Below, in pieces: positions 1 to 64,000 of a stretch of 64,000 bases of DNA; the stretch's first letter is position 1, and each line of letters opens with the position of its first letter. The position numbers and the translations under genes are program-made. Source of the stretch: Fimbriimonadia bacterium (GTDB lineage Bacteria > Armatimonadota > Fimbriimonadia > Fimbriimonadales > JABRVX01); contig JABRVX010000020.1 in NCBI GenBank assembly GCA_039961735.1, forward strand, positions 1 to 64,000. The letters run 5' to 3'. Under the pieces are notes generated by a model. That model was given only the letters and a program-made list of their open reading frames with translations. It did no database searches and had not been told where the DNA came from.

Positions 1-330
1 GCCCTTGTCAAGCCTTGTAAGGGTGGTCTCGTGGTGCCCCGTCTCACGCGCACGATCGCCGCGTCCCGAGGGCTGGTTCCCCGCCTTCGCGGGGAAGACA
101 ATCCTGTATATGTGTGAATACAAGAGCCAATCCCGTCTTCCTCGCCTCGCGGGAAGACAGCGGGAGCGCAAGTGGTTTCGGTCACGTGGCATCGCCGTCC
201 CGGCGATGCTCCATGTGCCCTCCGGCGAGGACGCCGGAGCCACACTGAGGCCTCCGGCGAGGACGCCGGAGCCACACTGAGCCCTCCGGCGAGGACGCCG
301 GAGCCACACTGAGGCCTCCGAAGGGGAGCG
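1..330. other. Gene-free start of window, rich in hairpins
   Basis: I see no convincing gene here. Several perfect inverted repeats are packed together: TTCCCCGC/GCGGGGAA with a CTTC loop at 77-96, GTCTTCC/GGAAGAC at 135-158, ATCGCCG/CGGCGAT at 191-207, and the tandem array at 219-314. The first resembles the palindromes at 14836-14940, so these look like dispersed intergenic palindromes. They could also act as 3-prime-end structures for a gene lying to the left of the window. Confidence 0.5.
219..314. repeat. Three tandem copies of a 32-bp hairpin repeat
   Basis: Copies begin at 219, 251 and 283, an exact 32-bp period, and the first bases of a fourth copy follow at 315. Each copy holds a perfect 8-bp stem CTCCGGCG/CGCCGGAG with an AGGA loop, followed by the spacer CCACACTGAG. 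There are no unique spacers between the copies, so this is not a CRISPR array. The array ends about 80 bp before the GH172 start codon. Confidence 0.85.
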
Positions 331-393
331 GTGTCCCGTGGCGAATGGAGTGCCGTTCAGTCTCCCACGCGACGCACTGGAGGAACTCCCGAA

Positions 394-1899
394 GTGAAGT
401 GCTGCTCGATGCTTCTACTGCTCGTTCTCATCGCACCTCTGAGCGCCCAGCCTCTACAGACCGCTGGCACCGCCGACCTCGATCTGGCCAGGTTGAAGGA
501 CTACAAGGCCCAGCGGTCATCGTCCAACGACCCCGACTTCGCCAGCAACTACGACAACCGCCCGTTGCAGCCGGGCGAGACGCGCGTGCTCTTGGACGTG
601 GACGGCCCCGGCGCCATCACCCACGTCTGGATGACGCTGGACGGCAGCGAGTACGCCTGGCCACGATTGCTCCGACTGCGCATCTATTGGGACGGCGCCG
701 AGCAGCCATCCGTGGACGTGCCGTTGGGAGACTTCTTCGCGGTGGGACACGGATTCGAGCGTAACGTGAAGTCGGCCATGGTCACGAACGTGTCGGAGGG
801 TCGCGCGAAGAACTGCTATTGGCCGATGCCGTTCAAGCAGCACGCCAAGGTGACCGTTACGAACGAAGGTGCAGAGCGAATTGGGCTGTTCTACTTCCAG
901 GTGGACTGGCGGAGCCTGAGTAACCTGCCAGATGACGTCGGCTACTTCCACGCCCGCTACACCCAGTACCAGCCCGGGCCGAAAGGGAAGAACCTAACCG
1001 TCTTGGAGACCACCGGACACGGTCATTACGTCGGCACGGTCATGTCGGTCGTCACCAATCACTTGGGATGGTTCGGCGAAGGCGACGACTACTGGTACGT
1101 AGACGGCGAGGAGAAGCCCAGTCTGGAAGGCACCGGCACCGAGGACTACTTCTCGGACGCATGGGGCTTCCGCGAGGACAACGCGCTGTATGCCGGAGTG
1201 CCCATCTACGAAGGGCACGGTATGGGCTCGCGCATCACGGCGTACCGCTGGCACATCGCCGACCCGGTGCCGTTCCAGAAATCGCTTCGTTTCGAGCTGG
1301 AGCACCGAGGGTGGGTGCACCGTGACGACTGGTCGGTGGTGGGCAGCTTCGAGGAGCGTGACGACTACTTCGCTCTGGTCGCCTTCTGGTACCAGCTACC
1401 GCCCGTGCCCGCGGGTGACATTCCGGTCGGGGCCGCCCGGCTTCCGTTCGGCAACGCGACGATCATTCAGCCCGAGGTCGCGCTGGACGCCGGCAACGTG
1501 GAGCTGAGCGGCGGCGAGGCAGTGGTGCAGACCCTCGGCTGGACGCGCAAGATCCTGTTCTTCCGCGGCAGAGAGGTGGGAGCGAAGGTGATCGTTCCGT
1601 TCGAGGTGGCTGAGGACGGCACCTACGAGATCACCCTCTCCATGGTGCACTCGTACGACTACGGGGACTATCGCGTGACGCTGGACGACGAGAAGGAGGG
1701 CTCGGGCCTGCCGCTTTACTCCGCCGACACGGTCACGGGCAAAGAACACCGCTTACCCAGAGTACAGCTTCGCAAAGGGGCGCACTGGCTCACTTTCACG
1801 GCCGCCGGCAAGAACGACCGGTCCTCGGGCTACTTTCTAGGCCTGGACGCGATCGTGCTCTCCCGTACCCCGGATCTACCCGTTTATCCGCCGAAGTAG
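394..1899 (+). CDS. Secreted DUF2961 / GH172-family glycoside hydrolase
   Basis: A 501-residue exported protein of the DUF2961 family (GH172), whose characterised members act on fructofuranosyl or arabinofuranosyl linkages; the substrate here is unknown. The GTG start at 394 is preferred because GGAGGA lies at 379-384, nine bases upstream, and it gives a short hydrophobic signal peptide ending near LSAQ. The family motif GTGTEDYF begins at residue 246. The C-terminal third (after about residue 360) looks like a beta-sandwich carbohydrate-binding domain. It stands alone, upstream of the fermentation operon on the same strand. A second, diverged GH172 lies at 12846-14804. Confidence 0.85.
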   Translation: MKCCSMLLLLVLIAPLSAQPLQTAGTADLDLARLKDYKAQRSSSNDPDFASNYDNRPLQPGETRVLLDVDGPGAITHVWMTLDGSEYAWPRLLRLRIYWDGAEQPSVDVPLGDFFAVGHGFERNVKSAMVTNVSEGRAKNCYWPMPFKQHAKVTVTNEGAERIGLFYFQVDWRSLSNLPDDVGYFHARYTQYQPGPKGKNLTVLETTGHGHYVGTVMSVVTNHLGWFGEGDDYWYVDGEEKPSLEGTGTEDYFSDAWGFREDNALYAGVPIYEGHGMGSRITAYRWHIADPVPFQKSLRFELEHRGWVHRDDWSVVGSFEERDDYFALVAFWYQLPPVPAGDIPVGAARLPFGNATIIQPEVALDAGNVELSGGEAVVQTLGWTRKILFFRGREVGAKVIVPFEVAEDGTYEITLSMVHSYDYGDYRVTLDDEKEGSGLPLYSADTVTGKEHRLPRVQLRKGAHWLTFTAAGKNDRSSGYFLGLDAIVLSRTPDLPVYPPK

Positions 1900-1934
1900 G
1901 TCGGGACCGCGTCGGGCGCCGAGGTTGAATGGGA

Positions 1935-1940
1935 TATAAT
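1935..1940 (+). promoter_or_regulatory. TATAAT -10 element before the acyl-CoA synthetase
   Basis: A perfect TATAAT lies 42 bases before the ATG of the acyl-CoA synthetase gene. The matching -35 position (about 1912-1917) is poor, so this would be a -10-driven or activator-dependent promoter. It sits in the only gap between the GH172 gene and the two-gene keto-acid operon. Confidence 0.5.
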
Positions 1941-1981
1941 GATCTTGTGGGTTACATAAGTCTCAACGGCGAGGCTTCCTG

Positions 1982-4360
1982 ATGAGTTGCCCTGACGAAC
2001 TGAACCCCTCAGCGCTGATGGAGATGCACGAGGCCGTGATCTCCTATCGGGAGGAGCACGGTGCCCCTCCGGACACCCCCAGCGTTCTCACGTCCGAGGA
2101 CGTGTCGGATCAGGACTCCGCGGAACCTTTCTTTAGGGCTTCGCGCGCTGCGGCCATTCTCGATGCCTGTCCAGACGAATTCCACGCCCAGCTCGCACTG
2201 AGGGAGATCGGCATCCAGTTCCCTCGCTCGCTGGTTGTGTCGGTGCAGGAGTTGGAGACCGAGGCCGCGTTCCAGCAGGCGCAGGCCGCCATGCCCCCAG
2301 GGCCGGTGGTGGTCAAGCTTGCGCTGCCAAGGGTTCCTCATAAGTCCGACTTCGGCGGCGTTCGTTTCCTGGATGCGCCAGACCGCATCTCACTACTGGT
2401 TTTCGTAGACGAGGTGTCTAAGAAACTCGGCACTCCAGTCGAAGCGGTAGAGGTGAGCGAGCGTGTCAAGGTGCCCTATGCGGGCGAGGGGTTGCTGGCG
2501 GCAACGTGGGACGACGAGTTCGGCACGGTCGTCACTTTCGGTGAAGGTGGCACGCTGACGGAGCTTCGTCGAACTACGGTATCGTGGATTCCCTCGCAGG
2601 ACTTCAAAGCGCGAGACATCGAGAGACTCCTGCTCAGTCTGCCGCTAGCCACTCACTGGTTCCGCGGCTTCCGTGGGAACCCACCCCTGGTGTCGCCTGG
2701 TCCGGCCAGCACGCGAATGTTCAACTTCGGGATCATGGTGTGGCTTTTCAATATGAGCGGTAAGGGCCGGGTGATCCGCGACCTGGAGATCAATCCGCTG
2801 GTGCCATCGCCTACCGGTCCCTACGCGCTGGACTTGCTACTCAACGTCGGAGAGTACCAAGAACCGGCCAAGCAACGTCCCGACCTTCTTCGCCTTAGCC
2901 GAACCATGCACGGTTCCAAGCGCATCGTGGTGGCAGGGGTCTCGACCTCCGACACCTCCAACCTCGGGCGGACGCTGTTCGAGCGGTTGACGCGCGAGTT
3001 CAAGGGCGAAGCGGTGGCAGTGAACCCGAAAGGCGGCGAGGTTGCGGGCAGGCCCGTGTACAAAACGTTCGCCGAAGCCCACGAGAAGACTGGCCCGGCG
3101 GACCTCGCGGTGTTCGCGGTGCCGGCGCGCTTCACCAGCGCTTCTTTGGAGGAGGCCTACGAGGCATACGGGCAGGATATCGGCTGCGCGCTCATCGTCA
3201 CGGGCGGCTTCGATGAGACGGAAGCCGGCGCGGAGGGGGGCGCAGAGCTTCGCAGGGTAATCGCGCGCTACGGCAGCATTCCCGTCATCGGCCCGAATAC
3301 CATGGCACTCTACTCCAACACGGGCTCGGACGGCGACGTGAAGGTGGACTTCCTACCACCCGATCGGATGACCATTCCCTCCTTTGCAGACCCGTCGAAA
3401 AATAACCTAGCACTGGTAGCGCAAAGCGGTGCTAGATTCGTTTCGTTCTTAGACAAGACACCCCATCTCGGTTTTCGCTGGGCGCTACTGCTGGGGAACT
3501 CGTATCAGGTGGATGCCGCAGACGGCCTCGAGTTGGCAGCGGCCGACCCGCACGTGAAGGTTGTCAGCGCCTATGTGGAGGGCTTCGGCCCCGGTGCCGG
3601 GCGCAGATTCTTCACGGCAGTAGAGCGTTGCGTACACCGTGGCAAGACCGTGATCGTACAGAAGGTGGGCAAGACGGAGAAGGGTGCTGAGGCGGCGCGC
3701 TCTCACACGGCCTCCATGGGTGGTTCCTACACCGTCTTTCGCTCTGCCATGCAGCAGGTAGGTGCGATCGTGGCTGACAGCGACGATCGCTTCATAGACT
3801 TGTCCGAGATGGCCTCGCTGTTGGCCGATCGAACACCGATGGGTAACAAGCTGTTCGTCGTGAACAGCGCAGGATACGAAGGGGTGCTGGTGGCCGATGC
3901 TGCTGCAGAGTGTGGGCTCGAGTTGCCATCGCCTACCAGAATGGCGCATCCGGAGACGATAGTCGAGAAGCTGTCCGTGTACCTGAAGGGAACGATAGAC
4001 CCGCACAACAACCCGGCGGATGTTGGGCCGATGACACCGGATAAGGGGTACGTCGAGGCAGTCGAGGCAGCGCTCGCCGATCCGCTCTACGATATGGCAC
4101 TCGTGGCGATCACACCTCACGGAAATGCGATGATCGGGACGCTGCCACCCTACGAGGGAGAAGGGAAGATCGGTCCTCTGCTGGTGGGCCTTTGGCAGCG
4201 AACGACCAAGCCGATCGTCGTGTCCATCAACGGAGGGTCGCTGTACGATGGACTGGATAGGTACCTGGGAGAACACGGCATACCCGTGTTTCGTGGTGCA
4301 GAAAGGGCCGTGTATGCGCTAGCAGAATGGGTGAAGCAGCGGCTGGCTTTCAGAAAGTGA
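1982..4360 (+). CDS. ADP-forming acyl-CoA synthetase (ATP-grasp first)
   Basis: A 792-residue single-chain acyl-CoA synthetase of the NDP-forming type, which converts acyl-CoA, ADP and phosphate to the free acid, CoA and ATP. An ATP-grasp domain comes first (about residues 60-290, with VVVKLALPRVPHKSDFGGV). It is followed by a CoA-binding Rossmann domain (about 310-450) and succinyl-CoA-ligase-like domains. The phosphorylated histidine is probably H575 in RSHTASMGGS. Many relatives have the CoA-binding half first, so the order here is swapped. The gene is 13 bp from the fused indolepyruvate oxidoreductase. The pair likely turns aryl or branched keto acids into acids with ATP gain; the substrate preference is inferred. 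Confidence 0.85.
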   Translation: MSCPDELNPSALMEMHEAVISYREEHGAPPDTPSVLTSEDVSDQDSAEPFFRASRAAAILDACPDEFHAQLALREIGIQFPRSLVVSVQELETEAAFQQAQAAMPPGPVVVKLALPRVPHKSDFGGVRFLDAPDRISLLVFVDEVSKKLGTPVEAVEVSERVKVPYAGEGLLAATWDDEFGTVVTFGEGGTLTELRRTTVSWIPSQDFKARDIERLLLSLPLATHWFRGFRGNPPLVSPGPASTRMFNFGIMVWLFNMSGKGRVIRDLEINPLVPSPTGPYALDLLLNVGEYQEPAKQRPDLLRLSRTMHGSKRIVVAGVSTSDTSNLGRTLFERLTREFKGEAVAVNPKGGEVAGRPVYKTFAEAHEKTGPADLAVFAVPARFTSASLEEAYEAYGQDIGCALIVTGGFDETEAGAEGGAELRRVIARYGSIPVIGPNTMALYSNTGSDGDVKVDFLPPDRMTIPSFADPSKNNLALVAQSGARFVSFLDKTPHLGFRWALLLGNSYQVDAADGLELAAADPHVKVVSAYVEGFGPGAGRRFFTAVERCVHRGKTVIVQKVGKTEKGAEAARSHTASMGGSYTVFRSAMQQVGAIVADSDDRFIDLSEMASLLADRTPMGNKLFVVNSAGYEGVLVADAAAECGLELPSPTRMAHPETIVEKLSVYLKGTIDPHNNPADVGPMTPDKGYVEAVEAALADPLYDMALVAITPHGNAMIGTLPPYEGEGKIGPLLVGLWQRTTKPIVVSINGGSLYDGLDRYLGEHGIPVFRGAERAVYALAEWVKQRLAFRK

Positions 4361-4373
4361 TAAGGGGGTAGTA

Positions 4374-7088
4374 ATGACGCACTCCGCACGACAACCGATC
4401 GTTCCTGGCAGGCATCTCATGCTGGGTGACGAAGCCATCGCGAAGGCCGCATGGACGCGGGGTCTGAACGTCTTCGCCGCCTACGCAGGCACCCCTAGCA
4501 CGGAGATCGGGGAGACTATCGGCACGCTACCAGACCTGTATGGCGAGTGGAGCACCAACGAGGCCGTGTCGGCAGGGGTTGCGCAGGGGGCGGCTTATGT
4601 CGGCGGTGCCTCGATGATCGCTTTCAAGCACGTGGGTGCGAACGTAGCCGCAGACTACATCAATAACTTCGCCAGAACACGTCTGCTAGAAGGCGGAGCG
4701 CTAGTGGTAGTGGTGGCGGACGACCCAGGGATGCACAGCTCGCAGAACGCTCAAGACACTCGCTTCTTGTTCGCATATATGGCCGACATGCCCATCCTAT
4801 CACCTGCCGATAGTCAGGACTGCTGGGAGATGACTCGCGCCGCCCTAGCGATGAGCCGCGAGCTCTGTTACCCCTTCGCGCTATGGATCACTACGCGCAT
4901 CGCACACTCGACTACTCTCGTGGAGGTTTCTGAAGACGAGGCAGTTCGCGAGCAGCACCCCGTTATGCAGTTCGTGCCAGAGCCTCACCACAAGTCGGTC
5001 CCGGCCAACGCCATGCCATCCAACCGACGCGTGGTTACCGAGTTCCTACCGCGTCTGGCAGCGATGTCCGACGCATCGCCGCTAAATAGGCAGAGCATGC
5101 GCAGCCGTCGGCTGGGAGTCGTCTCGACGGGCGTCGCGACTCGCTACGCACAGGAGATGTTCCCCGAAGCCTCCCATCTGCAAATCGGCTTTCTGTACCC
5201 GGTGCCGAAAGAGACGATCCTTCGCTTCGCGAGCCAGGTCGAGGAGGTCATCGTCCTGGAAGAAGGTGCGAGGTTTCTCGAAAGGGAGGTTCGATTGCTC
5301 GGCGTGAAATGCCGTGGCAAGCAGGACCCATGGTGCGGCGAGGAGCTGGAGCCCGCCGCGGTGCGGCGCTACTTTACGGGCCTGGACTTACATCCGCGAG
5401 AGCCCCTGAGCATCCCGCGACGTCCGCCCGTGATGTGCCCCGGCTGCCCACACAACGCTACTTACGAGGTACTTGCGCTGCTGGACAAGGAGCGCAAACG
5501 CAAGCGTCTACCGAAGGTGAACCGGGCGGGCGATATAGGATGTTACTCGCTCGGTGAGATGGGAACTCTGACATGCATGGGCGCCAGCATCACCCATATG
5601 CACGGCATGGTGTGTGGCTTGGAGCAGAAGTGGTATTCGGCTTCGACGGCGGATGTTAGCTCTCACATCACGGGCCCCCTCGCCGAGCAGGACCTCGTTC
5701 GCTGGGAGGACGGCGAACTGCGTTTGAAGGGCGTGGTGACCAGACCGAAGTACCGCACTGCCTGGCGCGAGTTGCTCAAGTCGTTTCCACCCGAGGTTAA
5801 GAAGCTTGCGCGCGAGCTCTACGAGAAAGCCAACGACGAGATTGGCGCCAACTGGGCGCTCATCGGTGACTCCACGCTGTTTCACTCCGGCTCGCCTGGC
5901 ATTCTGAACATCACACACAACGGCGGCCGCGGCAACATCCTAGTTTTCAACAACAGCTACACCGCCATGACCGGCGGCCAGGATCACCCAGGCACCGCGA
6001 AGACGATGCGCGGAGAGAACGTGTCTGCCCTGAACATTGCTAATTACGTGGTCGGATTGGGGGTAAAGAAGGCCAACGTAAAGGTGGTGGACCCCTTCGA
6101 CCTGAAAGGCACGCTCGAGACATTCAAGAAGGAGATGGCGAAGCCCGAGCTGTCTGTGCTGATCACCAACCGCGTGTGCAATCGAGAAAGAGACCTATTC
6201 CGCCCCGGCGAGGCATATACCATCGATCGCGAACGCTGCATGGCGTGTGGTATCTGTTTGGATCTGAACTGTCCAGCAATAGCTATGGCGGACGGGAAGC
6301 CCGCGATCCGCCCCGACCTCTGCACGGGGTGCTCGGTGTGTGCGCAAGTGTGTCCGGAGAAGTTCAGCGCTATCCATCATGGCAAGGACTACACGTCGCA
6401 CGTGTCGGACAGTCTGGCACCGATGACGAAGTTGGTCGCACCGCTTACCCATGAACGCCGAGCTGTTACGAATATCCTTGTCGCAGGTGTTGGTGGGCAG
6501 GGAGTGCTTACCGCGAGTGCCATCATCGCTGAACTCGGGCTCAATCACCTGGGGTACGCAGCAAAGGCAGACGTACACGGCATGTCTCAGCTCGGTGGCG
6601 AGGTGAACAGCCATGTTCGTATCGGTCGCACACCCATCCTTTCGCCGGTGATCCCCGCGGGCGAAGTTGATATCATCCTGGGACTGGAGCCGATGGAGGC
6701 CGCTCGCTACGCGCACATGTTGCGGCCGGATGGAGTGGTGCTCGCTTGTACACACAAGGTGCCCTCTGCGGTGATGGCCCGCGGCAAGGCTCCCTATCCC
6801 GACGATGTGTTGGATCGCCTCGTCGAGATGGGCATCAGCGTAATTGCCCTAGATGCCTGGGCCGTGAGCCTAACGCTAGGCGATCCCCGGGTCGTCAACT
6901 CCTACATGCTGGGGGCGCTTTCCCAGTTCCTGCCGCTAGCGCCCGACATCTGGCGTCACGTGATTGCCGAACGCCTGCGAAAGGGCGCCGACACGAACCT
7001 CACGGCCTTCGATATGGGACGCAACGCCGTTCAGTTGCCGCCCGAGTTCGAGCCCTTCGGCCCGGAGCCTGCCACGGTCAGGGGATAG
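4374..7088 (+). CDS. Indolepyruvate:ferredoxin oxidoreductase, alpha-beta fusion
   Basis: A 904-residue protein joining IorA and IorB, which are usually separate subunits. Residues 1-200 form the pyrimidine-binding domain (AYAGTPSTEIGE). The TPP domain follows, with CPGCPHNATYE near 350-360 and GGQDHPGT near 535. Two 4Fe-4S motifs lie near 620-660 (CMACGICLDLNC, then CTGCSVCAQVC). The IorB-like gamma domain starts at GVGGQGVLTAS near 700. The enzyme oxidatively decarboxylates aryl-pyruvates to aryl-acetyl-CoA, reducing ferredoxin. Its neighbour 13 bp upstream can recover the thioester energy as ATP, so the two form an amino-acid fermentation module. Both belong to well-known families; the fusion is the unusual part. 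Confidence 0.88.
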   Translation: MTHSARQPIVPGRHLMLGDEAIAKAAWTRGLNVFAAYAGTPSTEIGETIGTLPDLYGEWSTNEAVSAGVAQGAAYVGGASMIAFKHVGANVAADYINNFARTRLLEGGALVVVVADDPGMHSSQNAQDTRFLFAYMADMPILSPADSQDCWEMTRAALAMSRELCYPFALWITTRIAHSTTLVEVSEDEAVREQHPVMQFVPEPHHKSVPANAMPSNRRVVTEFLPRLAAMSDASPLNRQSMRSRRLGVVSTGVATRYAQEMFPEASHLQIGFLYPVPKETILRFASQVEEVIVLEEGARFLEREVRLLGVKCRGKQDPWCGEELEPAAVRRYFTGLDLHPREPLSIPRRPPVMCPGCPHNATYEVLALLDKERKRKRLPKVNRAGDIGCYSLGEMGTLTCMGASITHMHGMVCGLEQKWYSASTADVSSHITGPLAEQDLVRWEDGELRLKGVVTRPKYRTAWRELLKSFPPEVKKLARELYEKANDEIGANWALIGDSTLFHSGSPGILNITHNGGRGNILVFNNSYTAMTGGQDHPGTAKTMRGENVSALNIANYVVGLGVKKANVKVVDPFDLKGTLETFKKEMAKPELSVLITNRVCNRERDLFRPGEAYTIDRERCMACGICLDLNCPAIAMADGKPAIRPDLCTGCSVCAQVCPEKFSAIHHGKDYTSHVSDSLAPMTKLVAPLTHERRAVTNILVAGVGGQGVLTASAIIAELGLNHLGYAAKADVHGMSQLGGEVNSHVRIGRTPILSPVIPAGEVDIILGLEPMEAARYAHMLRPDGVVLACTHKVPSAVMARGKAPYPDDVLDRLVEMGISVIALDAWAVSLTLGDPRVVNSYMLGALSQFLPLAPDIWRHVIAERLRKGADTNLTAFDMGRNAVQLPPEFEPFGPEPATVRG

Positions 7089-7180
7089 GCCTCTCGACTT
7101 TGCCCGGCTAGGACCGATCGGAACAGCCTATCTGCATCCCGAGTCTGGTACCCTTGATTCCGACTCCGAGAGGGGTAACC

Positions 7181-8644
7181 GTGGTAGAAACCGATACGCA
7201 CAAGCTGCTTCATAAGCTGGATGATCACCGCTGGCTGATCCCCAAGAGCGCACGGCCCTGGATGCGCACGGACGGCATCATCTACGCCAGCGAGACGCTG
7301 CTGCAACACATCCTGGCGGACAAGGCGCCCGAGCAGGTGGCGAACGTTGCCGCGTTGCCGGGCATCGTGGGCCGCTCGATGGCCATGCCGGACATCCACT
7401 GGGGCTACGGCTTCGCGATCGGTGGAGTGGCTGCAACCGATGCAGAGACGGGAGTTATCTCACCCGGCGGTGTGGGCTTCGACATCAACTGCGGAGTGCG
7501 GTTGCTACGCACTGACCTGAGCGAGACCGAGGTGAAGCCGAAGATCAAGGAGCTGGTGGACCAAATCTTCCGCGATGTGCCGACGGGCTTCGGCGGCCAC
7601 GGGCAGATCACCCTCGACGCATCGGACCTGAAGAAGGTGCTCACCGAGGGTGCCCGCTGGATGATCGAGAACGAATACGGTTGGGAAGAGGACCTCGACC
7701 GCAGCGAGCAGCAGGGTCACGTGGAAGGCGCCGACCCGGACGCAGTGACCAAGCGGGCGATGGAGCGCGGAAAGCCACAGATCGGATCGCTTGGCAGCGG
7801 CAACCACTTTTTGGAGATTCAGGTAGTGGATCACATATACGACGAGGTCGCCGCACACGCCTTCGAGATCGACCGCGTCGGTCAGATCTGCGTGATGATC
7901 CACACCGGGTCCCGGGGCTTCGGTCACCAGACGTGTCAGGACAACCTGGACGAGATGCAGAGCGCCATCAAGCGATATGACATCGAGCTTCCCGATAGGC
8001 AGCTCGCGTGTGCGCCGGTCAAGTCGCCGGAGGGGCAGCGATACCTGACAGCGATGGCGTGCGCGGCCAACTTCGCCCTCGCGAACCGTCAGGCCATTGC
8101 CCACTGGGTGCGCGAAGCGTTCAAGAAGGTGTTCAAGAGCCAGGCCAAGAAGCTCGGCATCCGGCAAGTGTACGACGTTGCACATAACATCGCCAAGTAC
8201 GAGACGCACGTGGTGGATGGTAAGGAGCGACGTGTGTGGGTGCATCGGAAGGGCGCGACGCGCGCCTTCGGGCCCGGCAACCCCGCCGTCGCAGCGAGGT
8301 ATCGGCACGTCGGCCAGCCGGTGTTGATCCCGGGTGACATGGGTCGCTACTCCTACCTGTTAGTGGGCACGGAGCAGGCGATGCGCGAGACCTTCGGCTC
8401 TACGTGCCACGGGGCGGGGCGGCTGATGAGTCGCAACAAGGCGAAGCAGACGATGGCCTCGTCGGACGTGAGCAAGTGGATGCAAGAGCAAGGTATCTAC
8501 ATGCGAGCGAAGGACAAGGGTCTGATTGCCGAGGAGGCCAGCTACGCGTACAAGGACGTGGCGGACGTGGTCGAGGTTTGCGAGGCCGTCGGTATCTCCC
8601 GCCGCGTCGCCCGCCTCCGCCCGATTGGAGTGGTGAAGGGCTAA
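7181..8644 (+). CDS. rtcB: RNA-splicing ligase RtcB
   Basis: A 487-residue RtcB ligase, which joins 2-prime,3-prime-cyclic phosphate or 3-prime-phosphate RNA ends to 5-prime-OH ends using GTP and Mn2+. Family motifs are intact: the metal-binding cysteine C104 in FDINCGVRL, GSLGSGNHFLE, HTGSRGFGHQ, DVAHNIAKYE, and the histidine guanylylated in the reaction, H410 in STCHGAGR. The GTG at 7181 is chosen because GAGAGGGG lies just upstream, whereas the longer reading from TTG at 7154 has no ribosome site. No archease or rtcA partner lies nearby. Its stop codon overlaps the stop of the convergent nuclease gene by four bases. Confidence 0.93.
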   Translation: MVETDTHKLLHKLDDHRWLIPKSARPWMRTDGIIYASETLLQHILADKAPEQVANVAALPGIVGRSMAMPDIHWGYGFAIGGVAATDAETGVISPGGVGFDINCGVRLLRTDLSETEVKPKIKELVDQIFRDVPTGFGGHGQITLDASDLKKVLTEGARWMIENEYGWEEDLDRSEQQGHVEGADPDAVTKRAMERGKPQIGSLGSGNHFLEIQVVDHIYDEVAAHAFEIDRVGQICVMIHTGSRGFGHQTCQDNLDEMQSAIKRYDIELPDRQLACAPVKSPEGQRYLTAMACAANFALANRQAIAHWVREAFKKVFKSQAKKLGIRQVYDVAHNIAKYETHVVDGKERRVWVHRKGATRAFGPGNPAVAARYRHVGQPVLIPGDMGRYSYLLVGTEQAMRETFGSTCHGAGRLMSRNKAKQTMASSDVSKWMQEQGIYMRAKDKGLIAEEASYAYKDVADVVEVCEAVGISRRVARLRPIGVVKG

Positions 8645-9588
8645 GCGAGCTCGACCGTCACCTCGTCTGGGCTAACTCCTATGACTGTGAGCAGCCGGAT
8701 CGTCCAGCGAACAAGTCTCAGCGCCTTGGCGTGGACGTTGACGTAGAACGATTCTTGACCGCCGGTGCCTGTGAGTTCCCTGCTCGCCCGGAACCGCACT
8801 CCGGTCCCGTGCAGTGGCGACCGGGCAGCAATGTACTGGCGTGAGGCATTGGTCTGAGTTATGGGCAATCGCTCAGTGATTTGCTGAAAATAGGTCTCTG
8901 CCACGGCGCACAGCAAGCCCGCATAGGACGTGACAGCAAGAGGGTCTGCGCGTGACGGCACCGCGACTGCCCGCACCTTGGGAGCGTGCAGATCAGGGGC
9001 CAGCTCGCTCAGTTGCCGCTCCAACTGCGTTAGCCCAATAGCCTGCAGCTGCTCGGGGGGCTTGCTGGAAGTCAAGGAGTCCGGCGGGGTGCGATGCCCC
9101 TGCGGCGGCGGAGGGAGCTTGCTGGAGGCTTGGGTGTCCAACTGCTCTAGGAAGAGCAGCGCACAGGTTCGATGGTCCTCGCGTCGAGACAGGTGAAGTC
9201 TCGCCTTCTGTGGCTGCGAGACGTTGTTGGGGTCCAGGAATACCCACTCGTCACCGTTGGTCATGACGCCGAGCACTGCTCCCGTCTTAGCGGCATAGAC
9301 GGCGAGCTGCCAAAAGTCGTCCTTGAGCTTGGCACCTAGACTCTTTGCCTCGATCAAGATCAGGGGCTTACCATCTCGCATCAGGGCGTAGTCCGCAGAC
9401 TTGCCCTCCACCTTGTACTCCACGCACACCTGCTCCGGGTCGGACACGTCCCAACCGAGGAGGCGCAGTACGGGGTCCACCAGGCAGGCTCGCGTCGCAG
9501 CCTCGTTGTTGGCCAGATAGTCCCTGTGCTTCTCTGCACGCTCGCGCAAGCGCTCGATGAGGCAGATGAACTCGGACAGATAACCCAT
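8641..9588 (-). CDS. Solitary HsdR_N-like PD-(D/E)xK nuclease-fold protein
   Basis: A 315-residue protein resembling the N-terminal nuclease domain of type I restriction R subunits. It has a helical start (LSEFICLIERLRERAEKH), then GWDVSDPEQVCVEYKV, then a PD-(D/E)xK-like core with KSADYALM and LILIEAKS (residues about 70-100). There is no helicase, and no hsdM or hsdS gene is nearby. The C-terminal part is Pro/Ser-rich and then unrecognised. The ATG at 9588 is preferred, with GAAGGG upstream; the longer reading runs into a REP-like palindrome. It may be a stand-alone nuclease-fold regulator or a defence remnant. Confidence 0.65.
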   Translation of the reverse strand: MGYLSEFICLIERLRERAEKHRDYLANNEAATRACLVDPVLRLLGWDVSDPEQVCVEYKVEGKSADYALMRDGKPLILIEAKSLGAKLKDDFWQLAVYAAKTGAVLGVMTNGDEWVFLDPNNVSQPQKARLHLSRREDHRTCALLFLEQLDTQASSKLPPPPQGHRTPPDSLTSSKPPEQLQAIGLTQLERQLSELAPDLHAPKVRAVAVPSRADPLAVTSYAGLLCAVAETYFQQITERLPITQTNASRQYIAARSPLHGTGVRFRASRELTGTGGQESFYVNVHAKALRLVRWTIRLLTVIGVSPDEVTVELA

Positions 9589-9749
9589 CGCAAGCCCTTC
9601 GTATTCAAGATGTTGATTGAAGCGGTTCTCCGCCTCTCTCAGGTTTCCTGCCGCCGGACGGCGGGCCCCCGATTTGGGCCTGCGCGAGCCTTGCCCTCTC
9701 GCACGCCGTGTCCTCTTGCGATCACCCACCACGGTCGCGGCATCCGGCT

Positions 9750-9775
9750 GCATGCTTCGACGAGCTCAGCATGAC
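9750..9775. repeat. REP-like palindromic intergenic repeat
   Basis: The segment CTTCGACGAGCTCAGCATGAC with flanking ATGCT/AGCAT arms (9752-9756 and 9768-9772) matches a palindrome type found scattered in many bacterial genomes. A degenerate partner (GGGCTGAGTATGACGAAAG) lies near 9853-9871. The surrounding gap, 9589-9883, holds no convincing gene. Confidence 0.6.
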
Positions 9776-9883
9776 GGTAGTGTATGGTAGGATGTCCGCA
9801 ATAGGTCAATGACGGACAGCGACGACGTGGCAGACAACAGCTATCCGCGACGGGCTGAGTATGACGAAAGGAGGCCGGTCCTG

Positions 9884-11599
9884 TCACGGATCCCCGTGCG
9901 TGCCGAAGCCGACGAGGACGATGTTTAGGTCGCTGATACCTACCACGCCATCCTCGTCCAGATCGGCCAGCGCATCCTGCCGTCCGAAGAGATTGAGGAT
10001 GCGGTTGAGATCCAGCAGATCCACGCCGTTGTCAGGGTTTGCGTCACCATTCGGCAGGACCATTTCCACGTTTTGCACGTTACCGATCGAGGTGTCGACC
10101 GGCACTGTTCTGCGAAGCCAGTGGGTGTGCTTTACAGATAAGGTGCAGGTTTGCGTCCCTGCCGGCACGGTGAGCGCGAAAGTTCCCGTAGGTCCCAGAC
10201 TTATCAGTTGGTAGTAAGGGCTTCCACCGTCCAGCGCAACTCGTATCTCCACTGAGGGTGGAATCGGTGCCTGACCGGACAGGTGCATGAAGCGCACGGT
10301 GCCCGAGATCGTGATCTCCGGCGCACCATCGGCGCGCGTGATAAAGACGTCCCATTGTCCGTTCGTATCGTCCTCCACCAGGTTGGAAGCGAGGCTCTCG
10401 AAGACCACGGACCTTCCGTCACCACTCAAAGCAGGTGCTTTGCTGTCATGGTTACCAGGCAATCCATCTGGCGACGTCGTCAACATCTGAGTGGTGCCGT
10501 TCGAGCGATCGTATAGGAACACATCCTGATGCGCGTTGTCGTCCCCGGGTACCAGGTTGGATGCGGCACTGTGGAATGCCACAAAGCGCCCGTCACCACT
10601 CACCGATGCGCCCAGGCTGCCGCCGTTCCCTTGTGCGCCGAGTGACGACACGGATACCAGGTGGGTCGTTCCAGATAGCCGATCCCTAACGAACACGTCC
10701 TGCACAGCGTTAGTATCACCGTTCGTCAGCGTCCATGCATCGCTCTGGAATGCTACTGTGCTGCCGTCCGCGCTGATCGCAGCGTTCATGCTATCACCAT
10801 TACCTTGCACCCCGCCGGATGAGACACTCACTCGCTCCGTGGTACCGTTCAACCTGTCCCGCACGAACACGTCTATCGCGCCGTTGGTGTCATCGGGCAC
10901 CAGGTTGGTGGCGTAGCTGTGGAACGCGACGAAACGCCCGTCCGCGCTGATCGAAGCGCGCATACTGCCTCGATTGCCCTGTGAGCCGGCGGACGTCAGG
11001 CTGACCCTCTCGGTGGCTCCGGTAAGGCGGTCGTGAACGAACACGTCCAGTCTGTCATTCGTGTCGTTGGTGACGAGGTTGGTTGCAGCGCTTTCGAACG
11101 CCACATACCGCCCATCCGAGCTGATAGCAGGGAAGTCGCTGTCCCCGTTGGCCTGTGCCCCGGCGCTCGAGAGGCTGACACGCTCGGTCGTCCCCAGCAA
11201 CCGGTCCCGTACGAAGATGTCGCGGATGCCGTTGGTATCGCCCGAGACGAGATTGGAGGCAGAGCTGCGGAAGGCTACGTAGCGCCCATCGGCACTGATC
11301 GCCGGGTAGTTGCAGAGGCCGTTCGCCTGGGTGCCCGTGGACGAAACGCTAATCCGTTCCGTAGTTCCTGCTACCGTGTTCCGCACGAAGACGTCGGTAG
11401 TGCCGTTGGTGTCGTCCGGCACGAGATTCCATGCACTGCTGTGGAAGGCGACGAATCGCCCGTCACCGCTCACCGATGCGTACGTACTGGCTCCGTTGCC
11501 CTCCGTGCCTGCATAGGAGATGGACACCCGCTCGGTTACCCACGCCTGTGATTGAGCCGCAGAGGCGGCCAGTGCGACGAGAAGAAACGCGCGCTTCAC
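9884..11599 (-). CDS. Secreted seven-repeat TolB/PD40-like propeller with dockerin-like tail
   Basis: A 571-residue exported protein. After a signal peptide (cleavage near SQAWV) come seven consecutive repeats of about 58 residues. Each has the pattern TERVS..S.G.Q.NG, then SADGRYVAF.S.A.NLV, then DTNG..DVFVRD, which suggests a seven-bladed beta propeller of the TolB/PD40 type. A short beta-sandwich domain follows (about residues 430-515). The last 55 residues carry two Asp-rich calcium-loop-like segments (DANPDNGVDLLDLN and DLDEDGVVGISDLN) typical of dockerin-like endings. The GTG start is supported by AAGGA nine bases upstream. Likely a surface or secreted binding protein; no catalytic motif is visible. 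Confidence 0.8.
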   Translation of the reverse strand: MKRAFLLVALAASAAQSQAWVTERVSISYAGTEGNGASTYASVSGDGRFVAFHSSAWNLVPDDTNGTTDVFVRNTVAGTTERISVSSTGTQANGLCNYPAISADGRYVAFRSSASNLVSGDTNGIRDIFVRDRLLGTTERVSLSSAGAQANGDSDFPAISSDGRYVAFESAATNLVTNDTNDRLDVFVHDRLTGATERVSLTSAGSQGNRGSMRASISADGRFVAFHSYATNLVPDDTNGAIDVFVRDRLNGTTERVSVSSGGVQGNGDSMNAAISADGSTVAFQSDAWTLTNGDTNAVQDVFVRDRLSGTTHLVSVSSLGAQGNGGSLGASVSGDGRFVAFHSAASNLVPGDDNAHQDVFLYDRSNGTTQMLTTSPDGLPGNHDSKAPALSGDGRSVVFESLASNLVEDDTNGQWDVFITRADGAPEITISGTVRFMHLSGQAPIPPSVEIRVALDGGSPYYQLISLGPTGTFALTVPAGTQTCTLSVKHTHWLRRTVPVDTSIGNVQNVEMVLPNGDANPDNGVDLLDLNRILNLFGRQDALADLDEDGVVGISDLNIVLVGFGTHGDP

Positions 11600-11732
11600 C
11601 GTCGCTTGTTCCTTTTCACGGAACTGTATGCCGACATGATGGCTCCCATTCTATCACGGCTCTGGTTCAGGCCAGAGGGGAACACGCCACAGGTTCACGA
11701 AGTCGCATCAGGGGTAAGATCAGTCCCTGTGA

Positions 11733-11810
11733 CGGGGCGTAGCGCAGTTTGGTTAGCGCGTCGGCTTTGGGAGCCGAAGGTCGTGAGTTCGAGTCTCACC
11801 GCCCCGACCA
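11733..11810 (+). tRNA. tRNA-Pro (anticodon TGG)
   Basis: A 78-base cloverleaf. The acceptor CGGGGCG pairs with CGCCCCG, followed by A73 and an encoded CCA. The D-arm is GCGC...GCGC. The anticodon arm CGGCT-TTGGGAG-CCG places TGG at positions 34-36. The T-arm contains GTTCGAGTC. It lies between the divergently oriented 5-prime side of the propeller gene and the 3-prime end of the CsgG-like gene. Confidence 0.96.
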
Positions 11811-11819
11811 GTCTTCAGG

Positions 11820-12755
11820 TTACTTCCCGCTTTTCCAGGCCTTCTGCAGAGTAACGGCGTCCCCCACCTTGGGAGCATCTCCAGAAGACACGATGCAGAT
11901 CGAGTAGCGTGGTCGAAGCTCTTTCACCCGCAGCGTGCCGGCCTCGGCTCTCTCCATGCCCAGCACTTCGCCGGTTTCCGGATCGCGCACCACCTTCGTC
12001 GTCCGCACCACCGCCAGCGTGTCGCCCACGGCAAGCCCGTCGGACTCGCCCGCGTTCACGAAAACCTGCCCCTCGTCCACGTCAATCACTCGTGCAGACC
12101 ACGGCAGGTCCGCGATCTCGCCCGTCAGGTTCTTGACGGCGCCTTCGATGGCCTTGGTGGTGGCCCGGCCCAGTGGGCTCGCGTTGAACACCTCGACATT
12201 CGACAGGATCGCGCTCACGCTCGCGTCGAAGCCGACCGAGCCGGCGGTGGCCCGGCCATCCCCATCCTTCGAAGCGACGACTTCGCTCGTGAATGGGTCA
12301 ATGGCCCGAAGGTTTACGCGGCAGAAGCCTTCGGTCACGCGCCCGCGGACCTTCCCGACGCCGCTCACATCGAACCCGACCCCGGCGCCCCGCTCGCTGA
12401 ACGTGAACTCGGTGATCACGGCCTTGATCAAGAGCTGAGCAGGCTGGATTGGGAGCCGGTCGCGCTCCTTGCCGGCTTCCGCAGCGATGCCGCGCTCCTG
12501 GCGGATCTCGTCCAGAATCTGCCGCTCCAACACGATGAAGCGCCCCGTCTTATTCAGCTCGTCGCTGATCTTCTCGATGAGTCCGGCACGGAACTCGGCG
12601 GGCATCTGATAGGAGCCGAAATTGTAGGTGTTGGGCCGAAACTCGATGTCTATGACGGCGACGCGTATCTTGGGCCCGGGCGACGCCTTGTCCTGTCCCT
12701 GCGCCCAGGCGCCGAGCAGCAGCGCCACTGCAGCGATGACCACGGCTACACGCAT
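11820..12755 (-). CDS. Exported CsgG-family protein
   Basis: A 311-residue protein with a signal peptide (VALLLGAWAQG) and a CsgG-like domain over residues about 30-215. The family hallmarks are RVAVIDI near the start, LNKTGRFIVLERQILDEIRQE, and the QPAQLLIKAVITEF strand. The C-terminal 90 residues (VFVNAGESDGLAVGDTLAVVR...) resemble the FlgT/CsgG-associated carbohydrate- or peptidoglycan-contacting domain. There is no lipobox cysteine, unlike curli CsgG, so it is probably periplasmic rather than a lipoprotein pore. GGGAGG lies eight bases before the ATG. No other curli genes are nearby; the role is likely in the envelope but unproven. Confidence 0.75.
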   Translation of the reverse strand: MRVAVVIAAVALLLGAWAQGQDKASPGPKIRVAVIDIEFRPNTYNFGSYQMPAEFRAGLIEKISDELNKTGRFIVLERQILDEIRQERGIAAEAGKERDRLPIQPAQLLIKAVITEFTFSERGAGVGFDVSGVGKVRGRVTEGFCRVNLRAIDPFTSEVVASKDGDGRATAGSVGFDASVSAILSNVEVFNASPLGRATTKAIEGAVKNLTGEIADLPWSARVIDVDEGQVFVNAGESDGLAVGDTLAVVRTTKVVRDPETGEVLGMERAEAGTLRVKELRPRYSICIVSSGDAPKVGDAVTLQKAWKSGK

Positions 12756-12845
12756 AGCGAACCTCCCGCCACCGCAGACCGGCTTGCGGCGGCTCTCCCA
12801 GTATTAGACGTCGTTTCCCGTCCGTTGTGTCAGCCCGGCGATCCT

Positions 12846-14804
12846 CTAAGGCACGAGTTCGACGACGATATAGTCTAGGCCCATCATGTAGCGCTTGATC
12901 GTCTTTTCGTTGGCGCCAACGATCTCGGCTTCCAGGATGTTCTCACCGCGTTTCAGGTCCACCACCCCGATCACGCGCTTTTCGTACACTATGCCGTCGT
13001 TGTAGAAGTCAACGGGTCCGCCGACCTTCTGGCCGTTGACGTAGAACTGGATGATCCCGTAGTCGGCAGCCTTGCAGAAGTTACCTACGATGGAGAACGG
13101 TGCACTTCCCGGTGCCTCGAAAGCGAGCTTCAGCCTGTCGCCGGGCTTGCCGTCGCGCCACCACAGGTGCGCGTCGTTCGATGCCACGTCCGCCATCCCT
13201 TGGCGCTCGTGAATGCCGCCGGTGCACTCCACAACGCGCAAGTTCTCGCCCTCGATGGCGCCGGGCACGCGGATGCGCTCCGGCACCGGCTGAATCACGA
13301 GGTCGTGGACAGACGCGGGCTGAAAGCCGTCCGTACTCTCCTTCGTGGCATACCAGTACACCGTCACTGCGTAGTCGACCTGCGTCTGCTGTGAGTGCCA
13401 AACCTCCATATCGAAGCGGAACGACGTGTTGAACGGGTAGTCGTCCAAGATGTGGAAACGGTTGACCAGGGTATGTCCCTTATTGCCTGGCCCGTCACAC
13501 CTCGGCTGGTTGTGGTACAGGTGGAAGAAGGGAGTCGGATTGCACCAGGCATAGCCGTAGTAGTCTTCGGTCCCCGTGCCGAAGGTGCTCGGGAACGTCT
13601 CGCCGTCAATGTATATCTTCTCGTCCCCTTCGCCCCACCATGGCGACACAGGGTTGGTGACGTGCAGGGAGTTGCCCACGAAGATGCCCCTGCCGGTCGC
13701 CGTCAGGTAGTTCCAATCGCGCATAGGGCGTGTGGGCATTTTTTCGGTGCGCCACTTCGCGTGGAACAGAAGGCGGCTCGGGTCGGCCTTCCTCGGCTGC
13801 ACCGCGGCACGTCCCTGGAAGCGGACGGGCTTTTCGGTGTTGTTGCTGATGCGCAGGCGGGCACCCTGCTGGAACGGCATGATCCATCTACAGATCATTT
13901 CTCCGTTCTCATTGACCTGCAAAGGAACGGCGTCAAACGGATTGATACCGGGTGCCGTCCCGAAGAAGTCTCCGACCGGCGCCCAGATGGTCTCCTTGCC
14001 GTCGAAGACCCCGGTCAGCACACACCCTCTCAGCGCCTTGGCCACATCCTCCGCCTCGCACCTCAGGACGAAGCCCGTGATGTCGGCAGGTCCTTTCGCT
14101 TCGAAGATGGTGGCCGATCTGCCCGGCTCGATGGTGACGGCGATCGGACTCGGAGATCCCAATGCCGACACTGCCTGCCTGGGTTCCATCAGCTCCTTGG
14201 CCAGGTCGTGCTTCGCCACGGCCTCTTCCGCCTGTGCCATCGTGAAGCTGCGCACCAGCGTGCCGGATGGGTAGGTCCGATAGTTGATGTGATAGTAGAC
14301 ATGCCTCACCGCGGGGTCTTCGGAGAGCGTGACCTTGCAGTGCCGAGAGTAGGGGATAGGGAAGTAAAGATTCCAACCCGAGGACCTTACGTGAGCAATC
14401 GGGTCGAGGAACGGCTCGGTCTTGCCGCTTAGCAGGTCCGCCAGTTTCATCTCGATGGTCGGCTTGTCCGAATTGTCCAAGTAGAACCTAACTGTGCCGG
14501 CAGGGTTCGCGGACCAGATGCGCACGATGACGCCTGGGCCGGCCGCGTCCATCATAACCCACTCCTCGCGGTCGCCCACCTTTTCGCTTCGGATGTATTG
14601 CCCGGCGTCACCGTTGGCAAACCAATTCTCGGTGGGCGACTTCGCGGCCCGGTCATAGCTGCTCGCCTGCCTGGTGATGTATGGGGGATGGGGGAAGCGT
14701 GTCAACCGGTCCAGGGACGTCATGTCCGAGATCAGCCTATCTACGGTGATCGGCACCGATGCCTGGGCAATTGCCACGAGGGATGTTGCGATGAGATGGT
14801 ACAC
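12846..14804 (-). CDS. Secreted DUF2961 / GH172-family protein (second copy)
   Basis: A 652-residue exported member of the same family as the protein at 394-1899, with the motif GTGTEDYYGYAW near residue 409. It has about 200 residues more at the N-terminal side, which looks like a duplicated half of the GH172 beta-sandwich (compare AGPGVIVRIWSANPAGTVRFY near 90 with ADITGFVLRC near 240). A C-terminal beta-sandwich lies from about residue 520. The GTG start is supported by GGAG nine bases upstream and gives a short signal peptide (IATSLVAIAQA). A role in releasing furanose sugars is inferred from the family. It is a single-gene unit. Confidence 0.8.
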   Translation of the reverse strand: MYHLIATSLVAIAQASVPITVDRLISDMTSLDRLTRFPHPPYITRQASSYDRAAKSPTENWFANGDAGQYIRSEKVGDREEWVMMDAAGPGVIVRIWSANPAGTVRFYLDNSDKPTIEMKLADLLSGKTEPFLDPIAHVRSSGWNLYFPIPYSRHCKVTLSEDPAVRHVYYHINYRTYPSGTLVRSFTMAQAEEAVAKHDLAKELMEPRQAVSALGSPSPIAVTIEPGRSATIFEAKGPADITGFVLRCEAEDVAKALRGCVLTGVFDGKETIWAPVGDFFGTAPGINPFDAVPLQVNENGEMICRWIMPFQQGARLRISNNTEKPVRFQGRAAVQPRKADPSRLLFHAKWRTEKMPTRPMRDWNYLTATGRGIFVGNSLHVTNPVSPWWGEGDEKIYIDGETFPSTFGTGTEDYYGYAWCNPTPFFHLYHNQPRCDGPGNKGHTLVNRFHILDDYPFNTSFRFDMEVWHSQQTQVDYAVTVYWYATKESTDGFQPASVHDLVIQPVPERIRVPGAIEGENLRVVECTGGIHERQGMADVASNDAHLWWRDGKPGDRLKLAFEAPGSAPFSIVGNFCKAADYGIIQFYVNGQKVGGPVDFYNDGIVYEKRVIGVVDLKRGENILEAEIVGANEKTIKRYMMGLDYIVVELVP

Positions 14805-14835
14805 GGTGCTTGGCTCCTTCTAGACTGCACTCATG

Positions 14836-14940
14836 CTGGGTTCCCGCCTTCGCGGGAACGACAAATGATTTGCTGGGATGACAGGTACCAGGGTGAACAC
14901 GAAGCTTACTCTGTCATTCCCGCGAAGGCGGGAACCCAGG
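14836..14940. repeat. Pair of inverted GTTCCCGC palindromes
   Basis: Two copies of a palindromic element sit in opposite orientation. The first is GTTCCCGC/GCGGGAAC with loop CTTC at 14840-14859. The second is TTCCCGC/GCGGGAA with loop GAAG at 14917-14934. Each is flanked by a CTGGG or CCCAG arm. The element resembles widespread bacterial ATTCCCGCG-type repeats and the palindrome at 77-96. It separates the GH172 start from the glycosylase start. Confidence 0.75.
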
Positions 14941-15029
14941 GTGTGCAAACCTTCTTCTCCTCCCGCTTCGCGTCCCCTACCACGGGCTCCTGCCGCAGGG
15001 ACGGGTCAGAGGACGTGGAACCGGGGAAC

Positions 15030-15734
15030 ATGCGTGACCTTGTCGCCCTGGAGCGCACGATCGTAGCATGCGCCCGCTGTCCGCGGCTTGTCGAACACTG
15101 CCGCCACGTTGCGGCGGTCAAGCGAGCGGCGTACCGCGACCATGTCTATTGGGGCCGTCCGGTTCCCAACTTCGGCGATCCGGAAGCGCGCATACTGCTG
15201 GTAGGCCTCGCTCCAGGCGCACACGGAGGCAATCGGACGGGTCGCATCTTCACCGGCGACCGGAGTGGCGACTTCCTGTTTCAGGCGCTGTTCGATGCGG
15301 GTTTTGCGTCTCAGTCGGCCTCGGTGAGCCGGGACGACGGCATGAGACTGTGGGACGTGTACATCACTGCCGTTACACACTGCGCCCCACCAGCCAACAA
15401 GCCGACTCCCGAGGAGGTACGCAACTGCAAACCCTTCCTCACTCGCACGCTATCGCTCCTTCCTCGCCTGTGTGTGATCGTGGCACTCGGAAGAACGGCC
15501 TACGAGGCCTGCGTGCGGGAGTTGGCTTCCCCTGGCGAGAGGGCGCTACCTTTCTCTCACGGCGCGGAGGCGGTGCTGAGCGGCAAGTCTCTCCTGGCCT
15601 CCTACCACCCGAGCCAGCAGAATACTTTTACAGGCAAGCTCACGCCCCAGATGCTGCTTGCCGTGCTACTCCGCGCTCGAGAACTGGCCGACGCTACTGG
15701 CTCTCCGCAGGTTGGCTCGGTCCTGTCCCGTTGA
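15030..15734 (+). CDS. Family 5-type uracil-DNA glycosylase (UdgB-like)
   Basis: A 234-residue DNA repair glycosylase that removes uracil, and often other deaminated bases, from DNA. Conserved segments are GLAPGAHGGNRTGRIFTGDRSG (motif A, residues about 57-78) and ASYHPSQQNTFTGKLT (motif B, about 190-205). Four cysteines likely bind the 4Fe-4S cluster: CARC near the N terminus, HCAPP near residue 120, and NCKPF shortly after. The ATG at 15030 follows GGGGAA; upstream reading frame sequence runs through a repeat and is not believed. The 3-prime end overlaps the convergent protease gene by 41 bases. Confidence 0.88.
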   Translation: MRDLVALERTIVACARCPRLVEHCRHVAAVKRAAYRDHVYWGRPVPNFGDPEARILLVGLAPGAHGGNRTGRIFTGDRSGDFLFQALFDAGFASQSASVSRDDGMRLWDVYITAVTHCAPPANKPTPEEVRNCKPFLTRTLSLLPRLCVIVALGRTAYEACVRELASPGERALPFSHGAEAVLSGKSLLASYHPSQQNTFTGKLTPQMLLAVLLRARELADATGSPQVGSVLSR

Positions 15735-16911
15735 TCAGGTGGGCACGCTCCAGTTCGAAGCGCATCAGGTTGCCCTCGCGGCTGATACGGATGGACACTT
15801 TGCTGCCCGGAGGGCCGTTCAGCAAGTCTTCGAACTGCTTGTGCGTGGCTACGCGGAGGTCCTTGCCGGCAACGTCTAGAATGACGTCGCCTTCCTTGAT
15901 CCCTGCTTTGGCCGCAGGCGAGTCGGACTTGGTAGTAAAAACTACCCACCTGCCGCGATCGGAATCGAAGTAGGCCCGCAACCCTGGCTCACCGGGCGGC
16001 GGAACGAAGCCTCCGTCCGAGATGCGCTCGAACCACAGGTGCCTGCGCCGGTAATCCACCGTCACGTTGAAGTCCCGGATGAAGCGAATGCCGATCGTCC
16101 CGCCGGAAGTTACGTCCGCAGAAGGCAGATCGTGGATGCTCCACACTGCGTGTTGAACGGGAATTCCGCCGATGGTGAAGTCGTGAGCCCACCAGTCGAA
16201 GCTGTCCGTGGCGCCAGAAGCAACCATCGTCTTGTGCATGTACCGCGGGTCCTCGTGCTCCGAGAACCGCCCGGCCTTGATAAGGTCTTCCTTGTATCCC
16301 GCGACGTAAAAGGCGTTGCCCGTGTCGAAGGCCATCGCCTTCTTCAACGTGCCAAAGCCGACCTCCAAGTTGATCACGTCCCTGCCGCTCGGGAGCATCT
16401 TCACCAAAAAGGTCGAGGCACCGTCCGGCGTCCGTTTGGTGATGTCAACCTTGTCACGAGGATGGAAGACCAACTTCTTGTCTTTGAAGTTGAACTCGAC
16501 GACATAGGGGCTGAGGGCCTGCAAGCCCAGAATGCCGTCACAGTGGCGGCCGTAGGCTCGTCCGATATCTGCGACGTGCCACTGCGGCACCTCGATCTCC
16601 TTGGCCACCAGATTCATCTCCCCCACGAGCAGGCTCTTCACTTCTACTGTCGGCACCTCGAAGGAGCCCACGAAGTCAATCATCCTTTGTGTGCCCGCCT
16701 TGGGGCCCACGTTGATCCGATCCGACAGCAGCAACGCGCCCGAGAACCCGGTGTCGAGAAAGAACGTCGCAGGCTTGCCATTCACGGAGCCCTTCACGAA
16801 GATGGCCTCGCCGTCGAAGTCCATCGGCACTTCGACGGCCTTGTCCAGCGCGGGCAGCAGTGACTGCGTCGCCTGCAGGAGCGTCAACGAGAGCAACTTG
16901 ACCAGGATCAA
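15694..16911 (-). CDS. Retropepsin-like aspartyl protease with C-terminal PDZ domain
   Basis: A 405-residue exported protein. The TTG at 16911 is preferred because GGAGGAAGG precedes it by a normal spacing and it yields a hydrophobic leader (ILVKLLSLTLLQA). The first domain has the aspartyl protease motif FLDTGFSG near residue 50, and a second weak half with AFDTGNAFYV near 195. Residues about 300-390 form a PDZ domain (SPAAKAGIKEGDVILDVAGK). Proteins of this design are common in Bacteroidetes and Acidobacteria and are presumed periplasmic proteases; the target is unknown. It overlaps the glycosylase gene tail to tail. Confidence 0.78.
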   Translation of the reverse strand: MILVKLLSLTLLQATQSLLPALDKAVEVPMDFDGEAIFVKGSVNGKPATFFLDTGFSGALLLSDRINVGPKAGTQRMIDFVGSFEVPTVEVKSLLVGEMNLVAKEIEVPQWHVADIGRAYGRHCDGILGLQALSPYVVEFNFKDKKLVFHPRDKVDITKRTPDGASTFLVKMLPSGRDVINLEVGFGTLKKAMAFDTGNAFYVAGYKEDLIKAGRFSEHEDPRYMHKTMVASGATDSFDWWAHDFTIGGIPVQHAVWSIHDLPSADVTSGGTIGIRFIRDFNVTVDYRRRHLWFERISDGGFVPPPGEPGLRAYFDSDRGRWVVFTTKSDSPAAKAGIKEGDVILDVAGKDLRVATHKQFEDLLNGPPGSKVSIRISREGNLMRFELERAHLINGTGPSQPAESQ

Positions 16912-17007
16912 AGGCCTTCCTCCGGGCAATCGGCGTCGGGAGCGACGCACGAGTCTATGACGCGAGTGTATCCGATGTGAGTGCTGGTTGTGAGACTCAC
17001 GCCTCTG

Positions 17008-17994
17008 CTACTCCGCGCCTTGGGGCGTCAATGGCAGGTTAGAGGCGACCGAGGCGATGATGACGATGAAGAACAGGCAGCTCAACAAGATGGCCGCACC
17101 AACGACGATCCATGCCCAGACCATCCACAGCCGCTGCACCACGAAAAAGTGGTCTACGTCTCGGAACGCACGAGCCCGCCAAGCCCAGCGGTTGCCCGAC
17201 GCCCCGAACCAAATGGCCGCTACCAACGCTGCCAAGCCGAGGAGTTGGGCGATGTTGGCTGGAACTGCATAGGGGGCCATTAGCCGTTCTACGTCCTCGG
17301 GAGCCATCTCCGTGCCGACAGTCACCTGGTGCTTGACGATCGGCGGGATGACTTGCACCGTGATAACGCCGTAGACCACCAACGACACGATGTGTGCGAG
17401 GAAGATGGCGATGCCGGCGACGTACAGCCGGTGGCTGATTGCCCACAGCCCGGTCAGCCAGAATGCGCCCCAGTTCCACTTCCGGATCGCCAGGGGCTCC
17501 CCGTCGGCCAACTCGGCGCTCGCAGCGGACTCCATGATCGGCGGAGGCGGTGGCTCCGCCTCGTTGCCGGCCGACGATGGTACGTCCTCTACTGCGCTCC
17601 CACGGTACGTCGCGTCTTCGGAAGGCGGTGACTCCATGCGCAAGTCCCCTAGCAGTTCCCGAAGTTGCGGCAGTTCCGGGTTCAGCGCCGACGCCTGCTC
17701 GGCGGCTTCCAACGCTTCACTCATGAGACCCATGCCGCGGAGTTGCGAAGCCAGGTTGAAGTGGTGACGGGCCTCGTTCGGCTCGAGGAGCACGGCACGC
17801 TCGAACGCAGCGCGGCTCTCCTCGGCCCTCCCCAGCCGACTCAGGGCCGCGCCTCGGATGGCATGACACGCTGCGCTCTCAGGATGTTCCTGGATGACCT
17901 GGTCAATGATCGCGAGCGCCTCTCCATGGGCGCCGCTGTCGATCAACCTCTTAGCACGAGTCTGTAGCTCTCGGAGTCGGGTCGAGTCCTCCAT
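17008..17994 (-). CDS. TPR-repeat membrane protein
   Basis: A 328-residue protein with two to three TPR repeats in residues 1-110 (AKRLIDSGAHGEALAIIDQVIQ, AAFERAVLLEPNEARHHFNLA, EALEAAEQASALNPELPQLR). A Pro-rich linker follows (about 115-160), then three or four membrane segments (GAFWLTGLWAISHRLYVAGIAIFLAHIV, then two near 260-320). The ATG at 17994 is the first sensible start, but its ribosome site is weak. It diverges from the livK operon across a 131-bp gap. Function unknown; the family of helical domains with C-terminal membrane anchors usually supports protein assembly. Confidence 0.65.
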   Translation of the reverse strand: MEDSTRLRELQTRAKRLIDSGAHGEALAIIDQVIQEHPESAACHAIRGAALSRLGRAEESRAAFERAVLLEPNEARHHFNLASQLRGMGLMSEALEAAEQASALNPELPQLRELLGDLRMESPPSEDATYRGSAVEDVPSSAGNEAEPPPPPIMESAASAELADGEPLAIRKWNWGAFWLTGLWAISHRLYVAGIAIFLAHIVSLVVYGVITVQVIPPIVKHQVTVGTEMAPEDVERLMAPYAVPANIAQLLGLAALVAAIWFGASGNRWAWRARAFRDVDHFFVVQRLWMVWAWIVVGAAILLSCLFFIVIIASVASNLPLTPQGAE

Positions 17995-18125
17995 TCTAAC
18001 AAACTCATTTCGCTTTCCGGCGGTGACTCCCTGCGTCGCAAGTGCTTGCAGGAATCTCTGCGCTCGACGCGAACCAGGAGCAGGCTCGGCCGCGACGGTC
18101 AGCCGACTACCGGAGGGTTGAAAGA

Positions 18126-19289
18126 ATGAAGAACGCATGGGGAGTTTGGATGGTTGCCCTGGCACTTGGTGTCTTCGCTGCGGGCTGTGGGGGCCCTGAG
18201 GAAAAGTCAAGCGACGGGGATACCATCAAGGTGGGTCTGTTCACCAGCTTGACGGGCGACAGCGCCAACTGGGGGCAGGCAACCAAGGAGGCGGTGACGC
18301 TAGCGATCGACGAAGCGAACGCGGCAGGCGGCGTCTTGGGGAAGAAGCTGGAGCTGCTCATCGAGGACGACATGAGCACACCGGAGCGCTCGAAGACCGT
18401 CTCGGAGAAGCTGGTCAACGAGTTCGGTGTGGTGGCGCTCTTGGGTGAGGTCGCTTCCGGCAATACCAAGATGGGCGCCGAAGTGGCGCAGAAGGCCGGG
18501 ATCCCGCTCATCAGCTCGGCGTCTACGCGCGTGGACTTGGCCGAAATCGGCCCATCTTTCAACCGTGTGTGTTACACCGACGATTTCCAAGGCGCAGCGT
18601 GCGCGCGCTTCGCTCTGGATCGCGGATGGAAAAACATCGCGCTGCTGATCGATCGCAAGAACCCCTATGCCGAAGGGCTGGCCGACAGCTTCCGCGCGTA
18701 TGCCAAGCGAAAAGGCGCGAACATCGTGATCGAGCAGTACTACCAGCGGGGCGACGCCGAGTTCCAGTCGCAGCTCGTGAAGATCAAGACCGCCAATCCG
18801 CAGGTGGTGTTTCTCCCCGGATACCACACCGAGGTGGTGGCTATCATTCGCCAGGCAAGGTCCATCGGGCTGGACGTGCCCTTCCTGGGAGGGGACGGCT
18901 GGGACAATCCGGAGCTGTTCCAGAATGCGGGAAAGGCCATCGTGGGTTGCTTCTTCTCCGACCACTTCACGCCGGACGATCCGAGACCCGAGGCGCAGGC
19001 TTTCGTGAAGGCGTACCAGGCAAAATACGGTAGGCGTCCCGAGGCTATCGCGGCACTAGGATACGACTCTGCACTCGTGCTGATTGATGCCATCAAGCGC
19101 GCGGGCACGACGGAGCCAGAGGCGTTGAAGAAGGCGATCCGCGACACGGAGGGCTTCCGGGGCGCGACGGGCGTGATCTCGATTGACGACAAAGGCAACG
19201 CGCGCAAGCCCATCGTGATGATTGAAATCCAACCGGACGGCGCGTTCAAGGCGATCCAGAGCGTGGAGTGGTTCGATCCTACCGAATAG
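18126..19289 (+). CDS. livK: Branched-chain amino-acid ABC transporter binding lipoprotein
   Basis: A 387-residue periplasmic binding protein of the LivJ/LivK type. The lipobox FAAGC places the lipidated cysteine at residue 21. The type I fold begins at IKVGLFTSLTGDSANWGQ, with the hinge region VALLGEVASGNTKMGAEVAQKAGIP (about residues 100-125) and YDSALVLIDAIKRAG near 315. GGAGGG lies eight bases before the ATG. It is the first gene of livK-H-M-G, so it probably captures amino acids or related small organic molecules. The exact ligand cannot be read from the sequence, since this family also binds urea, amides and aromatic acids. Confidence 0.88.
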   Translation: MKNAWGVWMVALALGVFAAGCGGPEEKSSDGDTIKVGLFTSLTGDSANWGQATKEAVTLAIDEANAAGGVLGKKLELLIEDDMSTPERSKTVSEKLVNEFGVVALLGEVASGNTKMGAEVAQKAGIPLISSASTRVDLAEIGPSFNRVCYTDDFQGAACARFALDRGWKNIALLIDRKNPYAEGLADSFRAYAKRKGANIVIEQYYQRGDAEFQSQLVKIKTANPQVVFLPGYHTEVVAIIRQARSIGLDVPFLGGDGWDNPELFQNAGKAIVGCFFSDHFTPDDPRPEAQAFVKAYQAKYGRRPEAIAALGYDSALVLIDAIKRAGTTEPEALKKAIRDTEGFRGATGVISIDDKGNARKPIVMIEIQPDGAFKAIQSVEWFDPTE

Positions 19290-19347
19290 TCCGCACGGCG
19301 TGGCGCTCCTAGGCAGGTGGACGTCGGATAGGGTGTGGACGGGACAT

Positions 19348-19371
19348 GCCTCCCCCGCTTGCGAGGGAGGC
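19348..19371 (+). other. livK-livH intergenic hairpin
   Basis: GCCTCCC (19348-19354) pairs perfectly with GGGAGGC (19365-19371) around a ten-base loop, in the 177-bp gap between livK and livH. Such structures after binding-protein genes often stabilise the upstream message or reduce permease expression; that role here is inferred. A second motif, CTACCGCAAGCGGCGGAGGC at 19396-19415, recurs with one change near 24156-24175. Confidence 0.55.
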
Positions 19372-19466
19372 TCATCTCGGATAGCCCGGGCACCACTACC
19401 GCAAGCGGCGGAGGCATCGATTGCAAGTCGCTTGGCACGGGAAAGGTATGCTGAGCGAACGGCTTC

Positions 19467-20378
19467 ATGGATGAACTGATCCAACAGATCATCGTCGGAT
19501 TGCAGGCGGGGGCGGTCTATGCACTGATCGCCCTCGGCTACACAATGGTTTATGGAGTGCTCCGGCTCATCAACTTCGCGCACGGCGAGGTGTACATGGT
19601 CGGGGCGTTCACCGCACTCTTCATCTCTCGCTGGCTACAAGCTCCTGCCGAGCCGGCCGTATGGAAGTTGGTGGTGATGCTGCTGGGAGCGATGGCCGTG
19701 TGCATGCTGCTCGGCATGTCGATCGAGTACTTCGCCTATCGCCCGCTCCGAAAGCAGCCGCGCATCGCCTCTCTCATTACTGCCATCGGCGTCTCGCTCT
19801 TTTTGCAGAACGTCGCCATTCTCGTCTTCCCGATCAACCCACCACCTGCCATCTCACCCGACGTGATGCCCTTCCCGCCCTCCTTTTCCGTCGGCGCCGT
19901 GCGTGTGGACATCGGCAAGATGACCATCCTAGCCATGTCGGTGCTGCTCATGTTCATCCTGCGTTGGCTGGTGATGGGCACCAAGATGGGGCGTGGCATG
20001 CGCGCTGCGTCGCACGACTTCGACGCAGCGGCTCTGATGGGCGTGAATGTTAACAAGGTGGTGACGTTCACCTTCGCCGTGGGCTCTGCGCTAGCTGGTG
20101 CTGCGGCCATGCTTAACGCCACCTTCCTGGGCACGACCCTCAACAACGTGTACGGCCTGATGCCCGGCGTCAAAGCGTTCGTGGCGGCGGTGCTGGGCGG
20201 CATCGGCAACATCCCCGGCGCCGCCCTCGGAGGCATGCTCATGGGGCTCGCCGAGACCGGCGTCTCGGCGATCGGTTTCTCCAACTACCGTGACGCCGTG
20301 GCGTTTGTCATCCTCATCGTGGTGCTGCTACTGCGTCCTGGTGGACTGCTCGGCAGCGCGAAGGCGGAGAAGGTCTGA
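19467..20378 (+). CDS. livH: Branched-chain amino-acid ABC transporter permease LivH
   Basis: A 303-residue inner-membrane permease with about eight hydrophobic segments. It begins with the typical GLQAGAVYALIALGYTMVYGVLRLINFAHGEVYMVGAF. The family loop GTKMGRGMRAASHDFDAAALMGVNVNKV lies near residues 172-200, and VAAVLGGIGNIPGAALGG near 240 is the ATPase-contact region. It shares one base with livM (TGATG), so the two are translationally coupled. The ribosome site is weak, and expression may depend on the upstream livK reading. Confidence 0.93.
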   Translation: MDELIQQIIVGLQAGAVYALIALGYTMVYGVLRLINFAHGEVYMVGAFTALFISRWLQAPAEPAVWKLVVMLLGAMAVCMLLGMSIEYFAYRPLRKQPRIASLITAIGVSLFLQNVAILVFPINPPPAISPDVMPFPPSFSVGAVRVDIGKMTILAMSVLLMFILRWLVMGTKMGRGMRAASHDFDAAALMGVNVNKVVTFTFAVGSALAGAAAMLNATFLGTTLNNVYGLMPGVKAFVAAVLGGIGNIPGAALGGMLMGLAETGVSAIGFSNYRDAVAFVILIVVLLLRPGGLLGSAKAEKV

Positions 20379-21595
20379 TGGGGCGCTACTGGACCGCCCG
20401 CATCTTGAGCATCATCGCGGTGCTGGTGCTGGTGTGGATTATCGGTAACTACGTAGACAACTACATGCTGAAGGGGGCTGCGGCAAGTTGGCGCCGTGTC
20501 ATCTACCTCTGCAGCTTCTACAGCATCCTTGCGGTCAGCCTGAACCTCATCAACGGCATCACGGGGCAGTTTTCCATCGGTCACGCCGCCTTCTACCAAG
20601 TGGGCGCTTACTCTGCTGCCTACATGTCCTCACGCGTTCTCACGGAATCGGGGTTGCCGGGACCGCTCTTGCTGCTGCTCGTCACGTGCATCGGTGCGGT
20701 GTTCGCCGGGCTCGCTGGCTGGGCGGTAGGGTTGCCATCGCTGCGGCTCAAGGGCGACTACTTGGCCATAGCCACACTCGGATTCGGCGAGATCGTGCGC
20801 ATCATCGTGCTGAACCAGAAGTGGCTGGGCGGGTCCTATGGCATGACGGGCATTCCTGGGTTGACGCAGCTCTCTTATGTCCTCTTGCTCGTCGTCATCA
20901 CGGTTGCGGTATCACGGAACCTGTGCAAGACCGGGCATGGTTTGGCCTTCCTAGCCATCCGCGAGGACGAGGTGGCGGCCGACGCAATGGGCGTAAACAC
21001 CACCCGCTTCAAAGTGTGGGCATTCGTGATCGGAGCTGCGCTGGCGGGCGCTGCCGGATCGGTCTACGGACACTACGAGGAGTTCTTGTCGCCAGACTCG
21101 TTCAAGATGGACGTATCCTTTATTGTGCTTACCATGGTAGTCGTCGGGGGCTCCGGGAGCATCACGGGTTCGCTCATCGCAGCAGTCACGCTCATCGCCC
21201 TGCAGGAACGGCTCGCTTATATCTCGCCGATTCCTGCCGGCCAGCTGTACGGGGTGGCGGTGTTTATGCTGGTTGGGGCGCTCATCACCAGCGGGGGGTG
21301 CCGTCGACTACGGCCTGGACGAGCGGCTACATTCGCCGCGTGGGGCGGGACCGTGGTGGCAGCTGTGATCCTAGGAGTGGTAGCCGGGAAGCTCCTAAGC
21401 GACGTGTCGATCCTGGCCCCAGCGCTGACCAAAATGTATCGGCCGTCCGACCTACGAATGGTGCTCTTCGCGCTCAGCCTCATCATTATCATGCTGGCAC
21501 GGCCACAGGGCTTGCTGGGGCGCTCCGAGTTCTCGCTCGCAGCTCTGGGCAGGATGCTGGGCCTGGGCAAATCCACCTCGGAGGCGCGCAGTTGA
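20378..21595 (+). CDS. livM: Branched-chain amino-acid ABC transporter permease LivM
   Basis: A 405-residue permease partner of LivH. The diagnostic segment is LRLKGDYLAIATLGFGEIVRIIVLN (about residues 119-145). It is followed by AIREDEVAADAMGVNTTRFKVWAFVIGAALAG and VVVGGSGSITGSLIAAV. The C-terminal region (residues 305-405) carries an extra hydrophobic insertion (WGGTVVAAVILGVVAGKLL), making it longer than most LivM proteins of about 320-360 residues. Its stop overlaps the TTG start of livG. Confidence 0.92.
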   Translation: MGRYWTARILSIIAVLVLVWIIGNYVDNYMLKGAAASWRRVIYLCSFYSILAVSLNLINGITGQFSIGHAAFYQVGAYSAAYMSSRVLTESGLPGPLLLLLVTCIGAVFAGLAGWAVGLPSLRLKGDYLAIATLGFGEIVRIIVLNQKWLGGSYGMTGIPGLTQLSYVLLLVVITVAVSRNLCKTGHGLAFLAIREDEVAADAMGVNTTRFKVWAFVIGAALAGAAGSVYGHYEEFLSPDSFKMDVSFIVLTMVVVGGSGSITGSLIAAVTLIALQERLAYISPIPAGQLYGVAVFMLVGALITSGGCRRLRPGRAATFAAWGGTVVAAVILGVVAGKLLSDVSILAPALTKMYRPSDLRMVLFALSLIIIMLARPQGLLGRSEFSLAALGRMLGLGKSTSEARS

Positions 21596-22365
21596 CCAAC
21601 GGCCCGCTGTTGAGGCTTGACCAGGCTACCATCCGCTTTGGCGGCCTGGTGGCTGTGGATAGGCTGGACTTGCACGTTCACGACGGGCAACTCTTCGGCA
21701 TGATCGGGCCCAACGGCGCCGGCAAGACGACCGCCTTCAACATGATTACGGGCGTGTACGAACCGACCGCAGGCTCCATTAGCTTCCAGGGCAAGTCGCT
21801 CGTGGGACTACGACCGTTTCAGGTTGCCGCGCGTGGCATCGCCCGCACGTTCCAGAATATCCGACTCTTTGGCTCGATGACCGCCCTCGAGAATGTCGTA
21901 GTGGGCTGCTTCCTGCGACATCGCTCCTCGTTGGCCTCTGCAATCGGACTACTCCCCTCGGCGTTGCTCGAAACTCAGCGTTTCCGGAGCGAGGCCATGG
22001 AAATGTTGGACCTGATGGGACTCGCCGACTGCGCTTCGGCCCGAGCAGCAGACCTCCCGTATGGAGTGCAGCGGCGTCTCGAGATTGCCCGCGCACTGGC
22101 TACCCGATCAAAGTTGCTCCTGCTCGATGAGCCCGCCGCAGGCATGAACCCCCGCGAGAGCGAGGAGCTGATGCAGATGATCCGGCGCCTGCGCGATGAG
22201 TTCAGGCAAACCATCCTACTTATCGAGCACGACATGCGCGTGGTGATGGGAGTGTGCGAACGCATCGTGGTACTGGACCATGGCGCCAAGATCGCAGAGG
22301 GTACTCCAGAAGACATCCGGCGGGACCCCCGGGTGATCGAGGCGTACCTCGGTGAGGCCAACTGA
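21592..22365 (+). CDS. livG: Branched-chain amino-acid ABC transporter ATPase LivG
   Basis: A 257-residue ATPase. Walker A is GPNGAGKTT near residue 42 and Walker B is LLLLDEPAAGMN near 175, followed by LIEHDM with the switch histidine near 208. The signature helix reads LPYGVQRRLEIARAL, in which the usual LSYG is LPYG. The TTG start at 21592 overlaps the livM stop and has GGAGG seven bases upstream. Canonical systems have a second ATPase, LivF, immediately after LivG; here the next gene is a glycosidase joined by TGATG. LivF must be encoded elsewhere, or LivG acts as a homodimer. Confidence 0.92.
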   Translation: MTNGPLLRLDQATIRFGGLVAVDRLDLHVHDGQLFGMIGPNGAGKTTAFNMITGVYEPTAGSISFQGKSLVGLRPFQVAARGIARTFQNIRLFGSMTALENVVVGCFLRHRSSLASAIGLLPSALLETQRFRSEAMEMLDLMGLADCASARAADLPYGVQRRLEIARALATRSKLLLLDEPAAGMNPRESEELMQMIRRLRDEFRQTILLIEHDMRVVMGVCERIVVLDHGAKIAEGTPEDIRRDPRVIEAYLGEAN

Positions 22366-24113
22366 TGCTGCTCGCGCTTCTGCTGGCACTCACAGCGGGG
22401 GCAGATGACCTCCGGGTTCCCATGCACTCGTCCGAGCAACTCACCATCACTGAGGTAGTCTGCCCCGCACGGGCAGAGGCTAACCGAATGGTCGAGATTC
22501 GGGTGCTCCTGAAGGGCTCGTACACCAACCCTTTCCACCGTGCGCAGGTCGAGGTGACCGCCGAGATCTCGGGACCGAGGGAAACCAAGTGGCTGGTCCC
22601 GGCCTTCTTCTACCAGGACTTCTCTCGCTCGGTAATAGGGGGAAGGGAGACGCTGAAACGAGAGGGCGACCCCGAGTGGCGGGTGCGCTTTCGGCCTACG
22701 CGCGCGGGCCGATGGAGCGTGAAGATCGCGGCGGTGGACCTGAAATCGCGAACCGAATCCAAGTCGTACCGCGTCGAAGTCGCCTCCTCGCAACGCAAAG
22801 GGACCATTCAGCCGAGCAAGTCTTCCCCCGGCTACCTGGAATACGAAGGCGGTGAGCCGTTCTTCGCCGTCGGGCTGAACCTAGGTTGGCCCGGAGACCG
22901 GGGCCTGGACGACTACGAGGAGTGGTTCAAGAAGCTCTCGGAAAACGGGGGCAACTTGGTGCGAGTCTGGAGCTTCCCAGGATGGGCAGGCCTAGAGTGG
23001 AGCGACCAGCAAGACGGCACCTGGCGCAGAGGTACGTACTACGGACTCGGTAAGTACAGCCTGGATAACGCTTGGCTCTTGGATGGGTTGCTCGCAGCGG
23101 CCGAGAGGCACGGTATTCGTGTGCTACTCTGCTTGGGCACCTACGGCGAGCTGAAGCAGGATAAGGGCTTCTGGAACGAGCAGCTATGGCAGGTGAACCC
23201 CTACAACGCAGCTCTGGGCGGCCCATGCAAGGACCCGAAGGAGTTCTTCACTGACCTGAAAGCGCGTTCATTCTATCGCCGTCGTCTAGAGTACACCGTG
23301 GCTCGGTATGCTGCATACCCTTCGCTTTTCGGCTGGGAGCTGTGGAACGAGGTTCACGCACCCGACTACTGGGTCCACGAGATGTCGCGAGAGTTATTGG
23401 CACAGGATCCTTACAACCACCTTGTAACCACAAGCTACGGATCCGAGGCAGTGTGGAAACTCGGCGGGATCGGGCTGCTCACGAACCACCTCTACGGCGA
23501 TGGCACCCGAACCGATCTGGCCGATCGGATCGAGATGCTGGGCCGAGAGAATGCGCAGTTCGGAAAACCACACTTGCTAACGGAGTTGGGCATCGACTTC
23601 AAAAAGCCGGACCGGGAGTTCGATGCTCAGGGGCTTGCTGTCAATTTGCGAACGGGCCTTTGGCAGGCGGCGGCCTCCGGCTTCGCGGGCGGTGCCCTGA
23701 ATTGGTGGTGGGACAACTACGTTGCGCCCGCCAATCTCTGGGGCGTATTCAAGCCTTTCGCCGACGCAGTGCGGCAGGTGCCATGGACGAAGTCCCCCAT
23801 GCGACCCATCACCTTCGAGAAGACGCCCGACGGAGTGGTGTGCACGGGGGTCGTGAGCGACCATGGAGGCTTCGTGTGGTTGCGGTCCGAGACCTATACA
23901 TGGCGCGACTGGAAAGGGGAGGATGCCACGCATCCCCCGACGTCGCTGGAGCTACGTGGAGCCAAGGACGGTGAATGGAAGGTGATCTGGTGGGACACGC
24001 ACAGGGGTGAGGAACTGGCATCGCAGCAGGTGGTAGCACGTAGCGGAGCGATCCGACTGCGCACCGAACCGTTCACCTCAGACTTGTCAATTTTGCTTAC
24101 CAGGGTGCGCTGA
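22365..24113 (+). CDS. Secreted clan GH-A glycoside hydrolase with N-terminal DUF5060-like domain
   Basis: A 582-residue protein starting with a short signal peptide (LLALLLALTAGA). Residues about 25-140 form an Ig-like DUF5060-type domain, and the rest a TIM barrel. The likely acid/base is E329 in WELWNEV and the likely nucleophile E407 in LLTELGID, the usual clan GH-A pair. The C terminus (from about 475) is a small beta domain. The polysaccharide target is uncertain (GH5- or mannanase-like). Its ATG overlaps the livG stop, so it is cotranslated with an amino-acid-type transporter, an unexpected pairing. Confidence 0.75.
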   Translation: MLLALLLALTAGADDLRVPMHSSEQLTITEVVCPARAEANRMVEIRVLLKGSYTNPFHRAQVEVTAEISGPRETKWLVPAFFYQDFSRSVIGGRETLKREGDPEWRVRFRPTRAGRWSVKIAAVDLKSRTESKSYRVEVASSQRKGTIQPSKSSPGYLEYEGGEPFFAVGLNLGWPGDRGLDDYEEWFKKLSENGGNLVRVWSFPGWAGLEWSDQQDGTWRRGTYYGLGKYSLDNAWLLDGLLAAAERHGIRVLLCLGTYGELKQDKGFWNEQLWQVNPYNAALGGPCKDPKEFFTDLKARSFYRRRLEYTVARYAAYPSLFGWELWNEVHAPDYWVHEMSRELLAQDPYNHLVTTSYGSEAVWKLGGIGLLTNHLYGDGTRTDLADRIEMLGRENAQFGKPHLLTELGIDFKKPDREFDAQGLAVNLRTGLWQAAASGFAGGALNWWWDNYVAPANLWGVFKPFADAVRQVPWTKSPMRPITFEKTPDGVVCTGVVSDHGGFVWLRSETYTWRDWKGEDATHPPTSLELRGAKDGEWKVIWWDTHRGEELASQQVVARSGAIRLRTEPFTSDLSILLTRVR

Positions 24114-24198
24114 GAGGGAATGGTAGAATGGCGCGGTTATGGGGGGTGCAAGCCTCTACCGAAAGCGGCGGAGGCGTTACGTTTCTAAGGAGGTTGAC

Positions 24199-25941
24199 AT
24201 GGCAGTAGGCATCGAAGCCTTGAAACCGCGAGGGGGCGAGTTCGCACTTCATGGCATCCCAATCACCGACATCTTCATCCCGGAGGAGTTCTCCGCCGAC
24301 GAGCGGCTGATGGCAGAGACCGCGGAGAAGTTCTGTCGGGGCGAGGTGCTGCCCGTGCAGGACCGACTCGACGCTCAAGAGGACGGTCTGATGCTACAGC
24401 TCTTCCGCAAGGCGGCGGAGCTGGGCTTGGCGGGTCCGGATGCTCCGGAGGAGTATGGGGGACTCGGCTTGAGCAAGCGCGTGGGAGCCCGAATCCAAGA
24501 GATGGTATCTCTCAACGGCTCCTTTGCCGTCACCATCGGGGTGCAGTCCGGCATCGCGCAACTTCCCATCGCCCTCTTCGGCACGCCCGAGCAAAAGGCC
24601 AAGTACCTGCCGAAGCTCAACTCCGGAGAATGGATGGGCGCCTATGCGTTGAGCGAGCCGAACTATGGCTGCGACGCACTCAACTCGGCGAGCCGCGCGG
24701 TTCCCTCGGCTGACGGCAAGCACTACGTCCTGAATGGCACCAAGATGTGGATCACCAACGCGAAGTGGGCCGACGTGTTCATCGTATTCGCCCAGCTCGA
24801 GGGTTCCAAGCTGACGGCGTTCATCGTGGAGCGCAGCTTCCCCGGCGTGGGAGTGGAGAGGGAAGAACATAAGCTCGGGATGAAGGGCTCTTCCACCGCG
24901 CGCGTGACCCTGGATGATGCGCTGGTACCCGTAGAGAACCTGCTGTACAAGCCTGGCAAAGGGCACGTGGTCGCCCTGAACGCGCTGAACATCGGCCGGT
25001 TCAAGCTGGGTGCAATGGCGTTGGGGCCGGCACGGGAGTCACTTCGCCTCGCCACCGTCTATTCCAAGGAACGCAAGCAGTTCGGAAAGCCGATCTGCGA
25101 GTTCGGGCTGATCAGAAGAAAGCTCGCTAGGATGGTGACCGAGTACTTCGCCGGCGAGAGCATCCTATATCGCACAGGCGACCTGCTCGATCGAGCGCTG
25201 GCCACCGTGGACCCCTCTAGCCTCACTCTGGCCGATGACAATGCCCGCGCCGTCCATGAGTTCGCCGCAGAGTGCTCGCTCGTCAAGCTCGCGTGCTCCG
25301 AGGCGCAGGCTTACATCTGTGACGAGGCAATCCAGATCCACGGCGGCTACGGCTTCACCGAAGAGTACGACGTGGCGCGCCACTGGCGTGATGCTCGAGT
25401 AAGCCGGATCTATGAAGGCTCGAACGAGATGAACCGGTTGTTCGCCTACGCGCGCATGATGAAGGGGCTGGCCGAGACGGACGAGGAGAAGCGGTCCTTG
25501 CTGGTCGAGGCGCTGGACAGACAACTCGAGGAGCCTGCGCCTGCAGACCCCGCCGCACGCAGCACGGGAGCTATCCGAACGATGCTGCTCCACTGCGCTA
25601 TCCACTGCCTGTCCAATCCCGAGCGCGCTTCGCACCAGTTGGTTCTGGCGGATATGACCGACCTGATGGGCAAGCTGTACGCGGCGGACACGGTGGTGGC
25701 GCGAGCGGAAAAGCTCCGAGAGGACGCCGCAATCGGTCGGGTGGCGCAAGCCGCAGCAAGCTACTACGCTCACCAGGCGTATGCAGAGGCGATACGGCTG
25801 TCGAGGGACGTGCTGCTCGCCGTGGGCAGCGACCCGGCGAAGCTAGAGGCATGCGTTTCGCAAGAGCGCATCGAAGTGGCACCGCTGGTCGAGACCATCG
25901 CACAGAAAACACTGGAATCGGACGGTTACCCGTTCGGCTAA
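24199..25941 (+). CDS. Acyl-CoA dehydrogenase, long form
   Basis: A 580-residue FAD enzyme that introduces the alpha-beta double bond into acyl-CoA. The ATG at 24199 is set by AAGGAGG five bases upstream. Signatures are YALSEPNYGCDA and MWITNAKWADVF (FAD/substrate region, about residues 150-200), and IHGGYGFTEEY followed by RIYEGSNEMNR near 400, where the Glu of YEGS is the expected catalytic base. The extra 170 residues at the C terminus match the longer VLCAD-like bacterial group. It lies nine bases before the isocitrate dehydrogenase gene, so the two are probably cotranscribed. Chain-length preference is unknown. Confidence 0.9.
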   Translation: MAVGIEALKPRGGEFALHGIPITDIFIPEEFSADERLMAETAEKFCRGEVLPVQDRLDAQEDGLMLQLFRKAAELGLAGPDAPEEYGGLGLSKRVGARIQEMVSLNGSFAVTIGVQSGIAQLPIALFGTPEQKAKYLPKLNSGEWMGAYALSEPNYGCDALNSASRAVPSADGKHYVLNGTKMWITNAKWADVFIVFAQLEGSKLTAFIVERSFPGVGVEREEHKLGMKGSSTARVTLDDALVPVENLLYKPGKGHVVALNALNIGRFKLGAMALGPARESLRLATVYSKERKQFGKPICEFGLIRRKLARMVTEYFAGESILYRTGDLLDRALATVDPSSLTLADDNARAVHEFAAECSLVKLACSEAQAYICDEAIQIHGGYGFTEEYDVARHWRDARVSRIYEGSNEMNRLFAYARMMKGLAETDEEKRSLLVEALDRQLEEPAPADPAARSTGAIRTMLLHCAIHCLSNPERASHQLVLADMTDLMGKLYAADTVVARAEKLREDAAIGRVAQAAASYYAHQAYAEAIRLSRDVLLAVGSDPAKLEACVSQERIEVAPLVETIAQKTLESDGYPFG

Positions 25942-25950
25942 GAGGGAAAC

Positions 25951-27027
25951 ATGGCACGAAAAGTAACGATCATTCCGGGGGACGGCACGGGGCCGGAGCT
26001 GTGCGCAGCCACTCGCCACGTGCTGGAGCACTCGGGTGCCAGCATCGAGTGGGAAGAGGCGATCGCAGGCGAGTCCGCCTTGGCGACTCACGGGACGCTG
26101 TTGCCGGAGCAGACGCTGGAGTCCATCCGGCGGAACGGGGTGGCGCTGAAGGGACCCATCACGACGCCAATCGGCACCGGCTTCCGAAGTGTCAATGTGG
26201 CGCTGCGACACGAACTCAACCTGTATGCCTGTGTACGGCCATGCAAGAGCTACAAGGGCGTCCGCAGTCGCTATGACAACGTGGACCTGGTGGTCGTACG
26301 GGAGAATACCGAGGACCTGTATGCGGGTGTCGAATGGCCCAAGGGAAGTGACGAGGCCAACCGCGTGATCGAGATGTCGGGAGGGAAGATCGCAGCCGGT
26401 TCGGCCATCTCTATCAAGCCGATCTCCGAAGAGGGGTCTCGAAGGATCGTTCGCTACGCCTTCGAGTATGCCGTGAAAAACGGGCGGCGCAAAGTTACGG
26501 CGGTGTGCAAGGCCAATATCATGAAGTACACCGACGGGCTGTTCTATGAGGTCGCACGTGAGGTGGCGAAGGCCTACGAAGGGCAAGTGGCGTACACGGA
26601 GACCCTCGTGGACGCAATGTGCATGCAGCTCGTAATGCGGCCCGAAGAGTCCGACGTGTTGGTAATGCCGAACCTGTACGGCGACATCCTGAGTGACCTA
26701 TGTGCCGGTCTCGTTGGGGGCCTAGGCGTCGCGCCGGGTGCCAACGTAGGCGACAAGGGTGCGTTGTTCGAGGCGACGCACGGCTCGGCACCCAAGTACA
26801 CCGGGCAAAACAAGGTCAACCCGACCGCGATGATCCTGAGCGGCGTCCTGATGCTTCGGCATATCGGCGAGACCGAGGCTGCCGACCGTGTGGAGCGTGC
26901 GGTTGCCGAGGTCATCGAAGAGGGGAAGTACGTTACCTACGACTTCAAGCCGACCCGCGATGACCCTACCGCCGTGGGGACATGGGAAATGGCGGACGCC
27001 ATCGTTCGCCGCATGCAGGGCATTTAG
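25951..27027 (+). CDS. NAD-type isocitrate dehydrogenase / isopropylmalate dehydrogenase family
   Basis: A 358-residue beta-decarboxylating dehydrogenase. The start [11 protein letters not shown], substrate loop [20 protein letters not shown] (about residues 77-96) and [11 protein letters not shown] follow the NAD-isocitrate dehydrogenase pattern more than that of Leu[11 protein letters not shown] and [12 protein letters not shown] complete the active and coenzyme sites. The lack of other leucine genes and the place next to an acyl-CoA dehydrogenase favour a TCA-cycle role. Homoisocitrate dehydrogenase activity cannot be excluded. GAGGG lies just before the ATG. Confidence 0.82.
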
Positions 27028-27421
27028 CACGGGTCCTGGCTTCTCTTCAGATGCTCCAGTCGCTCCTCCGTTGTACCGCCAATCAGGCTCGTCCACTCGG
27101 CTCAGCCCTCCACCGGTCGAGGTGGCGGGCCTTTCGCACAGCCCGACGGCTGCCCAGGGCCAATTCGAATTGCCTGACCGCACCGGCGAATCCGCGGTAA
27201 TCGGTCGAGAACACTTGACGCAAGGGCCCGAATGCGATATGATAAGGGTACTGCTTTGGCGGAAGCCACATGGCCTCCGCGGTGTGTCCAGGTTGTGCCC
27301 CTGCTATATTGGATGGTAAGTACTGAGGCAGGAATGCATCAGGCTTCGAGGCAAGACCTCTCGCTTCGTAGCACTCGCCGGCCTGGGCCGCGCAGTCTCG
27401 ATCACGAAAAGGGAGGATTAC
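27028..27421. other. Gap with promoter and long leader of PEP-CTERM gene 1
   Basis: No gene is convincing. The 16-base string CTCAGCCCTCCACCGG at 27101-27116 recurs exactly at 28131-28146, just after the first PEP-CTERM gene. The promoter at 27215-27243 would give a transcript with about 170 bases of untranslated leader; I do not recognise a riboswitch in it. A second, extended -10-like sequence (TGCTATATT) lies at 27302-27310. Confidence 0.5.
27215..27243 (+). promoter_or_regulatory. Sigma70-type promoter of PEP-CTERM gene 1
   Basis: TTGACG (27215-27220), a 17-base spacer and TATGAT (27238-27243). The same two hexamers with the same spacing stand before the third PEP-CTERM gene at 29272-29300, supporting both as real and suggesting shared regulation. 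Confidence 0.75.
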
Positions 27422-28129
27422 ATGAAGCTTCGGGCCTTCGCCCTATTTGCCTTGGTGACTCTGGCCGGGCTATGCCGGGCAGCCCCCAACACTATCATGG
27501 ACCAGATCGGTCCGGATAGCTCGTACACTCCCGGTTGGATATACTCTTCCCAGGAGACCGTTGGATCGCCTCTCAACGAGGTAGTCACGGCCGACGACTT
27601 CACCACCACGGCGTCCGGCTATATTCTGACGCAAGTTCAGGCGGTGATCGGCTTCCACAATGATGCCGGTCCCGCGGCCGGTCCCGACGACGTGTACGCT
27701 TATCGGCTGGAGATCTACTCGAGCCCCGACGCAGCTGGCAACAGCCTAGCCGGCGACGTTGCCCACTACCTCTTCGGGCCCGAGCAGCTCCAGGTGACAC
27801 CGTGGGCGACGGACTACGCTAACCAGCACCTGGTGACGATCACCGGACTCAACCTTGTTCTTGCGCCGAACCAGACTTACTGGGTCGGTCTCATCCCAGT
27901 GATGCCGCTGCAGGGTCTTGGTTGGTCCGGTATCGGAGCCTCGACCTATCAGGGTACGCCGTCGAACGGCTTCTCGTTCCAGGCTAACCCAAACGGCGGC
28001 TTTGGAAACGGACCGTGGTGGTCGCTCCAGGCGAACTTCGCGTATCGAGTCGAGGCGGTTCCGGAGCCGAGTACGGTAGCCCTCTTGGGACTCGGCGCGC
28101 TCGCTCTGGTTCGAAGACGGCGGAAGTAG
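27422..28129 (+). CDS. PEP-CTERM surface protein, paralog 1
   Basis: A 235-residue exported protein. It has a signal peptide (LFALVTLAGLCRA), a beta-rich body starting IMDQIGPDSSYTPGWIY, and a C-terminal sorting signal VPEPSTVALLGLGALALVRRRRK, which exosortase normally recognises and removes. No exosortase gene is in the window. The body is shared with the next two genes and is closest to paralog 2. Its function is unknown; such proteins usually go to the cell surface or an exopolysaccharide matrix. GGGAGG precedes the ATG, and a strong terminator follows. Confidence 0.88.
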   Translation: MKLRAFALFALVTLAGLCRAAPNTIMDQIGPDSSYTPGWIYSSQETVGSPLNEVVTADDFTTTASGYILTQVQAVIGFHNDAGPAAGPDDVYAYRLEIYSSPDAAGNSLAGDVAHYLFGPEQLQVTPWATDYANQHLVTITGLNLVLAPNQTYWVGLIPVMPLQGLGWSGIGASTYQGTPSNGFSFQANPNGGFGNGPWWSLQANFAYRVEAVPEPSTVALLGLGALALVRRRRK

Positions 28130-28170
28130 ACTCAGCCCTCCACCGGCCATCTCTCCGGCCGGGGTGTCTT

Positions 28171-28204
28171 GAAAGGGGCGGCTCTCGAGCCGCCCCTTTC
28201 CTCT
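28171..28204 (+). terminator. Rho-independent terminator of PEP-CTERM gene 1
   Basis: AAAGGGGCGGCT (28172-28183) pairs perfectly with AGCCGCCCCTTT (28188-28199) around a CTCG loop, and the stem ends in a T-rich run TTTCCTCTT. It lies 42 bases after the stop codon. Confidence 0.88.
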
Positions 28205-28376
28205 TGACCCGCTCGAAGTCTCCAGGCCAAGTTGCGCGTCCGCGCCCCCGGACTGGGAGATCGGCACGGAACTTGCTTGTCGGCTGGATGATTGCTCTGG
28301 CGGGCGCACGGGCGCGCGCTTACATGGTCTGAGCCGCGATAGTCTGCGCCGGCTTGAGTCAGAAAGGGAGTCCAAT

Positions 28377-29078
28377 ATGACGACACGAATCCTCGCCATC
28401 TCTGCCCTGGCAGTAGGCGCTGCCGTTGCCCGGGCGGAAACGATCATGGACCAAATCGGTCCGGACAACTCGTACACCCCTGGCTGGATCTATGCTTCTC
28501 AGGAGACCGTGGGTTCGCCCCTTTACGAGGTAGTAGCGGCGGACGACTTCGTGACCACCGACACCGGTTACATCCTCAGCCGAGTCGAGGCCGTTATCGG
28601 GTTCTTCAACGAGACCGGACCAGCGGCCGGGCCCGAGGATGTCTATGCCTATCGGCTCGAGGTCTACTCCAGCCAAACGGCGGCCGGTAGCAACCTCGCT
28701 GGTGATGTCGGGCACTACCTCTTCGGTCCTGAGCAACTGCTCGTGACCCCGTGGGCTACTGATTACGCGAACCAGCACCTGGTGACAATCACCGGGCTGA
28801 ACCTGGAGCTCCTCCCGAACCAGAGGTACTGGATCGGCCTCATCCCCGTGATGCCGCTGCAGGGGCTCGGATGGTCCGGCATCGGTGCCTCCACGTACCC
28901 CGGCCATCTTGCCGATGCCTCATCGCTGCAGGCGAACCCGAACGGCGGATTCGGCAACGGCCCATCGTGGGGAGCCCCGGCTAACCTGGCGTACCGCATC
29001 AACGCGGTTCCTGAGCCGGGCACGCTAGCTGTGCTCGGGATCGGCCTGGCAGTGCTCGCTCGGCGACGCCGGCGCTAG
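28377..29078 (+). CDS. PEP-CTERM surface protein, paralog 2
   Basis: A 233-residue exported protein very like paralog 1 along its whole length (IMDQIGPDNSYTPGWIY, then GPAAGPEDVYAYRLEVYSS, then WATDYANQHLVTITGLNLEL). Its sorting signal is VPEPGTLAVLGIGLAVLARRRRR. AAGGGAG lies before the ATG. It is more similar to paralog 1 than to paralog 3, so these two probably arose by a recent tandem duplication. I do not see a matching TTGACG/TATGAT promoter before this copy, which has its own 170-base gap after the terminator. Confidence 0.87.
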   Translation: MTTRILAISALAVGAAVARAETIMDQIGPDNSYTPGWIYASQETVGSPLYEVVAADDFVTTDTGYILSRVEAVIGFFNETGPAAGPEDVYAYRLEVYSSQTAAGSNLAGDVGHYLFGPEQLLVTPWATDYANQHLVTITGLNLELLPNQRYWIGLIPVMPLQGLGWSGIGASTYPGHLADASSLQANPNGGFGNGPSWGAPANLAYRINAVPEPGTLAVLGIGLAVLARRRRR

Positions 29079-29087
29079 AGTCTGAGC

Positions 29088-29117
29088 GGAGCGCGGGGTC
29101 CGTTGTTATCGCGCTCC
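29088..29117 (+). terminator. Possible terminator after PEP-CTERM gene 2
   Basis: GGAGCGCG (29088-29095) pairs with CGCGCTCC (29110-29117) around a 14-base loop, ten bases after the stop codon. There is no clear T-run, so it may be only a 3-prime stabilising hairpin. Confidence 0.35.
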
Positions 29118-29271
29118 AGCGGCCAGATGTCGCCCGGCAAAAAGCCCGAACATCGACTTCGCCACGCGCGAATACGCTCTCTGACAAGAACATAGTTAGA
29201 GTCTGCAAGCACTGGGCAGCCTAGGTTACGCGATATACCCAGTAAATATACTGTAATGCAATTCGACGCTC

Positions 29272-29300
29272 TTGACGGAACGAAAGAACTGCTGTATGAT
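29272..29300 (+). promoter_or_regulatory. Sigma70-type promoter of PEP-CTERM gene 3
   Basis: TTGACG (29272-29277), 17-base spacer, TATGAT (29295-29300), identical in both hexamers and spacing to the promoter at 27215-27243. The rest of the gap from 29118 to 29398 is AT-richer than its surroundings and holds no gene. Confidence 0.78.
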
Positions 29301-29398
29301 AGCGGCACTGCTATTTTGAGCGCAGTCGCGCTTTTGTGTTGTGATCGGGTCGCGCTCCTCCTGTATTCTGGTGCCAATCGGAAAAGGAGTGCACTTTA

Positions 29399-30097
29399 AT
29401 GAAGATCCGAACTCTCACTATCTTCGCCATGGTAGCTGCAGCTACGCTCGGGCGAGCTGTCGTGATCATGGACCAGATCGGTGCAAACAACACCTACCAG
29501 TCTGGAAACATCCATGCATCGCAGGACTTCGAGGCTGCGTTCGACGTCTATGACATCGTGACGATCGACGACTTCACCACGACGGCATCCGCCTTCAAAG
29601 TGACGAACGTGGACGCCGTGATCGGTTTCTGGAACGGCGCGACGGGTCCCGCACCGATCACGGGCTATCGCCTGAACTTCTACACGAGTCCTGCAGCCGC
29701 TGGTGCGAGCCTCGTCGGCGATGCGGGCAGCGTGTTCCTGCTTCCAAGCCAGGTCACGGTGACCGCGTGGAACTTGGCTAACAACTACATGCACCTGGTT
29801 CAGATCGCGAACCTCAGCATCGTCCTGAATCCCAACCAGACCTATTGGGTCGGCCTCATCCCGGTGATGAACTTCTCCGGCGCTGGGCAGGTTGGCATTG
29901 CCGAAACCACCGGCTTCGCTGGGACTTTCCCGATGAACAGCAACAACGTCCAGGCCAACCCCGCTGGCGGATTCGGCATGGGGCCCTACTGGGCGGTCAA
30001 CACGAACTCGGCCTACCGCATCAACGCGGTTCCTGAGCCGGGCACGCTGGCGGTCCTCGGGCTGGGCCTGCTGGCTCTAGTTCGACGCCGACGCTAG
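29399..30097 (+). CDS. PEP-CTERM surface protein, paralog 3
   Basis: A 232-residue exported protein of the same family as the two preceding genes, but more diverged (IMDQIGANNTYQSGNIHASQDF). It keeps the NQTYWVGLIPVM segment and the sorting signal VPEPGTLAVLGLGLLALVRRRR. AAAGGAG precedes the ATG. It is followed by a near-perfect terminator. No catalytic or ligand-binding motif can be named; anchoring by an unseen exosortase is expected from the sorting signal. Confidence 0.87.
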   Translation: MKIRTLTIFAMVAAATLGRAVVIMDQIGANNTYQSGNIHASQDFEAAFDVYDIVTIDDFTTTASAFKVTNVDAVIGFWNGATGPAPITGYRLNFYTSPAAAGASLVGDAGSVFLLPSQVTVTAWNLANNYMHLVQIANLSIVLNPNQTYWVGLIPVMNFSGAGQVGIAETTGFAGTFPMNSNNVQANPAGGFGMGPYWAVNTNSAYRINAVPEPGTLAVLGLGLLALVRRRR

Positions 30098-30413
30098 TCA
30101 CCACCTAGGTGCGGGACCCACTTGCGGGTCCGATGTAACAACGGGGCAGTCCCAACGTCTCGGGACTGCCCCGTCTGCTTTGCCATACCGAGGCCCCAGA
30201 TATCCATGCTCCGGTCCGCGTCCGCCGCCCGACACCACCCTATCGGCGCGCTTGGCGCAAAGACCGCGCCTGGGCATGACTCGGCTCCACTCTCACCTGT
30301 ACAGACCCCGATCGATCAGGGCAGCCCACGACACGAGCGACAGGAGACAGCTCGCCCTACGGAGAACGGATGCGCCACGACTGCTCGATTTCGCGCAAGC
30401 CGGAGGTGCGCCA
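30098..30413. other. Gap between PEP-CTERM gene 3 and the metallopeptidase-like gene
   Basis: Contains the terminator at 30141-30180 and, before it, a hairpin GGACCC/GGGTCC at about 30115-30131. The rest up to the start codon at 30414 is GC-rich with no convincing gene; an open reading frame crosses it only because stops are rare at this composition. Confidence 0.5.
30141..30180 (+). terminator. Rho-independent terminator of PEP-CTERM gene 3
   Basis: A perfect 13-bp stem: ACGGGGCAGTCCC (30141-30153) pairs with GGGACTGCCCCGT (30162-30174) around loop AACGTCTC, followed by CTGCTTTGC. Confidence 0.85.
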
Positions 30414-33203
30414 ATGTTGTTGCTGGCTATCACCTTATTTGCCGTCCAGACCGATGCACCGGTTGCGGTCCTGCCCTGGTTCACGGAGGCGGATATCCCG
30501 GGTGCTGTTAGGTTGGCAGTACCCGCCGAGCCGTTACCCTCGGCATCCGGCACTGCAGGCAAGGGTGTGAACCTCGTGCGAGAGATGGCCATCGAAGACC
30601 CACTCTTGTCACCTGACCAAGGATTGATCAGTTTTTGGGTGCGCCCGAACTGGAACGGCGACGACGGCAAACGCCACGTGTTGCTGCGACTAGGAGACCC
30701 GGATAGCAACGGCATTTTGGTGGAGAAGGCCGAGACCGGCATGCTGCGATACGTGATGGCTTCTCCCGCTGTCGTGACTGTCGGACGAACGGATGTTAGC
30801 CACTGGCGGAAGGGCGAGTGGCACCAAATTGCCATCGGCTGGTATCGCAATGAGGAAGGGAAGCCTCTCGGCCTGCCACTCTGGGTGGACAAGGTGGCGA
30901 TGGACGGGCGTATAGCGGGCTATAACACGTTCTTCGACCTAGACACCATGACCGACCGGCGCGTCGTCATCGGCGATCGCGACTCGGACGCGGCGATGGA
31001 TGAGTTGATCTTTCGCGGCAAGCTCTACGATAAGCACCCGCCGGACCAGATCGAGACCATCTATCGCGACTGGTTTCGCACCGCGCCGTTTACGGCGATC
31101 AGCGTGGACCACGAACCGTGCTGTGTACCCGCCGACAAGAGGGTGATTGCAGGCTACCAGAAGCAGTTCGGGCTGAAGGTGAGACTGCCGAGCGGATTCG
31201 AGCGCATCACCGACTTCGCGGTGCGCTATGGGCAGTGGTCCGAGTTCGATGCGAAGCCGTTCATTCGCTGGGGAGTGAATAAGCCCGAGATCGCCACGGT
31301 GGACGAGAACGGATTGGTGACAGGACACAAAGCCGGGCGGTGCCGGCTGACCGCGGAGTTCCGCTGGATGCGCGCGACCTATGACATCGAAGTGATACCC
31401 GCAGAGCAGCCCGACCTATGCGTGCTGTGGGTGGAACTGCTCCCGCGGTATCCCTGGGACGAGGCGAAGGACCGGCCCGCTCCGGGCGAGCGCGTCGAGA
31501 CTGTCGTGCACATAGCCAACTTCGGTTTCGCCCGCTCGGCCCCCGAGGTGTTCGTGCGATTCGAATTGCTGCCCGACACGAACCGCAACTTCCGCCTGGA
31601 CAAAGGCGAGCGCGCGACGGAGGTTGCGCTCAAGACCATAAGGTCCCTGGAACCACGCGAGCAGACGACCGTCCGCTTCTCCTGGAAGTGGCGCGAAGAG
31701 CCGACGTGGGTGCGAGTGACGGTGGACCCCACCAGCGCATCACCCGACCTCTGCCTACCTAACAACACGCGTTGCGACCTCAACGTCGCGAGACCCCTCC
31801 GGATGGCGTTCCCGCCTAAGGCGAGGGAGGACACCTATGCGGAGAAGAAGATCAACCTAGTCGGATCGTTCAGCTACTACGACTGGGTGCATGCAGAGGT
31901 GCAACGGCTGCAGGTGATGATGCGCGAGGCAGTCTATCCGACCACCAGTCCCGATGGCATTCGCGATGCGGTGCGAATCGACAACTTCTACGATCTTCAG
32001 CTCGGCGAATGGGAGAAGGAGCCGTGGGTGCTCGACGAGCGGTACTACGACGGCGGCTTCCCAATCAACGAGCCTGTGAATCTGATGGCCATCGACTCTG
32101 CTATCATCCACGAGTTCGGCCATACGTGCCTTGCGCTACCCGACCTCTACGGCTATCCGGTGAGGGTGTGGAATGTGCTGCTAAGTGACGAGAATGGCAA
32201 ACAGTATGGTGGCGGACCCCTGCTGCCGGTGGTAGGTGCGGACGGAGTCACTACTTTCTCGACAGCCAACAACGTGCCCTGCGCCGTCGGGTACACCCCG
32301 CTAATGGACTTCTGCCACCTGTGGTTTCATCCCGCACATGCGGGGCAGGTGCAGTACTTCGCTGGCTTCCGTGGCAGCCGTTTTTGGGGAACGCAGGGTC
32401 GCATGATTCCGTGGAGGGAGCACTTCCTACAGATCTACGACTACGAGGACAGACCCCTGGCGGGCGCAGCGGTCTACGTGTACCACGTGACCCAGACCGA
32501 TGCGCAGGACGCCACCACGAAGTTCTTTGCCGACCGGCCGAAGTTCGTGGGAAACACCGACAAGGATGGCAGGTACCTCTTCCCGGAGAGTACTGATGAA
32601 TCTTGGGACGACCCGGATACCGATCTCGTGGAGGACGCATGGACGGTATGGAACCCCTTCGGACGCGCGAAGACTACCACCGGCGCACCACCCGACACCG
32701 CATTCACACCCAACGTGTGGACGGTGGAAGGGCTGCTCTTGATCAAAGTAGTGTGTGGCGAGCAGGTGGAGTTCGCTTGGTTGCCGCTGACCGAGCTGAA
32801 CGAGGCGTTCTTCCGCGGTGAGCGCATCCGTGGCGTGTATCCCATTCGTACCAGCCTTCGGCCAGTGAGTGGTACCACTCCCATCGTCCGTCAGGCGATC
32901 CCCGAAGCCATTCGCGAAGTCAACAGGCGGCCGATTGCGGTGGTACCTTCCGAGATCACGGTGCGGTGCGGAGAGGCGTTCGAGATAGACGCTTCTCAGA
33001 GCAGCGACCCCGAGGGACAGTCGCTGTACTACCGTTGGGTGCGTTCGGGAGGGAACGTCGCGCCCGTGTTCGGGATAGAGGCGAAGCTGTCGGGCACGGC
33101 CCCGAATGAACCAGGCGAGGCTGAGTACAAGCTGTTAGTGATTGACGGCCTGCGCGTGAGCGAGCCTGCCGTCGTCAAGCTGAAGTTCGTGAAGGGTGAC
33201 TAG
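30414..33203 (+). CDS. Large secreted multidomain protein with HEFGH zinc-peptidase motif
   Basis: A 929-residue exported protein. The ATG at 30414 is set by GGAGGTG upstream and gives the leader [14 protein letters not shown]. Residues about 40-225 look like a LamG/concanavalin-type domain ([23 protein letters not shown]). A BIG2-like Ig domain follows ([19 protein letters not shown]), then a CARDB-like domain (about 340-450). [15 protein letters not shown] with H566, E567 and H570 follows, matching the HExxH...PDLY pattern of M6-like metallopeptidases. Further beta domains end with a PKD-like segment ([18 protein letters not shown]). I infer an extracellular protease or a protease-derived binding protein; a third zinc ligand is not obvious. 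Confidence 0.68.
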
Positions 33204-33607
33204 TCCTCGCGCGGGCGGAAGTCGAGGCTCGCCGAGTTGATGCAGTAGCGCAATCCGGTCGGCTCTGGGCCGTCGTCGAACAGGTGCCCCAAGTGTCCGC
33301 CGCAGCGCGCACACGTTGCTTCGATGCGGTGCATGCCGAAGCTGCGGTCCTCGTGTAGTGCGATACGCTCACGGTCCACCGCGTCCCAGAAGCTGGGCCA
33401 CCCTGAGCCGGAGTCGTACTTCTCTTCGGAGCGGAATAGCTCGATTCCGCAGCCGCCACACACGTAGATGCCCTTGTCTTTCTGGTTCCAGTAGGCACCC
33501 GTGAAGGCGGGCTCGGTTCCCTTGCGCCTCAGTATTTTGTATCGCTCGGGCCCCAGCTGCTCGAGCCACTCTTGCTCGGACTTGCGTTCGTACTCGAGCT
33601 CCGCCAT
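33200..33607 (-). CDS. msrB: Peptide methionine (R)-S-oxide reductase MsrB
   Basis: A 135-residue enzyme that reduces methionine-R-sulfoxide in proteins. The catalytic cysteine is in RYCINSASL near the C terminus, and two CxxC pairs (CGGC near residue 50, CARC near 100) form the zinc site. GSGWPSFW and [10 protein letters not shown] are the family motifs. It is complete, about the usual length, with no MsrA fusion. It sits 53 bp after the GH2 gene as the last member of the minus-strand sugar operon, and its stop overlaps the convergent metallopeptidase-like gene by four bases. Confidence 0.95.
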
Positions 33608-33660
33608 GATGCAAACACCCCCCCAGCATCAGAACGCGCTCGGCACCCAGATTGTTGCGA

Positions 33661-36600
33661 TCACCGCCCGACTACGGCACTCAGACCTACGTCAATGAAT
33701 TGCCCACCCCCCGTCTGTCGGCAGGTTACGGCGAGCAGGTTCCGCCCCTCGCGCAGAGCTGCCGCTGCTTCGGGCGCGAGCTTTACGCGACGATAGGCGG
33801 TGAGAAAGCCCGCGCCCTCGAAGACTTTCACGCCGTTCAGGAAGACGATGCAGTCTTCGTCGTGATGAACGTGTAGGTACACGGCCTCTGGCATCGGGCC
33901 GGAGTGCTCGAACGTGCGCCTCAGCCAGATGCCGGCTCCGTCCCATACGGTGCCGATGACTGCTCCGGGCGTGCCTCGCGTACCGAAGCCGGAGCGCCCC
34001 TCGGACCATTCTGCGTCATCGAACCTGACCTCTGACCAGCCATCGGCTGGTTTGGCCGTGGTGTACCTCCACACCGCCCCTCCCTCTGGCGCAGAAGGCG
34101 AGAGAATGCGAAAACGGTCTACATAGCGGTTGGTAGCCACCGACTGATCTGAGACAGCGGGCGCGATGGGGTCTCGAAACACCAGGTGGAGAGATGGGTC
34201 CATCGGATAGCGGCCCATCTTGGCTCCGTACACTGCCACACCGCCTGCAACCGCTTCGGGTACGTGAAGCTCTATCTCGATCTTCCCGCTCTCGCGCGCC
34301 AATCGTCTGATCTCTGTCAGTTTGCGCGCATCGGCTCGCGCTGCCATGAGATAGCCGTAGGACCCGCGCTCCACCCCCGCCCTGTGCGACAACACACCCC
34401 GTGCATCGGCGGGGTCGTCCGGTAACTGCCACGTTGTGAGATGCACGCCGTTGATTCGGACTTCCACCTTGCTAGGGTACTTCGTGCCGTCGGTCTGCGG
34501 GTAGTCCTGAGGGTTGACGCGCTCGGGCCAATCCACCTTCTCGCGCCCTGCCTTGGAGGCTACCTCGCACACGAAGCGCAGGGACTCCAGCTTCTCGATT
34601 GGCAGGCCCTTCGGGACAGCGATCTCATAGCGTAGTGTGCCCGCTCCGAGACCGTAGTGCTTGTCGGCGATGGGTGGATCGGGAGAGTCGCTTCGCGAGA
34701 ACTCGCTTTGCGCCCAGTCCTCGGGCCTGAAACGAAGGGTGACACTATGGCCTCCCTCGGACTGTATTCGCGGAAGTGATGCGGGATCACCCACGAGCCA
34801 CTGTGTGTAGTTCCGGTGCAAGGAAACGCCGTCCGATGTCACCAGTTTGGTCGCCAGCGTCAGGATGCCGCTTCGGTACGGAGCGCCGAAACGAATGTCG
34901 TCCTGCGGCGTGAGCGATCCTTGCACTCCACCAGTTACTGCCTGAACACCCTTTGCTACCGATGACGAGGCGCCTTCGCTGTCCAGAACGGTCGCCTCCC
35001 ACTCTATGGTCGCCCCCACTAGTGAGCGATGCGAGAAGTGGCTCAAAGCGACGGGCACGCTTACGTTCTCACCAGGTGCGACGTCCTTGATGGCGGGCAC
35101 GTCCAGCACCACGAAGTCGTTTGCGAATAGATCGCGCACTCGCATCCCGGGGCACCACGCCTCGAATCCCGTCTCCTTCGGCGAGCGGTCATAGTTGTAC
35201 ACGCCGTTGTGCTCCCACTCGATGTCCGTCAACTCGGTGTAAGTTAGCCCGCACATTCGGTCGTGCCCGCGCATCGCATTCGTGACCGCCAGAGTGCCCC
35301 ACGTCCAGTCCCCGTCGCCATCACCTGCAGACACGTAGCCGTACTCGTTGTTGATGAACGGCTCTCCCCGTTGCTTGCGGTCGGCGATATAGTTCCAACC
35401 GCTTCCAGCACGGATCTCCCGGTCGTTGACATTCTGATAGTGCCGACGAAAGCCGTCTACGTCACGTCCGTACCAGTGGTACGAGTTGAGGTCGGTGACC
35501 AGGTGCGACCAGCCTGTGTTGTCTTGAATCAGCCGAGTGGGGTCGAGTTCCTTTGCGAGGTGGAACATCCTTTCAACCCAATCAACCCGGTGCTCGCGAG
35601 TCTGCCGTGTTAGGTTCCAGATGCCCCACTCCTCGTTGAACACCGTCCAGCCGTAGATTGAGGGGTGATTGTAGTCGCGTTCGATCTGCTCTCTCATGCC
35701 CTGCTCGAAGCGTCGTCGCGCAGCCTCTGTTACCTCGTAGAAGCATGGTATGTCGGCCTGGATGAGAATCCCTAACTTGTCTGCCCAATAGAGCCGCCTC
35801 GGCTCTTCCGCCTTGATATGGATTCGCAGCATGTTGAAGCCGGCTGCTTTTGCCAGCTCGATGTCCCGACGCATGAATGTATCGCTGGGTGCGGTGTAGA
35901 TACCCTCTGGGTTGAAGGACTGGTCCAGCGCCCCGTTAGTGAATACGGGCTTACCGTTCAGAAGAATCTGCGAGTAGTCCTTGCCGGGCGCCCGTTCCCA
36001 CGCGATGGTGCGTACGCCGAAGTAGGTGTGGACGACGTCCAGATCCTTGCCGTCTGCATCGCGCAGGCGAATCCTCACTGCGTACAGGTTAGGCTGCTCG
36101 GGGGTCCAGAGGCGTGGCGAGGGCACTCGCAGCTCACCGGTCGCACTGCCATCTTTGGCCGGCATCGTTACTGGAGCAAAGGCTTTGTCTTTCGATTCGA
36201 CTACCACACTCGTAACACGCGAGGCATCGCCACCGAATCGCATGTCGAGTTGCATAACGCCTGTCGGGGCGTGCTTGTCGTCCGCCAGGGGGGTCATTCT
36301 CAGCGTGCTTAGCCAGGCCGGACCCGTCGTCTCCAACCACACCGGCTGCCAGATACCGCTGGTAGACGTATACCAACTCGGAATCTGCTTACCGATCGGT
36401 GTGCTCGTGTCGGTGACGTCGTAGACCCTGACAACCAGTCTGTTGAGATGGCCCGAACGCAAATAGTCCGTGACGTCGAAGCGGAACTCCGAGTAACCAC
36501 CTTCATGTGTGCCGACCAGCTTTCCATTAACCCACACCGTGGCATGCCAGTCCACCGCGCCAAAGCAGAGGTGCGCGCGTCTACCTTCCCAGCTCTTGGG

Positions 36601-36888
36601 CAGTGTGAACTCGCGACGGTACCACGCCACTCCGTCGTAGTCCGGCCGCTCGATGCCGCTCAGTTTGCTCTCCCAGGGAAACGGCACCAGGATGGTGCGA
36701 TCGTACGGCCCACCGTTCGGTTCATACCACCGCTCGCTCAGCCCTTCGTCCTTCGGATCGAAACAAAACTGCCATGTGCCATTGAGTGTCTGCCACTGGG
36801 TCCGACCGAAGTCCGGACGTGGGTGCTCGGCTCTCGGGATGGCGAGGTCGCCACTCACTGATAGCGAGAGAATGATCGCCATTATCAC
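33661..36888 (-). CDS. Secreted GH2-family beta-glycosidase
   Basis: A 1075-residue enzyme with the GH2 plan: jelly-roll sugar-binding domain (about residues 25-200, LNGTWQF and TVWVNGKLVG), Ig-like domain, then TIM barrel. The acid/base is E419 in FNEEW and the nucleophile E515 in INNEYGY. The C-terminal 400 residues add Ig-like domains and a second jelly roll (FDDAEWSEGRSGFG... VYLHVHHDEDCIVFLNGVKV). GTG at 36888 fits GGAGG best; ATG at 36882 is the alternative. Either gives a short signal peptide. It lies 31 bp after the GH63-like gene in the same operon. Galactosidase, glucuronidase or mannosidase specificity cannot be chosen from sequence. Confidence 0.87.
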   Translation of the reverse strand: MIMAIILSLSVSGDLAIPRAEHPRPDFGRTQWQTLNGTWQFCFDPKDEGLSERWYEPNGGPYDRTILVPFPWESKLSGIERPDYDGVAWYRREFTLPKSWEGRRAHLCFGAVDWHATVWVNGKLVGTHEGGYSEFRFDVTDYLRSGHLNRLVVRVYDVTDTSTPIGKQIPSWYTSTSGIWQPVWLETTGPAWLSTLRMTPLADDKHAPTGVMQLDMRFGGDASRVTSVVVESKDKAFAPVTMPAKDGSATGELRVPSPRLWTPEQPNLYAVRIRLRDADGKDLDVVHTYFGVRTIAWERAPGKDYSQILLNGKPVFTNGALDQSFNPEGIYTAPSDTFMRRDIELAKAAGFNMLRIHIKAEEPRRLYWADKLGILIQADIPCFYEVTEAARRRFEQGMREQIERDYNHPSIYGWTVFNEEWGIWNLTRQTREHRVDWVERMFHLAKELDPTRLIQDNTGWSHLVTDLNSYHWYGRDVDGFRRHYQNVNDREIRAGSGWNYIADRKQRGEPFINNEYGYVSAGDGDGDWTWGTLAVTNAMRGHDRMCGLTYTELTDIEWEHNGVYNYDRSPKETGFEAWCPGMRVRDLFANDFVVLDVPAIKDVAPGENVSVPVALSHFSHRSLVGATIEWEATVLDSEGASSSVAKGVQAVTGGVQGSLTPQDDIRFGAPYRSGILTLATKLVTSDGVSLHRNYTQWLVGDPASLPRIQSEGGHSVTLRFRPEDWAQSEFSRSDSPDPPIADKHYGLGAGTLRYEIAVPKGLPIEKLESLRFVCEVASKAGREKVDWPERVNPQDYPQTDGTKYPSKVEVRINGVHLTTWQLPDDPADARGVLSHRAGVERGSYGYLMAARADARKLTEIRRLARESGKIEIELHVPEAVAGGVAVYGAKMGRYPMDPSLHLVFRDPIAPAVSDQSVATNRYVDRFRILSPSAPEGGAVWRYTTAKPADGWSEVRFDDAEWSEGRSGFGTRGTPGAVIGTVWDGAGIWLRRTFEHSGPMPEAVYLHVHHDEDCIVFLNGVKVFEGAGFLTAYRRVKLAPEAAAALREGRNLLAVTCRQTGGGQFIDVGLSAVVGR

Positions 36889-36919
36889 ACCATTCCTCCT
36901 AGGGTAGAGAAGTGGTCGG

Positions 36920-39900
36920 TCACTTGATGCTGACCCGTAGCTCGCCGAGGTCGGGTCGCGTAGCGACCAACTTTTCATCTAGATACACGCTGAGCCCCTT
37001 GACGGAGCCTGCGTAATGCCCATCGGGATCGAAGACGATAGACAAGTCACGTCCATGGTAGCGCACCCGATCCAGCCGAAAGTACTTCAGCCCGCATGGG
37101 ATGGGCTCGATGATCAGCGTATCCCCCTCCGAGGGTATTACACCTACCACATGGCGGACGATCAGGTCGTTGTAGGTGCTATGGAAGTAGTCATAGCACC
37201 CCCACCCAGCTCCCGTCTCACCATGGTAGTACTCCTGGATCATAGGTCGCTTCAGGTCGCCATCCTCGAAATGCAGCCGGATGAACCGCTCCAGGAAGCG
37301 ACGGTACACGTCCGGGTCCAGCCACTCCGACGATGGGTACTCACGGATACCGTTAGCGATCGCATTCGCGATTAGGCTGTTCGCGTGCGGCCAGGTCGGC
37401 CCGTTCCACATGCAACCGGTGTGAACGCCCCCTTTGGCAGGCCACTGTTCTTGCGCGGGGGTGTAAGCGGGGCACTTCTTCGACACCGTCGCCAAAGGAA
37501 ACGGGTTCCAGAAGTACTCCGGGTCGGCCAGGAACCGATATGCCCTGGAGAACTCCAGCGCCGGCGGCGCGAGCCCGAAAGCGAACGGATAGAACCCCAC
37601 GATCTCCTGGCACTTGGCCTCTGCATCGTCATGCTCGCGAATCGCATAGAACCACGCATCCGCCGAGTTCCACAGTTTGGCCAGCGCGGCCTTCTGCATG
37701 TCTTGTGCGATGCGGTCCATCTCGAGCGCTTCGTCGGGCTTCCGCAATGCGCGGTAGGCATCCGCCGTCGCGCGCGTGTTGCCGTAGTGATAGGCTACTA
37801 AGTCCGCTCGCTCCAGCTTCGCCTCGGGCTTGGAGTTGTCATAGTCGTTGAAGTGGAAGAAGGCAGGCTGCCACTCCATGCCCGTGGGCCAGTGGCTGGG
37901 TGGTGAGCACAGCTTGTCCTTGTCCGAGTCGAACTCGACGAAGTGCCCGCGAACATCGGCTGCCATCGCATCCACCGTCTCTTCCAAGAACTTCCGGTCC
38001 GGATGAACCTGATAAGCACCCCACATAGAGAAGGGTATCCAGTTCGTGTACCACCCACCCACCCAGTTCGTCCGAACCGACTGGAACACGCCGTTCGAAT
38101 TGGCGTTCTGCGTGTGATTGCGCGATTGTCCGAAGGCGTAGCGCGCATCTCGCAGCCACCGCACCTCGTCAATAATGTGCGGGCTGGAATAGGCGATTTG
38201 CGTGGGGTACCAACCTCCGTGCATGCCCTCGAAGAAGCAATCGTAGCGCAATCGTCCCGTGTTTGCCCGCGAAAGGCAGTGACGTGTAACGAACCACCGG
38301 TAGGCCCACAACTTCGTCATGTACGGATCGGAGCAGTCGAACGTGGGGCAGTTGTCGTCGAACCACTTCTGGTACTGCGCAACGTGCTTGGCCAAGGGAT
38401 CGGCCATGGCGAGCCACGCCGCCAGCCGTTTCTCTGCTACGTCCTGTGTCTCGGCGACTGCACAGCCTATCACGATGCGTTGGGTCTCGCCAGGTTTGAG
38501 GCGCACCGTTCGCTCGAGGCTGTCGACACCGCCCATCGCGAGCCCTGTACCTCCGCCGACCGCTTCCGACGGGACGTCGTGGAACCGGTGCGACCCGACC
38601 AGACGGTCCTTCGAACCCTGTGCTGTGGCAGCCTCCAGGGATACGGCGACCACGACCGGCGCGATGGGTGTGCCACCGTCTTGCAACACGATGGACTGCA
38701 GCAGTTTGTCCTCCGCGACGGGGAAGGAGAGATTGCGCAACGGAGACCACCACATCGCTTCTCGACCAGTGAGGAATACTGGGAACGACGTGTTGGTGCC
38801 GTCGCCATAGCGCAGCACTATGGTCATGTCCGCGTTTCCGGCCACTCCGGCCTGATCGCTGCGCACGAATCCGCCGACTCCGCCGAGCAGGTGAACGGCT
38901 CTCGCACCCCGGCCCTCCGCTACCGGAATCTCCACGCGGTCCGGACGGCGTGGCCCCCTATCACCGCGCAACACGATGATCGCGCGGCCCGAAGTGTCCC
39001 AAGGTGCCAGAGTGTCATACTCCACGCTGCCGATACGCATCTTCCCAGGGATGTACTGAATCTGCTCGCTCTGCTCTTGTGAGTATGCGGTATGAGGGAC
39101 ATTGGACGGATCGAACAGCCCCTCCGTCAGGTAGAAGCCGTCGAAGTTCGTGTTATTGGCCGCCCGAGTGGATTGGAAGCGAATAGCGTGCACTCCCGCG
39201 GACATGGTGGGCAGCCTCGCACGAAGCCAATAGTAGTGCTCATCGATCTCACCCCACCCACCGGTCTGCGGCGGATCGAGAGTACCGACCTCTTTGCCGT
39301 CGAGCAGCACGCGCCACGACCCCTCCCTGGCGTCCCCAGGGGAGTCGTGTCTTGCTACCCTTACTAAAATGCTAGGCCTTCGGAGTGCAGGTGTAGCGAA
39401 TGTGTACTGTACCCAGTGGTCGGCCTCTCCACCGAACCCACTGCCGAGCACGAGACCGCCAGAAGCGGATTCCTTGCGATCCTCGCCTCCGAAGCCTCGG
39501 ATCGCCGAGTACGCCTCCGCTTCCTGCCACAGGCGGAAGTAGGTGTCCTCTCCAGTGAACAACTCGCCATTTGGGTACGGATCGGCGTTGGCCACGCTGC
39601 GAATGCTAACTGGGCGATACACCGCACCCATGCGTGCGACTTGCCCAGCGATACCGCTGCGCAACCGAACATCGAGCGACTTCGGCTCGGCGGAGGTATT
39701 GGTCACCTCGACAACGTCCAGGAACACGTCATCGTCCGTGATCATCTTCCTCTCGCGAATCTGCATGTCCGATGCCCCCCAGCGAGTCTCCACATGACTG
39801 GGCCGCCAGGTGGTCTTCCGGTCTGAGGGATACAGAACCTCACCACCGATAGACAGATCGAGTGCCAGCGGGTCGAGGAGCCTCGAGGAATGCACGTAGC

Positions 39901-40072
39901 AAAAGTGGCCGCGCATACCAGGGGCGGGAGCCAAACGCTCCGTGAAGAGCCGGCGACCCGTAGAGCCCAGCGTGCCATACCGGTCACCATCTCGCTCCAG
40001 AACGGAGTCTATGTTCATCGTGTGCTGTGGGGCCAGGGTCTGCAGCAAGCAGGCTATCACCGCTATCGTCAT
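36920..40072 (-). CDS. Secreted GH63/GH37-like (alpha/alpha)6 hydrolase with inserted CBM-like domain
   Basis: A 1050-residue exported protein (leader TIAVIACLLQTLA). A beta-sandwich N-terminal domain is interrupted at about residues 190-310 by a segment resembling a CBM6/CBM35 sugar-binding module (WQEAEAYSAIRGFGGED ... GFYLTEG). The C-terminal half (about 570-1000) looks like an (alpha/alpha)6 barrel with the GH63/trehalase-type motif NGPTWPHANSLI near residue 890 and EYYHGETGAGWG near 970. The exact family and substrate are not certain. Its ATG overlaps the permease stop by four bases, so hydrolase and transporter are translationally coupled. Confidence 0.72.
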   Translation of the reverse strand: MTIAVIACLLQTLAPQHTMNIDSVLERDGDRYGTLGSTGRRLFTERLAPAPGMRGHFCYVHSSRLLDPLALDLSIGGEVLYPSDRKTTWRPSHVETRWGASDMQIRERKMITDDDVFLDVVEVTNTSAEPKSLDVRLRSGIAGQVARMGAVYRPVSIRSVANADPYPNGELFTGEDTYFRLWQEAEAYSAIRGFGGEDRKESASGGLVLGSGFGGEADHWVQYTFATPALRRPSILVRVARHDSPGDAREGSWRVLLDGKEVGTLDPPQTGGWGEIDEHYYWLRARLPTMSAGVHAIRFQSTRAANNTNFDGFYLTEGLFDPSNVPHTAYSQEQSEQIQYIPGKMRIGSVEYDTLAPWDTSGRAIIVLRGDRGPRRPDRVEIPVAEGRGARAVHLLGGVGGFVRSDQAGVAGNADMTIVLRYGDGTNTSFPVFLTGREAMWWSPLRNLSFPVAEDKLLQSIVLQDGGTPIAPVVVAVSLEAATAQGSKDRLVGSHRFHDVPSEAVGGGTGLAMGGVDSLERTVRLKPGETQRIVIGCAVAETQDVAEKRLAAWLAMADPLAKHVAQYQKWFDDNCPTFDCSDPYMTKLWAYRWFVTRHCLSRANTGRLRYDCFFEGMHGGWYPTQIAYSSPHIIDEVRWLRDARYAFGQSRNHTQNANSNGVFQSVRTNWVGGWYTNWIPFSMWGAYQVHPDRKFLEETVDAMAADVRGHFVEFDSDKDKLCSPPSHWPTGMEWQPAFFHFNDYDNSKPEAKLERADLVAYHYGNTRATADAYRALRKPDEALEMDRIAQDMQKAALAKLWNSADAWFYAIREHDDAEAKCQEIVGFYPFAFGLAPPALEFSRAYRFLADPEYFWNPFPLATVSKKCPAYTPAQEQWPAKGGVHTGCMWNGPTWPHANSLIANAIANGIREYPSSEWLDPDVYRRFLERFIRLHFEDGDLKRPMIQEYYHGETGAGWGCYDYFHSTYNDLIVRHVVGVIPSEGDTLIIEPIPCGLKYFRLDRVRYHGRDLSIVFDPDGHYAGSVKGLSVYLDEKLVATRPDLGELRVSIK

Positions 40073-41070
40073 ATCTTCTCCTCCACGCTCGCTTCTCGTC
40101 GCGTTCTCCTTGCCGCGGCGTACCGCTTGACGAGCTCGTCGACGACCACTCCCACGAGTATGACTGCGCCGATGACCGCGAACTCGAGTTGTGTCGCAAT
40201 ACCTAACACGTTGATCGCGTTGTAGAGCACGCGCAGAATCGCTGCGCCTATCACCACGCCCAGAATCGTGCCATCACCGCCCCGAAGACTGCAGCCACCT
40301 AGGACTGCGGCGGCGATCGCATACAACTCATAGAAGTTGCCGTGTCCCGCAGGTTGCACGGCGTTCACGTCCAGCGCGAAAAGTACTCCAGCAAACCCGG
40401 CGAGCAACGCAGACACCACGTACGCCAGCAAAATGAGCCGCCCCGTGTTGATGCCGCTGAACCGAGCGGCCTGCTCGTTCCGGCCGAGAGCTAACAAGTG
40501 TCTTCCGTATACGGAGCGATGCAGGAAGACTCCCGCGATGATGGCAATCGCCAGGAGCAGAAGGAACGGCATGGGAACTGCGACTACGTCACCCCCAGGA
40601 CCGGGAAATGAGATTGGGGTCCCCTTCACCAGGTATTTGAGCTCCGTATGGCCGACCCCGAAACCTTGCGTCGCGTCCTTCGTCACGTAGCGCGCTGCAC
40701 CGCGATAAATCAGCAGGCCGCAAAGAGTGACGATGAACGGTTGAAGCCGCATCTTCGTAACCAATAGGCCATGTGCTACCCCGATCAGCACGGAGAGTCC
40801 TAGGACTACCAGCAGGCCAACACCCACGGACACTCCCGACGCAAGCATCATCGCGAGCAGGGAACCTACCAGTCCGACGATCGAACCGACGGACAGGTCT
40901 ATGCCCCCGGTGATGATCACCATGGCTTCGCCGATGCTGAGGATGCCGAATAGCCCCGTCCATCGCGCGATGTTGCCGATGTTGTATGCGCTCAGGAAGC
41001 GTGGGTCCAGGATGGATGTCAGCACAACCACCGCGACGAGCAGAGCGAGAATGCCTCGAACCTTCTTCAC
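40069..41070 (-). CDS. Sugar ABC transporter permease (RbsC/CUT2 type)
   Basis: A 333-residue inner-membrane permease with eight to ten hydrophobic segments. Family segments are GEAMVIITGGIDLSVGSIVGLVGSLLAM (residues about 45-75), GRHLLALGRNEQAARFSGINTGRL (about 190-213) and AIAAAVLGGCSLRGGDGTILGVVIGA near 260, where GG-x-x-x-x-GG-x-G contacts the ATPase. The GTG start overlaps the ATPase stop by four bases. As part of the CUT2 class it imports monosaccharides or small glycosides; ligand unknown. Confidence 0.93.
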   Translation of the reverse strand: MKKVRGILALLVAVVVLTSILDPRFLSAYNIGNIARWTGLFGILSIGEAMVIITGGIDLSVGSIVGLVGSLLAMMLASGVSVGVGLLVVLGLSVLIGVAHGLLVTKMRLQPFIVTLCGLLIYRGAARYVTKDATQGFGVGHTELKYLVKGTPISFPGPGGDVVAVPMPFLLLLAIAIIAGVFLHRSVYGRHLLALGRNEQAARFSGINTGRLILLAYVVSALLAGFAGVLFALDVNAVQPAGHGNFYELYAIAAAVLGGCSLRGGDGTILGVVIGAAILRVLYNAINVLGIATQLEFAVIGAVILVGVVVDELVKRYAAARRTRREASVEEKI

Positions 41071-42572
41071 GTCGCTCGACCTCCGGTAGCCAGTGACATG
41101 ATCGCTTCTTCGGTGATCGACTCGCCCTGCAGTTCGCCCGCGATTGTCCCCTCGTGCATAACTACCACTCGATCACACACACCTATCAGCTCCTGCATCT
41201 CGCTCGAGATCATCAGAGTCGCCACGCCAGAAACGGCCAGTCGCTCGATGAGTCGATAGATCTCCTCCTTCGCACCGACGTCAACGCCGCGCGTGGGTTC
41301 GTCGAGCAGCAGCGCCTTCGGTTGCAGGACCAGCCACTTCGCCAGTACCACCTTCTGCTGATTGCCACCAGAGAGGTACTGCGTCTCTTGTTCGATGCTG
41401 GGGGTGCGGATGTCCAGTTCGCGTACCATGCGCTCAGCGAGCTCAGTCTCTATCGAGGTGCGAACCAGACCGGCTCGTTGCCACCTACGCAGCCCGGCGA
41501 GGGTCACGTTCTCCCTGACCGCCATCTCCAGGATCAGGCCTTGAGACTTTCGATCCTCCGGCACGAGGGCGAGCCCGGCCCTGATTGATTGGAAGGGAGA
41601 GTGGCCGTGCAGGACCATGTCATCCACGCGAACCGTCCCGGCTGCCACGGGGTCTATGCCGAAGATCGCTCGGGCCAGCTCCGTCCGACCCGCTCCGACG
41701 AGGCCCGCCACTCCGACTACCTCGCCCGCACACACGCTCAACGAAAGGGCGGGACCTGGTCTGGTCTGCAGTCGAAGGCCATCTACCTCAAGCACGGGTC
41801 GACTCGTACCGTGAGAGGTACGCCCGTAGAATTGGGATATATCACGCCCGACCATTAGGCGTACCATGTTTTCGTGGGTGATGTCGGTGCCTGTCAGTTC
41901 GCCTGCATTGCGCCCATCGCGCAGAACGACGACCCGATCGGCAACACGCGTGACTTCTCGCAGTCGGTGCGAGATGTAGATGACACTAACACCCTGACCG
42001 CGCAGGTCGGCGATCACCGCGAACAGCCGCTCGGTCTCCGTCTCTGTCAGACTGCTGGTCGGCTCATCCATGATGAGGATGCGTGCATCGGTGGACAGCG
42101 CCTTCGCAATCTCTACCATCTGCTGTTTGCCTATGGGCAGATCGGAGACGGTGGCCTCGGGTGAGCAATCGAGCCCGAGTCGATCCAGTAGCGCGCAAGT
42201 CTGCACTGCCATCCGCCTACGATCCGCAATGCCGAGGCGGCGCGGCTCGCGTCCAAGGAACACGTTGCCCGCAACGTCCAAGTTGTCGGCGAGGTTCAGC
42301 TCTTGATGGATCAGTGCGATGCCCAATGCCGTCGCTTCGCTTACACTACCGATCGCCACCGGCTGTCCGTCCAATAGGATGGCTCCCGAGTCGGCCGGTT
42401 GTTCGCCCGCCAGGATCTTCATCAATGTGCTCTTGCCCGCGCCGTTCTCACCGATTACGGCGAGTACCTCTCCGTGACCCAGCTTCAAGGACACGTCCGA
42501 CAGGGCCACCACGCCGGGAAATCGTTTGGTGATCTTGCAGACCTCGAGTAGCGGAGGAGACTCGGGAGTCAC
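41067..42572 (-). CDS. Sugar ABC transporter ATPase with two nucleotide-binding domains (RbsA type)
   Basis: A 501-residue double ATPase as in RbsA/MglA. The first half has Walker A GENGAGKSTLMK (about residue 40), DLPIGKQQMVEIAKAL as signature, and ILIMDEPTSSLTETE. The second half has the usual degenerate Walker A (GLVGAGRTELARAIFG), the signature LSGGNQQKVVLAKWL and LLLDEPTRGVDVGAK. The GTG start lies 11 bases after the binding-protein stop. It powers uptake of the sugar caught by the adjacent, apparently permuted binding protein. Confidence 0.94.
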   Translation of the reverse strand: MTPESPPLLEVCKITKRFPGVVALSDVSLKLGHGEVLAVIGENGAGKSTLMKILAGEQPADSGAILLDGQPVAIGSVSEATALGIALIHQELNLADNLDVAGNVFLGREPRRLGIADRRRMAVQTCALLDRLGLDCSPEATVSDLPIGKQQMVEIAKALSTDARILIMDEPTSSLTETETERLFAVIADLRGQGVSVIYISHRLREVTRVADRVVVLRDGRNAGELTGTDITHENMVRLMVGRDISQFYGRTSHGTSRPVLEVDGLRLQTRPGPALSLSVCAGEVVGVAGLVGAGRTELARAIFGIDPVAAGTVRVDDMVLHGHSPFQSIRAGLALVPEDRKSQGLILEMAVRENVTLAGLRRWQRAGLVRTSIETELAERMVRELDIRTPSIEQETQYLSGGNQQKVVLAKWLVLQPKALLLDEPTRGVDVGAKEEIYRLIERLAVSGVATLMISSEMQELIGVCDRVVVMHEGTIAGELQGESITEEAIMSLATGGRAT

Positions 42573-42583
42573 AGAAGCAGTCG

Positions 42584-43657
42584 CTACCCTCCGAGAGCCT
42601 TCACTTCGTCGGGTATTGGGGCACCCTTAAGCTCGTCAATAATGCCTTGCCTCCGCTCCTTGGCATTCTGCGCGTCAATCCTTCCGACGAAAAGCATGAT
42701 CTTTCCTCCGTTGGGCAATACCTCTTTGATCAGCTTGCCCGCCTCGCGGCCTGCCAAGTAGTTATGGGTCCCTATGTAGCACAGGCGATTGCTCTTGGGT
42801 GCGTCACTGTCGTGACAAATCACGTTCATCACTTCGCACGCGCGGTTGATCATCTCCACCTGGTTCTCCGGATCGTTCGGGCTGATGGCCATGCCACTGA
42901 CACGCTTCGCGATCAGCGCCTCGACCATCCGCTGCTGGTCCGCAACACCTTCGGCGGGGGTGAGAAACTCCACGCCGATGCCAAGCTCTGCCTCCGCTTT
43001 CCGAACGCCCGCATGCGCGATCTTCCAGAAGTCCGAGGGGTTGTTGGTGACGAAGGCGAGCTTGATCTTCCCGTCGCCCGGCGGAGCAGGCCTATCCGCT
43101 TCCGCGCGCAGCTTCTTCAGGTTGTCCCGGAAGGCCTGAGCGTTGTCCTTTCGGATCACCTGCACCGGCACGATGATGTTCTTGCTCGGTGGAATGACCG
43201 ACTTGTCACCCTGTGCCAGGGCCGCAAGTACCTTGACCGACCGATAACCAAACTCGAACGGCTGCTGCACCACGGTCGCGTGGATGTGCCCGTCCAGCAC
43301 GCCCTGCAGCGTGTCGTCCTCTTCGTCGAAGCACACGATGGGCACCTTGCCACCGAGCCCAGCGTCTTTGACCGCCGAAAGGATCGCAGGCCCGTTGTAG
43401 CTCCATAGCCCGACCAAGCAGCCGATGTCCTTGTGGCTGGCCAGCGTGTCTTCCACGTTCTGCTTTGCCCGGGCACGGTCGGTGAGGTCCGTGCGTGTCC
43501 CCAGAATGGTGATGTTGCCGGCTTGGATCACCTGCATCGCGTCGTCTTGGTCGCCGCCCGGTTGCTGAGTCGTGCCCGTGTCGCCTGCCGGCTTTGCACA
43601 CCCAGCGCCGATGGCGATAACGAGCACCAGAAGCCCAAACCACGAAATCCTTCTCAT
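42584..43657 (-). CDS. Circularly permuted sugar-binding lipoprotein (RbsB-like)
   Basis: A 357-residue lipoprotein with lipidated C20 in GAGC and a Gly/Gln-rich linker to about residue 47. The next part, residues 48-187, reads like the C-terminal half of an RbsB-type protein (ILGTRTDLTDRARAKQNVED, LVGLWSYNGPAIL, IVCFDEEDDTLQGV, TVVQQPFEFGYRSV). After a linker (RAEADRPAPPGDG), residues 197-357 read like the N-terminal half (KIKLAFVTNNPSDFWKIA, GMAISPNDPENQ, HDSDAPKSNRLCYIGT, GKIMLFVGRIDAQNAKERRQ). The order is thus reversed relative to the family, with new ends inside the C-lobe. The gene opens the operon, is uninterrupted and has GGAG nine bases before its ATG. Confidence 0.85.
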   Translation of the reverse strand: MRRISWFGLLVLVIAIGAGCAKPAGDTGTTQQPGGDQDDAMQVIQAGNITILGTRTDLTDRARAKQNVEDTLASHKDIGCLVGLWSYNGPAILSAVKDAGLGGKVPIVCFDEEDDTLQGVLDGHIHATVVQQPFEFGYRSVKVLAALAQGDKSVIPPSKNIIVPVQVIRKDNAQAFRDNLKKLRAEADRPAPPGDGKIKLAFVTNNPSDFWKIAHAGVRKAEAELGIGVEFLTPAEGVADQQRMVEALIAKRVSGMAISPNDPENQVEMINRACEVMNVICHDSDAPKSNRLCYIGTHNYLAGREAGKLIKEVLPNGGKIMLFVGRIDAQNAKERRQGIIDELKGAPIPDEVKALGG

Positions 43658-43783
43658 CCGTGCACACTCCTTCGCCGGCGCACTGACGTCGCTGCGCCGA
43701 CCTCTCGATTCGCCGGCCCGCTATTTGGGTCCTTGCGCGTGCGGGGCAAACCGGTCCGGCAGTTAGGGGCTACAATTGTCGTC

Positions 43784-45340
43784 ATGACAGGTCTCATCGA
43801 GCGCCGCGTGTTCCCAGTTCTGTTCCTGCTGCTCGCGTTCACACTCCAGGGCTTGGCGCAAGCCACCGCAGCCGGTTTCGTGTTCCACGATCGCAATGGC
43901 AACGGCAGGCGCGATGCAGGCGAGGAGGGCCTCGCAGGCATCGTCGTATCCAACCAGCGCGAAGTGGTGAAAACGGACAGGAGCGGGGCTTGGAAGCTCC
44001 CGGCTGCCGACGACACCACGTTTTTCGTCGTCAAGCCGAGCGGCTGGGCTACCCCTACCGACGAGAACGGAGTGCCGCGCTTCTACTACACGCACAAGCC
44101 GAACGGCTCCACGAAGTCTCGCTACCCAGGCGTGTCACCGACAGGCCCTCTCCCGCGCTCGATAGACTTCCCCCTGCGTCCTCGCAAGGAGAGCGACCAA
44201 TTCAAGGTGATTCTGTTTGCTGATACACAACCACTCTCCGAGACTGAAGTAGGATACGTGGCGAACGACGTGGTAGCGGAACTGGTCGGCACGGATGCGG
44301 CGTTCGGAGTGACACTCGGAGACATCGTCTTCGATAGGCTGAATCTTCTTACGCCCGTCGTTCAGGCCATAGGGCGAGTCGGCATTCCATGGTACTACGT
44401 CATCGGCAATCACGACACGAACCAGGATGCCAACGAGGACAAGTACTCGGACGAGACGTTCGAGCGGCTATTCGGCCCTAATTACTATTCCTTCGACTAT
44501 GGTCGCACGCACTTCTTGGTTCTGGATGACATTAACTGGGTGGGGTCGCAGAACGGGTACTACAAGGCCGGGCTCGGGGCTGAGCAGGTCGCCTGGATCG
44601 AGCGAGACCTTGCGATGGTGCCCAAAGACCGAGTCGTCGTGGTGCTTATGCACATCCCGATCACTTCACTGCCTGAAGCGGAGCGCATCCAACTCTTCCG
44701 AGTGCTTCAGGAGAGACCCAAGGTATGGTCATTCTCAGGACATGAGCACTATGCCGAGCACCGTTTCATCGGCGAGAGCCTAGGATGGCGAGGCAAAGAA
44801 CCCCATCACCACGTCGTGTGCGCCACGGTGTCGGGTTCCTGGTGGAGCGGCGTTCCAGACATCACCGGCATCCCGCACACGACGATGCGAGACGGCGCAC
44901 CCAATGGCTATTCGATCCTGCACGTCGCCAGAGATAGCGTCTCCCTCGATTTCAAGGCGGCGCGGCGCCCCGCAGCCTACCAAATGCACATCCAACTTCC
45001 AGAAAGCGTGGCGCTGGCCGATGCGGCAGGTACGAACGTGTACGTCAACGTGTTCAACGGCTCCGAGCGCTGCGTGGTGGAGATGCGATGCGGCGGTGGG
45101 GAGTGGGTCAAGCTGGAGAAGGCCCTGTTGGAGGACCCCGCTTACGTTGCCGCTGTCGAGGCCGAGGCGGCGATTCAGGGCCTGACGTTCAAGAAACTGC
45201 CGCGTCCAATGAAGTCCCCGCACCTGTGGGTAGGGAAGCTGCCTGCGGGCCTGAAGAGGGGTATGAACTTCGTGGACGTGCGGGTCACGAACGTGTACGG
45301 GCGGCGCTACGAAGCTACCCGAGCAATCCGCCTCGACTAA
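43784..45340 (+). CDS. Secreted calcineurin-like metallophosphoesterase with N-terminal CNA-B-like domain
   Basis: A 518-residue exported protein. After the leader (LFLLLAFTLQGLAQA) comes a CNA-B/SdrD-type domain (GFVFHDRNGNGRRDAGEEGLAG, residues about 30-130). The metallophosphoesterase core follows, with ADTQ near 145, GDIVFD near 180, GNHDTN near 207, HIPI near 290 and GHEHYAEH near 320. A C-terminal beta domain completes the three-part architecture also seen in Bacteroidetes proteins. The two-metal ligands appear intact, so it is likely an active phosphatase or phosphodiesterase. The ATG at 43784 has only a weak ribosome site. It diverges from the sugar operon. Confidence 0.85.
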   Translation: MTGLIERRVFPVLFLLLAFTLQGLAQATAAGFVFHDRNGNGRRDAGEEGLAGIVVSNQREVVKTDRSGAWKLPAADDTTFFVVKPSGWATPTDENGVPRFYYTHKPNGSTKSRYPGVSPTGPLPRSIDFPLRPRKESDQFKVILFADTQPLSETEVGYVANDVVAELVGTDAAFGVTLGDIVFDRLNLLTPVVQAIGRVGIPWYYVIGNHDTNQDANEDKYSDETFERLFGPNYYSFDYGRTHFLVLDDINWVGSQNGYYKAGLGAEQVAWIERDLAMVPKDRVVVVLMHIPITSLPEAERIQLFRVLQERPKVWSFSGHEHYAEHRFIGESLGWRGKEPHHHVVCATVSGSWWSGVPDITGIPHTTMRDGAPNGYSILHVARDSVSLDFKAARRPAAYQMHIQLPESVALADAAGTNVYVNVFNGSERCVVEMRCGGGEWVKLEKALLEDPAYVAAVEAEAAIQGLTFKKLPRPMKSPHLWVGKLPAGLKRGMNFVDVRVTNVYGRRYEATRAIRLD

Positions 45341-45383
45341 CCGGCATCTCGGGAGAATCCTGGGCGCTACCAAGCGTATTTGC

Positions 45384-45412
45384 TTGACAGGAAGCGAGCA
45401 AATCGCTACAAT
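45384..45412 (+). promoter_or_regulatory. Near-consensus sigma70 promoter
   Basis: TTGACA (45384-45389), a 17-base spacer, TACAAT (45407-45412). This is the strongest promoter match I see in the window. The transcript would begin near 45419 and carry about 245 bases before the start codon of the 139-residue protein. Confidence 0.85.
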
Positions 45413-45444
45413 CCCTTCTAGGATTACCGGGGCGGCGTCGCCCG

Positions 45445-45542
45445 CCTCGGCCGACGAGGTACGGCCTATCTTTCCGACCCGCTCAGCAAGCGGGTACCGA
45501 CCTACGGCCTTAGCACGACTAAGTATTCGAACACAGATTCGA
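45445..45542 (+). other. Hairpin-rich untranslated leader
   Basis: Four perfect small hairpins follow one another: CCTCG/CGAGG with loop GCCGA (45445-45459), CCCGCT/AGCGGG with loop CAGCA (45478-45494), TTAG/CTAA with loop CACGA (45510-45522), TCGAA/TTCGA with loop CACAGA (45527-45542). They lie between a strong promoter and the start codon at 45667. I do not recognise a known riboswitch or ncRNA family. It may be a structured regulatory leader or part of a separate small RNA. Confidence 0.5.
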
Positions 45543-45666
45543 CTGCGTTGCGTAAGCCGGATTGCATCACGGCCCGGCAGAAGCGACCTGCGAACTGATA
45601 ATCGAATCGTGGCTCATCCGGCGCAGGGGATGGCTCCGGGCTTGTCAACTAGGTGTGGAGGAGATG

Positions 45667-46086
45667 ATGGCCTACGAACGATGGCTGCAGGACCAGCTGG
45701 CGCACATAGACCCGCAAGGGGATCGCGCCCTATACTATTGCAGCAGCCGAGGTTATTTCGTTGCACCGATTCCTAAGAACGGAAAAGGAGCGGTCTTTGG
45801 AGACCAAGCGGTGGTGGTCCTGAAACTCGATCGCGAGGCGCGGCTTGCAATGCTGATGGACGAGGTTGCTAGCTACGCCGCGCGAGGCCGCGATTGGCTC
45901 GGCAAGGAGGAGTGCGAGCCGGATCGTTGGGCCAGCCAGTACTCGCATTTCCAAGCTCGCATCGCGCGTGCCATCGGGCGTGCGATGGAGAACCATCGGC
46001 GGCAGTCCGAGTTGCCCAAGGAGGCGATTGCTTCCGTGGTTGCCCGGCCCAAACCCTCTTCGGCTGCATCGAAGAGCGCCGCCTGA
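45667..46086 (+). CDS. Unknown 139-residue protein
   Basis: Starts MAYERWLQDQLAHIDPQ; the ATG at 45667 (or the adjacent ATG at 45664) follows GGAGGAG. A beta-hairpin-like section (ALYYCSSRGYFVAPIPKNG) is followed by a helical part (LDREARLAMLMDEVASYAARG, FQARIARAIGRAMENHRRQ) and a low-complexity Ala/Ser/Lys tail. It has no signal peptide or membrane segment, so it is probably cytoplasmic. I recognise no family. A near-consensus promoter, a long structured leader and a good terminator make it a free-standing, probably well-expressed gene. Confidence 0.7.
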   Translation: MAYERWLQDQLAHIDPQGDRALYYCSSRGYFVAPIPKNGKGAVFGDQAVVVLKLDREARLAMLMDEVASYAARGRDWLGKEECEPDRWASQYSHFQARIARAIGRAMENHRRQSELPKEAIASVVARPKPSSAASKSAA

Positions 46087-46106
46087 GGAGATCTGTCTGA
46101 AGTTTG

Positions 46107-46135
46107 GGGCGGCACCATGCCGCCCTTCGTTGTTT
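46107..46135 (+). terminator. Terminator of the 139-residue protein gene
   Basis: GGGCGGCA (46107-46114) pairs perfectly with TGCCGCCC (46118-46125) around loop CCA, followed by TTCGTTGTTT, 20 bases after the stop codon. Confidence 0.8.
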
Positions 46136-46726
46136 GTGAGCCCCGGCTCCCCGTGCGTCTGCGCAGACTGGAGACCTCGCGGCAGGCGTGTTGGGACACA
46201 TCGTCCACACCTCTAGTCGGGCGCTGCAGCGCGGGAATCTCTCTGCGGATCTCTGCGGGCTCCGCGTGAGACTGACGGGGGGCTTGCTGCGACTGCCACC
46301 GGGCTTGGCCTCACCGTGTTACATGCCCTGGCCGGCGACGGCCCGCTGCAGCACCACCTCACCGTATGCTGCAGCTCCAAGAGCCCGGCCCATCGCCCGG
46401 CGGGACGAACGTTGGTTTGCAGCCCCGGCAGTTGTTCTCGGCCGTCGAGGGCGCCGGAACTACGAGGTCGCGACAAAACGTGGACGGTCCGGCGGGACGC
46501 CGGGATCACGGGGCTCGACATCTCCGGCGGCGCAGGGCCACCATGAGCACGCCGAACGCAGCTGCGGCGAGGCCACCCGGCTCCGGGAGGGGTATCCCAG
46601 GCACGACATGGTCCGACCAAACAAGCACCGCCAGGTAGCAGATCATAGGCACCGGAAGGGATCGCAGGCGGTCGAGGGGAACTTCGGAGCAGGTGCTGAC
46701 GAACCTACTTCGAGGAGGTGGAGAGC
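46136..46726. other. About 590 bp without an intact gene
   Basis: Open frames on both strands here lack ribosome sites and recognisable domains. The only meaningful reading is the PEP-CTERM-like tail on the minus strand at 46506-46607. The segment may be the remains of a degraded surface-protein gene. Confidence 0.45.
46506..46607 (-). pseudogene. Orphan PEP-CTERM sorting-signal remnant
   Basis: The minus strand encodes a PEP-CTERM tail ending at a TGA at 46506: PLPEPGGLAAAAFGVLMVAL followed by RRRR and six more residues. This has all three parts of the signal: PEP motif, hydrophobic helix, Arg cluster. The frame is open upstream only to about 46736 and shows no signal peptide or surface domain, because the next gene starts at 46727 on the other strand. 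It looks like the 3-prime stump of a deleted gene. An intact mini-protein of 46-76 residues is possible but less likely. Confidence 0.55.
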
Positions 46727-47995
46727 ATGTTTGCACTGATCGGAACCTTGGCTATTCTCGGTACCGTCGCTTCTTCAGGGGGGCCGACCGCAAAGATCAA
46801 GGTGCTGTTCCTCAGCGGCTGGACCATCCACGAACACGAGACCTTGCCGCCCGTGCTGCTCAGGGCGCTGAACGCAACGGGTGACTTCGAGGTGACGCTC
46901 TCTTCCGACAAGAGCCTCCTCGCGAAACTCTCGCCCTACGACGTCGTCCTCTTGTACACGACGGGCGGCGACCTTACCAAAGAGGAGGAGACGGGTCTCT
47001 GGAACTTCGTGGACAACGGCAAGGGCCTTGCGGGCATCCACAGCGCATCCGACTCCTTCAAGAACAGCGACAAGTTCTGGCAACTGCTTGGGGGGCGCTT
47101 CGTCAGCCACGGTGCCGGGACGTACAAGGTGAACATCAAGCGTGGCGGTCCTGTGCCCGAGATCGTCGCAGGCCTCGGGGACTTCACCATTACCGACGAG
47201 ACGTACGTCAACGACATTCACAAGAAGTCCTTCATCCAGCCCCTGGCATACCGCGCCGAGGACAACGAGCCCGCGGCGTGGATCCAGCAGCAAGGGAAGG
47301 GCCGCGTGTTCTACACGAACCTGGGTCACGGGATGCCGGCATGGACCAACGAGTCTTTTCAAAAACTGGTCGTGAACGGGCTGTACTGGGTGGCAGGTCG
47401 CACGCCTTCACCGGGTGCCCTGGACAAGGTCGAGTGGGGATTCCGAGACCTGTTCAACGGGAAGGACCTCTCGAACTGGATCGTCCCGGGTGACCAGTGG
47501 CAGGCGAAGGACGGGGTGATCGACTGTAAAGGCGGCAGCGGCGGCTGGCTGATGAGCAAGGAGGAGTTCGAGGACTTCGAGTTTCGTTTCGAGTACCGAA
47601 TCAGCAAAGGCGGCAACAGCGGCGCATCGTTTCGTGCAACTCTCGAGGGCAATCCGGCCTTCACCGGCCACGAAATCCAGATTCTGGATGACCACGGCCA
47701 ACCACCGAGCAAGCACGGCACCGCTTCCCTCTACGATGCCATAGCCCCCACCATGAACCCGAGCAAGCCCGCGTGGGAATGGAACGAGGTGTTCATCAGG
47801 TGCGTGGGCCGTCAGCTCACCGTCACTCAGAACGGCCTGCGGGTGATGAACGTGAATCTGGATGACGCTGCGGTGAACCACCCGCTGGAAGAGAGCGTCA
47901 AGATGTGGAACCGGGCGAAGAAGGGCCACTTCGCGTTCCAGGACCACGGCTACCCGGTCCAGTTCCGCAACGTCCGCGTGCGGGTCCTCCCGTAG
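46727..47995 (+). CDS. Secreted ThuA-like / DUF1080 (3-keto-disaccharide hydrolase) fusion
   Basis: A 422-residue exported protein (leader FALIGTLAILGTVASS); the ATG at 46727 follows GAGGAGG. Residues about 25-225 form a ThuA-type, class I amidotransferase-like fold (KVLFLSGWTIHEHETL, GKGLAGIHSASDSF, GKGRVFYTNLGHGMPAW). Residues about 235-420 form a DUF1080 domain (FRDLFNGKDLSNWIVPGDQW, GNSGASFRA, GHEIQILDDHG). DUF1080 members have been linked to 3-keto-glycoside hydrolysis and ThuA to trehalose use, so the fusion probably acts on oxidised disaccharides or glycosides outside the cytoplasm. No oxidoreductase partner is nearby. Confidence 0.85.
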   Translation: MFALIGTLAILGTVASSGGPTAKIKVLFLSGWTIHEHETLPPVLLRALNATGDFEVTLSSDKSLLAKLSPYDVVLLYTTGGDLTKEEETGLWNFVDNGKGLAGIHSASDSFKNSDKFWQLLGGRFVSHGAGTYKVNIKRGGPVPEIVAGLGDFTITDETYVNDIHKKSFIQPLAYRAEDNEPAAWIQQQGKGRVFYTNLGHGMPAWTNESFQKLVVNGLYWVAGRTPSPGALDKVEWGFRDLFNGKDLSNWIVPGDQWQAKDGVIDCKGGSGGWLMSKEEFEDFEFRFEYRISKGGNSGASFRATLEGNPAFTGHEIQILDDHGQPPSKHGTASLYDAIAPTMNPSKPAWEWNEVFIRCVGRQLTVTQNGLRVMNVNLDDAAVNHPLEESVKMWNRAKKGHFAFQDHGYPVQFRNVRVRVLP

Positions 47996-48037
47996 CACCG
48001 GCGTCCAGCCGGAGATTGCCTGGCCGTGACGGCTATA

Positions 48038-48499
48038 TCACGTTCTGTCTGCCGCGCGAGCGAGGATTTCCGCCACTAACTCCTCGGTGTTCATGAACGG
48101 GTACTGCAAACGCCAGCGGCGGCCTGCGGGCAGGGTGATGCGGTCGCGTCCGTCCGAGAGCACGATGTTATCCTCGTTCCGCGTCACATCGAGCTGACCG
48201 CCCAGAGAGATCGCATGTGTGCCGAGCAATGAGCTCTCCACTACCTCCGTAGCCCCGACCCGAATCGTCAGCGACTGCTCGTGCAGCCTCGTCTGGACCG
48301 TCGGCGTCAGAAGAAGCGGGCACACACTGAGGGCCCACGCTGCGATCGCCACACCAAGCTGTCGAGCCTGTATCGCACGCCGCGCCAGCGGCAGCAGGCG
48401 CCAGATTGCAAAGGGCCACGCAGCACCGAGTGCGCAGACGGCTACCCAAAAGTATGTCGCCAGGTCCAGCGGAGCAAGTCGGAATACGTACTCATGCAT
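48038..48499 (-). CDS. Small membrane protein of unknown function
   Basis: A 153-residue protein with two N-terminal membrane segments (LDLATYFWVAVCALGAAWPFAIW and LGVAIAAWALSVCPLLLT). A beta-rich domain of about 80 residues follows (SLTIRVGATEVVESSLLGTH, DNIVLSDGRDRITLP), resembling the PH-like domains of YcxB/YdbT-type membrane proteins. No catalytic motif is seen. Its neighbours are the two tRNA genes on the same strand upstream; no operon partner is evident. Confidence 0.6.
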   Translation of the reverse strand: MHEYVFRLAPLDLATYFWVAVCALGAAWPFAIWRLLPLARRAIQARQLGVAIAAWALSVCPLLLTPTVQTRLHEQSLTIRVGATEVVESSLLGTHAISLGGQLDVTRNEDNIVLSDGRDRITLPAGRRWRLQYPFMNTEELVAEILARAADRT

Positions 48500-48546
48500 T
48501 CCCAGAGCACTCTACGTTAGCAACGCCCGTGACGTCGGTAATCCTA

Positions 48547-48636
48547 TGGCGGAGAGGGTGGGATTCGAACCCACGGAGGCCGAAAGACCTCACCGCATTT
48601 CGAGTGCGGCGCACTAGACCACTATGCGACCTCTCC
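48547..48636 (-). tRNA. tRNA-Ser (anticodon CGA)
   Basis: A 90-base class II tRNA read on the minus strand. The acceptor GGAGAGG pairs with CCTCTCC, then G73 and an encoded CCA. The anticodon loop CTCGAAA between CCGCA and TGCGG gives CGA. The long variable arm (GAGGTCTTTCGGCCTC) and GGGTTCGAATCCC T-arm are typical of tRNA-Ser. Confidence 0.96.
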
Positions 48637-48692
48637 GCGACTGTCCAACGTCGCAAGTCCCAAAGGGAAAGCGCCGCCGAGGAGCGACGCAC

Positions 48693-48768
48693 TGGCGCCC
48701 CCGGAGGGAATCGAACCCCCGACGCCTTCCTTAGGACGGAAGCGCTCTATCCACTGAGCTACGGAGGC
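48693..48768 (-). tRNA. tRNA-Arg (anticodon CCT)
   Basis: A 76-base cloverleaf on the minus strand: acceptor GCCTCCG with CGGGGGC, G73, encoded CCA; D-arm GCTC...GAGC; anticodon loop GTCCTAA between CTTCC and GGAAG gives CCT. It lies 56 bases upstream (transcript sense) of tRNA-Ser and is probably cotranscribed with it. Confidence 0.96.
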
Positions 48769-48896
48769 GCAACCGAGATGATACCCAATTCGCCTCGATC
48801 GCCCCGTCTGAGCAGCCGCCGAGCAGAGCTCCCACCGCACAAATGCGAGGATTACCCCTTAGTCCCGGTCCCGAGACCGATTCCTGTATCCGAGGC

Positions 48897-48925
48897 TTTC
48901 CTACCCGATACCGCAGGGGTATACT
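48897..48925 (+). promoter_or_regulatory. Likely promoter of the riboswitch-asparagine synthetase unit
   Basis: TTTCCT (48897-48902), 17-base spacer, TATACT (48920-48925). The -10 is good, the -35 weak. A start near 48932 would put the riboswitch aptamer about 33 bases into the transcript. Confidence 0.5.
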
Positions 48926-48964
48926 TGGCCTGGACGCGAACTACGGTTCGCCTCCGGGCTCACG

Positions 48965-49087
48965 TCGAGTTCCCGCATGGCGGGAAGCGGGGGACCCATT
49001 GATGGGGTGTATCCCGGCATAGCCGGGAAGGGTACTTCTGGCCCGAACCCGACAGCTAACCTCGCAGACGAAGCAGGAGAGCCTCGA
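48965..49087 (+). promoter_or_regulatory. Cyclic-di-AMP riboswitch (ydaO/yuaA type)
   Basis: The string matches the conserved core of the ydaO/yuaA aptamer as I know it. It has GCGGGGGACCCA (48987-48998), a short ATTGAT loop region, GGGGTG (49004-49009), a TCCCGGC/GCCGGGA hairpin (49012-49028), then CCCGAACCCGACAGCTAACC (49042-49061) and CTCGCAGACG, with GGAGAG before the closing strand. TCGAG (48965-48969) and CTCGA (49083-49087) can close the outer stem, and TTCCCGC/GCGGGAA (48970-48986) forms an inner hairpin. It precedes the asparagine synthetase homolog by 86 bases. Members usually turn expression off when c-di-AMP binds. A possible downstream stem (CGAAGCT/AGCTTCG, about 49105-49134) lacks a good T-run. 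Confidence 0.85.
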
Positions 49088-49173
49088 GCCGACTACGGTC
49101 CCGAAGCTCCGTTAGATCGTCTCAGCTTCGTTCTCTCGACTCGACAAAGGGTCGGCGCAAAGGACGGTTGGTC

Positions 49174-50643
49174 GTGAGCGGTATCGTCTGCACAATCTCG
49201 GTCGGGGATGCGAAGTCAGTATCCAAGATGCTGTCGCGAATCCGGCATCGAGGGCCGGACGGTTCCAGCGTGCTCCAACAGGCTCGCATGATTATCGGCC
49301 AGCGCATCAGCTCGGTCCTGGACCGTCGTCGAACCGCGGCTCCTATCGTCAGTGCTGATGGCAAGCGAATGGTTGCTTTCACCGGGAGATTGTTCAACGG
49401 CGAGCAACTCCGGCGAAAACTAGGCAGCCCGTGGGAGACGGACAGTGACACCGAGACCCTCATCCGCCTCTTCGAGGTAAAGGGTGTGGACTGCGTGAAC
49501 GAGCTGGACGGGCAGTTCGCCTTCGTCATGGCCGACGGCGAGCACTTCTTTGTCGCAAGGGACCCCATCGGCGTGAAGCCTTTATACTACGCTACTCGCG
49601 ATGAGGGGCGCATCTTCGCGTCAGAACTCAAAGCGTTCGGCAAGATGTGCACCGACTTCCGAGAGTTCCCGCCCGGCTGTTACTTCCACTCGAAGCTCGG
49701 CACCGGCAGGTTCTATCAATTGCCCGTCCCACAGGGGCGCGACATGTCTATCGGCCAGGCCGCGCTTCGCATACGGTTGGAGGTCGAGACGGCTGTCGGC
49801 AAACGTGACTTCTCGGACCAGCCTGTCGGTGTGTTCCTCTCGGGCGGTCTCGATAGCTGCATCTTGGCGTGGGTAATGCGACAAGCCCACGGCAAGGTGG
49901 ACACCTTCTCGGTCGGCATGAGAGGCAGCCACGTCTCGCGGGCCGCCACCGAAGCCGCCGAGGAACTGGATACCGATCACCGGCATCGGACGATTCGTTC
50001 TGACGAGGTGATCGAGGTACTGCCTAGGGTCATCTACCTGCTCGAGTCATTCGACGCGCAGACCGTTCGGTCGGCCGTCTGCAACCACTTCCTGGCCGAA
50101 GAGGCCTGTAAGCATGTCTCCTCCGTTCTGAGTGGTGACGGCGCTGACGAGATCTTCGGGGGCTATGAGCGCCTGAGGGAGTTGCCTCCCTCGGAGCGCA
50201 GCGTGGTGATGTGGCGCCTTACTTCCGGGCTCCACAATACCGTGCTCCAGAGGATGGACAGGATGACTGCGGCGCATGGGCTGGAGACGCGAGTGCCTTT
50301 CCTGGACCGACGGGTGGTCGCACTCGCGTTCTCCATCCCGGACTGGATGAAGGCAGGGGCGAACGGCGAGACCAAATGGATCCTGCGACATGCTTACGGT
50401 GACGTACTACCCAACCGCATTCTGCGCCAGCCGAGAGCGCCGATGGACGCTGCGGCTGGAGTGGCAGCAGTGCTGAAGGGCTATGCCGAGAAGGAGATCA
50501 GCGACCGAGAGTTCGACGAAGAACGGATGATCCCGTGGGCGGACCCGCTCCGAAACAAAGAAGAGGTGTTGTACTACAGGATTTGGCGTCGCAGCTTCGT
50601 GCCCGAGATGGCGAAGCTGGTGGGACGCACGATCGAGACTTGA
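49174..50643 (+). CDS. Asparagine synthetase (AsnB-like) with Ser in place of catalytic Cys2
   Basis: A 489-residue class II amidotransferase-type asparagine synthetase. The N-terminal domain keeps RHRGPDGSS, the GRLFNGEQL strand, DSDTETLIRLFE, GQFAFVMAD and RDPIGVKPLYY. However, the chain starts SGIV after the initiator instead of the universal CGIV, so the glutaminase nucleophile is Ser. The synthetase domain has an intact PPi loop SGGLDS (residues 223-228) and GDGADEIFGGYERL. It should form asparagine, or another amide, from free ammonia rather than glutamine. The GTG at 49174 has AAGGA nine bases upstream, and no nearby start would supply Cys2. It sits behind a c-di-AMP-type riboswitch. 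Slightly shorter than E. coli AsnB. Confidence 0.85.
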   Translation: MSGIVCTISVGDAKSVSKMLSRIRHRGPDGSSVLQQARMIIGQRISSVLDRRRTAAPIVSADGKRMVAFTGRLFNGEQLRRKLGSPWETDSDTETLIRLFEVKGVDCVNELDGQFAFVMADGEHFFVARDPIGVKPLYYATRDEGRIFASELKAFGKMCTDFREFPPGCYFHSKLGTGRFYQLPVPQGRDMSIGQAALRIRLEVETAVGKRDFSDQPVGVFLSGGLDSCILAWVMRQAHGKVDTFSVGMRGSHVSRAATEAAEELDTDHRHRTIRSDEVIEVLPRVIYLLESFDAQTVRSAVCNHFLAEEACKHVSSVLSGDGADEIFGGYERLRELPPSERSVVMWRLTSGLHNTVLQRMDRMTAAHGLETRVPFLDRRVVALAFSIPDWMKAGANGETKWILRHAYGDVLPNRILRQPRAPMDAAAGVAAVLKGYAEKEISDREFDEERMIPWADPLRNKEEVLYYRIWRRSFVPEMAKLVGRTIET

Positions 50644-50667
50644 TCCTTCCCGTATAACCTCACGCAT

Positions 50668-50699
50668 CGCGCCGCCGTGCCGGCACTCACGGCGGCGCG
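50668..50699 (+). terminator. Strong hairpin after the asparagine synthetase
   Basis: CGCGCCGCCGTG (50668-50679) pairs with CACGGCGGCGCG (50688-50699), a perfect 12-bp stem with loop CCGGCACT, 24 bases after the stop. The following bases are C-rich rather than T-rich, so termination may be imperfect. It also separates this gene from the convergent sigma operon. Confidence 0.6.
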
Positions 50700-50807
50700 C
50701 TCTCATCCCCCCCATTGATGCTTCTGCCGCTTGCGGTGAAGGCTATTGGTGCCAGCACGACGGCGGTATCGGATGTCTACACCGCTCGCGGTGGAGACAT
50801 GGCGGGA

Positions 50808-51338
50808 TCAGAGCCGCGTCCGGCCGGTCGCGCGCAACAGACCAGACCACCGACGGATGATAGGCCCCTCGTTACTTGCTGCCCGCGGGAACACTGTCCG
50901 GACGGTCGCTTCCAGATGGACCGTGGGTATCCTGTCCACGAGTGCCGGGCCCCGGATCCGCCCATCAACACGATATGTGCCGCTGTGCGATTCGCTGTCG
51001 TAGTGTGGTCCTGCGCCGAACGCACCGGTACCAGTGGCCAGCGACCCGAACAGCGAACTCGGTTTTCCGGAAGGGGCAAGCCGAATCTGCAATCGAAGGC
51101 CATGTCCTGCCGGCACTAGCAAGACCGTGTCATGGCCACCAGACCATTCGAACTCGCCCTCGTAGGAGTACTCGCGAAAGGCGGTCAACGAGAAGTCCGC
51201 CCTCGCTAGGCCCGCAGCCGTCATCTCCGGCAGATCTCGAGTACCCACCGATTGCACGAACCAAAGCATGGAGATCGTGACTAGCACGGCGACCAAAACT
51301 GAAGCGATCAGGAAGGGAACGAGCAACCTAATGACCAA
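50808..51338 (-). CDS. Membrane-anchored paralog C of the sigma operon
   Basis: About 176 residues: one N-terminal membrane segment (LLVPFLIASVLVAVLVTISML) and a beta-rich outer domain. Its end, VDGRIRGPALVDRIPTVHLE followed by IIRRWSGLL, matches the ends of the two upstream proteins, so the three are paralogs. I know no family for them. The start is uncertain: TTG at 51338 is given, while TTG at 51326 is possible; either overlaps or abuts the upstream stop at 51328. It is the last gene of the sigma/anti-sigma operon. Confidence 0.68.
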   Translation of the reverse strand: MVIRLLVPFLIASVLVAVLVTISMLWFVQSVGTRDLPEMTAAGLARADFSLTAFREYSYEGEFEWSGGHDTVLLVPAGHGLRLQIRLAPSGKPSSLFGSLATGTGAFGAGPHYDSESHSGTYRVDGRIRGPALVDRIPTVHLEATVRTVFPRAASNEGPIIRRWSGLLRATGRTRL

Positions 51339-51861
51339 ACCCCTCGGCGAAGAGCACTCCGGACCACCTTCTCGGCTGACTGTCTCGTGCACCCGGACGG
51401 GGCTTGCTCTCCGCCTCGATCCACACTGCTGGCACCCCATCAACAATGGCGGGTCCCTTCACCACTCCCGATAGCTTCTCGAACAGCGGAAAGCCAACGC
51501 TAGTAGCTGCCATTCCGGCCTGAAACCTGCCCGTTCCGCCATCCACCAGCCCGAGCAGGTTGACGGCTCCCTCACCTCGGCTCAGTAGGACGGTGATAGC
51601 AACGCGAGGTGTGCCGGCTTCGGGGAAGCTCACAGACATCCAGTCGGATGGGCCGCTTACTCCGCCAAGTGTCCCGCTGTAAACCCACCGCGGCGCAGCG
51701 GATGCCAAGAAGTGCAAGGCCGAAACTCCCTCTGCAGACGCCGAAGGAATGTCTCCCAGCATCCGGTGCATGATCAGCGATCGCAGCCCGAGGCCGACGG
51801 CTACAGCTACTACAGCAGTTGCCGCACTAAACACCAAGAACCCTTGTATCTTGCGGTTCAC
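51328..51861 (-). CDS. Membrane-anchored paralog B of the sigma operon
   Basis: A 177-residue protein with an N-terminal membrane segment (GFLVFSAATAVVAVAVGLGL) and a beta-rich domain. The C-terminal signature is LSGVVKGPAIVDGVPAVWIE then QPRRWSGVL. GTG at 51861 overlaps the stop of paralog A by four bases, indicating translational coupling. No known motif. It resembles its two neighbours in layout and in the final 60 residues, but overall identity looks low, so the copies are old. Confidence 0.75.
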   Translation of the reverse strand: MNRKIQGFLVFSAATAVVAVAVGLGLRSLIMHRMLGDIPSASAEGVSALHFLASAAPRWVYSGTLGGVSGPSDWMSVSFPEAGTPRVAITVLLSRGEGAVNLLGLVDGGTGRFQAGMAATSVGFPLFEKLSGVVKGPAIVDGVPAVWIEAESKPRPGARDSQPRRWSGVLFAEGFGH

Positions 51862-52406
51862 AGCGACTCCTGGACCACGAGGTGTCCCACCCAGCGGTTC
51901 GTCTCGTCATCGGCGGCTTCTGATATCGAAATGGGACTCGCTTCGAGGTACAAAGTGGGAACTCCGTTAACCAAAGCGGGGCCGGCGACTCGACCTTCGA
52001 CTCTGCGGAACTTCGAGAACTGCGACGACGCCTGCTCGATGTACAGATGCAGATATCCCGTCCTCGGGTCCACCCATCCGGCGAAGGTTGGTGAGCCGGA
52101 CCCGTCCGCCAGAGTCACCTCCAAGCGAACCGGCTGCGGAGACGTTAGTGTCTCGTCGGCAGTACGCACGCTGCGCTCCCCCGTAGCACAGCTTACTCGC
52201 ACCCAGTGTTCCAGCTTGCCGGATTGGAGGAAGCCTACAAAGGAGTGTTCCGCCAACGCGCGAGTGTCGGCTGGGATCGACTTGAGCAGTCTGGTGCTGG
52301 TCTTCGGGAGGGCAGCCCAAGGGTGCCGGGAGAAGACGGCTATCCAGGCGAAAACCACCAGCATCGCAGTCAGTATGGTAGTGACGCCGAAAACCGCGTA
52401 CCTCAA
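51858..52406 (-). CDS. Membrane-anchored paralog A of the sigma operon
   Basis: A 182-residue protein. TTG at 52406 is preferred, with GGAGG eight bases upstream; the longer frame overlaps the anti-sigma gene. One membrane segment (YAVFGVTTILTAMLVVFAWIAVF) is followed by a helical stretch (TSTRLLKSIPADTRALAEHSFVGFL) and a beta-rich domain. The end reads VEGRVAGPALVNGVPTLYLE then NRWVGHLV, the signature shared with paralogs B and C. Function unknown. A role in sensing or in the response controlled by the sigma factor is inferred only from position. Confidence 0.72.
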   Translation of the reverse strand: MRYAVFGVTTILTAMLVVFAWIAVFSRHPWAALPKTSTRLLKSIPADTRALAEHSFVGFLQSGKLEHWVRVSCATGERSVRTADETLTSPQPVRLEVTLADGSGSPTFAGWVDPRTGYLHLYIEQASSQFSKFRRVEGRVAGPALVNGVPTLYLEASPISISEAADDETNRWVGHLVVQESL

Positions 52407-52470
52407 CGCCTTTCCCTCCCACGATCGGCGTCGCCTCCCAGCGTCAGAGTGCAAGCGGCAACCATTGTGC

Positions 52471-53040
52471 TCAATACCGGTTCCTCGACAGCACAATGAT
52501 CGCGTAGATGCCGGAACCCGCACCGATGATCTGGACCCAAGGGTTGTTGGTGATGCCGTGCACCCACGCCGGGTCGTACGGCTTTAAGAAGTAGCCCAGA
52601 ACGTAGAGCCCCAGGCACGCGCCGGGCACCAAGGCGAGCAGCACCGGCCTGAGCCACCGTCGCAAGTTCCATCCAAAACCGACGTGGGTGCTGACCTCCG
52701 CCTCGTAGACCGAGTACGCGGCGGTAGCACGAACGAACGTGGCGCGGCACTCGGGGCAATCGGCCAGGTGCGCCTCGCGTCGCCCGCGTTCGACCGCTGT
52801 GCCCTCGCCTGCGATGTACTCTGCCATCTCATTGCTGCTCATGTGCTCGGTGGCGGCAACCTCCTGTCCCGCCGCGCGAATCAGATCCACGTCGACCTTC
52901 AGCCGCGCAACCGCGGCTTGGGCTTCCTCGGAACGCGTTAGGAGCAACGCCATTCGAGCGGCTTCCTCACGCGACATCTCGCCCGCAACGAGACGCTCCA
53001 GGTCGTCGAGCACGTCCTTCTTGCGGCGAAACAGACGCAT
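52471..53040 (-). CDS. Zinc-finger anti-sigma factor, membrane-bound
   Basis: A 189-residue protein. A helical N-terminal region (residues 1-60) is followed by a zf-HC2-type site HLADCPEC (H-x3-C-x2-C, near residue 92), which in this family binds the partner ECF sigma factor. Two membrane segments come next (PVLLALVPGACLGLYVLGYFL and PWVQIIGAGSGIYAIIVLS), leaving little outside the membrane. It lies 31 bp after the sigma gene. Because its own outer part is tiny, sensing may rely on the three membrane-anchored proteins encoded next; that is inference. Confidence 0.82.
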   Translation of the reverse strand: MRLFRRKKDVLDDLERLVAGEMSREEAARMALLLTRSEEAQAAVARLKVDVDLIRAAGQEVAATEHMSSNEMAEYIAGEGTAVERGRREAHLADCPECRATFVRATAAYSVYEAEVSTHVGFGWNLRRWLRPVLLALVPGACLGLYVLGYFLKPYDPAWVHGITNNPWVQIIGAGSGIYAIIVLSRNRY

Positions 53041-53071
53041 GATCAGCCGGTCCTCTCTGCGTATTCGGTGA

Positions 53072-53698
53072 TCAACTGCTCACACCGTATGTGGCCAGAA
53101 GATGCGGATAGGAATCGCCCAGGAGGCGCTCGAGTCTACGCAGGCCGTCGAACACCCGTTTCCTGCTGGTACCCACCGAGATACCCAACAGTCCCGCGAT
53201 GTCGCTGTGGCTCAAAGCGTCGAAGAAGCGGAGGCTGATCGCAAGGCGTTGGCACTCCGGCAGCTTGCGCATGCACAGTCGCACTGCCGCGCGGTCCTCC
53301 GAAGACAACCCCGTGGGAACCGCGACATTCTCGGCCGCATCCAGAGGCTCCGCCCTCTCTATGTGCTTTCGTTCTTGCTCTCTGATGAGACGGAGCACAC
53401 GGGTGGTGACGACGGAGAGGTATGCGGATAACGGACAACGTCCCTCCCAAGCGCACACCGCCTCCCAGCCATTGGCCGTGAGGCGTACCCATGCCTCCTG
53501 CTCCAGGTCGTCCGAGTCCATTATGCCCGCGGACCGCCCCGAGCACAGGTAGCGGACCAGGAACCCGAATCTCCGTACCATCTCGCCGCCTGCATCCGAA
53601 TCTCCCAATCGAAGGCGGGCTACCAACTCGCTATCTGTCCAGTCGCGCGGGCGGTTGAAGACACGGTGCGGAGGATTAGGGTTAGTCCGGGTGACCAC
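53072..53698 (-). CDS. ECF-type RNA polymerase sigma factor
   Basis: A sigma70-family protein of about 208 residues. Region 2 is recognisable at VRYLCSGRSAGIMDSDDLEQEAWVRL. Region 4 is ALSHSDIAGLLGISVGTSRKRVFDGLRRLERLL, a helix-turn-helix for the -35 element. The GTG at 53698 is preferred, with GGAGAG ten bases upstream; an ATG at 53842 would add a 48-residue hydrophobic leader of doubtful reality. It heads an operon with its anti-sigma factor and three anchored paralogs. Its own promoter is expected in 53699-53949, as most such factors control themselves. Confidence 0.85.
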   Translation of the reverse strand: MVTRTNPNPPHRVFNRPRDWTDSELVARLRLGDSDAGGEMVRRFGFLVRYLCSGRSAGIMDSDDLEQEAWVRLTANGWEAVCAWEGRCPLSAYLSVVTTRVLRLIREQERKHIERAEPLDAAENVAVPTGLSSEDRAAVRLCMRKLPECQRLAISLRFFDALSHSDIAGLLGISVGTSRKRVFDGLRRLERLLGDSYPHLLATYGVSS

Positions 53699-53949
53699 GG
53701 GGAAAGAACTCTCCGACCCTCTTCCTGCCGCCGAACTTCCAGTGGTGGGCGATAAGTTGCTGCGTAGTGCCCCGGCGGGGCCTATCGCTATGAATTTGAG
53801 CAAGACGCCAAACGGCGCGAGCGCGAGTTGCAGGCTATTCATTGCGGACTAGATGACTCACCGGAAGGCCGTTCACGTATTCCATTGTAACCTGATTTCG
53901 GCCGAATAATGCCGCTGCACTTGCTCGGTCTCGCAGGAGGCAGACCCGA
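53699..53949. other. Divergent intergenic region between sigma operon and recG
   Basis: No gene is convincing. It should contain promoters for the minus-strand sigma operon and for recG. A perfect GCCCC/GGGGC hairpin lies at 53769-53781. No clear TTGACA/TATAAT pair was found for either direction. Confidence 0.4.
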
Positions 53950-56073
53950 TTGCTGGAATTCACGAAACGGCACCGTGCCGATCGTACCATGGAGACTCGC
54001 CAAACCTCACGCTCCGTCTACACCCCGGATTCCGACGTCATGTACGTGAAGGGCGTCGGGCCGACCGTTGCCGAGAAACTGAACAAGCTGGGTATCCGCA
54101 CCCTGCGCGACCTGCTGTACAACCTCCCGAAGCGTCACGAGGACCGTTCGCATTTCACGCGCATCATTGACGTTCAGCCGGGTACACCGGTCACTGTCAA
54201 GGGCCGCGTGGAGGGGGCCGAGAACCAGCGCGTGCGGTCTGGGATGACGCTGACGAAGGCTTATTTGGACGACGGAAGCGGTTACATCGGTCTCACCTTC
54301 TTCAACCAGCCGTACCTTCGCGACCGACTCGCAAGAATCAAGGGCGAGATCATCGTCTATGGCATACCGCAAGAGGGGAGATGGGGCCTCGAGTTCAACT
54401 CACCGGAGTGGGAGGAGGTGGACGCCGAAGGAGACCAACTAGGGGCGGGGCGGCTCGTGCCGATCTACGGCCTGACCGAAGGGCTTGCTCAGAAACGCCT
54501 GCGCACCATCATGCACAACGCCGTTACCCATCACGCGGGCGTACTGCCCGAGGTCCTGCCCGCGTCGGTGAGAAAGCGGCGCTCGCTCGCTCCGATAGCG
54601 TGGGCCATCCGGCAAGCCCACTTTCCTGATAGCGAGGAGCACTTCCAGCGGGCCAGGCGGCGTCTCGCTTTCGAGGAGTTCTTCTTCCTGCAGCTCGTCC
54701 TCGCACTACGCCGTGCCGAAGCCGCCCAGAGGACAGGCATCGCCTTCGACATACCGCCCGACTTCGTGAACCAGGTGAGGGGCTACATGCCCTTCGAACT
54801 CACTGCCGCACAAAAGCGGGTTATCGAGGAGATCTGCGCAGACATGCGGCGGCCCCGTCCGATGAATCGCCTCCTGCAGGGCGACGTCGGCTCCGGCAAG
54901 ACAGCGGTCGCAGCGTGTGCCATCATCGCGGCAGCCCGGTGTGGCTACCAGTGCGCTCTTATGGCGCCGACAGAGATCCTGGCCGAGCAGCACGGAAGGC
55001 TCCTGCGGGACCTGTTGGCGCCAGCGGGAGTGAATGTCGAGCTCCTGGTGGGAAGACTGACTCCCAAGAAGAAGGAGGCGGCGCGCCAGCGGCTTGTCAA
55101 AGGTGAAGCGCACCTCGGGGTGGGTACTCATGCTCTGATCCAGGAAAGCGTCGAGTTCCGCAAACTCGGCCTAGTGATCATAGACGAGCAACACCGTTTC
55201 GGCGTGATGCAGCGCGCCGCACTAATACAAAAGGGCATCGCCGCCGACGTGCTCGTCATGACTGCGACCCCCATTCCACGGACGCTGACCATGACGCTGT
55301 ATGGCGACCTTGCCGTGTCGGTGATCGACCAGCTGCCTCCCGGCCGTCGCCCTGTGAAGACGCACTGGAAACGGGTGGCAGAGCGGAGCGCTGTGTATGA
55401 AGGCGTGCGTCAACTCGTAGAGCAGGGGCGGCAGGCGTTCATCGTGTGCCCTCTGATCACCGAGTCCGAGCGCTTGCAAGTGCGTGCCGCGAAGGAGTTG
55501 TACGAGCGGCTGTCCACTACTGTCTTCCCGGATCTGCGCGTCGGCCTTCTGCACGGGCAGATGCGAGGCGAGGAGAAGGACAAGGTGATGACCAGCTTCC
55601 GCGACAAGGAGTTGGACATCCTCGTCGCGACCTCGGTCATCGAGGTGGGAGTGGATGTACCGAATGCAGGCGTGATGGTCATCGAAGATGCGCAGCGGTT
55701 CGGGCTCGCGCAGCTTCATCAGCTAAGAGGACGGGTTGGCCGCTCGTCGCAGCAGGCATACTGTGTTCTAATCGCGGATGCCACCGACAACACCACCGAA
55801 GAGCGCATGAGCATCATGACGCAGACCAACGACGGCTTCAGGATCGCCGAGGAGGACCTTCGTATCCGCGGCCCGGGCGAGATCTATGGAACCAAGCAAG
55901 CGGGATTACCCGACTTCCAGGTTGCCGACCTGGTGGCGGACAGAGCGATCCTAGAGGAAGCCCGGGACGAAGCCATCCGCCTGGTGGCGGATGGTGACTC
56001 GCCGGAGCTGCGCGAGGCCTCGGTGCACCTGACCGCAGCGCGCATGCGCTGGGGATTGGTGGAGGTGTCCTGA
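53950..56073 (+). CDS. recG: ATP-dependent DNA helicase RecG
   Basis: A 707-residue helicase that remodels stalled replication forks. The wedge/OB region starts near YVKGVGPTVAEKLNKLGI and continues to about residue 260. Helicase motifs are intact: LLQGDVGSGKTAVA (Walker A, near 318), IIDEQHRFG (the DEQH form typical of RecG), MTATPIPRTL, and QLRGRVGRSSQQAYC. The TTG at 53950 has GGAGG nine bases upstream and gives the full family length. The next gene begins two bases after its stop. Confidence 0.96.
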   Translation: MLEFTKRHRADRTMETRQTSRSVYTPDSDVMYVKGVGPTVAEKLNKLGIRTLRDLLYNLPKRHEDRSHFTRIIDVQPGTPVTVKGRVEGAENQRVRSGMTLTKAYLDDGSGYIGLTFFNQPYLRDRLARIKGEIIVYGIPQEGRWGLEFNSPEWEEVDAEGDQLGAGRLVPIYGLTEGLAQKRLRTIMHNAVTHHAGVLPEVLPASVRKRRSLAPIAWAIRQAHFPDSEEHFQRARRRLAFEEFFFLQLVLALRRAEAAQRTGIAFDIPPDFVNQVRGYMPFELTAAQKRVIEEICADMRRPRPMNRLLQGDVGSGKTAVAACAIIAAARCGYQCALMAPTEILAEQHGRLLRDLLAPAGVNVELLVGRLTPKKKEAARQRLVKGEAHLGVGTHALIQESVEFRKLGLVIIDEQHRFGVMQRAALIQKGIAADVLVMTATPIPRTLTMTLYGDLAVSVIDQLPPGRRPVKTHWKRVAERSAVYEGVRQLVEQGRQAFIVCPLITESERLQVRAAKELYERLSTTVFPDLRVGLLHGQMRGEEKDKVMTSFRDKELDILVATSVIEVGVDVPNAGVMVIEDAQRFGLAQLHQLRGRVGRSSQQAYCVLIADATDNTTEERMSIMTQTNDGFRIAEEDLRIRGPGEIYGTKQAGLPDFQVADLVADRAILEEARDEAIRLVADGDSPELREASVHLTAARMRWGLVEVS

Positions 56074-56075
56074 TC

Positions 56076-58850
56076 ATGGTGATGCGGTTACTCGTGGTGG
56101 GGCTCTTCACGATGAGCTGCCTGCTAGCCGCAACGGGCACGGATGCCCGCGTGCCGCTCGATCTGGGTGGCGGGGCCAGGCTGTCCATCGAGCGCGTGGA
56201 GACGATAGCTGGGACGTTGCTTTCCCCCGCCTCTGCCGCCCCAATGCCAGGCAAGCGAGAGTTCCGCTCCCTCGACGGCCGGCTCCATCTCACGCTCGAG
56301 GCCAAGCGAATCACCCCGGAGCAGTATGAACTCCGATATCAGGGCTCATACTTCATTCGCGTCTTCGTGTCGCTCAGTGCGCCCTCTTCGATCACGGGGC
56401 GCTGGGCTCCGTTCGCCTGCCGACTGCGACCCGGGCGCAACCCCGATGTGGTCATAACGGCATTGGGCCCGGCTACCACGCCGTTGACGAACGCCCTCTT
56501 CTGCCCGAGGTCGGACGTAGCAATCGAGTTGACTGGCAGCGCAACGGTGGGTGGTGGGCGACACGCCGATACCGATGCGCTCGTAGCAACGATGGACCCG
56601 TCACGCACCCGTCTCGTTGTAGACGTGCACCGCGACTGGATGCGCCGCACGCAGGGGGTGGAGCACTACGCTGCAATGGATTGGTCCCACTTCCAGGAGC
56701 CGCAGACGGGGTGGTGCAGTTGGTATCGCTACTACCTAGACATCTCCGAAGAGGAGATGCTTCGCAACGCGCGCTGGGCCGCCGAGCATCTGAAACCCTA
56801 CGGACTGAAATGGATTCAGCTCGACGACGGCTTTCAGGATTACCCCAACGGTGGGGGCCGCGACTGGGCCACGCTCGACCCCAAGAAGTGGCCCCGCTCC
56901 ATGTCCGAAATGTGTCGGGAGATACGAGCCCTGGGCCTTCTTCCTGGCCTCTGGCTAATCCCTCACACGCACTCGTCGGAAGCCTTCGTAGCGCAGCATC
57001 CAGACTGGTTCGTTCGCAACGAGCGCGGAGAGTACGTTGACCCTGGCTGGGCAGGAAAGTACCTGGTGGATGTCTCGCAACCGGCCGTTCTGAACTACTT
57101 CGCGGACTTGTTCCGTGGCTTCAACGATGCAGGCTTTCTCTACTACAAGATAGATGGCCAGCCCGTGGTGGCTGACCTGTATCGCGAGCACGCCGCGCGA
57201 TTGGCCAGACCGGGTAGCCACCCCGACGAGCCGTATCGGATGTCGCTGGAAGTCATTCGCAAGGCCATAGGCAAGGAGCGGTTCCTACTCGGATGCTACG
57301 GCACCCCGCTGCAAGGGATCGGCTACATGGACGGCTGCCGCACCGGAGCCGACGTGGCGCCCGCGTGGCAAGGGTTCAGCCCGGCGTTGGATGCCACCAT
57401 GCGCTGGTACTTCCTGCACGGGACGGCGTGGTGGTGTGACCCGGACTGTCTGCTGGTGGACGAACCGCTGACGCTACACCAAGCCCGTCTGTGGGCCACC
57501 CTGTATGCGATCACCGGCCAGCATCTCATGCTGAGTGAGAGGCTGTATGCCCTGACGCGTGAGCGCGTGGAGGTGGTGAAAGCGGTGCTGCCGGCGCATC
57601 GGGTCCGCCCCCTGGACCTTTTCCCCTATTCGAATAGGCCGCATATCTGGGACCTGAAAGTGGCCCATAACGGCTCACAGTACGACGTGGTCGCCGCATT
57701 CAACTGGGAAGCCGAGCCTTCCAAAGTAGTGGTTGACTTCGCCGATTTGGGGCTCGAAGCCGAGGCCTATCTCGCATACTCCTTTTGGGAGGATCGCCCG
57801 CTGGGGCCTGTGCGGCACGGGATCGTGTTCGACCTCCCACCAGGATCTTGCCGCGTTCTCGTGCTTCGCCCGCTGCGACAACAACCGGACGTGGTAGGCA
57901 TCGGTCGCCACGTCGTGGGGGACATCTCTGCGCTCAGCGGTGTGCGATGGGACGCGGCTACCAATACGTTGTCCGGGACCGTACAAGTCGCTAAAGAGGG
58001 GGATCCCATCTCGATAGTCCTGTGGACCGACGGGCGACCCGTTCTGGCCAAGGAAGTTGCAGGCCGGCCCGCCGAAGACCTTCCCGCAACGCTAGGAATG
58101 GCCCGCCTCATCGTGCGCGGCAAGACGGGCGAACGAATACCGTGGCTCGTGCGCTTCGGTCCCCGGGAGGCCCCGCCTCCGCTGCAGCCCATCGAAAGAC
58201 TCTCCGCCACTCCGGACGCCTTTGCCGTGACTCTTGCGTGGGCGGAGGGCACCGGCAAGGCATACTTGGTGCGCAACGGCGTGCTGCTGGGCATCGTCGA
58301 GGGGCGGGAGTTCGTGGATCGTGACGTGGAGCCGGACAGGCCGTATGAGTATCGGCTCTTCGTGCCCGACCCGCTGGACGGCCGGCTCACCGTGCTCGCC
58401 AGTGCCGTTACGACACGCACCAGACGCCCCAGTGATGCATGGGCCGACACGCTTCCATTCCGCGCGCTCCATCAGGGATGGGGAACGCCGCAACGAGGAC
58501 GCTCGGTCACGGGTAAGCAGATATCCATCGCCGGGCAGACCTTCGCACGCGGTATCGGCACGCACGCCGAGTCCGAGCTGCGCTTCCGCCTATATCGTCT
58601 TTACTCTAAGTTCACGGCGCAAGTCGGGGTGGACGACGCGGCAGAAGGGAAGGGGACGGTGCAGTTCCTCGTGATCGCTGACGGCAAGACGCTGTTCGAT
58701 TCGGGTGTGATGCGTGGCGGTGAAGCTGCCAAGCCTGTAGACCTGGATGTGTACGGCGTGGACGACCTTCGGCTCATCGTGCGGAACGGCGGCGATGGCA
58801 TCGGCTTCGACCACGCGAACTGGGCGGACGCAAAGCTATGGGCGCAGTGA
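56076..58850 (+). CDS. Secreted GH36-like alpha-galactosidase with NPCBM domain
   Basis: A 924-residue exported glycosidase (leader RLLVVGLFTMSCLLAATG). The TIM barrel starts at GWCSWYRYY near residue 212, with WIQLDDGFQDY following. The nucleophile is D360 in YYKIDGQP and the acid/base D426 in CRTGADVAP, the GH36/GH31 spacing. A beta domain, an Fn3-like segment (about 705-785) and a C-terminal NPCBM domain (LHQGWGTPQRGRSVTGKQIS ... GIGTHAESEL) follow. It removes alpha-galactosyl or related groups from oligo- or polysaccharides; specificity is inferred. Its ATG is two bases after recG, so it may be cotranscribed, which is functionally odd. Its end overlaps the CBS gene. Confidence 0.85.
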   Translation: MVMRLLVVGLFTMSCLLAATGTDARVPLDLGGGARLSIERVETIAGTLLSPASAAPMPGKREFRSLDGRLHLTLEAKRITPEQYELRYQGSYFIRVFVSLSAPSSITGRWAPFACRLRPGRNPDVVITALGPATTPLTNALFCPRSDVAIELTGSATVGGGRHADTDALVATMDPSRTRLVVDVHRDWMRRTQGVEHYAAMDWSHFQEPQTGWCSWYRYYLDISEEEMLRNARWAAEHLKPYGLKWIQLDDGFQDYPNGGGRDWATLDPKKWPRSMSEMCREIRALGLLPGLWLIPHTHSSEAFVAQHPDWFVRNERGEYVDPGWAGKYLVDVSQPAVLNYFADLFRGFNDAGFLYYKIDGQPVVADLYREHAARLARPGSHPDEPYRMSLEVIRKAIGKERFLLGCYGTPLQGIGYMDGCRTGADVAPAWQGFSPALDATMRWYFLHGTAWWCDPDCLLVDEPLTLHQARLWATLYAITGQHLMLSERLYALTRERVEVVKAVLPAHRVRPLDLFPYSNRPHIWDLKVAHNGSQYDVVAAFNWEAEPSKVVVDFADLGLEAEAYLAYSFWEDRPLGPVRHGIVFDLPPGSCRVLVLRPLRQQPDVVGIGRHVVGDISALSGVRWDAATNTLSGTVQVAKEGDPISIVLWTDGRPVLAKEVAGRPAEDLPATLGMARLIVRGKTGERIPWLVRFGPREAPPPLQPIERLSATPDAFAVTLAWAEGTGKAYLVRNGVLLGIVEGREFVDRDVEPDRPYEYRLFVPDPLDGRLTVLASAVTTRTRRPSDAWADTLPFRALHQGWGTPQRGRSVTGKQISIAGQTFARGIGTHAESELRFRLYRLYSKFTAQVGVDDAAEGKGTVQFLVIADGKTLFDSGVMRGGEAAKPVDLDVYGVDDLRLIVRNGGDGIGFDHANWADAKLWAQ

Positions 58851-59270
58851 CGGTTCGGCGAGCATCGCCTGGAGGATATCCAGCAGACACAGGGTGCCCA
58901 CCATGCGCCCCTCGCTGACCACGGGCACGGTCTCCGTCGCTGCACCGAGCATGCGTAGCCCCGCGGCGGATGCCGGCTCACCAGGCTCCGCGCATACGGT
59001 CACCGGCGACATCCAGCCCGCGACGGGGTCCTCCGCGCGCGACGCAGCTCCTTCCGCAAGCGACGCCGGCGCACCCTCCAACGCGTGAAGCAGCACCTCC
59101 GATCGGCTCACGATCCCGACCACCCTCCGGTCGTCGTCCACCACGGGCAAAGCGGTCACCTGGTAGAGGTGGATCTTGTCGAGAGCGTCGCGCAGCACCG
59201 AGCCCGGGTGCAGTGTGGGCACGTGTACCCGCATCACCTGCTGCACGGTAAGAGGGGGATGCTCAGTCAT
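58836..59270 (-). CDS. CBS-domain pair protein
   Basis: A 144-residue protein consisting of two CBS domains: VQQVMRVHVPTLHPGSVLRDALDKIH...VVGIVSRSEVLLHAL and VAGWMSPVTVCAEPGEPASAAGLRML...MVGTLCLLDIL. CBS pairs bind adenosine-type ligands (AMP, ATP, SAM or c-di-AMP in some proteins). ATG at 59270 has ACGAGG six bases upstream. It diverges from the MTA phosphorylase-like gene by 47 bp and overlaps the alpha-galactosidase gene tail to tail by 15 bases. No catalytic domain is attached. Confidence 0.88.
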   Translation of the reverse strand: MTEHPPLTVQQVMRVHVPTLHPGSVLRDALDKIHLYQVTALPVVDDDRRVVGIVSRSEVLLHALEGAPASLAEGAASRAEDPVAGWMSPVTVCAEPGEPASAAGLRMLGAATETVPVVSEGRMVGTLCLLDILQAMLAEPSLRP

Positions 59271-59317
59271 CTTCGGCCTCGTTATACCTGCCATGGCGAA
59301 GGTACGATGGGCATATC

Positions 59318-60034
59318 ATGAGCGAGTGGAAAGCGGCTATCATCGTCGGCACGGGCGCATCGGCTCTCGGCCTGGGTCACGCCGAGGACATCGCCGTTCC
59401 CACGCGATTCGGTGATGCGAAGCTCGCGCACGCCGATCTCGATGGCTCGCCGGTCCTGCTGCTGGCTCGCCACGGGGCCGGGCACCGAGTCCCTCCGCAC
59501 CGAATCAACTATCGCGCCAACGCCGAAGCACTGCGCGTGCTCGGATGCGAGAGGTGCTTCGCCACTGCTGCTGTGGGCAGTCTCCGTGACGACTGGCCAG
59601 CACAAACAATCGCCGTTCCCCACGACCTGCTGGACCTCTCCGGTCGCAACCTCACCGTGCACGAGGACGAGGTGGTGCACACCGACTTCACTCACCCCTT
59701 CGACGAGGACCTACGCACGCGGTTGTTGGATGCCTGCCCGTCGGAGGCGAAGCGCGAAGCCGTGTACGTGAACGCGAACGGTCCGCGCTTCGAGAGCCCC
59801 GCCGAGGTTCGGATGATGCGCCTTCTGGGAGGCGACGTAGTCGGCATGACCGCAGGCACCGAGGCCATCGTCATGCGGGAGACCGGTATCCGCTACGCCC
59901 TGATCTGCGCTGTGACCAACCTCGCGTCTGGAGTCGGAACAGCTCCGGTGGACCATTCGCAGGTGTATCAGCAAATGAAGCAGTCCATGGGAGTGATTGC
60001 AGCAACCCTACGAGCCGCCATTTCGACCCTGTAG
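59318..60034 (+). CDS. S-methyl-5-prime-thioadenosine phosphorylase-like protein (PNP/MTAP family)
   Basis: A 238-residue nucleoside phosphorylase. The phosphate-loop region RHGAGHRVPPHRINYRANAEAL (about residues 50-71) resembles MTAP (typical HG...PS.VNYRANI.AL). YVNANGPRFESPAEVRMMRLLGGDVVGMT and the C-terminal DHSQVYQQM are also conserved. It is shorter than many MTAPs (about 260-290). It probably splits methylthioadenosine, or another 6-oxo/6-amino purine nucleoside, with phosphate. Two purine genes follow on the same strand, consistent with purine salvage. Confidence 0.82.
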   Translation: MSEWKAAIIVGTGASALGLGHAEDIAVPTRFGDAKLAHADLDGSPVLLLARHGAGHRVPPHRINYRANAEALRVLGCERCFATAAVGSLRDDWPAQTIAVPHDLLDLSGRNLTVHEDEVVHTDFTHPFDEDLRTRLLDACPSEAKREAVYVNANGPRFESPAEVRMMRLLGGDVVGMTAGTEAIVMRETGIRYALICAVTNLASGVGTAPVDHSQVYQQMKQSMGVIAATLRAAISTL

Positions 60035-60079
60035 AGCTTTGCATTCCGGCGTCGGCGTCGGCTATCATAGGCGCAACCC

Positions 60080-61609
60080 ATGAGCGACACCCGCCCTGCA
60101 GGCATTGCGGTCCTGGATTTCGGCGGTCAGTACACCCAACTCATCGCCCGGCGCGTTCGCGAGTGTCGCGTGTTCTCCGAGATCGTTCCCTTCTCCACGG
60201 CTCCATCAGGCATCCGAGAGCGAGGCGCACGGGGGGTGATTCTCTCCGGTGGCCCCGAGAGCGTGTACGCCCAGAATGCGCCGCGGCCCGACATGGGGAT
60301 CTTCAGTGTCGGCGTCCCGGTCCTCGGTATCTGCTACGGCCACCAACTCATGGCGCACACGCTGGGCGGGGAAGTAAGTCCTTCAGAGCGTGAGTTCGGC
60401 GCCGCTGAACTGAGCGCAGCCCAATCGCGCCTTCTGCCAGAGGGCAAGCGCCGCGTGTGGATGAGCCACGGCGACCAGGTGCTGGCTGCCCCACAGGGGT
60501 TCGCCGTGACCGCTCAGACGCCCACCTGCCCGGTGGCGGCGATGGAGAACGTGGAGTCGAAGCTGTACGGAGTGCAGTTCCATCCAGAGGTCTCGCACAC
60601 CGAGGGCGGGCAGGAGGTCATCCACCGCTTCGTGCTCGACGTGTGCGGCTGTGAGCCGAACTGGACGCCTGCGCGCTTGATTGACGAAGCCGTAGCAGAA
60701 ATCAGAGAGAAGGTCGGCGCCGGACGAGCCGTCTGTGCAGTGAGTGGCGGAGTGGATTCGTGCGTGGTTGCCGCACTGGCCTCTCGCGCTCTGGACGACC
60801 GCCTCACCTGCATCTTCGTGGACCACGGTCTGATGCGCCTGAACGAGGCGGATGAGGTGGAAGCGGTCTTCCGCGAGCACTACGACTGCCGATTCCTTCG
60901 AGTGAACGCAGGCGAGCAGTTTCTGGGTGCGCTCGCCGGCGTGACCGAGCCCGAGCAGAAGCGCAAGATTATCGGCGCGGAGTTCATCCGCGTGTTCGAG
61001 CGGTTGGCACGCGAGGTGGGCGAGTGCGACTGGCTCATCCAGGGCACGCTGTATCCAGACGTCATCGAGAGCGGAAACCCTATGGCGGCCAAGATCAAGT
61101 CTCACCACAACGTGGGTGGTCTGCCCGAGTGGATGCGCATCGGCGTGATCGAGCCGGTGCGCTTGCTCTTCAAGGACGAGGTTAGGGAAGTGGGTCGCGA
61201 ACTGGGCCTGCCAGATACGATTGTCGAGCGGCAGCCATTCCCAGGCCCTGGGCTTGCAGTGCGCATTCTGGGTGAGGTGACACCAGAGCGTGTGAGAACC
61301 TTGCAGCAGGCCGATGCCATCGTACGCGAGGAGCTGCGTGTGAGCGGTGTGTGGGACCAAGTGTGGCAGTCGTATGCGGCACTGCTCGACGTGCGCAGCG
61401 TGGGTGTGATGGGTGACACCCGAACCTACGAGAATCCAGTGGTAGTGCGTGCGGTCGCCAGCGAGGATGCGATGACCGCTGCCGCCGTCCGCGTGCCATG
61501 GGACGCGCTGGAGCGGATCGCCACCCGCATCGTGAACGAGGTGAAAGGGGTCAACCGGGTGTTGTATGACCTGACATCCAAGCCACCCGCGACCATCGAA
61601 TGGGAATGA
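60080..61609 (+). CDS. guaA: GMP synthase (glutamine-hydrolysing)
   Basis: A 509-residue enzyme converting XMP to GMP. The class I amidotransferase domain has the nucleophile cysteine in GICYGHQLM (near residue 85) and the [10 protein letters not shown] histidine near 170. The ATP-PPase domain starts with [14 protein letters not shown] near 222. The C-terminal dimerisation domain runs [20 protein letters not shown] to the terminal KPPATIEWE. All catalytic residues are intact. It overlaps hpt by ten bases. Confidence 0.97.
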
Positions 61610-62142
61610 GCGTATTGGAGACCAAGCCGGGACTCGAAGTGCTGATATCGCAGGAACAGGTGCGCGCACGTGTGCGCGAGCTGGGAGCGGAGATATCGCG
61701 CGACTATGAAGGCAAAGAGTTGTTATTACTGGCAGTGCTGAAGGGTGCAGCCGTGTTTCTGGCCGACCTGCTTCGCGAGATAAGTGGTAGTGTCACCTAT
61801 GACTTCATGGCGACATCGAGTTACGGCACGGATACTAAGTCCTCGGGTGTGGTGCGTCTTCTAAAGGACGTGGACAAAGGGCTTGCGGGGCGACACGTGC
61901 TAATCGTGGAGGATATCGTGGACACCGGACTGACGCTGTCCTACCTGCTGGAGGTGCTGTCGCAGCGCGAGCCGGCGTCCCTGCGAGTGTGCACGCTGCT
62001 CGACAAGCCCACCCGTCGGGTCCAGCCGGTCCAAATTGACTATTGTGGCTTCACCATCCCCGACCGCTTCGTGGTAGGCTACGGCCTCGACCACGACGAA
62101 CAATACCGCAATCTCCCATTCGTCGGCGCACTGTCAGAGTAA
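61600..62142 (+). CDS. hpt: Hypoxanthine(-guanine) phosphoribosyltransferase
   Basis: A 180-residue purine salvage enzyme. The PRPP-binding loop is [17 protein letters not shown] (near residues 101-117) and the flexible loop has [13 protein letters not shown]. The C-terminal [29 protein letters not shown] is the classical HPRT ending. It starts within the guaA 3-prime end (ten-base overlap), so the two are coupled, joining new GMP synthesis and base salvage. Confidence 0.96.
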
Positions 62143-62283
62143 TCTTCCCCTTCTCCCTGGACTGTCACCCGATCAGTGGGCAACGTCCTCGACCGAAAGA
62201 ACGAGAAGTTACACGCGTGAGCCCAAACTGCCGCATTGCCGAAAGGTGGAACTCGGCTAGTGTGTTCGGTATGTGTTACACTT

Positions 62284-63096
62284 TCATCGGCGGGGTGGGA
62301 TGTAGATGATACGGTTAGTGGCGGGATCTACTAGCAGCGTGCCTTCCTCGATGATGCCACCCTGAGAACCGGACGCACCCATGCCTCGACCACCACCAGG
62401 ACCGCCCGATGCATTCCCGGCCCCGGGTCTACCGCCCGGCCCCATGAGGCCCCCTGGGCCCCTACCCGACATGCCTCCAGGACCCATCCCGGGTACACCG
62501 CCGGGTCCGAATCCCGGACCCCACTGACTCTGCCTTAGACCTCCGGGACCGCCGTACTGCTGCCCACCGAAGCCCGGACCGTAGCCTCCTATGCCGGGTC
62601 CGAATCCGCCGAAGCTCGGCATGCCACCACCCATTAGGTTGTGAAGCGTCCACCACTCCGGGCTCATCGGTTGCTCGCCCCGCAGGAGCATCATGATCAC
62701 GTATGGGTCGGCGTGCCGCACCGTGAACACCTCGACACGTGGCTGCTGCTCCAACAGCTGCTCCGCAGGCTGTTCGGCACTTAGCACAGGAGGCGGTTCC
62801 TCGCTTCGCGGCCGAATGACATATACGCCGCCCTCGACGACGTACTCAGCCTTCACCTGTTGAAGCACCAGTCGTAAGGCAGTATCGAAGGGAACGTCCT
62901 TTACTGAAATGGTGACAGAGCCCTGTACGGCCGGGTCCACTGTGTAGTTCATCCCAGTTTGCGTGAACAGTGCCCGCAGCGCAGCACGCACATCGAGTTC
63001 CTGTGCCTGCAATGTGACGCTGCCGGACCCGCCCTGCGCCATAGCAAACACCGCGGGAAGGACTAAGCCAAGCACCAACAGGAATCGAAACGGCAT
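62284..63096 (-). CDS. Secreted STN-domain protein with Gly-rich tail
   Basis: A 270-residue exported protein; the ATG at 63096 follows GGAGG by six bases and gives the leader FLLVLGLVLPAVFAMAQ. Residues about 25-100 form an STN/secretin-N0-type domain (LDVRAALRALFTQTGMNYTVDPAVQGSVTISVKDVPFDTALRLVLQ split over two short strands and helices). A second N1-like stretch is VEVFTVRHADPYVIMMLLRG. The next 110 residues are Gly/Pro/Met/Gln-rich, and the end is GTLLVDPATNRIIYIPPRR. There is no secretin beta-barrel. It is 46 bp after flhF, so an export or motility role is suspected. Confidence 0.7.
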   Translation of the reverse strand: MPFRFLLVLGLVLPAVFAMAQGGSGSVTLQAQELDVRAALRALFTQTGMNYTVDPAVQGSVTISVKDVPFDTALRLVLQQVKAEYVVEGGVYVIRPRSEEPPPVLSAEQPAEQLLEQQPRVEVFTVRHADPYVIMMLLRGEQPMSPEWWTLHNLMGGGMPSFGGFGPGIGGYGPGFGGQQYGGPGGLRQSQWGPGFGPGGVPGMGPGGMSGRGPGGLMGPGGRPGAGNASGGPGGGRGMGASGSQGGIIEEGTLLVDPATNRIIYIPPRR

Positions 63097-63142
63097 CTCA
63101 CACCTCCACATGCCAATGAGACGTGGGGATCGGTGAGGGGTT

Positions 63143-64000
63143 TCAGGCGATTACGCCGGAGAGAACGCGCTCCGCCAGCTTCTCGGCATCCGCAGGTTCG
63201 ATGTCCTCGATGCCTGGCCCGTCCGACACGTATTGGATGGGCAGGCCCCACCGCGCGCCCACCGCGAGCAGGGCAGAGCAATCGGCGGTGACATCGAGGT
63301 GGGTGTAGACGAGGCGATTGGGATTGGCGCCCACCGTCATATCTACGAAGCGCAAGGCATCCTTCGGTTTCATCGCGGCGCTTAGCACCAGCACCGACTC
63401 CGCTCCCAACTGGGAAAGTGCGAGACGAGTCTCCTCGAACACGAGACCGTGACCGGGCTGCACGGCGGAGGTGTCTACTATCGCCAAGTCGCATGGTTGC
63501 AGCGCGGCCAAAGCCGATGCCGCCTGCTCGGGCGAGTTGGCCGCCTCGAACGGCATACCCAAAGCTGCGGTAATGGCTCGGATCTGATCCATCCCGCCTG
63601 GCTTCTTGTAGTCCATACCCAGCAGTCCGACGCGCCCTTGCCCGGAGAAGCGTAGGGCCAGCCTGGCGGCTGTCATTGTCTTGCCGGCCCCGCTCGGGCC
63701 GATCAGTGCGACCACCCGCGGGGCTCCGCTCACCACGACTTCCTCCGGCGCTACAGCAAGCAACCCGGCCAACACATCACGAGTGGGAACGCGATCCGCG
63801 TAGGCGCCGAGATCAGCTGGGTCTGCGCCGAGCGCCCTCCAAGCCTTGTGTGCTTGTGGCGGGGCCGCGGGTGCCATCAGCACCGCGCCCTTCTCGAAGA
63901 GAGTGTTGACCGTCTCGCGGAGGTCCTCCAACTCTCTGCGAACCTGATCCACATCTATGCCTGGCTGCGAGGGCTCTTCGGGTGGCCCGGCGTCGCCGCC
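63143..64000 (-). CDS. flhF: FlhF-like SRP-family GTPase, N-terminal part outside window
   Basis: The frame is open to the right edge, so the gene begins beyond 64000; 285 codons are visible. The NG domain has the P-loop GPSGAGKTMTAARLA, the GRVGLLGMDYKKPGGMDQIR segment (FlhF usually has D-x-x-R after a similar strand), the DTSAVQPGHG switch and VYTHLDVTADCSALLAV. FlhF sets the place of polar flagella by recruiting the export apparatus. Several GTPase motifs deviate (DTSA instead of DTAG, THLD instead of TKLD), so activity may be weak. Confidence 0.75.
   Translation of the reverse strand, partial: GGDAGPPEEPSQPGIDVDQVRRELEDLRETVNTLFEKGAVLMAPAAPPQAHKAWRALGADPADLGAYADRVPTRDVLAGLLAVAPEEVVVSGAPRVVALIGPSGAGKTMTAARLALRFSGQGRVGLLGMDYKKPGGMDQIRAITAALGMPFEAANSPEQAASALAALQPCDLAIVDTSAVQPGHGLVFEETRLALSQLGAESVLVLSAAMKPKDALRFVDMTVGANPNRLVYTHLDVTADCSALLAVGARWGLPIQYVSDGPGIEDIEPADAEKLAERVLSGVIA

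Follow-up and report, generated by a model that had tools for sequence, protein, structure and literature searches.

A circularly permuted member of the type I (RbsB-like) sugar-binding protein family in a Fimbriimonadia bacterium

A gene in the window, the 64,000-nucleotide stretch of contig JABRVX010000020.1 of a Fimbriimonadia bacterium analysed here, encodes a circularly permuted offshoot of the type I (CUT2/RbsB-like, Peripla_BP_4) family. It is very likely that the product is a working, tethered receptor of a CUT2-type ABC importer, and that its permutation is an old trait inherited within one clade. This explanation draws on the order of the chain, the conservation of that order, the fold of both a model and a solved homolog, and the surrounding operon.

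Chain order and fold of the window protein

The reading frame is intact, as the sequence-only reading had held, and runs through 357 amino acids (Table 1). Peripla_BP_4 (PF13407) matches the product in two stretches that between them include both halves of the profile (E 2e-53; score 182 bits, cut-off 35), with residues 204-348 corresponding to positions 5-150 of the 258 in the profile; the N-terminal half of the profile therefore maps to the latter part of the chain. Alignment to the normal-order Thermotoga maritima proteins 2qvc and 2h3h likewise yields two swapped blocks, query residues 205-348 matching chain residues 10-155 and query residues 45-147 matching chain residues 151-253. By Pfam, PDB alignment and Foldseek alike, the canonical N-lobe-first order is absent. 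The profile and the block-swapped alignments hence agree with the earlier proposal that the C-terminal half comes first, and neither of the two outcomes that had been named as evidence against it, one of them collinearity with the family, has occurred. The chain is cut in the C-lobe between the first helix, NAKERRQGIIDEL, and the second strand, ITILGTRTD, at the site where the sequence-only reading had placed it.

Table 1. Features of the permuted gene and of its operon in the window
Feature	Position	Strand	Basis
Permuted type I (CUT2/RbsB-like) sugar-binding lipoprotein (predicted), 357 aa	42584..43657	-	ORF, Pfam, PDB alignment, AlphaFold, Foldseek
Signal peptide with putative lipobox IGAGC, residues 1-20, atypical G at -3	43598..43657	-	Sequence
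Flexible head, residues 21-47, from the putatively lipidated Cys to the moved half	43517..43597	-	Comparison of permuted homologs, AlphaFold
Half that was originally C-terminal, residues 48-187, with strands 2-5 of the C-lobe, a crossover and the N-lobe's last strand and helix	43097..43516	-	Pfam, PDB alignment, AlphaFold
Pro/Gly linker, residues 188-197, from old C-terminus to old N-terminus	43067..43096	-	Homolog comparison
Half that was originally N-terminal, residues 198-343, with strands 1-4 of the N-lobe, a crossover and the C-lobe's strand 1 and helix	42629..43066	-	Pfam, PDB alignment, AlphaFold
New C-terminal tail, KGAPIPDEVKALGG	42587..42628	-	Homolog comparison
Partner ATPase, two ABC domains, sugar (AraG/RbsA-like), normal order	41067..42572	-	Pfam, locus comparison
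Partner permease, BPD_transp_2, RbsC-like, normal order	40069..41070	-	Pfam, locus comparison
Glycoside hydrolase, MGH1-like domain, weak CBM6 match, overlaps permease end	36920..40072	-	Pfam, locus comparison

The structure prediction that had been suggested as a check gives a confident fold (AlphaFold on 37 rows, pLDDT 90, pTM 0.85). Foldseek aligns this model end to end with PDB 5er3, a solute-binding protein of Rhodopirellula baltica SH 1 (312 columns, E 2e-34, TM 0.83 by target), against only about 150 columns with normal-order sugar-binding proteins, such half matches being expected of a sequential aligner. The same protein is the best PDB match, with its residues in the same order over query positions 44-350 (E 4e-88). 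The permuted chain begins at C-lobe strand 2 and ends after C-lobe helix 1, and the old termini are bridged by a short linker. With the two-lobed fold and sugar cleft kept in this way, the protein should still open and close on its sugar and pass it to a normal permease.

The order is also conserved. Sixteen further distinct homologs share it, at 44-74% identity and from at least three named phyla: other Armatimonadota, Planctomycetota and one Omnitrophota metagenome-assembled genome (MAG), the last at 74%. The named records are Fimbriimonadaceae, Fimbriimonadia and Chthonomonas MAGs within the Armatimonadota, and Omnitrophota, Sedimentisphaerales and Phycisphaerae MAGs. Among 291 sampled genomes of the window's own phylum, the family is present in 55, and five others (G020, G031, G167, G169 and G170) have the window order; among 392 from the phylum of locus L061 (Planctomycetota by record title), the family is present in 71 and the window order in nine. 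The search for same-order homologs that the sequence-only reading had recommended thus extends well past related genomes and, together with the end-to-end match to 5er3, bears out its diagnosis of circular permutation. The permuted members are identical to one another over long stretches in each half. Their tails mostly read IDELx(D/G)KP(I/M)P and their heads (I/V)xAG(K/N)(Y/W)TIL; the head of the window protein terminates in the (I/V)xAG(K/N) common to most of them, and the GxPIP-like element of its tail is seen again in permuted homologs.

These homologs leave virtually no probability to an artefact of assembly or recombination in a single genome. The window genome is a 77-contig draft, which would favour such an explanation, but assemblies made independently, from other species and phyla, show the identical order, as does the crystallised protein of R. 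baltica, and the open reading frame is unbroken, with a signal peptide, a linker and an operon around it; the recurrence in unrelated assemblies refutes the artefact.

Two permuted homologs (L129 and L130) carry a long C-terminal tail of Pro-Glu-Lys repeats (KEEAPKEEAPKEE...) at the new terminus made by the permutation. No relative of the window protein was found on the viral contigs searched, and a scan for promoters and terminators around the permuted gene found none.

Operon, predicted function and lipid anchor

The ATPase and permease encoded beside the gene have the domains and order of ordinary sugar importers, in keeping with the earlier description of them as normal. In most loci checked, permuted and normal-order alike, the ATPase gene follows that of the binding protein, and the permease gene comes next wherever the checked locus reaches far enough. 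As these partners are normal, the window protein is most likely an ordinary Venus-flytrap receptor; on the simplest reading, it would be a usual sugar receptor in which only the start of the chain has moved. The closest solved normal-order relative is the T. maritima glucose/xylose-binding protein, and from this kinship alone we infer a glucose-like or pentose ligand. The large glycoside hydrolase that overlaps the permease gene has no counterpart beside the homologous operons checked, and hence possibly hints at the sugar handled by the window operon. This hydrolase shows weak similarity to HypBA2. Elsewhere in the window, positions 46718-47995 encode a single protein with a ThuA domain and a 3-keto-disaccharide hydrolase domain.

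The sequence-only reading had also placed a lipobox ahead of the moved half. A candidate, IGAGC, is indeed present there, but with G in place of L at position -3 it fails a simple lipobox pattern; lipidation is therefore likely, if at a site that is not textbook. The simple pattern is passed by 16 of the 17 permuted rows. In the permuted form the lipid anchor would enter via the C-lobe, as against the N-lobe in the normal form, and the idea that this moved tether alters docking was likewise part of the sequence-only reading; such an effect may follow. It could be supposed that membrane tethering favoured a C-lobe anchor and so selected for the permutation, an idea that has been raised for TpMglB-2 (PMC4990184) and that accords with the near-universal lipobox of permuted members (16 of 17, plus the atypical one of the window). 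However, the lipobox is also present in 60 of 70 normal-order homologs with a short loop at the cut site and 21 of 30 with a long one. As most normal-order homologs are lipoproteins too, tethering does not separate the two orders, nor is permutation required for it; selection through the tether is accordingly improbable and was set aside.

A second permutation and the origin of the window order

The family contains a second permuted type, present in two genomes at 67-71% identity: L136 in G482 (1369-2511) and L143 in G661 (1492-2634), the order of the latter being found with a doubled query, to which any permutant can align as a single block. In L136, a lipoprotein signal is followed by the counterpart of window residue 104 (VKVIAFDEN), the sequence up to the old C-terminus, a linker and the N-half; a 23-amino acid loop and the equivalent of window residues 49-102 then complete the chain, and the ATPase gene follows. 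Both types belong to the same binding protein family, with a lipobox (atypical and putative in the window protein) and an ATPase gene of the same kind after them, but the second begins with strand 4 of the C-lobe and finishes after the helix that comes before this strand, whereas the window type is cut before strand 2. An AlphaFold model of the second type, built on two sequences, was too poor for use (pLDDT 42). In the unconstrained tree the second type sits inside a normal-order clade, and a single clade of both types is rejected (AU test, p = 1.4e-5), which implies at least two separate permutation events within this one family.

Approximately 30 normal-order homologs have 21-30 residues exactly at the cut of the window protein, where others have four. 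These loops start with IDEL(L/M)(D/G)R and often end in (E/G)KYTIL, and so resemble a permuted tail joined to a permuted head. Two histories would account for this: the loop existed beforehand and the cut was made in it later, or it is a scar left behind when the chain reverted to normal order. The former possibility, an insertion in a normal-order ancestor with the chain cut inside it once or twice thereafter, is given a little under an even chance. It is favoured by the motifs shared between the loops and the permuted termini, and by the failure of the AU test to reject all 17 window-type rows as one clade (p = 0.33, or 0.26 when L063g2, a normal-order gene described below, is included). Against it, the looped clade (100/99) is nested among permuted genes in the unconstrained tree, grouping with those of the R. 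baltica type while the window's own group lies outside (93/90), and L063g2, the normal-order gene closest to that of the window protein, has just four residues at the site. The position of the looped clade would fit the scar reading instead. This tree needs three changes for the permuted label and has a normal-order clade among permuted sequences, which weighs against a single origin. Permutation in the family may be recurrent and reversible: an early window type would have been permuted back, leaving its tail and head as the 21-30 residue loop, and L136 and L143 would have come from another permutation elsewhere in the chain. This sequence of events is put forward tentatively, as somewhat less probable than an initial loop insertion. 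We propose that the window-type order itself arose long ago and was passed down within one clade, a grouping that the test does not reject.

As to how the order arose, a gene was probably duplicated in tandem, after which the outer halves were lost. At L063:2029-4261, in a Phycisphaeraceae MAG, two binding protein genes of normal order lie in tandem, the first with a 30-amino acid loop at the window's cut site and the second (L063g2) without; a first impression that this locus was another permutation was mistaken. Such a pair is the arrangement that duplication would require, and a gene with the C-half ahead of the N-half could be cut from it. No full-length fused tandem, the expected intermediate, was found among the homologs. 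The presence of tandem paralogs would equally allow the permuted gene to be a fusion of the C-half of one with the N-half of another, rather than a single gene permuted, and the tree of N-halves unites all window-type genes with L063g2 where that of C-halves does not. Yet the closest relative of the window protein is L056 for either half (75% and 76% identity), and L063g2 falls near the permuted genes in both of these trees, which are themselves weakly supported. Fusion of two paralogs is therefore rather unlikely, and the duplication of one gene is preferred.

Comparison with known systems

The nearest known structure, 5er3, was released in 2015 and has the same cut and order as the window protein, being collinear with it over approximately 305 residues at 48% identity; it is 72% identical to another permuted locus, L128. 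Sharing the C-lobe cut and an end-to-end collinear match, the window protein belongs to the same permuted family. A literature search on 5er3 and on permutation in solute-binding proteins and in planctomycetes, with most subscription journals outside its reach, found no paper on a permutation of the window type. The sequence-only reading had held natural permutations in type I binding proteins to be few. This stands in so far as the literature yielded only TpMglB-2 (Tp0684) of Treponema pallidum, although that protein is a published precedent: a natural circular permutation termed type Ic or cluster Bc (PMC4990184; 5jx2, 6bgc). TpMglB-2, likewise a type I sugar-binding protein and tethered, was demonstrated to bind glucose and to alter its conformation; a cut in its N-lobe has made the first three strands C-terminal and added a fourth crossover (PMC4990184). 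By contrast, the window protein keeps its N-lobe order and is cut in the C-lobe; it is hence not of the type Ic family, and its fold is poorly matched by TpMglB-2 (Foldseek TM approximately 0.4). The T. maritima proteins 2h3h, 2qvc and 3c6q and those of the RbsB type share Peripla_BP_4 with the window protein, at about 34% identity over one half, but have the normal order and align as two swapped blocks.

To our knowledge, only a few binding proteins have been circularly permuted in nature, and how this came about can seldom be traced. The present family combines the normal order, two separate permutations, a looped clade, a tandem pair and ordinary transporter genes, and such variety makes both the steps of permutation and the effect of anchor position on docking testable with natural sequences. 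The natural cut sites could also be used in the engineering of sugar sensors. Permutation in the type I fold was already known from TpMglB-2, and a crystal structure with the window's cut, as judged by its sequence order, already existed in 5er3, its permutation unremarked as far as we found. What is new is a second permutation at another point, separately arisen, together with a normal-order clade that bears a loop at the cut of the window protein.
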